Shown piece by piece: positions 1 through 36,919 of a stretch of DNA of 36,919 nucleotides; the stretch's first letter is position 1, and each line of letters begins with the position of its first letter. The DNA is taken from contig CACYMJ010000021.1 in assembly GCA_902775485.1 (NCBI GenBank), forward strand, positions 1 to 36,919, given 5' to 3'. The position numbers were made by a program, and so were the translations under genes. Under the pieces are notes generated by a model. It was given only the letters and a program-made list of their open reading frames with translations. It did no database searches and was not told the DNA's origin. Origin of the DNA: an uncultured Lachnospiraceae bacterium. GTDB lineage: Bacteria > Bacillota > Clostridia > Lachnospirales > Lachnospiraceae.

Positions 1-291
1 GAGAAGAAGCTTGAGATCAACGGTGTAGGTTACAGAGCTGCAAAGCAGGGCAAGAAGCTTACACTTAACCTCGGATATTCACATCCCGTTGAGATGGAAG
101 ATCCCGAAGGTGTCGAGACTGTAGTGGAAGGTCAGAACGTGATCTTCGTAAGGGGCATCGATAAAGAGAAGATCGGACAGTACGCGGCCGAGATCAGAGA
201 CAAGAGAAGACCCGAGCCTTACAAGGGCAAAGGTATCAAGTACGCTGATGAGCATATCAGACGTAAAGTCGGTAAGACCGGTAAGAAGTAA
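1..291 (+). CDS. rplF: 50S ribosomal protein L6, C-terminal part (5' end outside window)
   Basis: The reading frame is open from base 1 and ends at TAA 289-291, giving about 96 residues. The second L6 domain is recognisable: the start reads [16 protein letters not shown], followed by GYSHPVE and the conserved C-terminal [19 protein letters not shown]6 sits near the GTPase-associated centre of the large subunit. It is followed 18 bp later by rplR, as in the spc operon of Firmicutes. The N-terminal half lies upstream of the window, so the gene is partial only because of the window edge. Confidence 0.97.
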
Positions 292-309
292 AGAAGGAGG
301 GAGAAAAGA

Positions 310-678
310 ATGGTTAGCAAAAAATCAAGAGCAGAAGTTCGTACAAAAAAGCACAGCAGAATGCGTAACCGTTTTTCCGGCACAGCCGAAAGACCCCGCC
401 TTTCTGTATTCCGCAGCAACAATCATATGTATGCTCAGGTCATCGATGATACGGCAGGTAACACCCTGGTAAGTGCTTCAACACTTGAGAAGGATGTTAA
501 GGCAGAACTTGAGAAGACCAACAACGTTGAAGCAGCAGCTTACTTGGGAACCGTTATAGCAAAGCGCGCCCTTGAGAAGGGTATCGACACGGTTGTCTTT
601 GACAGAGGCGGCTTTATATATCAGGGCAAGGTTGCGGCACTCGCAGATGCAGCCAGAGAAGCCGGCTTGGAATTCTAG
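310..678 (+). CDS. rplR: 50S ribosomal protein L18
   Basis: The 122-residue product has the usual bacterial L18 length. It opens with a basic RNA-binding tail ([20 protein letters not shown]). It contains [20 protein letters not shown] and ends with the typical [27 protein letters not shown]18 carries 5S rRNA into the central protuberance of the large subunit. A strong Shine-Dalgarno sequence (AAGGAGGG, from 294) supports this ATG. The gene lies between rplF and rpsE in standard spc order. Confidence 0.98.
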
Positions 679-693
679 GAGGGTAAGGAAGTA

Positions 694-1203
694 ATGAAAC
701 GTCAAATAATTGATCCCAACAGTTTGGAATTAAACGATAAGGTTGTTACGATCAAGCGCGTAACAAAGGTTGTTAAAGGTGGACGTAACATGCGCTTTAC
801 CGCTCTCGTGGTAGTAGGTGACGAAAACGGACACGTTGGAGCCGGCCTTGGAAAGGCAGCCGAAATTCCCGAAGCAATCCGTAAGGGAAAAGAGGATGCA
901 ATGAAGAACCTTATCGAGGTTCCGCTGGATGAGAATAAGAGTATCACACATGATTTTATCGGTAAGTTCGGCGGAGCACATGTTCTTGTCAAGAGAGCTC
1001 CCGAAGGTACCGGTGTTATCGCAGGCGGTCCTGCCAGAAACGTTTGTGAGATGGCAGGTATCAAGAATATCCGTACAAAGTCACTGGGCTCCAATAACAA
1101 GCAGAACGTCGTTCTTGCAACGATAGATGCGCTTCGTCAGCTCAAGACTCCCGAGGAAGTAGCCCGTCTTCGCGGTAAATCCGTTGACGAGATACTCGGA
1201 TGA
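694..1203 (+). CDS. rpsE: 30S ribosomal protein S5
   Basis: The product is 169 residues. The N-terminal double-stranded-RNA-binding-like domain contains [20 protein letters not shown]. The C-terminal domain contains [19 protein letters not shown] and [11 protein letters not shown]5 takes part in the decoding site, in translational fidelity and in helicase activity at the mRNA entry tunnel. The Shine-Dalgarno sequence AGGAGGG overlaps the rplR stop codon, implying tight coupling. The next gene, rpmD, follows after 27 bp. Confidence 0.98.
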
Positions 1204-1230
1204 TAGAGTGATTTGTAGGAGGATACAATA

Positions 1231-1416
1231 ATGGCTGATAAAAGAATAAAGGTTACCTTGGTTAAATCACCTATTGGAGCTATTCCGAAGCACAGAGCAA
1301 CCGTTAAGGCTCTCGGCCTTAAGAAGCTCGGTGCGACAAACGAGCTTCCCGACAACGAGGCAGTTCGCGGAATGTGCCAACAGGTATGTCATTTAGTTAA
1401 GGTTGAAGAAGCATAA
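1231..1416 (+). CDS. rpmD: 50S ribosomal protein L30
   Basis: This small protein (61 residues) matches bacterial L30: IKVTLVKSPIGAIPKHRATVKALGLKKL, with the basic stretch and the LG..KL turn typical of the family. L30 binds 23S and 5S rRNA in the large subunit. A Shine-Dalgarno sequence (AGGAGG at about 1218) lies at normal spacing from the ATG. Its place between rpsE and rplO is the canonical spc order. Confidence 0.97.
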   Translation: MADKRIKVTLVKSPIGAIPKHRATVKALGLKKLGATNELPDNEAVRGMCQQVCHLVKVEEA

Positions 1417-1440
1417 TAATCGATAAAGGAGGGTGTCACA

Positions 1441-1881
1441 ATGGAATTATCCAATTTAAAGCCCGCAGAAGGCTCAAAGCAGAGTGATAATTTTAGAAGA
1501 GGACGCGGACACGGATCAGGAAACGGAAAGACCGCCGGCAAGGGACACAAGGGTCAGAAGGCTCGTTCCGGAGCACCGAGGATCGGATTCGAAGGCGGAC
1601 AGATGCCGTTATACAGAAGAATTCCCAAGAGAGGATTCTTAAACAGAAATACAAAAGAAATCGTTGCCATCAATATGTCAGCTCTTGAAGTGTTTGAAGA
1701 CGGTGCAACAGTAACGGTCGACGCTATGAAGGAGATCGGCATCATCAAGAACCCCAAGGACGGAGTAAAGATACTCGGAAACGGAGAACTTACCAAGAAG
1801 CTTACGGTTCAGGCAAATGCTTTTTCCGCATCTGCAAAGGAAAAGATTGAGAGTCTTGGTGGAAAAGCAGAGGTGATCTAA
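1441..1881 (+). CDS. rplO: 50S ribosomal protein L15
   Basis: The 146-residue product has the glycine- and arginine-rich N-terminal extension that penetrates the 23S rRNA core ([22 protein letters not shown]). The folded part contains [17 protein letters not shown]. The end, [15 protein letters not shown], is the usual L15 C-terminus. The Shine-Dalgarno sequence is AAGGAGGG. The stop codon TAA shares its final A with the ATG of secY, so translation of the two genes is probably coupled. Confidence 0.98.
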
Positions 1882-3206
1882 TGCTGGAAACGGTTAAAAA
1901 CGCCTTTAGGATCAAGGATATCAGAAATAAGCTCATCTTTACGCTGCTTATGATGATAGTTGTAAGACTGGGATGTGAACTTCCCGTTCCCGGTGTTGAT
2001 CGAGGCTATTTTGCAAACTGGTTTGCACAGCAGACCGGTGATGCATTCTCTTTCATGGATGCATTTACAGGTGGATCGTTCCTTAATATGTCGGTGTTCG
2101 CATTGAACATCACACCGTACATCACATCATCCATCATCATGCAGCTGCTTACCATAGCTATTCCCAAGCTTGAGGAGATGCAGCGTGAGGGTGAAGACGG
2201 CAGAAAGAAGATCGCATCGATCACACGTTACGTTACGGTAGGACTTGCTCTTATGGAGTCTTCCGCAATGGCTATCGGTTTCGGCCGCCAGGGACTGCTC
2301 GAAGAGTACAATGCACTTAACGTTATAATGGTCATTGCGGCTCTTACCGCAGGATCCGCATTCATCATGTGGATCGGTGAGCAGATCACCGAACACGGTG
2401 TTGGAAACGGTATATCCATCGTACTTACTATTAACATTATCTCAAGAATACCTGAGGACCTGCGTTCACTCTGGACACAGTTTGTAACACCTCAGTTTGA
2501 AGCACACAAATACGGTGCAGGAACGATCGCGATCGCGATAATCGCAGTTGTCATCGTTGTTACGGTCATCCTTACGGTCATTCTTAACGGAGCCGAAAGA
2601 AAGATCCCCGTACAGTATGCCAAGAAGGTACAGGGCCGGAAGATGGTCGGCGGACAGTCAACGCACATTCCGTTAAAGGTAAATACGGGCGGCGTTATCC
2701 CCATCATCTTTGCATCAAGCCTTCTGCAGCTTCCCGGAGTAATATCATCATTCTTCGGAAAGGGCAATGCAACCGGATGGCAGAAGTTTCTGTACTTCCT
2801 CAATTCCGGTAACTGGTTTAAGAGAGGTGCCTGGGTATATTCATGGGGTGCACTGTTCTACGTTGTGCTTGTACTGTTCTTCGCATACTTCTATACATCG
2901 ATCACGTTCAATCCGATGGAAGTTGCCGAAAACATGAAGAAGTCAGGCGGATTCATTCCGGGTACACGTCCCGGTAAGCCGACCCAGGATTATCTTAACA
3001 AAGTTCTCAATTACATCGTTTTCATCGGTGCTGTAGGACTTATAATCGTTGCTCTCATTCCGATAATCTTCAACGGACTGTTCGGAGCAAGCGTTTCGTT
3101 CGGTGGAACGAGTCTTATCATCATCGTAGGCGTAATACTTGAGACGATGAAACAGATAGAATCCCAGATGCTTGTCAGAAACTACAAGGGATTTTTGACA
3201 GATTAG
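1881..3206 (+). CDS. secY: Protein translocase subunit SecY
   Basis: SecY is the channel-forming subunit of the SecYEG translocon in the cytoplasmic membrane. The 441-residue product is of normal length and shows the expected ten hydrophobic segments. Family motifs include ELPVPGVD in the first segment, FALNITPYITSSIIMQLL, the cytoplasmic loop ERKIPVQYAKK, and NPMEVAENMKKSGGFIPG followed by RPGKPTQDYL. The start codon overlaps the rplO stop by one base. The gene is separated from adk by 87 bp that hold two hairpins. Confidence 0.98.
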   Translation: MLETVKNAFRIKDIRNKLIFTLLMMIVVRLGCELPVPGVDRGYFANWFAQQTGDAFSFMDAFTGGSFLNMSVFALNITPYITSSIIMQLLTIAIPKLEEMQREGEDGRKKIASITRYVTVGLALMESSAMAIGFGRQGLLEEYNALNVIMVIAALTAGSAFIMWIGEQITEHGVGNGISIVLTINIISRIPEDLRSLWTQFVTPQFEAHKYGAGTIAIAIIAVVIVVTVILTVILNGAERKIPVQYAKKVQGRKMVGGQSTHIPLKVNTGGVIPIIFASSLLQLPGVISSFFGKGNATGWQKFLYFLNSGNWFKRGAWVYSWGALFYVVLVLFFAYFYTSITFNPMEVAENMKKSGGFIPGTRPGKPTQDYLNKVLNYIVFIGAVGLIIVALIPIIFNGLFGASVSFGGTSLIIIVGVILETMKQIESQMLVRNYKGFLTD

Positions 3207-3207
3207 T

Positions 3208-3263
3208 CCGGCCGGAGCATACAGCCGGTCGCAAGCAGCAGCCTCAGCACGTAGTGACTGAGG
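3208..3263 (+). promoter_or_regulatory. Two RNA hairpins in the secY-adk gap
   Basis: The 87-bp gap can form CCGGC/GCCGG (3208-3212 with 3224-3228). It can also form a longer stem, CCTCAG-CAC with GTG-A-CTGAGG (3242-3250 with 3254-3263). Neither is followed by a T run, so they are not simple terminators. They could set mRNA processing or stability between secY and adk. The function is inferred only. Confidence 0.45.
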
Positions 3264-3293
3264 TTCACGCTGTTTATAGGAGAGGAAATAACA

Positions 3294-3938
3294 ATGAAGA
3301 TCATTATGCTTGGAGCACCCGGTGCAGGTAAGGGGACACAGGCAAAGCTGATTGCCGAAAAATACGGCATTCCCCATATTTCGACCGGTGATATATTCCG
3401 TGCGAACATCAAAGAGGGAACTGAGCTTGGAAAGGAAGCAAAGCAGTACATGGACAAGGGAGAACTTGTTCCAGACGAGTTGACTGTCAGGATACTGCTT
3501 GACCGTGTGGGCAGGGACGATTGCAAGAACGGATACGTTCTTGACGGATTCCCCCGTACGATTCCGCAGGCTACGGTTCTTGACAATGAGGTTGCAAAAC
3601 TTGGGGAAAAGATCGATTACGCCATCGACGTGGAAGTTCCCGATGAGAACATAATACGCAGGATGGGTGGAAGAAGAGCTTGTCCCAAGTGCGGAGCCAC
3701 ATATCATGTGGAACACATTCCGCCCAAGAAGGAAGGAATCTGCGATACATGCGGAAGCGAACTTGTGCTTCGTGACGATGACAAACCGGAAACGGTAAAG
3801 AGCAGACTGGAAGTTTACCACAAACAGACACAGCCGCTCATAGATCATTACAGCAAGCAGAACATTCTCCGGACTGTGGACGGTACAAAGGATATGAACG
3901 AAGTGTTCGCGAACATCGAGAAACTTCTGGAGGCATAA
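3294..3938 (+). CDS. adk: Adenylate kinase (zinc-binding long form)
   Basis: Adenylate kinase interconverts ATP + AMP and 2 ADP in the cytoplasm. The 214-residue product has the P-loop GAPGAGKGT (7-15) and the AMP-binding segment STGDIFRANI. It also has DGFPRT (84-89) and the LID domain. The LID carries four cysteines, C130-x2-C133 and C150-x2-C153, as in Gram-positive enzymes that bind structural zinc. The Shine-Dalgarno sequence AGGAGAGG lies just upstream. The map gene begins 2 bp after the stop, the usual secY-adk-map arrangement. Confidence 0.98.
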   Translation: MKIIMLGAPGAGKGTQAKLIAEKYGIPHISTGDIFRANIKEGTELGKEAKQYMDKGELVPDELTVRILLDRVGRDDCKNGYVLDGFPRTIPQATVLDNEVAKLGEKIDYAIDVEVPDENIIRRMGGRRACPKCGATYHVEHIPPKKEGICDTCGSELVLRDDDKPETVKSRLEVYHKQTQPLIDHYSKQNILRTVDGTKDMNEVFANIEKLLEA

Positions 3939-3939
3939 G

Positions 3940-4695
3940 ATGGCTGTTTCTATTAAATCCGAACGTGAAATAGAGTTGATGAGACAGTCATGCAGACTTC
4001 TTGAGGAAGTACACGACGAACTCGGAAGATTTGTGAAAAGCGGTATATCAACGCTTGACATAGACAGATACGGGGAACAGCTCATCAGAGAGCGGGGCGG
4101 CATCCCGAATTTCCTTAATTACAACGGATATCCGGCAAGTATATGCGTTTCCGTCAATGAGGAAGTGGTCCACGGCATACCGAGAAAGGACAGGATACTT
4201 CAGGACGGAGATATCGTCAGCCTTGATGCGGGAATGATATACAAGGGTTATCATTCCGATGCCGCAAGAACATATCCGATCGGAAATGTCTCACCCGAAG
4301 TGCTGCAGCTGATCGAGGTAACAAAGCAGTCGTTTTTCGAAGGTATCAAAATGGCAAAAGCGGGAAATCATCTGCATGATATTTCCAATGCCATAGATGA
4401 TTATATCAAACCGTACGGGTACGGTATCGTACATGATCTTGTCGGACACGGGATAGGGACATCCCTTCACGAGGATCCGCAGATCCCGAACTTCAGACAG
4501 CACCGCCGCGGTATCAGACTTGAGCCGGGCATGACACTTGCCATAGAGCCTATGGTTAACCTTGGCCGCTGGGAAGTTGAATGGCTGGATGATGACTGGA
4601 CGGTTGTGGCTATAGACGGACTTCCGTCGGCACATTATGAGAATACGATACTCATAACAGACGGAGAGCCTGAGATACTGACTTTATCTCATTAG
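3940..4695 (+). CDS. map: Type I methionine aminopeptidase
   Basis: This enzyme removes the initiator methionine from nascent proteins. The 251-residue length fits a type Ia enzyme without N-terminal extension. All five metal ligands are visible: D96 (SLDAGMIYKGYHSD), D107, H170 (LVGHGIG), E203 (AIEPMV) and E234 (ENTILIT). The substrate-contacting H79 (VVHGIP) and H177 are also present. The gene starts 1 bp after the adk stop codon, so it is surely co-translated. Many relatives carry a KOW-domain gene between map and infA, but here infA follows directly. Confidence 0.97.
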   Translation: MAVSIKSEREIELMRQSCRLLEEVHDELGRFVKSGISTLDIDRYGEQLIRERGGIPNFLNYNGYPASICVSVNEEVVHGIPRKDRILQDGDIVSLDAGMIYKGYHSDAARTYPIGNVSPEVLQLIEVTKQSFFEGIKMAKAGNHLHDISNAIDDYIKPYGYGIVHDLVGHGIGTSLHEDPQIPNFRQHRRGIRLEPGMTLAIEPMVNLGRWEVEWLDDDWTVVAIDGLPSAHYENTILITDGEPEILTLSH

Positions 4696-4721
4696 ACGAT
4701 TATTTGTAACGGAGGGATCAG

Positions 4722-4940
4722 ATGTCAAAAGCAGATGTAATCGAGCTTGAAGGAACGGTTGTCGAAAAACTTCCGAACGCGATGTTTCGGGTAAAACTTG
4801 AGAACGAGCATGAAGTTATCGCTCATATAAGCGGAAAACTCAGGATGAATTTCATCCGTATACTGCCCGGCGACAAGGTAACGCTTGAGATGTCACCGTA
4901 CGACCTTTCCAAGGGACGCATTATCTGGAGAGATAAATAG
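4722..4940 (+). CDS. infA: Translation initiation factor IF-1
   Basis: The 72-residue S1-like OB-fold protein contains the family core [19 protein letters not shown] and the end [15 protein letters not shown] (usual form SPYDLTKGRI). IF-1 occupies the ribosomal A site during initiation and helps IF-2 and IF-3. The Shine-Dalgarno sequence GGAGGG is present at about 4711. A promoter follows the gene, so it is probably the last gene of the upstream transcription segment, with read-through into rpmJ possible. Confidence 0.98.
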
Positions 4941-4984
4941 CATAATACGGTATCTCATACAACATGTAGTAGTATAGATTTTTG

Positions 4985-5037
4985 TTGAATTTTAGCACCT
5001 TTGGTGTTAAAATATATGACGGTCTGTTTTCAGACCG
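4985..5037 (+). promoter_or_regulatory. Internal promoter before rpmJ, with a hairpin at the transcript start
   Basis: TTGAAT (4985-4990), a 17-bp spacer and TAAAAT (5008-5013) form a good sigma-A-type promoter. The transcript would begin at about 5019-5021, almost exactly at a tight hairpin, CGGTCTG-TTTT-CAGACCG (5020-5037). A 5'-terminal stem of this kind can protect an mRNA from 5'-end-dependent decay (inference). The promoter would let rpmJ and the alpha operon be transcribed independently of the spc genes. Confidence 0.65.
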
Positions 5038-5071
5038 GACAGGTTTTAAAGGCAGATAAAGGAGGAAGAAA

Positions 5072-5185
5072 ATGAAAGTAAGATCTTCTGTAAAACCGAT
5101 CTGCGATAAGTGCAAAGTCATTAAGAGAAAGGGTAAGATCAGGATCATCTGTGACAACCCCAAGCACAAGCAGAGACAGGGCTAA
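5072..5185 (+). CDS. rpmJ: 50S ribosomal protein L36 (zinc-binding form)
   Basis: The product is 37 residues. It begins [19 protein letters not shown] and ends [13 protein letters not shown], the classic L36 sequence. The zinc ligands C11, C14, C27 and H32 are all present, so this is the zinc-dependent (C+) form. L36 bridges 23S rRNA helices near the peptidyl-transferase region. The Shine-Dalgarno sequence AAGGAGG (5059-5065) sits at correct spacing. The gene is easily missed because of its size. Confidence 0.97.
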
Positions 5186-5208
5186 GGCCCAAAAAAACAT
5201 GCGGCTGA

Positions 5209-5361
5209 TGTGATCAAAGCTCCGTCAGGCCAAGATCACACGAAATAGATAGTTTTTGGAATAACCCGCCGAAGAGCTATCTACAGTTGGAACCGGCCAT
5301 GTGCCGGGCAAGTCCGGAGATTCCGGATGGAACTACAAATTTCGCAGCTATCTGTAGTTCC
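5209..5361 (+). promoter_or_regulatory. Highly structured leader before rpsM, candidate ribosomal-protein autoregulatory element
   Basis: The 225-bp gap between rpmJ and rpsM can fold into five successive hairpins. They are TGTGATC/GATCACA (5209-5215, 5234-5240), TAGATAG/CTATCTA (5246-5252, 5277-5283), CCGGC/GCCGG (5293-5297, 5303-5307), TCCGG/CCGGA (5313-5317, 5323-5327) and GGAACTACA/TGTAGTTCC (5329-5337, 5353-5361). The sequence CTATCT occurs twice (5277 and 5348), and CTACAG (5281) can pair with CTGTAG (5352), so alternative pairings exist. In E. coli the alpha-operon leader binds S4. That this leader does the same is inference. Confidence 0.5.
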
Positions 5362-5410
5362 CATTCAATTTGTAACAGTTAACGTATTAACAAGAAAAGA
5401 GGTAAAAACA

Positions 5411-5779
5411 ATGGCTCGTATTTCCGGTGTGGATTTACCAAGAGACAAGCGAGTAGAGATCGGACTTACTTATGTGTACGGTATAGGAAGACCTACCGCA
5501 ACAAAGATTTTGGAAAAGGCAAAGGTTAATCCTGATACTCGTTGCCGTGACCTTACGGATGACGAAGTTAAAAAGATCAGTGATATCATCGATGCCGAGT
5601 ATATGGTGGAAGGTGATCTCAAGCGTGAGGTTGCGCTTAACATCAAGAGACTTCAGGAGATTGGCTGCTACAGAGGTATCCGTCACAGAAAGGGACTTCC
5701 CGTTCGCGGTCAGAACACAAAGAACAACGCAAGGACACGTAAGGGTCCCAAGCGTACTGTAGCAGGTAAGAAGAAATAA
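5411..5779 (+). CDS. rpsM: 30S ribosomal protein S13
   Basis: The 122-residue protein starts [26 protein letters not shown] and ends with the arginine- and lysine-rich tail [17 protein letters not shown]13 contacts S19 and the P-site tRNA at the head of the small subunit. The frame is open upstream to 5327, but ATG 5411 is chosen because all S13 proteins begin at MARI. The extra residues upstream correspond to the structured leader. The Shine-Dalgarno sequence is modest (AAGAGG at about 5397). Confidence 0.97.
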
Positions 5780-5806
5780 GTAAGATTGGAAAGTAGGTTA
5801 GTTTAA

Positions 5807-6199
5807 ATGGCAAAACAAACGAAGAAAGTAGTTAAAAAACGTGTCAAGAAAAACGTTGAACGCGGACAGGCACATATTCAGGCATCTTTCAACAACACTA
5901 TCGTGACTCTGACTGATCCTGAAGGCAATGCTCTCAGTTGGGCAAGCGCCGGCGGCCTTGGTTTCAGAGGTTCAAGGAAATCTACTCCTTATGCAGCTCA
6001 GGTAGCAGCAGAGACAGCAACAAAGGCAGCACTTGTTCACGGCCTTAAGTATGTTGATGTTTTCGTAAAGGGCCCCGGTTCGGGACGTGAGGCTGCGATC
6101 CGTGCGCTTCAGGCAGCAGGTTTGGAAGTAGTATCCATCAAGGATGTTACACCGGTTCCTCATAACGGATGCCGCCCGCCCAAGCGCAGAAGAGTATAA
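5807..6199 (+). CDS. rpsK: 30S ribosomal protein S11
   Basis: The 130-residue protein is of normal length. It contains the conserved [20 protein letters not shown], the [17 protein letters not shown] segment and the C-terminal [17 protein letters not shown]11 lies on the platform of the small subunit, near the anti-Shine-Dalgarno region of 16S rRNA. The basic N-terminus ([11 protein letters not shown]) is typical. The ribosome-binding site is weak (GAAAGTAGG), and the gene is spaced 27 bp from rpsM. Confidence 0.98.
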
Positions 6200-6227
6200 T
6201 TCATCTAATTATTAATGGAGGATAAAA

Positions 6228-6821
6228 ATGGCAGTCAATAGAGTTCCTGTATTGAAAAGATGCAGATCCCTCGGTCTTGAGCCGATGGTTCTGGGATATG
6301 ATAAAAAGTCCAGAAGGTCTTTAACAAGATCGAACAGAAAAATGAGCGAGTACGGACTTCAGCTTCGCGAAAAGCAGAAAGCAAAGTTCATCTACGGCGT
6401 ACTCGAGAAGCCTTTCCGTAACTATTATGAGAAGGCCGACAGAATGAAGGGCATGACAGGTGAAAACCTTATGATCATGCTTGAGAGAAGACTTGATAAT
6501 GTTATTTTCAGAATGGCATTTGCAAGGACCAGAAGAGAAGCAAGACAGATCGTTGACCACAAGCAGGTTACGGTTAACGGCAATGTTGTAAACATCCCTT
6601 CTTATCTTGTAAAGGCCGGTGATGTTATCGAGATCAGAGAGAGCAAAAAAGACTCTGTAAGGTACAAGGAAATCATCGAGACAGCAGGCGGAAGGATCAT
6701 CCCCGCATGGCTTGATGTGGACCAGGAGAATTTGAAAGGAACCGTAAAAGCACTCCCTACACGTGAAGAGATCGATGTTCCCGTTGACGAGATGCTCATA
6801 GTCGAGTTGTATTCAAAGTAA
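6228..6821 (+). CDS. rpsD: 30S ribosomal protein S4 (zinc-independent form)
   Basis: The 197-residue protein contains [11 protein letters not shown] and [26 protein letters not shown]. The S4 RNA-binding domain (about 90-150) includes [31 protein letters not shown]. Only one cysteine is found in the N-terminal region, so this is the form without a zinc site. S4 is a primary 16S rRNA binder and, in several bacteria, the repressor of the alpha operon. It is therefore the natural candidate ligand for the leader at 5209-5361. A strong Shine-Dalgarno sequence (GGAGG) precedes the ATG. Confidence 0.98.
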
Positions 6822-6849
6822 TTCGTATCAATAGAGAGGAGAAACTTTT

Positions 6850-7809
6850 ATGTTCGATTTTGAAAAGCCGAGAATTGAAATTGCAGAAATATCCGAAGAT
6901 AAGAGATATGGAAGATTTGTTGTCGAACCTCTTGAGAGAGGATACGGAACTACACTCGGAAACTCTCTTCGCAGGATTATGCTTTCATCTCTTCCGGGAG
7001 CCGCAGTTTCCCAGATAAAGATCGACGGTGTTTTGCATGAGTTCTCATCCATACCCGGCGTTAAGGAAGATGTCACCGAGATCATCATGAACATCAAGAG
7101 TCTCGCTATCCGTAACAATTCTTCTTCGAACGAGCCCAAGACGGCTATCCTTGAGTTTGAAGGCGAGGGTGTTGTTACTGCGGCAGATATACGTGTTGAT
7201 CAGGATATCGAGATCCTTAATCCCGAGACAAAGATCGCAACTTTAAACGGCGGTGCAGACAGCAAACTCTACATTGAACTTACGATCACAAAGGGTCGTG
7301 GATATGTAGGCGCCGACAAGAATAAGAACGACGAACTCCCTATAGGTGTGATCGCTATCGACAGCATTTACACACCGATCGAACGTGTCAACATGACTGT
7401 ACAGAATACCCGTGTCGGTCAGGTTACGGATTATGACAAGTTAACACTTGATGTTTATACGAACGGAACACTCGGCCCCGATGAGGCTGTAAGCCTTGCC
7501 GCAAAGGTTCTGTCAGAGCATCTTGCACAGTTCATCAATCTTTCGGAGAGCGCACGTGAAGTATCCGTCATGATCGATAAGGAGCCTGAAGGTAAGGAGA
7601 AAGCTCTTGATATGAATATCGATGAACTTGAATTATCGGTTCGTTCATACAACTGCTTGAAGCGTGCAGGTATCAATACTGTTGCCGAACTTATCAACAG
7701 GACACCGGATGAGATGATGAAGGTACGTAACCTGGGACGTAAGTCACTCGAAGAAGTATTGGCAAAACTGAAAGAATTAGGTCTTCAGTTGAACGAAGGA
7801 GAGGATTAA
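6850..7809 (+). CDS. rpoA: RNA polymerase alpha subunit
   Basis: The 319-residue product has both domains. The N-terminal assembly domain (about 1-230) contains [25 protein letters not shown] and [14 protein letters not shown]. The C-terminal DNA- and activator-binding domain (about 255-312) contains [19 protein letters not shown] and [18 protein letters not shown]. The alpha dimer nucleates RNA polymerase assembly, and its C-terminal domain contacts UP elements and activators. Shine-Dalgarno AGAGGAG lies 8 bp upstream. The rplQ gene starts 1 bp after the stop codon, so the two are coupled. Confidence 0.98.
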
Positions 7810-7810
7810 G

Positions 7811-8347
7811 ATGGCAAAATACAGAAAGCTGGGAAAGACATCCAGCCAGAGAAAAGCATTACTGAGAAATCAGGTTACGCAGCTGATCTATCATGGAAAG
7901 ATCACAACGACGGAAGCCAGAGCCAAAGAGGTTCGCAAGGAAGCTGAGCACCTTATCGCTCTCGCCGTTAAGGAGCGTGACAATTACGAAACAATAGAAG
8001 TTGACGCAAAGATCCCGTTAAAGGACAAGGATGGCAGACGTGTCAAGGAAGTCGTTGACGGTAAGAAGGTAACACAGTATGAGACGATAAAGAAATCCAT
8101 TAAAAAGGATTCACCTTCAAGACTTCACGCAAGAAGACAGATCCAGAAGGTTCTCTATCCTGTTGTTGAGGTACCCGATACGGCAGCAGGCAGGAGGCGC
8201 AATACCAAGTCAGTGGATCTTGTTGCAATGCTCTTTGATGATATCGCCCCCAAGTATGCGAACCGCAACGGCGGATATACAAGGATCATCAAAGTTGGTC
8301 CCCGTAAGGGTGACGCTGCAATGGAAGTTGTTATTGAACTTGTTTGA
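7811..8347 (+). CDS. rplQ: 50S ribosomal protein L17, enlarged form
   Basis: L17 lies near the polypeptide exit tunnel. The conserved ends are clear: [18 protein letters not shown] at the start, then LHARRQ (105-110), and [18 protein letters not shown] with [16 protein letters not shown] at the end. The protein has 178 residues against about 120 in Bacillus. The extra length is mainly a charged insertion at about 55-102 ([21 protein letters not shown]) and a smaller one near [10 protein letters not shown]. The insertion is probably an exposed ribosomal surface extension. The gene ends the alpha operon, with a terminator 31 bp downstream. Confidence 0.96.
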
Positions 8348-8378
8348 TCGCAGTTTTGGTAAATTGTCAAAACCATAC

Positions 8379-8407
8379 GGGAGTCGCTATTGCGGCTCCC
8401 TTTTTTT
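8379..8407 (+). terminator. Rho-independent terminator of the alpha operon
   Basis: The stem GGGAGTCGC / GCGGCTCCC (one T-G wobble) has loop TATT and is followed by seven Ts (8401-8407). It lies 31 bp after rplQ and only 23 bp before ecfA1. The ECF genes must therefore use read-through or a promoter overlapping this site. Confidence 0.93.
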
Positions 8408-8430
8408 CAAATTATGACGGTGTGAGCTAA

Positions 8431-9279
8431 ATGAATCTGATAAGTGCCAGAAAACTCATATTTGAATACGTAAGACGTGACAAGAACGGAGATGTTGACG
8501 GTTTTTCACGCGCTATCGATGAGGTTGACCTTGAGATTTCCCGAGGTGACTTTGTTGCCATACTCGGCCCCAACGGGTCCGGAAAGTCCACACTGGCCAA
8601 GCATCTGAATTCGCTCCTGTTTCCGACGGAAGGGACTGTATTTGTGGACGGATGGGATACGACGGATGCCGAAAAGATATGGGATATCAGAAAATCAGTG
8701 GGTATGGTATTCCAGAATCCGGAAAACCAGATGATAGGTACCATAGTTGAGGAAGATGTGGCTTTCGGACCGGAGAATATGGGCATCGAACCTGAAAACA
8801 TAAAGGAGCGCGTTAAGGAAAGCCTTACCATGGTGGAGATGTATGATCACAGAAAGACATCGCCCTCAAAACTGTCCGGAGGACAGAAACAGAGAGTTGC
8901 CATAGCAGGCGTTCTTGCCATGCATCCCAAGTGCATCGTTCTTGATGAGCCGACCGCAATGCTCGATCCGGTCGGAAGAGAAGAGGTCATAAGGGCGATC
9001 CGCGGTCTTAATGATGTTGAGAATATCACGATCATACTTATTACCCACAATATGGAAGAGGCCGTGTTTGCGGATAAGATATATGTCATGAATGAGGGAC
9101 ATATTGTAATGTCCGGAACTCCGAAGGAAGTCTTCTCAAGGGTTGACGAACTTCGGGAGAACAGACTCAATGTACCCGAGGTAACACTGCTCGCACATGA
9201 GCTTGCGAAAGCGGGTCTTAATATCCCGCCGGGAATACTGACGAGAAAGGAGCTTTGCAACTGCCTGTGTCGATCCTAG
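8431..9279 (+). CDS. ecfA1: Energy-coupling factor transporter ATPase EcfA1
   Basis: This is one of the two ATPases that, with EcfT and exchangeable S-components, drive vitamin or trace-metal uptake. The 282-residue protein has Walker A GPNGSGKST, Q-loop VFQNPENQMIGTIVEEDVAFGPENMG, signature LSGGQKQRVAIAG, Walker B CIVLDEPTAMLDP and the H-loop ITHNMEEA. The N-terminus EYVRRDKNGD is typical of the EcfA1 subgroup. The ribosome-binding site is weak (GGTGTGAG). The gene overlaps the start of ecfA2 and is linked to ecfT and truA, as usual in Firmicutes. Confidence 0.96.
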   Translation: MNLISARKLIFEYVRRDKNGDVDGFSRAIDEVDLEISRGDFVAILGPNGSGKSTLAKHLNSLLFPTEGTVFVDGWDTTDAEKIWDIRKSVGMVFQNPENQMIGTIVEEDVAFGPENMGIEPENIKERVKESLTMVEMYDHRKTSPSKLSGGQKQRVAIAGVLAMHPKCIVLDEPTAMLDPVGREEVIRAIRGLNDVENITIILITHNMEEAVFADKIYVMNEGHIVMSGTPKEVFSRVDELRENRLNVPEVTLLAHELAKAGLNIPPGILTRKELCNCLCRS

Positions 9280-10115
9280 TAAATCATCTCGATCATATAT
9301 ATAATCCCGGTACGGTTTTTGAAGTAAAGGCTCTTTCGGATGTTTCATTTTCGGTTGACGAAGGAGAGTACATCGGACTGGTCGGACATACCGGGTCGGG
9401 TAAATCAACGCTTGCGGCGCATCTGAACGGACTGATGAAGCCTACCGGAGGCGGCATATACTATAACGGTGTCGATATTGCATCGGAGGGGTATAACTTA
9501 AAGGAACTGCGGGGACATATCGGCCTTGTTTTCCAGTACCCCGAACATCAGCTGTTTGAAGAGGATGTGTTTACCGATGTATGTTTCGGCCCGAAAAACC
9601 TCGGTCTTAGCAGGACGGAGGTTGAAATGCGTGCGTATGATGCATTAAAAGCCGTAGGTATCGATGACGATCATTTTTATGTTTCGCCGTTCGATCTGTC
9701 GGGCGGTGAGAAGAGAAGGGTTGCCATAGCCGGAGTTCTGGCTATGAAACCCGAGGTTCTCATTCTTGACGAGCCGTGCGCAGGACTTGATCCGGCCGGC
9801 AGGGATGAGATACTTGCCGTTGCCGATGAACTGCATGACAGTCTCGGGATCACTATAATCCTTATATCTCATTCTATGGATGATCTTGCGCGTCATGTAA
9901 AGCGTATCCTTGTAATGAATGACGGAAAGCTTGTTATGGACGGTACTGCAAGAGAGGTGTTCTCACACAGGGAGGAACTGGAGGCCATGGGACTGGCGGT
10001 CCCTGAAGTGACGGCTGTTCTGGCCGATCTTAAGAAGGCGGGCATTCCGGTACGGGATGACCTGATAACCGTTGAGGAAGCCGCTAAAGAGATATTGCGT
10101 GTGTTTGGAAGATGA
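9255..10115 (+). CDS. ecfA2: Energy-coupling factor transporter ATPase EcfA2
   Basis: This is the second ATPase of the ECF transporter. Walker A is GHTGSGKST, Q-loop VFQYPEHQLFEEDVFTDVCFGPKN, signature LSGGEKRRVAIAG, Walker B VLILDEPCAGLDP and H-loop ISHSMDD. There is no ATG at the expected place. The start is TTG 9255 or GTG 9267, both inside the end of ecfA1. AAAGGAG (9246-9252) is only 2 nt from the TTG and 14 nt from the GTG, so the exact start is uncertain. Mature proteins of this family begin near the VNHLDHIYNPGT segment. Confidence 0.93.
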   Translation: MQLPVSILVNHLDHIYNPGTVFEVKALSDVSFSVDEGEYIGLVGHTGSGKSTLAAHLNGLMKPTGGGIYYNGVDIASEGYNLKELRGHIGLVFQYPEHQLFEEDVFTDVCFGPKNLGLSRTEVEMRAYDALKAVGIDDDHFYVSPFDLSGGEKRRVAIAGVLAMKPEVLILDEPCAGLDPAGRDEILAVADELHDSLGITIILISHSMDDLARHVKRILVMNDGKLVMDGTAREVFSHREELEAMGLAVPEVTAVLADLKKAGIPVRDDLITVEEAAKEILRVFGR

Positions 10116-10912
10116 TAAGAGAGATAACACTTGGACAATATTATCCGGCAGATTCGGTTCTGCACAGACTGGACCCGAGAGTCAAACTCTTCGGGACGCT
10201 TTTGTATGTCATTTCACTGTTCCTGTTCCAGAGTTTTACCGGATATATCGTGGCTACGGTTTTTCTCGCGTCGCTGATCGCAATATCGCATGTTCCAGTA
10301 AAGTTTATGTTCCGGGGCCTTAAAGCGATCTTTATCCTTCTGATATTTACGGCTGTTCTCAACATGTTTCTGACACCGGGAAGGGAACTGGTGTCATTCT
10401 GGAAGATAACGATAACGATAGAAGGGCTGAGGTTTGCGGCATTTATGATACTGCGCCTTACATATCTGATCACGGGATCATCCATAATGACGCTTACCAC
10501 AACACCGAGCAATCTTACCGACGGACTTGAAAAGAGCATGAGATGGATGAACATCCTGAAGGTTCCCGTTCATGAGATCGCAATGATGATGTCTATAGCC
10601 CTTACATTCATTCCGGTCCTTCTTGAAGAAACTGACAGGATAATTAAGGCACAGCAGGCAAGGGGTGCCGATTTTGAAAGCGGAAATCTGATACATCGCA
10701 TACGCGCACTTGTTCCCATTCTTGTACCGCTGTTCGTATCTGCGTTCAGAAGAGCGAACGATCTGGCTCTTGCGATGGAGTCGAGGTGCTATCGCGGAGG
10801 AGAAGGCCGCACGAAGATGCGGCCGCTCAGGTATGAACGCAGGGATATTATCGCATATCTTGTTTTGGCTTTATACATTGCATGTATCATTACGGTAGGG
10901 ATACTATTCTGA
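10112..10912 (+). CDS. ecfT: Energy-coupling factor transporter transmembrane protein EcfT
   Basis: EcfT is the membrane scaffold that couples the two ATPases to the substrate-binding S-component. The 266-residue protein has a conserved N-terminus (GQYYPADSVLHRLDPRVKL), several hydrophobic segments and the coupling-helix motifs AQQARGADF (about 189-197) and AMESRCYRGGEGRT. The ATGA overlap with ecfA2 gives direct translational coupling. No S-component gene is present in the window, so the transporter is probably of the shared group II type serving several substrates. Confidence 0.95.
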   Translation: MIREITLGQYYPADSVLHRLDPRVKLFGTLLYVISLFLFQSFTGYIVATVFLASLIAISHVPVKFMFRGLKAIFILLIFTAVLNMFLTPGRELVSFWKITITIEGLRFAAFMILRLTYLITGSSIMTLTTTPSNLTDGLEKSMRWMNILKVPVHEIAMMMSIALTFIPVLLEETDRIIKAQQARGADFESGNLIHRIRALVPILVPLFVSAFRRANDLALAMESRCYRGGEGRTKMRPLRYERRDIIAYLVLALYIACIITVGILF

Positions 10913-10913
10913 T

Positions 10914-11693
10914 ATGAAACGACGCATAATGCTGACAGTTGCATATGACGGGACTGATTACAACGGCTGGCAGATCCAGCCGTCTGTTCCGACGATAGAA
11001 GGGATACTCGATGATGAACTGACAAAGCTTCTGGGTGAGCAGATCAGGGTGATCGGAGCATCACGTACCGATGCGGGTGTTCATGCCGAGGGAGCGGTCG
11101 CGGTATTTGATACAACATCCCCGATACCGGGAGATAAGTTTTCATATGCTCTGAATCAGAGCCTTCCGGATGATATAGTGATAAGAGCTTCCAAAGAGGT
11201 GGCACCGGATTTTCATCCGAGAAAAACAAACTGTCGAAAAACTTACAGATACAGCATCTGGCACGATGAGTTTCCGATGCCGACATGCAGCAGGTATACG
11301 CATCATGTTCACTATCCGCTTGATGTCGAAGCCATGAAGGAAGCAGCGGAACATTTTGTCGGTGAACATGATTTTGCGGCATTTTGCAGTGCGGCCGCAG
11401 ATGTGGATTCAACGGTTCGCACGATATATGATATGCATATCGAGACAGGGGACAACAGCTTTAGAGCATCCGAAGGAGGCAAACGGGAATATTTCGGAAA
11501 GATAGATATTTTTGTCACGGGGAACGGTTTTTTATATAACATGGTCAGGATAATCGCGGGCACGCTCATCGATGTCGGATGTAAAAGGATCGATCCTAAG
11601 GATATCCCTGATATCATCGCTTCATGCGAACGCGACCGTGCAGGAAACACAGCTCCTGCCAAAGGTCTGACACTTATCGGCTACGAGTTCTGA
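10914..11693 (+). CDS. truA: tRNA pseudouridine(38-40) synthase TruA
   Basis: TruA converts uridines 38-40 in the anticodon stem-loop of tRNAs to pseudouridine. The 259-residue protein has the family opening MLTVAYDGTDYNGWQ and the catalytic motif SRTDAGVHA with nucleophile D53. Further motifs are FHPRKTNCRKTYRY and FLYNMVRIIAGTLIDVG. It starts 1 bp after the ecfT stop and is the usual last gene of the ecfA1-ecfA2-ecfT-truA cluster. Confidence 0.97.
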   Translation: MKRRIMLTVAYDGTDYNGWQIQPSVPTIEGILDDELTKLLGEQIRVIGASRTDAGVHAEGAVAVFDTTSPIPGDKFSYALNQSLPDDIVIRASKEVAPDFHPRKTNCRKTYRYSIWHDEFPMPTCSRYTHHVHYPLDVEAMKEAAEHFVGEHDFAAFCSAAADVDSTVRTIYDMHIETGDNSFRASEGGKREYFGKIDIFVTGNGFLYNMVRIIAGTLIDVGCKRIDPKDIPDIIASCERDRAGNTAPAKGLTLIGYEF

Positions 11694-11716
11694 AGTTGTG
11701 AAAAGGACGGCTTTCT

Positions 11717-12997
11717 ATGATGCTTTCCAATGAACAAAGCAAAAAAGATATTTCCGAACTGGCAGCAAAAGTCATTGCTCATGCGCGTGACAGCATCATA
11801 GTGCGCTTCAGGTTTTTCGATAAGGCGCTTGCGGCGATAAAACTTGAAGAGGATGAGAGTATTGGTGCTTACATAAGCGGTCAGGGAAAGCTTTCATACA
11901 ACCCTTCGAAGCTTCTTCGTGATTACAGGGATGATGAGAACTTTGTGATAAGACTCCTTCTTCATGTGATATTTCACAACATCTTCATGCATTTTTTCCA
12001 CAAGGACATAACCAACAAAGAGTATTGGGACAGGGCATGCGATATTGCAGTCGAAAATGTTGTTTTGTCGGTTGCGGACCGTTTTCCCAGACTGTCGGAT
12101 ACGGACGCACAGATAGCTCTTTCCAAGCTTAACAAATGGGTACCCCACCTTACCGCTCAGCACCTATACAGAGAGTTTATGGTGGGCGGTATATCTTCCG
12201 ATTCGGCACGGGAATATGCAAGGCTTTTTTCAATGGATATCCATCATACGGATGAGGCAGAGGATACGGATGAGATAACGATATCAAAGGACGACTGGGA
12301 GAAGATAGCAAGGCGTGTGGCGGCAGAACTTAAGTCATTTTCAAAGGACGTTAAGGGAGCAGATACGATCCTTCTCAATCTCAGTGAAGGCGTCCGCAAA
12401 AGATACGACTACGATGACATTGTAAGACGCTTTGCCGTTATGAACGAGGAGATAAGAGTCAGCCCGGACGAGTTCGATTACATATACTATACATACGGAC
12501 TGTCACAGTACGGTAACGTTCCGCTCATTGAACCGCTCGAATACACTGAAGAGAACACGATAAGAGAATTCGTGATCGCGGTCGATACATCTGCATCGGT
12601 GAGGGGCAAGATGGTCGAGGGCTTTCTGGAGAGGACTTACGATCTTCTTACATCCGCACAGTCATTTGCACAGTCCATGAACGTGCACGTGATCCAGTGT
12701 GACAGCGACATCACAAGTGATGTTATAATAAAGGACAGGAGCCAGCTTGCACATATCCGGGACAACCTTCAGGTGAAGGGATTCGGCGCAACTGATTTTC
12801 GCCCGGTGTTCGAATATGTTGCGGACATGATAGCCAAAAAAGAGTTTACGAATCTTAAGGGGCTTATATATTTTACGGACGGTTACGGTATATATCCGGC
12901 AAATCCGCCGGGGTATGACTGCATGTTCGTGTTTGACAGACAGGATGATTTCCGCCCTCCGGTTCCCGGATGGGCGATCAAAGTATGTCTTGATTGA
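11717..12997 (+). CDS. VWA-like protein with metallopeptidase-like N-terminal domain (DUF2201 family)
   Basis: The 426-residue protein shows two regions. The N-terminal region (about 55-130) has HVIFH at 83-87 followed by YWDRACDIAVENVV, the layout of the DUF2201 metallopeptidase-like domain. However, the catalytic Glu of HExxH is replaced by V84, so peptidase activity is doubtful. The C-terminal VWA-like domain (about 283-426) keeps a MIDAS motif, D290-T-S292-A-S294, with T359 and D388 (YFTDGYG). The next gene is a MoxR-type ATPase, 12 bp away. VWA-MoxR pairs act as metal-dependent chaperone or remodelling systems in other bacteria. The target here is unknown. There is no signal peptide, so it is cytoplasmic. 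Confidence 0.85.
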   Translation: MMLSNEQSKKDISELAAKVIAHARDSIIVRFRFFDKALAAIKLEEDESIGAYISGQGKLSYNPSKLLRDYRDDENFVIRLLLHVIFHNIFMHFFHKDITNKEYWDRACDIAVENVVLSVADRFPRLSDTDAQIALSKLNKWVPHLTAQHLYREFMVGGISSDSAREYARLFSMDIHHTDEAEDTDEITISKDDWEKIARRVAAELKSFSKDVKGADTILLNLSEGVRKRYDYDDIVRRFAVMNEEIRVSPDEFDYIYYTYGLSQYGNVPLIEPLEYTEENTIREFVIAVDTSASVRGKMVEGFLERTYDLLTSAQSFAQSMNVHVIQCDSDITSDVIIKDRSQLAHIRDNLQVKGFGATDFRPVFEYVADMIAKKEFTNLKGLIYFTDGYGIYPANPPGYDCMFVFDRQDDFRPPVPGWAIKVCLD

Positions 12998-13009
12998 CAG
13001 AGGAATGAT

Positions 13010-14494
13010 ATGAATATCAAAGAGGCAAAAGATTACATCAAAGATACCGTAAGTGCATATCTGAAAAAGGATGAGTTCGGCGACTATCGCATACCGATCG
13101 AAAAGCAGCGTCCCGTATTTCTGATCGGTGCGCCCGGTATCGGTAAAACCGCGATCATGAGCCAGATATCCGAGGAGCTCGGGATCGCGCTCGTGAGCTA
13201 CTCGATGACGCATCATACGAGACAGTCGGCACTGGGACTTCCCTTTATCAAAGAGAAGAAATACGGCGATATGACAGTCAGCGTATCCGAATACACGATG
13301 AGTGAGATCATCGCGAGCGTATATGATACGATCGAGGAATCGGGAGTCAGGGAAGGGATACTGTTTCTCGATGAGATCAACTGTGTGTCCGAGACGCTCT
13401 ATCCGTCGATGCTTCAGTTCCTTCAGTACAAGGTGTTCGGAAAGCACACGGTACCTGCGGGATGGATCATCGTCACGGCCGGCAATCCTCCGGAGTTCAA
13501 TAAGGCTGTCCGGGAATTTGATGTCGTCACGCTCGATCGAATGAAAGTAATAAATGTCGATGTGGATTATCCTGCGTGGAAAACATACGCGAACATGCGC
13601 GGGATACATGGTGCGGTAACGGGATTTCTTGAGAGTAACGCAGATAGTTTTTATAAGGTCGAAACAAGCGCATACGGTAAGACATATGTGACTGCGCGAG
13701 GATGGGAAGATCTGTCGGATATAATAAAGCTGTACGAGGAAGACGGTAAGGCCGTGAACGATAACCTTGTCGGCCAGTACATCACCGATGAAAAGACCAT
13801 CAAGGATTTCTGCGCATATTATGATCTGTATAACAAGTACAGGAAACAGTACGACGTTGAGGAGATCTTTACCGGAAATCTGTCGGATAAAACGGTAAAA
13901 ACCGCAGCATCGGCATCTGTTGATGAAAGACTTGCGCTTACCGGACTTCTGGCTGATACGGTTAAGGCTGAGACAACCGACATTCTCATAAAACACAGGA
14001 TGCTGACATTCGTTCGTGCCGGGATAGGACCTGTTGCGGATTCAACCGGAGACGATGTCGCAGACAGGATCGACTCGCTCATTGAGGCATCAAAGAGCAC
14101 GCTTTCCAGAAAATCACGTGCCGGATCTTTATCGGCTGCTGAAAAGACTCAGACCAGGAAGATCATAAAGTTCTATACGGAAGCCAAAAAACGTGTTGCT
14201 GCCGGTGAGAGTATCAAAGACATATACAATAAAAAAGTTACGGAACTTAAGTCGTGCGTGGATAAAGAGCTTAAGAGGATAGATAACCTCTTTAACGGAA
14301 TGGAGAAGGTATTCGGGGAAGAGAGTAATGAGATGCTGGTACTTGTTACCGAGCTGACACTTTCGAGCGATACTTCGGATTTTCTCTCAAACTTTAAGAG
14401 CGATGCTTACGAAAAGTTCAGCAAAGTACTGAAGGTATCGGACCGCGCGGGAGAGCTCAGAAAAGAGATAGGAAACCTTGAAGGATTATTGTGA
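13010..14494 (+). CDS. MoxR-type AAA+ ATPase
   Basis: The 494-residue protein has Walker A GAPGIGKT (40-47) and Walker B ILFLDE (117-122), followed by the MoxR-like INCVSETLYPSMLQFLQ. Sensor 1 is TAGNPPEFN, with N159. The helical lid is followed by a long C-terminal extension of about 200 residues, rich in lysine, serine and glutamate, probably coiled (about 350-494). Such ATPases remodel partner proteins together with VWA proteins, and the partner here is the preceding gene, 12 bp upstream. The next gene overlaps its 3' end by 17 bp, suggesting one transcript and coupled translation. Confidence 0.88.
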   Translation: MNIKEAKDYIKDTVSAYLKKDEFGDYRIPIEKQRPVFLIGAPGIGKTAIMSQISEELGIALVSYSMTHHTRQSALGLPFIKEKKYGDMTVSVSEYTMSEIIASVYDTIEESGVREGILFLDEINCVSETLYPSMLQFLQYKVFGKHTVPAGWIIVTAGNPPEFNKAVREFDVVTLDRMKVINVDVDYPAWKTYANMRGIHGAVTGFLESNADSFYKVETSAYGKTYVTARGWEDLSDIIKLYEEDGKAVNDNLVGQYITDEKTIKDFCAYYDLYNKYRKQYDVEEIFTGNLSDKTVKTAASASVDERLALTGLLADTVKAETTDILIKHRMLTFVRAGIGPVADSTGDDVADRIDSLIEASKSTLSRKSRAGSLSAAEKTQTRKIIKFYTEAKKRVAAGESIKDIYNKKVTELKSCVDKELKRIDNLFNGMEKVFGEESNEMLVLVTELTLSSDTSDFLSNFKSDAYEKFSKVLKVSDRAGELRKEIGNLEGLL

Positions 14495-15320
14495 GATAAA
14501 GGACGGCATCCTCGATCTGAAGGATGCCCCTTTAAAAAATGTCGGGAATAAGGAATTCTGGTCACAACGTGCACTCAGGAAGGTTGTTATACCTGAGGGG
14601 ATAGAACATATCGGAGACTGGGCCTTTGCAAAGTGTATCAACCTGGAGACGGTAGAGTTTGCAGACGGTTTTCGTCCCGGGCTGTTCGGACGTGATGTCT
14701 TCAAAGGATGTGAATCGCTCAAAAGTGTTTCTTTTACCGGAATGGATGAGACAACTGCTCTGTTTCTGGCGCTTTGCGCGAACAGGCTGCCGTACGATCA
14801 TCTGATCAGAAGCGATGATGTGGGGAAGAAGAGCTGGTACGAGAAGTGGGACATCAGCCTTGTAGCAAAGCTTAAGAGTGATGATGCTGAGGCAAAGATG
14901 AGCGCCGCATTGTGCGGGGAAGAGGATATCTCGTATGACGGCATAGGCTCCGTTGACGGGGAGATGCCCGGTGAGAGTGCCGATTATGTTTCGAAGGAAG
15001 AATACAACAAGAGTGCACTCTGTTATATACGCCTTGCTCATGACCGTTATCTGTCGGAGAACGTTAGAGGTTTGATAGAGGATCATATAAGACGAAACAG
15101 ATTTGATAACGGAAGCGGCAGCAGCTTTTTCGCGATATTTGAAGAGTGTGGCAGTAACATTTCATATCTGCAGACCTATCTTGATATCACCGATCCGGAT
15201 AAGGATGCGATAGCTGCGATGACAGATGCTCTTTCGCCCTCAGAGGTCGTTGCCCGATCATATCTTATAGGACGGGCAAGTGATGCAGCGGGCAACGGGC
15301 TGGATGACCTGATGTTATAG
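14478..15320 (+). CDS. Leucine-rich-repeat (BspA-like) domain protein of a VWA-MoxR unit
   Basis: The 280-residue protein starts with TTG, overlapping the MoxR-type gene by 17 bp. Residues 30-90 contain two BspA-type leucine-rich repeats (LRKVVIPEGIEHIGDWAFAK and LFGRDVFKGCESLKSVSF). The rest (about 100-280) matches no domain I recognise. It is acidic and has no signal peptide or membrane segment. The overlap makes it part of the same unit as the VWA and MoxR-type proteins, perhaps as a substrate adaptor (inference). The start codon is not certain, since the ribosome-binding site is weak (GATAGGAA). Confidence 0.75.
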   Translation: MKDYCEIKDGILDLKDAPLKNVGNKEFWSQRALRKVVIPEGIEHIGDWAFAKCINLETVEFADGFRPGLFGRDVFKGCESLKSVSFTGMDETTALFLALCANRLPYDHLIRSDDVGKKSWYEKWDISLVAKLKSDDAEAKMSAALCGEEDISYDGIGSVDGEMPGESADYVSKEEYNKSALCYIRLAHDRYLSENVRGLIEDHIRRNRFDNGSGSSFFAIFEECGSNISYLQTYLDITDPDKDAIAAMTDALSPSEVVARSYLIGRASDAAGNGLDDLML

Positions 15321-15333
15321 GGAAATATCAGGT

Positions 15334-15360
15334 TATGTTATGCCGTATATATACCGATAT
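15334..15360 (+). promoter_or_regulatory. Putative sigma-D (sigma-28) flagellar promoter
   Basis: ACCGATAT (15353-15360) matches seven of eight positions of the sigma-D -10 consensus GCCGATAT. Fifteen bases upstream lies TATG (15334-15337), a partial match to TAAA. The element is 42 bp before the flagellin start codon, and flagellin genes are classic sigma-D targets. Confidence 0.6.
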
Positions 15361-15401
15361 ATATCTTGAAGTGTTGTTAAGACCGGCCGGCAGGTGAAAC
15401 A

Positions 15402-18161
15402 GTGGGAAATTATATGAATGTTGTGGCAAATAACATCCCCGGGATGTTTACGTCACGGCAGATCGGTATAACAAATAAAAGTAAAGCAAAGTCGACAGAG
15501 AAGCTCTCTTCCGGCTATAAGATAAACCGTGCGGCAGATGATGCCGCCGGACTTACCATATCTGAAAATATGCGCAGGATGATAAGGGGTCTTACGCAGG
15601 CATCTCTTAACACCGAAGACGGTGTTTCATTATGTCAGGTAGCTGACGGATATTTAAACGAAGTCCATGATATGCTTCACAGAATAACAGAGCTGGCGGT
15701 AAAGGGTGCAAACGGAACGCTCACCGACGACGACAGGCAGGCCATAGATGAGGAGGTCGGCCAGCTTAAAAGTGAGATGAAAAGGATCTTTAATGTTGCA
15801 AACTTTAACGAGATTCCTCTGTTTCATGTTCCATATACTCCTGAGATTGAAACCATTCCGACCGATATGGAGGTTTTCCACGTGGGATCGGGTAATGTGG
15901 GCGGTCTGGAATTTAACAATGTCAGATATAACATATCGGAGCTGCAGGCTCTCGGAATCCCCATAGATGATAACGGTGTCGCAACGGATGATCTTGAACA
16001 GGGTGATAATGTTTTTACGCTCTGGGACGGAGAGGAAGTAGATCTTTCGATAAAGAAGGGTCAGACAATAGATCAGGCTGTCCGTAATTACAAATGGACG
16101 GCTGAAGATGACGGTATCCACATAAACGGAAAACTGTCAGCCGAATGGGGAGAGGTAAGATATACGGGAAACGGGCTTGTTGATAAGAAACTTTCCGAGA
16201 CCGATATGCTCTCAAGCGGGGTGTTTGATACAGGAACGTACAGATTCACACATCACGGTATGACGATAAGTTTTGAGGTTGATGAAGAAGGCGCCCTCGA
16301 GGATCTTATGAGCGGGATCAACGGTGATGAGGCTACCCGGCCGGCCACATGGGACGTAAGCGTAGGCGGATCTGTTTCAAAAGAGGCCGTGAAAATGGAT
16401 TCCGGAATTCAAAGCATAAATGTTACAAATGCAAATGCTGATTTTATAAATCACAGATTTGCGGTTGTTGCAGATGCTAACGGCATAGCCATAAAGGACA
16501 GGACCGCAAATTATACCGGCCCATATAAGGCGTGGGCAGATTTTTACGATAGATATGCTGCGAAAAAAGATGAAAACGGAAATGATGTTGCGACTAACAA
16601 CGGATATCCGATAATAAACTGGGGAACGGCCAATGACGCAAACGGTGAGTCGGAGATAACATTTGATGACAGTGCCAGGTATACTTACACCGCAACCGAC
16701 AGTAATGTTCCGAAGTTTTCCTTTGCATTTAAACTGGCTGAGTCGGCAAGCCTTGATGAAGTTGCCGGTGCAATGAGCCGCGATTTTTCCACATCGAGGG
16801 TATATGCAAGAGGAGATCTCAGGGCTTCCGGTACCGGTACGATGGGATCATTACGGGTGATAGATAGCGAAGTATCGCTTATCAAGGATTTGGATTCAGT
16901 AAACCCTACGGGCAATTTTGAACTTCAGCGTGCATATGGCAGGGATTTTGATGATCCCACCCAAAATCTTACGGCGGATATAACCGTGACCAGAACGGTG
17001 GTAGGGCGAAATCTTGCGGATGACGTGCCTGACTCTTCCGGAGGATACAGCGTAGACGGGCATACTGTCAGTAATCCGGGATACTACAAAAATGATCTGA
17101 AAACCACATCATCTCCGTATAGTGAATCAACTGTGTATTACAAGGTGGGGGATGATTACTATGAGGTCAGGAGTTATTATGAAGACAGGGATTACGACAG
17201 AGCGTATGCCAAAACAGACAGATGGTCCCAGGCGGTTTCATATACGTTTGACGGCAGCCTTAACGGAACTTCAATGGATCAGGTAAGTGCATCTCAGACA
17301 GAAAATTTTGAAAGGACACTCAACCTCACAAGAACGGAGACAGAGACCTGGTATATAAGAGAAAACGCCCGGAGAGTATCGGAAAGTGATCTGACAGACG
17401 AACAAAAGGCTTCTGCTGTTACCAGGGATAATCCATATGTTCCTGAGATGACAGCCGGCAGTGAACTTAGGAATACAAGTATCGGTACTGACTCTGCCGT
17501 TACTGTTGGAACAGCGGAGGTTAAGTCGGTAAACAACAGCAATTATGATGTGGATTTTAATTCATCAAAAGGTAAAGCCTTTGCTTTTAACTACATGGTG
17601 AATGCATCCCAGGCGAATGAGCTTGCAAAGAATACGGGTATTTCGCAAAATGTCGGAACGATCACGTTTTCTCCGAGCGGATATGCATATCGCAGTTTCA
17701 TTTTGAATACATATGGTAATGTAAACGAAGCGGAGTTTTCAAACATCAAATTGAACGTTCCGAAGAAGCAGTTGGATATTCAGTCCAGTGCGGATGCAGT
17801 TCACTATATAACAATGGAATGGAGCCCGCTAAACCTTACGATAATAGGGCTTGCCGGTGCAAATACGAAAACACAGGGGTCATCGCTTGCTTCTATCGGT
17901 ATGGTTGAAAATGCCCTTGGAGTGATCTCCGAGACGCGGTCACTTTTCGGCGCATACCAGAACAGGTTTGAGCATACTATCAGGAACCTTGATAATGTCG
18001 TGGAAAACACGCAGGCGGCTGAATCAAGGATAAGAGATACAGATATGGCAAAAGAGATGGTCAAATATGCCAAGGAAAATATCCTCGAGCAGGCGGGCAC
18101 TGCCATGCTCGTCCAGTCAAACCAGTCCAAGAACTGGATAATGAATCTTCTTAACAGTTAA
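15402..18161 (+). CDS. Very large flagellin (hag/fliC family)
   Basis: The filament-forming termini are clear. The N-terminal D0/D1 region (1-150) has KAKSTEKLSSGYKINRAADD and AAGLTISENMRRMIRGL, and the C-terminal D1/D0 region (about 825-919) has NVVENTQAAESRIRDTDMAKE and NILEQAGTAMLVQSNQS. Between them lies a surface-exposed central region of about 650 residues, giving 919 residues against 270-500 in common flagellins. The central part is rich in Tyr, Asp, Ser and Thr, with no HExxH motif, so it is not a flagellinolysin. A cysteine (C78) inside D1 is unusual. GTG 15402 is preferred to ATG 15414 because AGGTGA (15392-15397) is well spaced from it. No flagellar assembly gene is nearby. The 3' end overlaps the convergent kinase gene. 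Confidence 0.93.
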   Translation: MGNYMNVVANNIPGMFTSRQIGITNKSKAKSTEKLSSGYKINRAADDAAGLTISENMRRMIRGLTQASLNTEDGVSLCQVADGYLNEVHDMLHRITELAVKGANGTLTDDDRQAIDEEVGQLKSEMKRIFNVANFNEIPLFHVPYTPEIETIPTDMEVFHVGSGNVGGLEFNNVRYNISELQALGIPIDDNGVATDDLEQGDNVFTLWDGEEVDLSIKKGQTIDQAVRNYKWTAEDDGIHINGKLSAEWGEVRYTGNGLVDKKLSETDMLSSGVFDTGTYRFTHHGMTISFEVDEEGALEDLMSGINGDEATRPATWDVSVGGSVSKEAVKMDSGIQSINVTNANADFINHRFAVVADANGIAIKDRTANYTGPYKAWADFYDRYAAKKDENGNDVATNNGYPIINWGTANDANGESEITFDDSARYTYTATDSNVPKFSFAFKLAESASLDEVAGAMSRDFSTSRVYARGDLRASGTGTMGSLRVIDSEVSLIKDLDSVNPTGNFELQRAYGRDFDDPTQNLTADITVTRTVVGRNLADDVPDSSGGYSVDGHTVSNPGYYKNDLKTTSSPYSESTVYYKVGDDYYEVRSYYEDRDYDRAYAKTDRWSQAVSYTFDGSLNGTSMDQVSASQTENFERTLNLTRTETETWYIRENARRVSESDLTDEQKASAVTRDNPYVPEMTAGSELRNTSIGTDSAVTVGTAEVKSVNNSNYDVDFNSSKGKAFAFNYMVNASQANELAKNTGISQNVGTITFSPSGYAYRSFILNTYGNVNEAEFSNIKLNVPKKQLDIQSSADAVHYITMEWSPLNLTIIGLAGANTKTQGSSLASIGMVENALGVISETRSLFGAYQNRFEHTIRNLDNVVENTQAAESRIRDTDMAKEMVKYAKENILEQAGTAMLVQSNQSKNWIMNLLNS

Positions 18162-19024
18162 GGGGCAAACCTTCGAAGTGTGCGCATTACTCCGGGAAGG
18201 TACGAACTTCCGAAAAGATTTACATGATTAAGAAGATGATAGAGATTATATATATCCCTTCTGTCGGAATAGCCCGGCTCGAAGGGATTTTCTGTTTTGT
18301 AGCTGTCATAAAAGGCCGGTGCAAATCCTCCGAACAGTTCGGTCATGGCGATATCCGCTTCGGCGTGTCCGACATAGACGGCCGGGTCTATGAGCACGGG
18401 CTGCGAATCTTTTGAGACCATGAAGTTCCCTCCCCACAAATCTCCGTGAAGGAGTGATGGACGGGCGGGCTCGATCAGAAGATCATCGAGTCTGTCCAGG
18501 AACTTTGATATACGTATTCTGTCTGTATCGTCAAAATATCTGTCGGCCATTTTAAACTGAACTTCAAGACGCATTGTGCGAAAGAAATCGATCCACGTAT
18601 CACAGGCTTTGTTGAGCTGTCGCGAGGCTCCGATGTAGTTATCCGTATCAAAGCCGAATCTGCCAACAGATACAAATGCAGATGTGTCCGCTTTGTGCAT
18701 TGCGGCAAGCTTTCTTCCGAATGCTTCCCAGAAGGAGATACTCTTGCTCCCTGTTTCGATATAATCAAGAAGAAGATAGTCCGCACCGTGCGTGATCACA
18801 TGGGCCGCATCAATGGTGCCGGTCGCTTCGATACTGCGAAGGCCGGCTGCCTCGGCGGCAAAGAAATCATTTCCCTTGCCGTGATTTTCTTTCAGGAATA
18901 CCTTCCTGCCGTTTGATAGTGTAAGCATGGACGAATCGTTGATATCTCCGCCGTATACGGGACTCTTTCCCGTAATGCCCACACTGTTTCCGTATATGTC
19001 TTTGATCGCTTCTTCGATGCCCAT
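18158..19024 (-). CDS. Fructosamine kinase / ketosamine-3-kinase family protein
   Basis: Bacterial members phosphorylate sugars on glycated amines, a first step of deglycation. The 288-residue protein has the family motifs YGGDIND (24-30), ATP-binding K45 (VFLKEN), the catalytic HGDLWGGN (193-200, D195) and the metal-binding D213 in LIDPAVYVGHAEADIAM. It is convergent with the flagellin gene, and the two stop codons overlap in TTAA at 18158-18161. Upstream it diverges from the arabinofuranosidase gene. Its substrate cannot be told from sequence. A role in repairing glycated proteins or in using Amadori compounds is inferred from the family. Confidence 0.9.
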   Translation of the reverse strand: MGIEEAIKDIYGNSVGITGKSPVYGGDINDSSMLTLSNGRKVFLKENHGKGNDFFAAEAAGLRSIEATGTIDAAHVITHGADYLLLDYIETGSKSISFWEAFGRKLAAMHKADTSAFVSVGRFGFDTDNYIGASRQLNKACDTWIDFFRTMRLEVQFKMADRYFDDTDRIRISKFLDRLDDLLIEPARPSLLHGDLWGGNFMVSKDSQPVLIDPAVYVGHAEADIAMTELFGGFAPAFYDSYKTENPFEPGYSDRRDIYNLYHLLNHVNLFGSSYLPGVMRTLRRFAP

Positions 19025-19047
19025 GTGGATATGATAACATATTATTC

Positions 19048-19060
19048 GGCAATAATTGCC
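19048..19060. promoter_or_regulatory. Palindromic operator candidate between divergent genes
   Basis: GGCAAT-A-ATTGCC is a perfect inverted repeat placed directly next to the -35 box at 19061. It lies in the 116-bp gap between the divergent fructosamine kinase and arabinofuranosidase genes. It could bind a dimeric sugar-responsive regulator; no regulator gene is adjacent. Confidence 0.4.
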
Positions 19061-19089
19061 TTGATTATTAAAACCCCCACATTTACAAT
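19061..19089 (+). promoter_or_regulatory. Sigma-A promoter of the arabinofuranosidase operon
   Basis: TTGATT (19061-19066), a spacer of exactly 17 bp and TACAAT (19084-19089) match the housekeeping consensus well. The start site would be at about 19096, leaving a 45-nt leader that ends in the strong Shine-Dalgarno sequence AAGGAGG. Confidence 0.65.
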
Positions 19090-19140
19090 ATCTGTATTGA
19101 CACTATTTAGCGGATATGACACCGATCATAAGGAGGCTGC

Positions 19141-20646
19141 ATGGCAAAACTGTTCATAAACGAAAAAGAGAAAAAAGGACATATCAATCCCGAGATATAC
19201 GGACATTTTTCCGAGCATCTGGGAAGATGCATATACGAAGGTCTGTATGTTGGAGAGGATTCGGAGATACCGAATAAAAACGGGATGAGGACCGATGTCG
19301 TGGAAGCGCTCAAAGAGATGCAGATCCCGCTCCTTCGCTGGCCCGGCGGATGCTTTGCCGATGAATACCACTGGAAGGACGGTATCGGACCGAAAGAGAA
19401 CCGCAAGAAGATGATCAACACTCACTGGGGCGGTGTCGTTGAGGACAACAGCTTCGGTACGCATGAGTTTTTCGAACTGTGTGAACAGCTCGGATGCAAG
19501 ACGTATGTAAACGGAAACGTCGGATCGGGCACTGTTCAGGAGATGAGCGAGTGGGTTGAGTACATGACGTTTGACGGAGTATCCCCGATGGCGGATCTTC
19601 GCCGTAAGAACGGAAGAGAGAAACCGTGGAAGGTGGATTACTTCGGTGTCGGAAACGAGAACTGGGGATGCGGCGGAAACATGACTCCCGAGTACTATGC
19701 GAACCTTTACAGACGTTATCAGACATATATAAGACACTACGATAACAGTGCACCGATAAAGAAGATATGCGGCGGTGCGGATACGGAGGATATCAACTGG
19801 ACGAAGAAAGTGTTGAAGGCATGCTTTGCAAGTCCGCACAAACCTGAGTTCCACGGCTATATGGATGAACTCAGTCTTCATTACTATACTGTTCCGGGTG
19901 AATGGGAACATAAGGGATCGGCCACCGATTTTACAGAAGAGGAGTATTATATCACGCTGAAGAAGGCGCTTCGCATGGAAGATCTTCTGAACAAGCATAT
20001 GGCGGTCATGGATCAGTATGATCCCGAGAAGAAGATAGGAATGTCGGTGGATGAGTGGGGCGACTGGCTTGATGTCGAGCCCGGTACGAATCCCGGATTC
20101 CTGTACCAGCAGAACACGATAAGGGATGCGATCGTTGCATGCATCAACCTTAATATCTTCAACAAGAAGTGCGACAGAGTACACCTGGCATGTATCGCAC
20201 AGATGGTAAATGTACTCCAGTCGGTGATCCTGACGGAAGGTCCGAAGATGGTGAAGACTCCGACGTATCATATCTTCCACATGTACAAATACCATCAGGA
20301 TGCGGATCTTCTTGCAAGCTACATCGACGGTAACAAAGAGGTCGGATGCGAAGACGGTAAGGTTCCGATGCTTTCCGAGTCGGTATCGGAAAGTGCAGAC
20401 GGTACGATCAACGTTACGATAGGAAATCTGTCGGCCGGTGAAGATGCCCCTGTTGAGATCGTGCTTACGGAAAAGAATGTCGGAAATATCACGGCTTCGA
20501 TCCTTACCGGAGCAATGTCTGATCACAATACATTTGATGATCCGGAAAAGGTTACCGAAAAAGAGTTTACGGACCTTAAGTCCGGGGGAAGAACGGTTTC
20601 CTTTACGATACCGAAGAACAGTGTCGTTCTTATCCGCATTAAATAA
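19141..20646 (+). CDS. Alpha-L-arabinofuranosidase, glycoside hydrolase family 51
   Basis: GH51 enzymes release terminal arabinofuranose from arabinan, arabinoxylan or their oligosaccharides. The 501-residue protein has [19 protein letters not shown] at the start and [16 protein letters not shown]. The acid/base E173 lies in VGNENWG and the nucleophile E305 in VDEWGDW. A beta-sandwich domain follows the TIM barrel. No signal peptide is present, so it acts in the cytoplasm on imported oligosaccharides. Strong Shine-Dalgarno AAGGAGG precedes ATG 19141. The stop codon overlaps the next ATG (TAATG), so the following genes are probably in the same operon. Confidence 0.96.
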
Positions 20647-20912
20647 TGGTAGCGGCAAAACACTGTAAAAAATGTCTTCTTGCCGAACTGGATAACGAAA
20701 AGCTTCTTGCGGATGTCAGACAGGCGGTAGATCGTCTGTCCGAAAGAGACAGGGTATCGGAGGATATATATTCAAAGCGCCTTGCCGTTTGTAAGGAATG
20801 CGACTATCTGAGCGAAGGAACATGTAATGCCTGCGGCTGTTATGTGGAACTTCGCGCAGCGATGAAAATGGGCAAATGCCCGTATTCAAAGTGGAAGGGT
20901 CTGAAAGAATAG
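20646..20912 (+). CDS. Small Cys-rich zinc-binding protein (DUF6171-like)
   Basis: The 88-residue protein has CKKC near the N-terminus (C8, C11 is CKKCLL), CKECDYL, CNACGC in the centre and KCPYSKW near the end. This pattern suggests two zinc sites. It resembles the DUF6171 proteins common in Lachnospiraceae; I give this family name from memory. The start codon overlaps the arabinofuranosidase stop, and the next gene starts 3 bp after its own stop, so it is translated as part of one operon. No function is known, and nothing here ties it to sugar metabolism other than position. Confidence 0.8.
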   Translation: MVAAKHCKKCLLAELDNEKLLADVRQAVDRLSERDRVSEDIYSKRLAVCKECDYLSEGTCNACGCYVELRAAMKMGKCPYSKWKGLKE

Positions 20913-20915
20913 AAC

Positions 20916-22706
20916 ATGTTCATCGATAAGCTTAACCAACTGTATAAGCCGAAAAGGATTCTGTATTATCTTGAGGTGGGCGATGACGACATCCGTGATT
21001 TCTATGCCGGTAATGTCCATAAGGAGATCGACCGGTATAACGGTGCGTTCGGAACGTATGATTATCCGGGGTTATTTTATATAAGCTCATCCGCGGCCCC
21101 GGTGAGGGGTATCGAATTCCGTATGGATGATGACAGGATCGCGTATCCGGAGGGACTAAAAAGTATAGAGCTTCCCGAGATGTTTTTCTACTCCATTGAG
21201 ATAGACAGTGAAGAGGCATCGGATATTGAAAGTGTCAGAAGGATATTTGAAGGAATCTCAAAGGATGATGATGCCCACAGACTCTTCACCGACCTGTCCC
21301 TTTCCGGTAAAGATCCTGTTATTTGCATTTTCATCGGTGACGGCAAGATACGGATCCTTCATGAATGTGTAATAGACCGGGACAGGGCAGAAGATGTCAT
21401 TAAAGATGATACACGCTCATTTGATAAAGAAAACCTGTACAAAATGGCATTTACCGATCCGATCACGGGACATTACAACTGGAATCATATTGTGGCGTTT
21501 CTTGAAATGCCGCTTGACGACGGGATAAAGGACTATGCATTTGTTCATTTTGATGTGAAGGAATTCCGCGTTATCAACGAGGTATACGGACACATTGCCG
21601 CCAACAGGGTATTAAATGATATCGTTAAGGCAATGAATGAGTCGGATTTTGTATATACGAGCACCAGATGTCATAATGACAACTTTGCGATGCTCATAAA
21701 AGACATGCCTCAAGAGGAGACGATAAAACGACTTGAAGAATTCTTTGAAGGCCTGTCGTATATGAAAGAGGACCCTGCGTATAAGGTATATTTCAGAGCA
21801 GGGGTTGTGCCGATGCAAAGAGCGATGCTTTTGGGAAACAGGGTCGCAGATGCGGGTAAGATGGCGCAGGCTATGGGTACGGCACATAACTGTACCGAGA
21901 TCACGGTATATACGGATCAGATGCATGATGAGCTTATGTGGGGTAATTTCATCAAGGCATATGTTGATACAGCTATTGAAAAAGACGAATTCATAGTGTA
22001 TCTGCAGCCTAAATATGACATAAATACAGAAAAACTGAAAGGTGCAGAGGCTCTTATACGATGGAATTATAAGGGCAGACAGTTCCTGCCGCCGTACAGG
22101 TTCATCCCGTTTTTCGAAAGAGACGGATCGATCGGTAAGATCGATGATATCGTCCTTCAAAAAGTCTGTGCAACTTTTGCGAGGTGGAAAAACGAGGGAA
22201 GAGAGCTTTATCCTATCTCTGTCAATCTCTCAAGAAACCGCCTGTATGATCCGGGAATTATCTCGCATCTGACGGGAATAGTTGATACGTTTGGCGTGGA
22301 TCACTTTCTCATAGATTTTGAGCTTACGGAGAGCGCAACATATGATGATACGGATCGTATGCTCAGTGTTCTTAACGGACTTCGCAAACAGGGATTTCGG
22401 ATATCAATGGATGATTTCGGAACGGGTTATTCATCACTTTCGCTGTTGACCCAGATGCCTCTTGATACGCTCAAGATAGATAAGAGCTTTGTCGACAAGA
22501 TAGGTACCGGAAATGACAGGAACGAGGATCTGGTGGTCATCAGGCATATTGTATCCCTTGCGAAGGAACTTGATTTCGTATGTCTTGCGGAAGGTGCCGA
22601 GACAAAGAGTCAGGTGGACAGTCTCAGGGATCTCGGGTGCGAAGTGATACAGGGATATTATTACAGCAAGCCCATACCGATCGCAGAATATGAAATGAAA
22701 CTGTAA
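20916..22706 (+). CDS. Cyclic-di-GMP phosphodiesterase with degenerate GGDEF and intact EAL domain
   Basis: The 596-residue protein has an uncharacterised N-terminal region (about 1-165), then a GGDEF-like domain (about 170-335) and an EAL domain (about 345-596). In the GGDEF domain the signature is replaced by HNDNF (253-257), so cyclase activity is not expected. The EAL domain keeps its catalytic set: EAL (378-380), VNLSR (N437), FELTES, DDFGTGYSS (D499, D500), LKID (K520), EGAE and QGYYYSKP. It should therefore hydrolyse c-di-GMP, which would favour motility. No transmembrane segment is seen. It starts 3 bp after the Cys-rich gene; the Shine-Dalgarno is poor, consistent with translational coupling. 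Confidence 0.93.
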   Translation: MFIDKLNQLYKPKRILYYLEVGDDDIRDFYAGNVHKEIDRYNGAFGTYDYPGLFYISSSAAPVRGIEFRMDDDRIAYPEGLKSIELPEMFFYSIEIDSEEASDIESVRRIFEGISKDDDAHRLFTDLSLSGKDPVICIFIGDGKIRILHECVIDRDRAEDVIKDDTRSFDKENLYKMAFTDPITGHYNWNHIVAFLEMPLDDGIKDYAFVHFDVKEFRVINEVYGHIAANRVLNDIVKAMNESDFVYTSTRCHNDNFAMLIKDMPQEETIKRLEEFFEGLSYMKEDPAYKVYFRAGVVPMQRAMLLGNRVADAGKMAQAMGTAHNCTEITVYTDQMHDELMWGNFIKAYVDTAIEKDEFIVYLQPKYDINTEKLKGAEALIRWNYKGRQFLPPYRFIPFFERDGSIGKIDDIVLQKVCATFARWKNEGRELYPISVNLSRNRLYDPGIISHLTGIVDTFGVDHFLIDFELTESATYDDTDRMLSVLNGLRKQGFRISMDDFGTGYSSLSLLTQMPLDTLKIDKSFVDKIGTGNDRNEDLVVIRHIVSLAKELDFVCLAEGAETKSQVDSLRDLGCEVIQGYYYSKPIPIAEYEMKL

Positions 22707-22777
22707 CTATGGCGGCGGCTGTACTTATCATCTTTGTTGTGATAGAATAATCAGAGTTTGAAAAGGCTATGATCATT

Positions 22778-22848
22778 GCAGGGTTAGTACATCGGTAGTA
22801 CATCGGCTTCCCAAGCCGAGGAGGCGGGTTCGATTCCCGTACCCTGCT
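22778..22848 (+). tRNA. tRNA-Gly (anticodon CCC)
   Basis: A full cloverleaf folds. The acceptor stem GCAGGGT pairs perfectly with ACCCTGC, and the D stem is GTAC/GTAC with loop ATCGGTA. The anticodon stem TCGGC/GCCGA has loop TTCCCAA (anticodon CCC, reading GGG). The variable loop is GGAG and the T arm GCGGG-TTCGATT-CCCGT. The discriminator base is T, and CCA is not encoded. The 71-nt gene stands alone, with a terminator 6 bp after it. A weak -10 (TAGAAT, 22743-22748) may belong to it. Confidence 0.95.
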
Positions 22849-22854
22849 TATTAT

Positions 22855-22905
22855 AAAACCCCTAGAAAGGTGCTTGAAATAAGGCCTTCCGGGGTTTTTT
22901 CTTTT
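22855..22905 (+). terminator. Rho-independent terminator after tRNA-Gly
   Basis: AAAACCCC (22855-22862) pairs with GGGGTTTT, with an inner AAGG/CCTT pairing, and the stem is followed by TTTTTTCTTTT. It ends the tRNA transcript. The 312-bp gap 22707-23018 otherwise holds only the weak LytTR-type site and the promoter of the next gene. Confidence 0.85.
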
Positions 22906-22923
22906 ATACTCATGACCGTTTTT

Positions 22924-22992
22924 ACCAATCTGCCCCAATATGTATCCGAATGCCCAAATGCTGTTGATAATGAGACGTCGTAATGCAATAAT
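22924..22992 (+). promoter_or_regulatory. Promoter of the first hybrid kinase with a degenerate LytTR-type repeat
   Basis: TTGATA (22964-22969), a 17-bp spacer and AATAAT (22987-22992) form a plausible promoter. Upstream lies TCCGAATGC (22945-22953), and 21 bp before that ACCAATCTG (22924-22932). The second half-site matches the ACCGAATGC repeats near 25052 in eight of nine positions. The first matches only loosely. Spacing to the -10 (42 bp) resembles the two clear sites (41 bp). This copy is weaker, and its regulation by LytTR is inference. Confidence 0.4.
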
Positions 22993-23018
22993 ACACTAAT
23001 ACGTAAAGGAATCGTGCC

Positions 23019-25019
23019 ATGATCAGATATCTGAAAAACATTTGGAAGGAACTCGGACGAAGTATCTTTACCGGCGAAAGATACAAAGCCAACCTTCGCG
23101 GGCTTGCGTTCGGCAGCGTACTCATTGTGGTTCTGAGTATAGTCACTGGATATATGAACCTGAACAAAGGTTACCTGCGTGAAGCATCCACGGCTGTTCT
23201 CGGAGTAATATCGGGGTTGTTTGCTTTGTTTTTCACCGCTGTCAAAAAAGATCGTCGCCTGACCATTATTACGGCGACGTTATATTTCATGATCAACTAT
23301 ACATATGACACGTTTTTTTCCACTAACGGATTCGCCATACTCTGGACACTGCTCCTTCCGCTTGCGCTCGCGTATTTCGGGAGTGTCAAATCAGGAGTTT
23401 CTCTCTCCGCCTATTTTGTAGTCCTGTATTTCGTCGTATTCTACACCCCTCTAAGACATCTTGTCGAAAACAATTATTCGGAGACGATGCTTCAAAGATT
23501 CCCGGTCCTGTATTTTGCACAGGCACTGGTCACGACCTATATCATGGTGCAGTACCACCTGAACACGCTGCATCAGATGGACTACTCAGAGCAACTCCTT
23601 GCCGCAAAGGAAGCAGCGGATCAGGGCAATCTCGCAAAGAGCAATTTCCTTGCCAACATGTCGCATGAGATCCGTACCCCTATGAATGCGATCATAGGAA
23701 TGGATGAGATGATCCTTCGCGAGACGGATGAGCCCAAAATACGCAAGTATGCCGGTGATATAAAGACCGCAAGCCGGACTCTTCTTTCCATCATTAATGA
23801 TATTCTTGACCTTTCCAAGATTGAATCGGGGAAAATGGAGCTTGTTCCGATCGAATACGATTTTGCCTCTGTACTTAATGACATTGTAAACATGACAATG
23901 AAAAAGGCTGAGGAAAAAGGTCTTTTATACAACCTTGCAGTAGATCCCGATATCCCGTCCGTCCTAAGCGGCGATGAAATACGTATCCGTCAGATCATTC
24001 TGAACCTTACAAACAATGCCATCAAATACACGCAGCAGGGCAGCATCGGTCTTCATTTCAGTTTTGATCGCGAGACAGATCGTTTGAGCTTTAGCGTCGC
24101 GGACACGGGAATGGGTATCAAAGAGGAGGATATGGATAAGCTTTTTTCCTCTTTCCAGCGCCTTGATGAAACAAGAAACCGTAAGATCGAAGGTACCGGG
24201 CTGGGACTTAATATTACAAAACAGCTGGTCGAACTTATGGGTGGCGGTATAAGCGTAAAAAGCGAGTATGGAAAGGGATCCACTTTTACCGTATCGGTCG
24301 ATCAGGAGGTAATCGATCCAACACCTATAGGAGATTACACGAAACTCCTTGAAAAGGCACAGGTTACCGCAGAGGAATATGTTCCTGTCGTTATTGCTCC
24401 CAAGGCAAATGTCCTCATCGTTGACGATAACGAAATGAATCTTGAAGTCATCACGGACCTTATGAGCGAAACGAAGATAAAGGTGACTACCGCTTTGTCC
24501 GGACAGGAATGCCTCGATATGTTGAAAATGCGCAAATTTGATCTTATCCTTCTTGATCAGATGATGCCGAAAATGTCGGGAACACAAACACTTAATATCA
24601 TACTCGATGAGAAACTTGCAGAGGGCACGCCCGTGGTAGCGCTTACAGCAGACGCCATAGTCGGCGCCAAAGACTCATATATCAAAGAAGGGTTTACGGA
24701 TTATCTGTCAAAACCTGTCATGTTCCCGGAACTTGAAGGCATTCTGGCAAAATACCTTGACAGCAGTCTGATCGTCTCAAAAGAACAGTTCGAAGCCTCA
24801 GAAGGAAAAAGCCCTGACACCGATGATAAAAAGACGATCCTTATGATAAGCGATTCCGCCGAAAACCTGAAAGGGTTCAAGGAAATACTTAATGACCGGT
24901 ATAAAGGTGTATTTGTAAAAGACGAGGAAAGCGCACGCAAGTATCTTGAAAAACACACGGCTGTATACGTTTTAAAAGATGATAAGGATAACTGCCAGAC
25001 TTTGATCGTCAGTACATAA
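23019..25019 (+). CDS. Hybrid histidine kinase 1, integral-membrane sensor
   Basis: The 666-residue protein has about six membrane segments (between residues 29 and 178) with little outside loop, so it probably senses the membrane or an internal signal. The kinase core has the phosphoacceptor H216 in NMSHEIRTP, the N-box (NLTNNAIKY), G1 DTGMGIK (362-368) and G2 EGTGLGL. A receiver domain (about 463-580) has DD469-470, phosphoacceptor D513 and K565. A tail of about 80 residues after the receiver (TILMISDSAENLKGF... [12 protein letters not shown]) looks like the first half of a second receiver. There is no Hpt domain; a stand-alone one is encoded downstream. It is a paralogue of the kinases at 28157 and 30683. 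Confidence 0.95.
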   Translation: MIRYLKNIWKELGRSIFTGERYKANLRGLAFGSVLIVVLSIVTGYMNLNKGYLREASTAVLGVISGLFALFFTAVKKDRRLTIITATLYFMINYTYDTFFSTNGFAILWTLLLPLALAYFGSVKSGVSLSAYFVVLYFVVFYTPLRHLVENNYSETMLQRFPVLYFAQALVTTYIMVQYHLNTLHQMDYSEQLLAAKEAADQGNLAKSNFLANMSHEIRTPMNAIIGMDEMILRETDEPKIRKYAGDIKTASRTLLSIINDILDLSKIESGKMELVPIEYDFASVLNDIVNMTMKKAEEKGLLYNLAVDPDIPSVLSGDEIRIRQIILNLTNNAIKYTQQGSIGLHFSFDRETDRLSFSVADTGMGIKEEDMDKLFSSFQRLDETRNRKIEGTGLGLNITKQLVELMGGGISVKSEYGKGSTFTVSVDQEVIDPTPIGDYTKLLEKAQVTAEEYVPVVIAPKANVLIVDDNEMNLEVITDLMSETKIKVTTALSGQECLDMLKMRKFDLILLDQMMPKMSGTQTLNIILDEKLAEGTPVVALTADAIVGAKDSYIKEGFTDYLSKPVMFPELEGILAKYLDSSLIVSKEQFEASEGKSPDTDDKKTILMISDSAENLKGFKEILNDRYKGVFVKDEESARKYLEKHTAVYVLKDDKDNCQTLIVST

Positions 25020-25051
25020 GAATCCGGAACTATCGTAAAAGCGCCTCATTT

Positions 25052-25119
25052 ACCGAATGCCCCCAATAATCAACCGAATGTCGTAAACAGGCGTATTCCG
25101 TGCTCCTGTAATATATAAT
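25052..25119 (+). promoter_or_regulatory. LytTR-type operator and promoter of the small-protein pair
   Basis: ACCGAATGC (25052-25060) and ACCGAATGT (25073-25081) are 9-bp direct repeats separated by 12 bp, a 21-bp period. A perfect TATAAT follows at 25114-25119, 41 bp after the start of the second repeat, with no recognisable -35 box (GCGTAT at the place expected). This is the architecture of activator-dependent LytTR promoters such as AgrA targets. A LytTR gene lies 700 bp downstream with the same operator in front. Confidence 0.7.
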
Positions 25120-25163
25120 ATCCATGTATCTTCATTTTTTGAAAAATACAAGGAGGTATTTAT

Positions 25164-25364
25164 ATGAAGGATATTAAGACAGGAACGATCTGTGCCATTA
25201 TCAGCATGACATCGGTGGTGATCATGCTGCTATGGGGATTTTTGGCCAATGATTTTGCTCACAGCTGGCTGGCTGTGATGGTTGGCGGAGTTGCATCATG
25301 CGCATTCGCGATGATCCGCAGGGATCTCGATAAGGCCAAAAAGGATAAGGAGGGATCGGAATGA
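25164..25364 (+). CDS. Small membrane protein of unknown function
   Basis: The 66-residue protein has two hydrophobic segments (about 7-27 and 34-52), separated by NDFAHSW, and a highly charged end (RRDLDKAKKDKEGSE). A strong Shine-Dalgarno sequence (AAGGAGG) precedes the ATG. Its stop overlaps the next start in ATGA, so it is coupled to the zinc-ribbon gene. It is transcribed from the LytTR-type promoter at 25052-25119. I recognise no family; it may anchor or export its partner, but nothing proves this. Confidence 0.8.
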   Translation: MKDIKTGTICAIISMTSVVIMLLWGFLANDFAHSWLAVMVGGVASCAFAMIRRDLDKAKKDKEGSE

Positions 25365-25633
25365 GCGGTTTAGATGATAAAAAGATCGCGGATGATATTC
25401 TCGGTAAGATATCAGGAGGTCTGGGCGGAGAATATGAAGCAACATGTCCGAAATGCGGAAAGCCCATGCGTAAGGAAGCCAATCCGTACGGAACTGACAG
25501 CTGGAAGTGCGATGGATGTAAAGAGACCCAGTTTCTCTCTGACGCGGAATATATATTGATGTTAAAAACTGCGGAGCAGCTTGGCCAGACACAGGGCCTC
25601 GTATATCCGGTATGGTGGGATAAGGTAAAATAA
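25361..25633 (+). CDS. Small zinc-ribbon protein with a double-glycine-like N-terminus
   Basis: The 90-residue protein has a zinc ribbon, CPKCGKPM (C29, C32) and CDGCK (C50, C53). Before it is a 25-residue acidic and helical segment ending in ILGKISGGLGG, which resembles a double-glycine leader. It starts in the ATGA overlap with the small membrane protein. The pair is the only gene content behind one of the two clear LytTR-type operators, which makes it the best regulon target in the window. Whether the GG motif is cut is unknown. No C39 peptidase transporter is in the window. Confidence 0.8.
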   Translation: MSGLDDKKIADDILGKISGGLGGEYEATCPKCGKPMRKEANPYGTDSWKCDGCKETQFLSDAEYILMLKTAEQLGQTQGLVYPVWWDKVK

Positions 25634-25662
25634 TATATTCCGTAAAGGAACAGCGGTAATGA

Positions 25663-25696
25663 TGTGGAGAAGGATATCAAAGTATCCTTCTCCACA
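25663..25696 (+). terminator. Perfect 14-bp hairpin after the small-protein pair
   Basis: TGTGGAGAAGGATA (25663-25676) and TATCCTTCTCCACA (25683-25696) form a perfect 14-bp stem with loop TCAAAG. It lies 29 bp after the zinc-ribbon gene and 18 bp before the next LytTR-type repeat. The following bases are ATTACGTTTAGG, not a T run, so termination may be inefficient, or the stem may protect the mRNA 3' end. Confidence 0.5.
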
Positions 25697-25714
25697 ATTA
25701 CGTTTAGGAGAAAT

Positions 25715-25782
25715 ACCGAATAAACACGAAAATCCACCGAATAAACACGTCGCAGACGGAGCCTTAATTGATATCATATAAT
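25715..25782 (+). promoter_or_regulatory. LytTR-type operator and promoter of the signalling operon
   Basis: Two identical 14-bp copies of ACCGAATAAACACG begin at 25715 and 25736, exactly 21 bp apart. TATAAT lies at 25777-25782, 41 bp from the start of the second repeat, the same geometry as at 25052-25119. No -35 box is visible (GACGGA). It precedes the LytTR gene itself, so autoregulation is likely. All genes to 34387 follow with gaps of 34 bp or less and appear to be one operon from this promoter. Confidence 0.72.
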
Positions 25783-25820
25783 TATAGTTATTATATTTTC
25801 AGCAAACGGACGGTGAACAG

Positions 25821-26300
25821 ATGAAAGATATGGTAGAGATCGAGGTAGTCCTTGATGAACGATATGCAGATCCGCTTGTTACGATCAAAACCAGGTCAAA
25901 CACACAGCAGGTCGAGAATATCATTTGTGCGATCGAGGATGCATCCCACAGCGATTTTCCGCAGATAGCGGCTGTAAAGGATGATGCGGTTGTATTTGTC
26001 TCTCAGAGGGACATCGTAAGAGTACATACGGAAGGGCGTAAGATCGTAATTCAGACGGAGAGAGAAGCATATACGGTAAAAAGAACCCTGGCCGGCCTGG
26101 AGGATGTTCTTAATGCTTCAAGATTCCTTCGAATATCCCAGTCGGAGATCATCAATCTGTACAAGGTTAAGAGCTTTGATTTTAACCTTGCGGGAACGAT
26201 CGGTGTTGAATTCGACTGCGGTATCAAATCGTGGGTATCACGCAGCCGCGTCAAGCAGATCAAGGCGCTGCTTAAGCAAAACAGCATAAAGGGGGTTTAG
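25821..26300 (+). CDS. LytTR-domain DNA-binding regulator without receiver
   Basis: The 159-residue protein has a short N-terminal region (about 1-50) that is not a receiver, and a LytTR domain (about 55-157). The motifs are VSQRDIVRVHTEGRKIVI, LNASRFLRISQSEIINL and the end VSRSRVKQIKALL. LytTR domains bind direct repeats in two successive major grooves, and the repeats at 25052 and 25715 fit this. It is followed 3 bp later by a DUF3021 membrane protein, a known pairing. In this class the membrane partner often restrains the regulator. It lacks a phosphorylatable Asp, so the neighbouring phosphorelay cannot act on it directly. Confidence 0.93.
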   Translation: MKDMVEIEVVLDERYADPLVTIKTRSNTQQVENIICAIEDASHSDFPQIAAVKDDAVVFVSQRDIVRVHTEGRKIVIQTEREAYTVKRTLAGLEDVLNASRFLRISQSEIINLYKVKSFDFNLAGTIGVEFDCGIKSWVSRSRVKQIKALLKQNSIKGV

Positions 26301-26303
26301 AAG

Positions 26304-26726
26304 ATGGAATTAAAAAGCAGATTCTTAATAAACTCACTTATAGGCATCATAGCCGGAATGACTGTCGGAATGGTGATGTGGATGTTAAATTCTCCGGACG
26401 ATCTCGCAAACAGGAGCTTCGCCCTTCATATCATCATGTCGGGGATACATGGACTGATACCTTGCGGTGCGATGACCGTATATGAGATCGAAAGCTGGGG
26501 CCTGACAAAGTCAACTGTTGTACATGCCACGATCACTCTTGCCACGATACTTGCGATCGAGCTTCCGATGAAATGGTTTACGTGGAGTGCGGATTTTGCG
26601 ATAGCAATGCTGATCTACGTTGTCATATACGTGTTCATATGGCTCTTCAATTATCTCTACTGGAAACGTACAGTCAATGAGATGAACGATCAGCTCGAGC
26701 TCATCCTTAAACAGCAGAAAGTGTAA
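26304..26726 (+). CDS. DUF3021 family membrane protein, partner of the LytTR regulator
   Basis: The 140-residue protein has four hydrophobic segments (about 8-28, 40-60, 71-90 and 96-117) and a charged cytoplasmic end (ELILKQQKV). Length and layout fit DUF3021, which is encoded directly after LytTR genes in many Firmicutes. Such pairs work as LytTR regulatory systems in which the membrane protein inhibits the regulator until an unknown signal arrives. It starts 3 bp after the LytTR stop codon and ends 12 bp before the double-receiver gene. Confidence 0.88.
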   Translation: MELKSRFLINSLIGIIAGMTVGMVMWMLNSPDDLANRSFALHIIMSGIHGLIPCGAMTVYEIESWGLTKSTVVHATITLATILAIELPMKWFTWSADFAIAMLIYVVIYVFIWLFNYLYWKRTVNEMNDQLELILKQQKV

Positions 26727-26738
26727 AAAGGGTCGGAT

Positions 26739-27542
26739 ATGCAGTTAAAAGTACTGGTTACGGGAAAAAACCGTAAGGTTGCAAGTGATATATGTGAACA
26801 TCTTGAGACGGACAGAGGATACGTAACGATCAAATGCGATCCGAACAAAACAGCACTGTTCGATCTTATGATATCGGAGCTTCCGAAGGTTGTTATCATA
26901 TGCCTCGGAGATGAGTCGTCGGTCACGGTACAGGCATACAATGTGATGAGATCGGCACTCTCTCAGGGAAACATCACGACGATAGTTGTTACTGACAGTG
27001 ATGACGAGAAGATGTTCATGAAATATACCGAACTTGAAAGGGTGTTCTTCCTGTCAAGGCCGGTATCATTGTTCGCACTTTATGAAAAACTGTCTGAAAT
27101 AGAAAAAACCATTGAAGATACAAAAGACAACAATCTGTCGGCCTTCAGGGAGTATGTCAATGACGGCGGAGGAAGTCGGAGAAAACAGATACTGGTCGTT
27201 GATGATGATACGGAGCAGCTTGTACATATCAAAGAGCAGCTTGAGGAGTTCTACGATGTCACGTGCGTCAAGTCCGGAGTTGCCGCATTCAAATATCTTG
27301 CCAAGAAAACGCCGGACATTATACTGCTCGATTATCTGATGCCGATGATGGATGGTCCCGAGGTCCTTCGTAACATTCATGATACATCGGGCTGGGAGGA
27401 TATACCGGTCGTTTTTCTTACCGGCATGACCGAGAAGAATAAGGTATTAAAGACACTTGCCGAGCTTAAACCGCAGGGTTATGTGGTAAAACCCGCGAAA
27501 AAATCCGAGCTTGTGGCCAAGATCATAGACATATTGGGGTGA
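26739..27542 (+). CDS. Response regulator with a pseudo-receiver and a receiver, no output domain
   Basis: The 267-residue protein has two receiver-like domains. The first (about 1-125) keeps the fold pattern (LKVLVTGKN, VVIICLG, IVVTDSDD, LSRPVS) but lacks the acidic pair and replaces the conserved Lys with R107, so it is probably not phosphorylated. The second (about 149-267) is complete: DDD155-157, phosphoacceptor D198 in ILLDYLMP, T228 and K251 (VVKPAKK). No DNA-binding or enzymatic domain follows. The gene is 7 bp before the Hpt gene, its likely phosphate partner. It may act by protein contacts or as a phosphate sink. Confidence 0.9.
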   Translation: MQLKVLVTGKNRKVASDICEHLETDRGYVTIKCDPNKTALFDLMISELPKVVIICLGDESSVTVQAYNVMRSALSQGNITTIVVTDSDDEKMFMKYTELERVFFLSRPVSLFALYEKLSEIEKTIEDTKDNNLSAFREYVNDGGGSRRKQILVVDDDTEQLVHIKEQLEEFYDVTCVKSGVAAFKYLAKKTPDIILLDYLMPMMDGPEVLRNIHDTSGWEDIPVVFLTGMTEKNKVLKTLAELKPQGYVVKPAKKSELVAKIIDILG

Positions 27543-27549
27543 AAGAGAA

Positions 27550-28146
27550 ATGGATATTACATGGCTTAGTGAAACCGGACTTGATACGGAAACGGGGATC
27601 TCATATACGGGCGGACAGGACAAGTACATTTCTGCCCTTCAGCGGTTCTATAAGAATTATGAAAAGAACAGGGCAAAGGTGTGTGAGTATCTTCAGGCCA
27701 AAGATTATGAGAACTATATGATCACGGTTCATGCGCTTAAGAGTAACGCCAAGATGATAGGAGCGCGGGATCTGTCGACGCTGTTTGAGACTCTTGAGAC
27801 GGCTGCAAGAAATAACGAGATCGGACTGATCGAACCCCAGAATGAAGTTGCATTAAAAGAGTATGACGAGCTCATTCAAAAACTTGCCCCGATAGGATCT
27901 ATGGGAGATGTTCGTGCTGCCGACGAGATATCGGCTGAAGTTGCGAGGGAAACGGTTGATAGACTTCTGGAGGCGCTCGATGATTTTGACGATGAAGAGG
28001 CAAAGAGGCTGACAAAGGTACTGTCCGGTTATCCTTTCAGATTGACTCAGACAGAAAAACTTAAGGAGGCAGCTGCTTTTATTGAGGATTTTATGTATGA
28101 CGAGGCTGCCGGGATCATCAGACAGATCGCTCCGGCGATAGAATAG
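27550..28146 (+). CDS. Stand-alone histidine phosphotransfer (Hpt) protein
   Basis: The 198-residue protein has an Hpt helical bundle in residues 1-115, with the phosphorylatable H61 in TVHALKSNAKMIGA. The C-terminal 80 residues are acidic and helical (LLEALDDFDDEEAKRL, FIEDFMYDEAAGII). Their repeated helix pattern is also found at the end of other clostridial hybrid kinases. Hpt proteins carry phosphoryl groups from a hybrid kinase receiver to a final receiver. None of the three hybrid kinases in the window has its own Hpt domain, so this protein is their natural shuttle. The gene follows the double-receiver gene by 7 bp. Confidence 0.92.
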   Translation: MDITWLSETGLDTETGISYTGGQDKYISALQRFYKNYEKNRAKVCEYLQAKDYENYMITVHALKSNAKMIGARDLSTLFETLETAARNNEIGLIEPQNEVALKEYDELIQKLAPIGSMGDVRAADEISAEVARETVDRLLEALDDFDDEEAKRLTKVLSGYPFRLTQTEKLKEAAAFIEDFMYDEAAGIIRQIAPAIE

Positions 28147-28156
28147 GCTGCAGATA

Positions 28157-30649
28157 TTGAAGAAGATACAAACGATCCTTGCGATCATTCTTATAACAGT
28201 ATTCGGATATATATTCGCCGGTGAGATATTCATGCCGGCAAATACACCGGTAAACGGAGATATCTGTGACACTCTTCCGGGAGATAAATGGGAGAAGGTC
28301 TGTTCTGATGGGACCAAAGAGCCGTTTGCCGTTCCCGGGAATACTGATTCCGACATTGTTCTTGAAACAACTCTCCCGGAGCATTTTAACAAAGACTACA
28401 ACGTATTGTGCTTTCGCGGAATGGATATGGAGGTCTGGGTTGACGGAGAAGAAAGAGCGGTATACAAAACCGAGGACTACCGCCTTCTTGGAGACCGTTC
28501 CGCCGAATGCTATGTTATGGCTTCCGTATATCCCGAGGATGCCGGAAAAGTGCTCCGCGTACACTATGAGTATAATTCCGGCATGGTATATGAAACATAT
28601 ATCGGTACCAGACTGGGAATACTTGCTCACCTGTTCAGAACGTACGGTCTGGAGCTGTTTGTCGGGATGGCTCTCATGCTTCTGGGTGTCATATGCCTGA
28701 TCGCAGCCGTAACGTACAAGCTCATTCACAAAAAATACCTGGAGATGGAACACCTGTCCATCGGTGTTATAATAGGCGCCTGCTGGGTGCTGTCCAACTC
28801 GATATTCAGACAGTTTTATACGAGGAATATTTCGGTCATGTCGGACATACCTTTTTTGATGGTAATGGTCATGCCGCTTCCGTTTTTTGTATTCCTTGAT
28901 TCCCTTCAAAAAGGGCGATACGCAAAGCTGCTTGGCTGTGCGGGCATCATCGCGATAGCAAATTTTGTTGTATGTGCTGCACTCTTCGTTTCGGGAGCGG
29001 TACCTCTCGTTAAAAGCTTTAATGGTTCCGCCATATGTGCCCTTATCGGGATCATCATCATGTTTGCGACGCTCGTACTGGATCTTAGGAAACATCTGTT
29101 GTATTCGTACAGGTTTGTGGCGGCCGGATTTGTTCTCCTTGCAATATCAGCGGTCATTCAGATATTTGCATATGCATTTGCCCATAACGGAGTGTTTTCC
29201 GGATTGTTCATGGCATTTGGTCTGTTCGCTTTTATGATCTGTTCCATAATCCATACGATAAAACAGCTTATCGGGATAAGGCTGGAGGCAAATGAACTGC
29301 AGCATATAAATAAGGCCAAGGATGATTTCCTGGCAAATATGTCCCATGAGATCAGGACACCTCTTAACGGGATTCTCGGTATGGATGAGATGATCATCAG
29401 GGATACGAAGGAGAGCAGGATAAGGGATTATGCTTTTGAGATCAAGAGCGCGGGCAATACACTGCTTTCGATAATCAACGATATTCTTGATCTTTCCAAG
29501 ATAGAATCCGGAAATTTCGAGATAGTTCCGGGGGAGTATGATATAGCCTCGGTTCTTAACGATGTTCTGAATATGACAATGCACAGGGCAAAGAAGAAAG
29601 GCCTTGCATTTAATTACAATGTGTCCGAATCGATCCCTTCAGTGCTTGAGGGAGATGAGATCAGGATACGGCAGATAATGCTGAACATCATCAACAATGC
29701 CATCAAGTATACGCAGGAAGGCAGTGTTTCGGTTGAAATATCTTCGGAATCCGTAATGATGGGCAATTATATCAATCTGATCATCCGGGTTACCGATACC
29801 GGAATGGGTATAAAGGAGGAGGACAAGGACAAGCTTTTCAAGAGCTTTCAACGGCTTGATGAGAGGAAAAACCACAGCATAGAAGGAACGGGTCTGGGAC
29901 TTCATATCACGAACAGCCTGCTTCAGATGATGGAAGGGAAGATATCGTTTGAAAGTGAGTACGGCAGGGGAAGTGTATTTACCGTCACGGTACCCCAGAA
30001 GGTAGTCAAGGCTTCTCCGATAGGAGTATTTTCCAAGGCAGTCAGGGAATATCTCGGAAACATGGAAACGGATGAGGTGGGATTGTACGCTCCGTCAGCC
30101 CGACTGCTGGTTGTCGATGATAATGAAATGAACCTTGATGTAATGGAAGGGCTTCTTAGGGATACAAAGATCCCCACTGATTATGTGGAGTCGGGAGCAG
30201 CTTGTATAGAGAAGGTTCAGAACACAAAATATGATTGCATCCTTCTTGACCAGATGATGCCGGGCATGAGCGGGGAAGAGGCGTTAAATGAGATGGTAAG
30301 GCTTGATATACTGAAGGGAACTCCGGTCATCGCGCTTACGGCGGATGCGATCATCGGTGCCAAGGAAAGCTATCTGGCAAAAGGATTCACGGATTATATA
30401 TCCAAACCTGTTAAATACGAAGTTCTTGAGGCGGTCCTCAAAGAGTATATTCCGAAGGAAAAACAGCTGTCGCCAAGCGGCGCGGATGAGCTTCCCGTAA
30501 TGCTGATATGGGGCGATGATTCGGAAAAACTGAAGCAGGAGAAGATAAGACTTGACGGCATATATAAATGTGTATGTGTGGTTGGGGAAGCCGCAAAGGA
30601 TAAATATCTTAAGACTCATGAGACCTCCGGCATCATGAACATTGTGTAG
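28157..30649 (+). CDS. Hybrid histidine kinase 2, 7TMR-DISM-like sensor
   Basis: The 830-residue protein starts at TTG 28157, with a weak ribosome-binding site. It has an N-terminal membrane segment (5-22), an extracytoplasmic region (about 23-162) and about seven membrane segments (165-366), the 7TMR-DISM layout used for ligand sensing. The kinase core follows, with H397 in [12 protein letters not shown], the N-box NIINNAIKY, G1 DTGMGIK and G2 EGTGLGL. The receiver (about 648-765) has DD654-655, phosphoacceptor D698 and K750. A tail of about 60 residues (VMLIWGDDSEKLKQEKIRLD) is a shortened relative of that in the other two kinases. It lies 10 bp after the Hpt gene. Confidence 0.94.
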   Translation: MKKIQTILAIILITVFGYIFAGEIFMPANTPVNGDICDTLPGDKWEKVCSDGTKEPFAVPGNTDSDIVLETTLPEHFNKDYNVLCFRGMDMEVWVDGEERAVYKTEDYRLLGDRSAECYVMASVYPEDAGKVLRVHYEYNSGMVYETYIGTRLGILAHLFRTYGLELFVGMALMLLGVICLIAAVTYKLIHKKYLEMEHLSIGVIIGACWVLSNSIFRQFYTRNISVMSDIPFLMVMVMPLPFFVFLDSLQKGRYAKLLGCAGIIAIANFVVCAALFVSGAVPLVKSFNGSAICALIGIIIMFATLVLDLRKHLLYSYRFVAAGFVLLAISAVIQIFAYAFAHNGVFSGLFMAFGLFAFMICSIIHTIKQLIGIRLEANELQHINKAKDDFLANMSHEIRTPLNGILGMDEMIIRDTKESRIRDYAFEIKSAGNTLLSIINDILDLSKIESGNFEIVPGEYDIASVLNDVLNMTMHRAKKKGLAFNYNVSESIPSVLEGDEIRIRQIMLNIINNAIKYTQEGSVSVEISSESVMMGNYINLIIRVTDTGMGIKEEDKDKLFKSFQRLDERKNHSIEGTGLGLHITNSLLQMMEGKISFESEYGRGSVFTVTVPQKVVKASPIGVFSKAVREYLGNMETDEVGLYAPSARLLVVDDNEMNLDVMEGLLRDTKIPTDYVESGAACIEKVQNTKYDCILLDQMMPGMSGEEALNEMVRLDILKGTPVIALTADAIIGAKESYLAKGFTDYISKPVKYEVLEAVLKEYIPKEKQLSPSGADELPVMLIWGDDSEKLKQEKIRLDGIYKCVCVVGEAAKDKYLKTHETSGIMNIV

Positions 30650-30682
30650 AAAGGTATGTGAAAATATCCGGGAGCAATACAG

Positions 30683-33070
30683 ATGGAGAATATTGTCAAT
30701 AACAGGATAAAAGAACGTATAAAGATAAGGGAGCGCAGAAAGACGGGGATGATCATACCCATGATCTTTCTGTTCATATTCATGACTGTCATGGTGATCT
30801 ACACGACAAGGCTTATGTATAACGTTGCGGTTTCAAACTCGAATGCCGTAATGGAAGACAGAATCCTGACGGTCTCCGCGATGATCAACAATCATTTAAA
30901 CACAGCGGAAAACGTATTGCACGTTGCCGGTGACAGCGTACACCACATGCTCATAAGCGGAACTACCTCGGCAAGGATACATGAATTCCTTGTGGATGAA
31001 ACGAATAATGTTACTGAGCAGTTCGATGAGAATTATACGGGGATCTATGGCCATATAATGGGTAAATATATTGACGGTCTTAACTGGGTACCTCCGGAAG
31101 GATATGATCCAAAGAGCCGTGACTGGTTCATTGAGGCAATGTCAGCCGATGGAAGTGTTGTATTTACAATGCCATATATCGATGCACAGACAGGCAATCT
31201 TATAGTATCGGTATGCAGAATGCTGCCGGACAGACAAAGCGTTATCGCACTTGATGTCCAGCTTAAGGGTATACAGTCGATGATGAGTGAACTTACCCTT
31301 AACGGTAAGGGATATGGTTTTGTGATCAGTTCTGACGGTATGTTTATAGCTCACCGGGATGAATCCAAAAAGGGCACCAATATATGTGATACGGAAGGTG
31401 GCAGCAAGTTTCTGGATGCAATTAAGGAGGCTGATTCGGGAAGCTTTCCATATACATGGGAAGGAGAACCGAGCACGGTCTATGTCAACAGGATTGCAAA
31501 TGACTGGAATACGGTACTTGTCGTGAGTGATCATGATCTGTATTCGGAAGTAAGAAGCCAGCGCGTGATCATCATAGTGATCTGCGCCTTGATATTCCTG
31601 ATGATCACCACTATCTATTATGTCGGACACCGGAATGAGCAGAAATACAACAAAGAGATGGAGGAGATGAAGCTCGAGGAGCAGAAGACCGCATACGAAC
31701 GTAAGGTGCTTGAGCTTGAGAAGGATGCTGCAAATGCATCCAACAAGGCTAAGAGTGATTTTCTGGCAAACATGTCGCATGAGATCAGAACTCCAATGAA
31801 CGCGATCATCGGTATGGATGAGATGATCCTCCGCGAGAAGGTATCCGATAAGGTGCGTAAATATGCGCTTGATATACAAAGTGCAGGCAAGACGCTGCTG
31901 TCGATAATCAATGACATACTCGACTTCTCCAAGATCGAATCGGGCAAGATGGAACTTATCCCTGTTGAATACGGATTTGCATCGGTGATGAACGATGTCG
32001 TGAACATGACAATGAAGAAAGCAACGGATAAGGGCCTTACATATGATCTTAAAGTTTCCAGGGACGTCCCTTCCGTTCTTCGCGGGGACGAGATAAGGGT
32101 AAGACAGGTCATGTTAAACCTTATCAACAACGCGATCAAATATACTCATGAAGGCAGGGTTTCCATTGATGTTTCATATGACGATGCCACCGGCATGCTG
32201 TGGGTGATAGTGTCAGATACCGGAATAGGAATAAAGAATGAAGACCTCGGAAAGCTGTTCGGGTCTTTCCAGAGACTTGATGAGGATAAGAACAGGAACA
32301 TTGAAGGAACCGGACTTGGCCTTAACATCACGATGCGCCTTGTGAAAATGATGGAAGGTACGATCGGTGTCAACAGCAAATACGGCGAGGGAACAACGTT
32401 TACGGTCCGGATGAAGCAGGAAGCCATAGACAGGACTCCCGTCGGAGATTTTGCGGATAATCTCTCGAAAATGCAGTATACCGGCAAAGAATATAAGCCG
32501 GCGCTTGTTGCACCGAAAGCGAAGATCCTTGTCGTTGATGACAATGATATGAACCTTGAGGTGTTTGAAGCATTGCTTGAAGACACAAAGATAGGGGTCA
32601 CAACAGCCGAATCAGGTAAGGAGTGTATAGAGATACTGAAGGAGCGCTCATTTGATCTTATATTCCTTGATCAGATGATGCCCGGGATGTCAGGAGTACA
32701 GACGCTTGAGGCAATGAAGAAGGATGATCTTGCAAAAAACACGGCGGTCATAGCTCTTACAGCGGACGCGATCGTCGGGGCGAGAGAGAACTATATCAAA
32801 GAAGGATTTTCGGATTATCTTAGCAAACCTGTTATTTATGAAGCTCTTGAAGAGATGCTCATCAAATATCTGGACCCGTCTCTTATACAAAATGAGGCCG
32901 AACCGGTCAGGGAAGAAGCTGATGATGGTGATAAACCCGTTGTCATAGCAGTTTCTTCATCGACTGAAAAGTTACGTGCCCTTAAGGAACTGCTCGGTGG
33001 CGGATATAAGGGTGTATTTGTCAAAGATATGGACAGTGCGGCGAAGTACGTTGAGAAGAACAGAACATAA
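30683..33070 (+). CDS. Hybrid histidine kinase 3, dCache-like extracellular sensor
   Basis: The 795-residue protein has a membrane segment at 23-45 and an extracellular dCache-like region (about 46-293). That region includes [29 protein letters not shown] and [20 protein letters not shown], as in amine- or amino-acid-sensing domains. A second membrane segment (295-314) and a coiled linker (about 318-355) follow. The core has H366 in NMSHEIRTP, the N-box NLINNAIKY, and G1 and G2 boxes. The receiver has DD619-620, D663 and K715. A half-receiver-like tail ([37 protein letters not shown]) ends the protein. The kinase core closely resembles kinase 1, suggesting duplication with sensor exchange. 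Confidence 0.95.
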
Positions 33071-33094
33071 ATATCATACATCAAGGAGAACATT

Positions 33095-34387
33095 ATGAAG
33101 AAGAGACTATGTATTATCATGGCAGCTATGTTTGCTTTTTCCATGACGGCCTGCACAAGTTCAGGTGACAGCGCAGCCACAGTTGATACACAGGAAGAAG
33201 CACAGGTATCCGAGGAAAAACCGGAAGCAGAGCCTGCAGCCGATGAGACACCGGCAGGGGATGCAGATGATTCTGAAGATTTTCGCATCGGTATCGTTAC
33301 CGGCTCATTTTCGCAATCTGAGGATGACAGACGAGGTGCCGAAGCATTCCAGAAAAAATACGGCCCGGACAAGGTAACTCTGGCGATTTATCCGGATAAT
33401 TTCACAGACGAGGCGGAGACCACGATAGGCGTTATAACCGGGCTTGCGGACGATCCCAAAATGAAAGCCATCATTGTCAATCAGGCTGTTGAAGGAACAG
33501 ATGAGGCATTTCGAAGGATAAAGGAAAAGAGGCCGGATATCTTATGTATTGCGGGAGAGACGTTCGATGTTTTTGAAGAGATGGGCGATCTGGCTGATCT
33601 GGTGGTCAATAACGACTTTGTCTCACGAGGATATCTGATGATAAGGACCGCGCATGAGCTCGGCTGCGATACTTTTGTCCATATCTCGTTCCCGAGACAT
33701 CTGTCATATGAAACATATGCAAGACGCGTTAATATAATGAAGGCTGCATGTGAAGAATTCGGAATGACGTTTGCCATGGAAGAAGCACCCGATCCCACTA
33801 CCGAGGTCGGAGTTCCCGGAGCACAGAAATACATAACAGAGCATGTACCCGAGTGGGTTGAAAAGTACGGAAAAAGCTCAGCGTATTTTTGTACGAACGA
33901 TGCTCATACCGAGCCGCTTATCAAGGGACTTATCGAAAACGGAGGATACTTTATCGAGGCAGACCTTCCGTCTCCGCTCATGGGATATCCGGGAGCACTC
34001 GATCTTGATCTTACAGGTGCGGACGGAGATTTCGGCAAGATAACATCTGAAGTTGAGGAAGCGATCGTTGCAGCAGGCGGGGCAGGCAGATTCGGTACAT
34101 GGACGTCCTCATACGGATTTGCGAATTCTGCGGGTCTTGCGGAACACGCACGAAATGTTCTGCTGGGAAGATCGGAGCTTACCGACCTTAATGCCATCAG
34201 GGAGGCCTATAAGATCTATACACCCGAGACCGAATGGAACGGTGCAAAATATACAAATGCCGAAACCGGAAAAGCATATGACAATATCTTCCTGGTTTAT
34301 CAGGATACATACATTTTCGGGAATCCGGGGCGCTATATGGGAATCACAAAGATCAGTGTTCCGGACGAATACTATACGATAAAATAG
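33095..34387 (+). CDS. DUF3798 family substrate-binding lipoprotein
   Basis: The 430-residue protein has a lipoprotein signal peptide with C20 in FSMTAC. It is followed by an acidic linker (about 21-60, rich in Glu, Ala, Pro) and a periplasmic-binding-protein-like domain. That domain starts FRIGIVTGSFSQSEDDRRGAE and continues with YFCTNDAHTEPLIKGLIE, as in DUF3798 proteins. It would be anchored outside the membrane. It starts 24 bp after the dCache-like kinase with a good Shine-Dalgarno (AAGGAG) and is the last gene of the operon. No ABC permease is nearby, so it may hand a ligand to a sensor kinase instead of a transporter (inference). The ligand is unknown. Confidence 0.88.
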   Translation: MKKRLCIIMAAMFAFSMTACTSSGDSAATVDTQEEAQVSEEKPEAEPAADETPAGDADDSEDFRIGIVTGSFSQSEDDRRGAEAFQKKYGPDKVTLAIYPDNFTDEAETTIGVITGLADDPKMKAIIVNQAVEGTDEAFRRIKEKRPDILCIAGETFDVFEEMGDLADLVVNNDFVSRGYLMIRTAHELGCDTFVHISFPRHLSYETYARRVNIMKAACEEFGMTFAMEEAPDPTTEVGVPGAQKYITEHVPEWVEKYGKSSAYFCTNDAHTEPLIKGLIENGGYFIEADLPSPLMGYPGALDLDLTGADGDFGKITSEVEEAIVAAGGAGRFGTWTSSYGFANSAGLAEHARNVLLGRSELTDLNAIREAYKIYTPETEWNGAKYTNAETGKAYDNIFLVYQDTYIFGNPGRYMGITKISVPDEYYTIK

Positions 34388-34434
34388 AAGTGATCTTCGC
34401 TATACCGGGTTGGTATTTGCAGGAGACAAAAATT

Positions 34435-34481
34435 AACAGACCGGATCTCATGCAGGCATGAATGATCCGGTCTGTTATTTT
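34435..34481. terminator. Bidirectional terminator between convergent genes
   Basis: AACAGACCGGATC and GATCCGGTCTGTT form a perfect 13-bp stem (34435-34447 with 34464-34476), with an inner TCATG/CATGA pairing. It is followed by ATTTT on the plus strand and, read from the other strand, by AATTTTTG. It ends the signalling operon and the minus-strand small gene. Confidence 0.85.
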
Positions 34482-34489
34482 GCAAAGCC

Positions 34490-34744
34490 TTACGGATTGG
34501 CTTTTTTACTGCGGATATCCGATACCGTATAGATATCGACCTCCATTGCGTTATATTCATTGGGTCCGAGAGATCTTGCGAATGCACACGCTTCATCACG
34601 TGACCAAAACATACCGAGGACATTTCCGGAACCGTTCTCTATGACCTCCCACGGACATGCGGGATTGAATTCAGGAAGTCCCTGGGCATATACTACAAGA
34701 CCACCGTTAACATTATTCAGTTCGCTGTCATTCATTTTCTTCAT
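34490..34744 (-). CDS. Small protein with double-glycine leader, bacteriocin- or signal-peptide-like
   Basis: The 84-residue protein starts MKKMNDSELNNVNGG, a leader of the type cut after GG by C39 peptidase transporters (pattern ELxxVxGG). The remaining 69 residues (LVVYAQGLPEFNPACPWEVI, then MFWSRDEACAFARSLG) have two cysteines and resemble no known bacteriocin. The frame is open to 34795, but ATG 34744 is chosen because GGAGGT lies 8 bp before it and the leader begins there. No transporter or immunity gene is adjacent. It could also be a non-secreted small protein. Confidence 0.7.
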   Translation of the reverse strand: MKKMNDSELNNVNGGLVVYAQGLPEFNPACPWEVIENGSGNVLGMFWSRDEACAFARSLGPNEYNAMEVDIYTVSDIRSKKANP

Positions 34745-34793
34745 AATTATGTACCTCCTTCTCCCGGGGCATTGCCCGATCCTTTTGTTTGGC

Positions 34794-34799
34794 ATTATA
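34794..34799 (-). promoter_or_regulatory. -10 box of the double-glycine gene
   Basis: A perfect TATAAT reads on the minus strand 50 bp before the start codon of the small gene. The -35 region at 17-bp spacing (TTCTGT) is poor. Between box and gene the leader has GGGCAATGCCC, a small hairpin just before the Shine-Dalgarno sequence. Confidence 0.4.
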
Positions 34800-34851
34800 A
34801 TATCATAGATAATGTCACAGAAGTGTCATAATAATTCGAGGAAAAGATTGT

Positions 34852-35571
34852 ATGAAAAAACCAATCACAACCGTTTTGAGCCTGCTGGTATGTATTGCAG
34901 CACTGATCCCGGCAGGCGATGTATATGCATATACTCTTAAACTTCCGACCGCGGTGATACGCGATATCATGGACAGAATGGAAAAGGGTTTAAGCGTTGA
35001 GATCGCAGAGGATATCATAGTACAGACGCCTGATCTGACAAAAGCGAGAGACTGCCGCGAAGGCGTTATCATACTGGGCGACTCCAGAACCTGTTATATG
35101 GCAAGGTTTATTGGTATAAATGATAACATTGAAAACTATGTTGCGATATCCTGCGGAGGGGAAGGGTATGGATTCCTGGCCGGAATGGCAATACCCGAGG
35201 CCGAAAAGGTCGAATCGGTTTATCCAGGTACCGACTGGAAATATGTTATAGCATCCGGACTTAATGATATGGAAAGAGTCCGGGATTACGGGAAACTGTA
35301 CAGGAAACTTCTTGCCGACGGGAAGGATGTTTATTTCATGAGCATCAATCCGATAGAGGAGGATAAGGATATCGGATTCGGATATAATAACAGTACGATA
35401 GTTGACTTTAACCGGTATATGCAAAAGATCGTACCCCGGGCAAGATATATCGATTCATATAAGAATGTGAGATTCGTTACTGTTGACGGGGTGCACAACG
35501 ACGAAGCCACGAGCAAAAAGCTGTTTGAATATATACAAAAAGCCGTAGGAGTACCTGCACAGAGCAGGTGA
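34852..35571 (+). CDS. Secreted SGNH/GDSL hydrolase-like protein
   Basis: The 239-residue protein has a signal peptide (MKKPITTVLSLLVCIAALIP, cut probably after VYA, residue 26). The mature part has GDSRTCYMARF (the block I Ser of SGNH hydrolases), then a GGEGYGF segment, SGLNDM (block III Asn) and DGVHNDEATSKKLF near the end, carrying the Asp and His of block V. Such enzymes are esterases, often deacetylating polysaccharides. The substrate cannot be told. It is divergent from the double-glycine gene and followed by another secreted protein in the same direction. Confidence 0.82.
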   Translation: MKKPITTVLSLLVCIAALIPAGDVYAYTLKLPTAVIRDIMDRMEKGLSVEIAEDIIVQTPDLTKARDCREGVIILGDSRTCYMARFIGINDNIENYVAISCGGEGYGFLAGMAIPEAEKVESVYPGTDWKYVIASGLNDMERVRDYGKLYRKLLADGKDVYFMSINPIEEDKDIGFGYNNSTIVDFNRYMQKIVPRARYIDSYKNVRFVTVDGVHNDEATSKKLFEYIQKAVGVPAQSR

Positions 35572-35576
35572 TCGAT

Positions 35577-35593
35577 ACCGGTACCGGTTTTTT
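35577..35593 (+). terminator. Possible weak terminator after the SGNH gene
   Basis: ACCG-GTAC-CGGT followed by TTTTT starts 6 bp after the stop codon. The stem has only four pairs. A stronger stem, ACCTGC/GCAGGT (35553-35569), covers the end of the gene itself. Confidence 0.35.
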
Positions 35594-35623
35594 CTGACTG
35601 ATCTTCGTATTTCAGGGTTCAGA

Positions 35624-35641
35624 TTATGCCGTCTTATGCCG
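35624..35641. repeat. Tandem 8-bp direct repeat TTATGCCG
   Basis: TTATGCCG occurs at 35624-35631 and again at 35634-35641, exactly 10 bp apart, one helical turn. It lies in the 157-bp gap before the metallopeptidase-like gene, about 90 bp from its start. It could be a binding site. A single TTATGCCGT also occurs at 15338 before the flagellin gene. Confidence 0.35.
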
Positions 35642-35728
35642 AAATAATATATGATATGGTTTTTTACAGCCTTTTTTCAGGAGACCGTATCGCGGTTTTG
35701 GCATGATACAAGAGGGGATGAAGAGAAA

Positions 35729-36919
35729 ATGAGATTGAGAAGATTAAGATTGTTGGCGGTCCTGCTGATATTTGCAATGCTCTCATGCAAGCTTTGCGTC
35801 GTGAACGTAAATGCGGCACAGGGTGTTGCGGCCGAGAGTAATGTAACCGAACTTTCGGGATTCAGGATCACTGATCTGTCCCGGCCTGTTGCAGGAAAAG
35901 ACCTTGATTTTAAGGCAAGGGTCCGTACCGATCAGAATGTGACATGGGAGATACCTGTCATATGGACGGATGACCTTGGAAATACGGCATATACGGCTGA
36001 ACCCGGCAGAACATACATCCCTCACTTTGCATTTTTTATTCCTGACGGATATACGATAAAAACCGACGGATCAAATACCGGCTTATCTGTTAAACTGCCC
36101 GATTTTGTGACTGCACTTCTGGGCGGGGAACTTCCGGTTTATATAATCGATGCCGAAAATGGCATTACATACATTACGTTTATGTCTTCCGTTAAAAAAG
36201 CCGTTACGCAACCTTATGCGGAAGAAGCGAAAATGCCGGCTGTCTATCCGGGACATGACGGGAGCGGATCATCGCCGGTACAGGAGACCCGGACGGATTC
36301 AGGCAGCTCGTCATCAGGCAGTACATCAGGTGGAAGCGGAGAGGATACACAGCCTCAGGTTCCGGAACAGGTTCGCATACACTGCTCGGAAGAGGCCATA
36401 GAGATCATCGGTCCCGAAGCACTTGAGCAACTGGTCACTCTGATCAAAAACAAGCTCGAACCGCAGGCCGTCAATCTGCTCAGAAATTCTTTCGATGCGT
36501 ATAAGAACGCACCGGAATCCGCACTCGGTAAAGAGATAGGTTTGTATGTCTATTATGAGAGCGGTGTGTTGGATGACGGATCTGACAATCCGCCCGAAAC
36601 ACCCGACGGTGCGCTTGCTTATGTGTCGGGAGGCTATCTTTCGGATGTTTCCGGGGATCAGATATTCAAGTATGTTATCGGTATCGATACAAAAACTTAT
36701 ATGGAGAAGGATACCGTCACGGGAAACTGGATATTAAAACAGTCGGAGAGGGACAATCTTGACAATACCATAGTTCATGAGATGATGCATGCTTTCATGG
36801 ATGACTACACAAGACGCGGATCTTTCAGTTCGAATGACAGTTTTCCGACATGGTTTACCGAGGGTATAGCATCTGCAGTTGAAAATGTTTATCAGTACAG
36901 ATCATACCTTTTCCAGACA
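35729..36919 (+). CDS. Secreted zinc-metallopeptidase-like protein (3' end outside window)
   Basis: The frame is open from ATG 35729 to the window end (397 residues). The N-terminus MRLRRLRLLAVLLIFAMLSC is a signal peptide, cut probably after VNVNA. Next come a beta-rich region (about 35-165) and a Ser/Gly/Pro-rich linker (about 170-215, SGSSSSGSTSGGSG-like). The catalytic-type region has HEMMH (H350, E351, H354) and, 24 residues on, E378 in WFTEGIA, the pattern of gluzincin peptidases. The Shine-Dalgarno is AGGGGATG. It is likely a surface or secreted protease, and the C-terminal part may hold wall-binding domains outside the window. Confidence 0.85.
   Translation, partial: MRLRRLRLLAVLLIFAMLSCKLCVVNVNAAQGVAAESNVTELSGFRITDLSRPVAGKDLDFKARVRTDQNVTWEIPVIWTDDLGNTAYTAEPGRTYIPHFAFFIPDGYTIKTDGSNTGLSVKLPDFVTALLGGELPVYIIDAENGITYITFMSSVKKAVTQPYAEEAKMPAVYPGHDGSGSSPVQETRTDSGSSSSGSTSGGSGEDTQPQVPEQVRIHCSEEAIEIIGPEALEQLVTLIKNKLEPQAVNLLRNSFDAYKNAPESALGKEIGLYVYYESGVLDDGSDNPPETPDGALAYVSGGYLSDVSGDQIFKYVIGIDTKTYMEKDTVTGNWILKQSERDNLDNTIVHEMMHAFMDDYTRRGSFSSNDSFPTWFTEGIASAVENVYQYRSYLFQT

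Follow-up and report, generated by a model that had tools for sequence, protein, structure and literature searches.

A predicted self-activating LRS with paired ACCGAAT operators, linked to double-glycine leader proteins in Lachnospiraceae

Promoters regulated by AgrA or ComE carry direct repeats upstream of the −10 box. According to PMC6193735, a LytTR Regulatory System (LRS) is recognised by a soluble LytTR regulator that lacks a receiver, by a membrane protein with DUF3021 or DUF2154 encoded just after it, and by 9-bp direct repeats that are spaced 11–13 bp apart and lie about 10 bp upstream of the −35 box of the operon promoter. Rows of its Table 3, for example those for Bacillus cereus and Clostridium botulinum, describe 9-bp repeats, a 12-bp spacer, 10 bp, the −35 box, 17 bp and the −10 box, which places the second repeat 42 bp from the −10 box (9 + 10 + 6 + 17). 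As of 2018, according to the same paper, no LRS had been characterised outside Streptococcus mutans. In this species the membrane protein inhibits the regulator and its loss triggers positive feedback: when it was deleted, all five LRS operons were induced. Bacteriocin genes are among the targets of two of these systems, HdrRM and BrsRM. No kinase domain is present in the LRS membrane proteins published so far (PMC6193735).

The window analysed here is a stretch of 36,919 nucleotides from an uncultured Lachnospiraceae bacterium. It carries two promoters, P1 and P2, each preceded by a pair of ACCGAAT direct repeats, the operators O1 and O2 (Table 1). As in HdrRM, BrsRM and SMU_433/434, as far as the source consulted covers them, a soluble receiver-less LytTR protein is followed by a DUF3021 membrane protein; the gene for the latter lies directly downstream, after a gap of 3 nt, and two hydrophobic segments of its product pass a simple cut-off. 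The geometry of 9-bp direct repeats, a 12-bp spacer and about 10 bp to the −35 position is likewise shared with the part of the LRS literature available. At O2 the lengths are 9 bp for the repeat, 12 bp for the spacer and, if a 17-bp spacing is assumed, 9 bp up to where the −35 box would lie; no such box is recognisable. The differences are several. Many published LRS repeats in the same source are ACCnCTTA-like, whereas the half-site here is ACCGAATAnrCA; the −35 box is essentially absent; the operon adds REC, Hpt, two hybrid kinases and a DUF3798 protein; and the regulon found in relatives holds many double-glycine (GG) leader proteins together with NHLM exporters.

Table 1. Features of the operator-promoter region and of the two transcription units (positions in the window)
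Feature	Position	Strand	Description
Operator 1 (O1)	25052..25081	+	Direct repeats ACCGAATGC (25052-25060) and ACCGAATGT (25073-25081), 21-bp period
P1 −10 box	25114..25119	+	TATAAT, 41 bp from second-repeat start; without −35
Small membrane protein	25164..25364	+	66 aa, 2 hydrophobic segments
GG-leader protein	25361..25633	+	90 aa; 20-aa leader ...KKIADDILGKISGG; CxxC...CxxC cargo, zinc-ribbon-like (Cys4)
Hairpin	25663..25696	+	15 bp; probable terminator/separator between P1 unit and P2; T-run weak
Operator 2 (O2)	25715..25744	+	ACCGAATAA twice, 21-bp period
P2 −10 box	25777..25782	+	TATAAT, 41 bp from second-repeat start
LytTR regulator	25821..26300	+	Stand-alone, 159 aa; PF04397 E 2.9e-19
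DUF3021 membrane protein	26304..26726	+	Putative LRS inhibitor; PF11457 E 6.1e-24
REC protein	26739..27542	+	Receiver domain residues 151-262; PF00072 E 2e-23
Hpt phosphotransfer protein	27550..28146	+	PF01627 E 2.3e-7
Multi-TM hybrid histidine kinase	28157..30649	+	HisKA, HATPase_c, REC; 7 hydrophobic segments
dCache hybrid histidine kinase	30683..33070	+	dCache_1, HisKA, HATPase_c, REC
DUF3798 protein	33095..34387	+	Putative binding lipoprotein (signal by eye); PF12683 E 1.3e-114
Hairpin	34427..34483	+	Strong, T-rich 3′ side; probable P2-operon terminator

We consider it likely, at a probability of roughly 85%, that O1 and O2 are the operators of the adjacent LytTR protein, which together with the DUF3021 protein would form an LRS activating both units. 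The grounds lie in sequence comparison: the sites and genes themselves, the conservation of the sites and of their geometry, the co-distribution of sites and regulator, and the reuse of the sites over the same set of genes. A preliminary description of this DNA, made from its letters alone, had already noted a LytTR gene directly behind the second site and had proposed an operator of the encoded regulator, with autoregulation and a small-protein target. Every link of that proposal that can be followed in sequence holds, and the LytTR assignment is borne out by its Pfam match and its AgrA/ComE-like modelled fold; the description had overlooked the DUF3021 partner, and with it the LRS identity, and likewise that the operon holds phosphorelay genes and that the small protein has a GG leader.

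No receiver domain, no other Pfam family and no hydrophobic segment were found in the 159-aa LytTR protein, which has a conserved N-terminal part of about 55 aa outside the LytTR domain. The fold was modelled because a single-sequence search of the PDB gave no match and a profile search returned 3d6w alone below 1e-3. The model has a mean pLDDT of 76.8, with 61–68 over the first 50 residues, and was the only one of five to exceed 54. It matches 3d6w (TM 0.91 by target length), AgrA chains (0.82–0.84; structures with and without DNA) and ComE. The PF04397 match together with the modelled LytTR beta fold places the protein in the LytTR family. It would thus share the fold of AgrA and ComE, at whose promoters direct repeats also precede the −10 box (PMC5295010, available part); it differs from them in carrying no receiver fused to the LytTR domain, and the repeat sequence is another one. 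No second PF04397 protein was found in the genome from which the window comes (G000, 84% complete).

When the window was searched with no motif supplied, ACCGAAT was the single 7-mer forming perfect pairs of the same spacing (21 bp) at two places, and both pairs had a common TATAAT offset of 41. Dinucleotide shuffles (n = 100) held a mean of 0.01 such paired words and never a common TATAAT offset (0/100). The period and the 41-bp distance to a perfect TATAAT reported in the preliminary description are confirmed for O1 and O2. A looser count in the window, with up to 3 mismatches, was not telling (4 matches against 1.2 expected, as many in 4 of 100 shuffles); its two exact matches are O1 and O2. 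At O2 the longer word ACCGAATAAACACG is doubled as well, starting at 25715 and 25736 and reaching 25749. The repeat had been described as a 9-mer. Its period stands, but the half-site conserved in 76 distinct operators is actually longer: the consensus is ACCGAATAnrCA, and an A-tract separates the two halves. The ninth position of the 9-mer is unconserved, at 0.17 bit, whereas position 11 is a C in all 76.

In these 76 operators the second repeat lies 42 bp (42 sites), 41 bp (30), 40 bp (3) or 43 bp (1) from the −10 box, admitted sites having been restricted to 40–43 bp. When the offset was left unrestricted in 61 repeat pairs, exact TATAAT boxes were found at 41 (16 pairs) and 42 (17 pairs), with five more at other offsets from 7 to 81, against 0.03 expected per offset. 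The loci were picked by few mismatches plus, by eye, resemblance of the spacer. A histogram of their 21-bp spacing is circular, since they were chosen with that spacing, and was not used; the TATAAT offset is not circular.

Downstream of the DUF3021 gene, the genes for REC, Hpt, the two kinases and the DUF3798 protein follow one another with gaps of 7–33 nt, up to a hairpin with a predicted fold of −30.3 kcal/mol (34425-34490, z −7.2). No DNA-binding domain was found in the REC protein, the Hpt protein or either hybrid kinase. In the source genome and its relatives, REC belongs to the LytTR gene string in 13 genomes (G000, G006, G011, G014, G015, G016, G018, G021, G026, G027, G028, G032, G033) and stands apart from it in 11 others (G005, G007, G008, G009, G010, G012, G020, G022, G025, G031, G035). 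Each of these 11 detached REC genes is preceded by an operator, with 3 mismatches in G022 and by profile alone in G010. An Hpt gene follows in 10 of the 11; in the remaining genome, G007, the Hpt genes were found in an operator-led exporter operon. This retention of an operator before REC after the operon has broken up is the most telling observation on the regulon.

The same arrangement could be read differently, with the LytTR protein as the output of the co-encoded phosphorelay, REC or Hpt contacting it and DUF3021 being a side partner. REC, Hpt and two hybrid kinases that share an operon and have no detected DNA-binding domain of their own, a REC gene that keeps the operator where it is apart from LytTR, and the conserved N-terminal part of the LytTR protein would all fit such wiring. 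The LytTR protein, however, lacks a receiver domain, and the LRS membrane proteins described in the available part of PMC6193735 manage without a kinase domain. We regard this reading as unlikely, if worth keeping in view.

For an LRS, a possible course of events can be outlined. At rest the DUF3021 membrane protein would keep LytTR inactive, by analogy with the S. mutans LRS. Freed LytTR would bind the direct repeats, which are offset from each other by two turns of the helix and end about 10 bp before the position of the missing −35 box. On the same analogy the bound protein would recruit RNA polymerase to the TATAAT of P1 and P2, acting by activation and not repression. Activation of P2 would amplify the regulator's own operon, including REC, Hpt, the two hybrid kinases and the DUF3798 protein, in a positive feedback, while activation of P1 would switch on the small membrane protein and the GG-leader small protein. 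The latter would probably be cleaved and exported by a C39-peptidase ABC exporter of NHLM type. The phosphorelay is predicted to be co-induced with the LRS, and may either set its state or respond to the exported product. We thus infer a self-activating LRS that controls the export of GG-leader proteins.

The promoters themselves bear on the sign of this control. At spacings of 16–18 bp no recognisable −35 box was found at P1 (best 1/6) or P2 (best 3/6), and a promoter scan called neither TATAAT. The lack of a −35 box claimed in the preliminary description thus holds at these spacings, with the addition that the scan did call a conventional promoter-like match overlapping P2 (25768-25797, TTGATA-18-TATATT, 10/12). 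LytTR could alternatively repress P1 and P2 in a negative autoregulation, and a LytTR-family repressor, PlnD, does exist (PMC2714321, available part). Operators placed upstream at a fixed distance from promoters missing their −35 box are, however, as expected of activated promoters, and removal of the membrane protein induced the LRS operons of S. mutans as cited above (PMC6193735, available part), which makes repression quite improbable.

The preliminary description had staked its reading on the repeats being conserved upstream of orthologous LytTR genes, and they are. Of the 24 named loci, 22 have within 500 bp upstream an operator that departs from the pattern at no more than 1 of its 20 positions; the 24 loci encode LytTR relatives, are all titled Lachnospiraceae (seven titles give rumen samples and one goat jejunum) and include isolate XBB2008, of the same family and another genus, which has the same operon and operator. 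Within the genus, an operator with at most 2 mismatches was found upstream in 20 of 24 other ortholog loci (57–96% identity), a set that overlaps the named one. None of 2000 shuffled upstream stretches reached even 3 mismatches; the shuffles drew on both the named and the genus stretches, some of the latter taken from the wrong side of the gene. The genus loci without a good operator directly upstream of LytTR are those of G007, where LytTR lies inside the operator-led exporter operon, G008, G025 and G016 (degenerate). In G027 (locus L011) there are two sites upstream of LytTR, the far one at −546 and the near one at 20722. Two more distant LytTR paralogs, with 35 and 42% identity, were examined and gave no operator upstream. 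Around another 42%-identical paralog, in G009 (contig 36, 39038-39690), weak operator-like sites were seen, one of them just upstream of the gene at 39038-39499 (E 6.8e-4). The motif may therefore be common to paralogs, and this one may reflect cross-talk or a second switch that has diverged.

Sites and regulator are also distributed together. Among the 37 genomes of the genus, profile matches at E ≤ 0.01 occur in 24/24 genomes bearing an ortholog versus 4/13 without (Fisher p 5.7e-6), in line with the related-genome search proposed in the preliminary description; the 24/24 is partly circular, as the operator-promoter profile was built from sites of the same genomes (59 sites, from the genus genomes scanned plus two others; 137 candidates scored per genome). 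Fixed patterns applied before the profile, with at most 2 mismatches, gave 22/24 versus 1/13 (p 5.9e-7), G022 being included on a site with a poor −10 box. As a control, the two fixed patterns with at most 3 mismatches matched 119 times in true orientation and 20 times when reversed, which puts the background at roughly a sixth of the matches at this tolerance. Predicted sites number 1–11 per ortholog-bearing genus genome. In a family-wide sample (397 genomes, two of them of the genus), an exact operator with an exact TATAAT was found in the source genome and two others. In each of these two the operator has LytTR, REC and Hpt genes next to or following it; this search was exact only, and operator variants escape it.

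Four genomes (G003, G013, G019 and G023, two of them 95–98% complete) keep sites while no ortholog was detected, as would be expected if some other DNA-binding protein read ACCGAAT and the LytTR gene were merely one of its targets. Of these, G003 and G023 are drafts, 82–85% complete, and the best-scoring site of G023 sits where a contig stops; in G013 a LytTR of 35% identity is present; and the site of G019 is marginal (E 0.007). With a sole PF04397 protein found in the source genome, an LRS-type repeat geometry and a strong co-distribution, another reader of the sites is very improbable. That the pairs arose by chance, or are left over from a mobile repeat, is refuted by the genus-wide conservation and the fixed promoter offset, the shuffles ruling out the former and nothing being found in support of the latter.

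The large predicted regulon is found in relatives of the source genome; in the source genome itself, the motif points to no promoters beyond the two already known. There, the operator-promoter profile R1 gave O1 an E-value of 3.1e-5 and O2 one of 6.1e-11, and no further operator at E < 0.01 (next E 0.34; 150 of 724 first-look candidates scored), and fixed patterns with at most 3 mismatches in 20 matched O1 and O2 alone. Counterparts of O1 are present in G011, G023 and G027.

To describe the regulon, 82 sites with at most 2 mismatches in 20, from 26 genomes (two outside the genus), were classed by the genes that follow. The first gene encodes LytTR at 21 sites, a GG-leader protein at 19 (16 general, 3 Cys4), REC at 10, a small membrane protein at 6, STAS at 4, DUF3798 at 2, DUF3021 at 2, and an NHLM secretion protein and an ABC ATPase at one each; 14 were followed by other genes, one of which (G015) is LytTR on closer look, and 2 by a contig end. 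The resulting 66/82 is a description and not an enrichment test, since the stretches were mostly fetched for carrying sites. The general GG-leader label comes from a loose pattern, and a check by eye covered the 16 first genes that received it. Leaders of operator-linked GG proteins measure about 20–40 aa, and two of the general type that were tested matched no Pfam family. Very similar leaders (such as KNMELNDEMMAKAAGG) were seen fused to several different cargo types of about 60–85 aa.

Both products of the P1 unit have relatives in this company. The genes of the 66-aa membrane protein and the 90-aa GG-leader protein overlap, and neither protein has a curated Pfam or NCBIfam family over cut-off. 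In the alignment A2 the 90-aa protein has a double-glycine leader with the hydrophobic/acidic pattern, D11, G19 and G20 being invariant (12/12), and its homologs sit behind operators in relatives. Relatives of the membrane protein recur next to GG-leader proteins and operators; it is possibly an immunity or accessory partner of the GG-leader protein. The hairpin that follows the unit has a predicted fold of −27 kcal/mol (25655-25712, z −6.8).

As in the NHLM/NHLP export systems (TIGR03794, TIGR03796, TIGR03797), a C39-peptidase exporter is found, and in relatives it stands behind the operator: such NHLM genes were seen in G007, G008, G009 and G020, the exporter of G007 scoring 915 bits with TIGR03796 (NHLM_ABC1, cut-off 853). 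NHLP/Nif11 leaders are 66–85 aa long according to the available part of PMC4289311, whereas the precursors here have GG leaders of about 20–40 aa. The source genome has its own C39-peptidase exporter on contig 9 (NHLM_ABC1 927 bits, over cut-off; L121, 5869-10556), a locus that includes a shortened HlyD-like gene. No ACCGAAT operator was found upstream of it, so co-regulated export is seen in relatives only.

A more complete circuit can be proposed tentatively, in which the LRS induces its own membrane inhibitor, the hybrid phosphorelay and the binding protein, and in which its output, GG-leader proteins exported by the C39/NHLM route, is sensed by the same kinases, forming a cell-density or kin-recognition loop in Lachnospiraceae. 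Relatives reuse one site for many such genes, so that the whole looks like a known type of switch, altered. The LRS kind is already known; the novelty lies in the half-site, in an operon that includes phosphorelay genes, and in a GG-leader/NHLM regulon in Lachnospiraceae. In a literature search covering titles and the starts of abstracts, we found no description from Lachnospiraceae of an LRS that is joined to a phosphorelay or governs GG-leader proteins, and no paper combining NHLP and LytTR. The locus would provide an LRS outside Streptococcus, with a predicted recognition element and genus-wide predicted sites, and a concrete predicted output, namely GG-leader proteins and in some relatives also their exporter. 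The input signal of the LRS, its wiring with the phosphorelay and the role of the operator-linked GG-leader proteins thereby become testable questions.

Some further features of the window were recorded. A second GG-leader small protein is encoded on the opposite strand directly behind the P2 operon (34490-34741, −); it scores 15.4 bits with the bacteriocin signal TIGR01847, just below the cut-off of 15.7, and its gene has no ACCGAAT operator in front. A further hybrid histidine kinase lies just upstream of O1 (23019-25019), again with no ACCGAAT operator found in front. An ORF of 919 aa (15402-18161) has, by eye, flagellin-like ends and a very long middle, and is possibly a giant flagellin.

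In relatives, an ACCGGAT variant of the operator was seen at L146-L150 (G028) and L155 (G008), mostly before GG-leader proteins; it may point to a second regulator, or the half-site may have drifted. Operators also precede very large ORFs at L076 (1157 aa), L090 (1155 aa) and L106 (835 aa), which may encode surface or secreted proteins. Finally, operators on opposite strands are arranged back to back at L070 (5949-6075), L095 (8108-8260) and L072 (3511-3658), flanked on one side or both by regulon genes.
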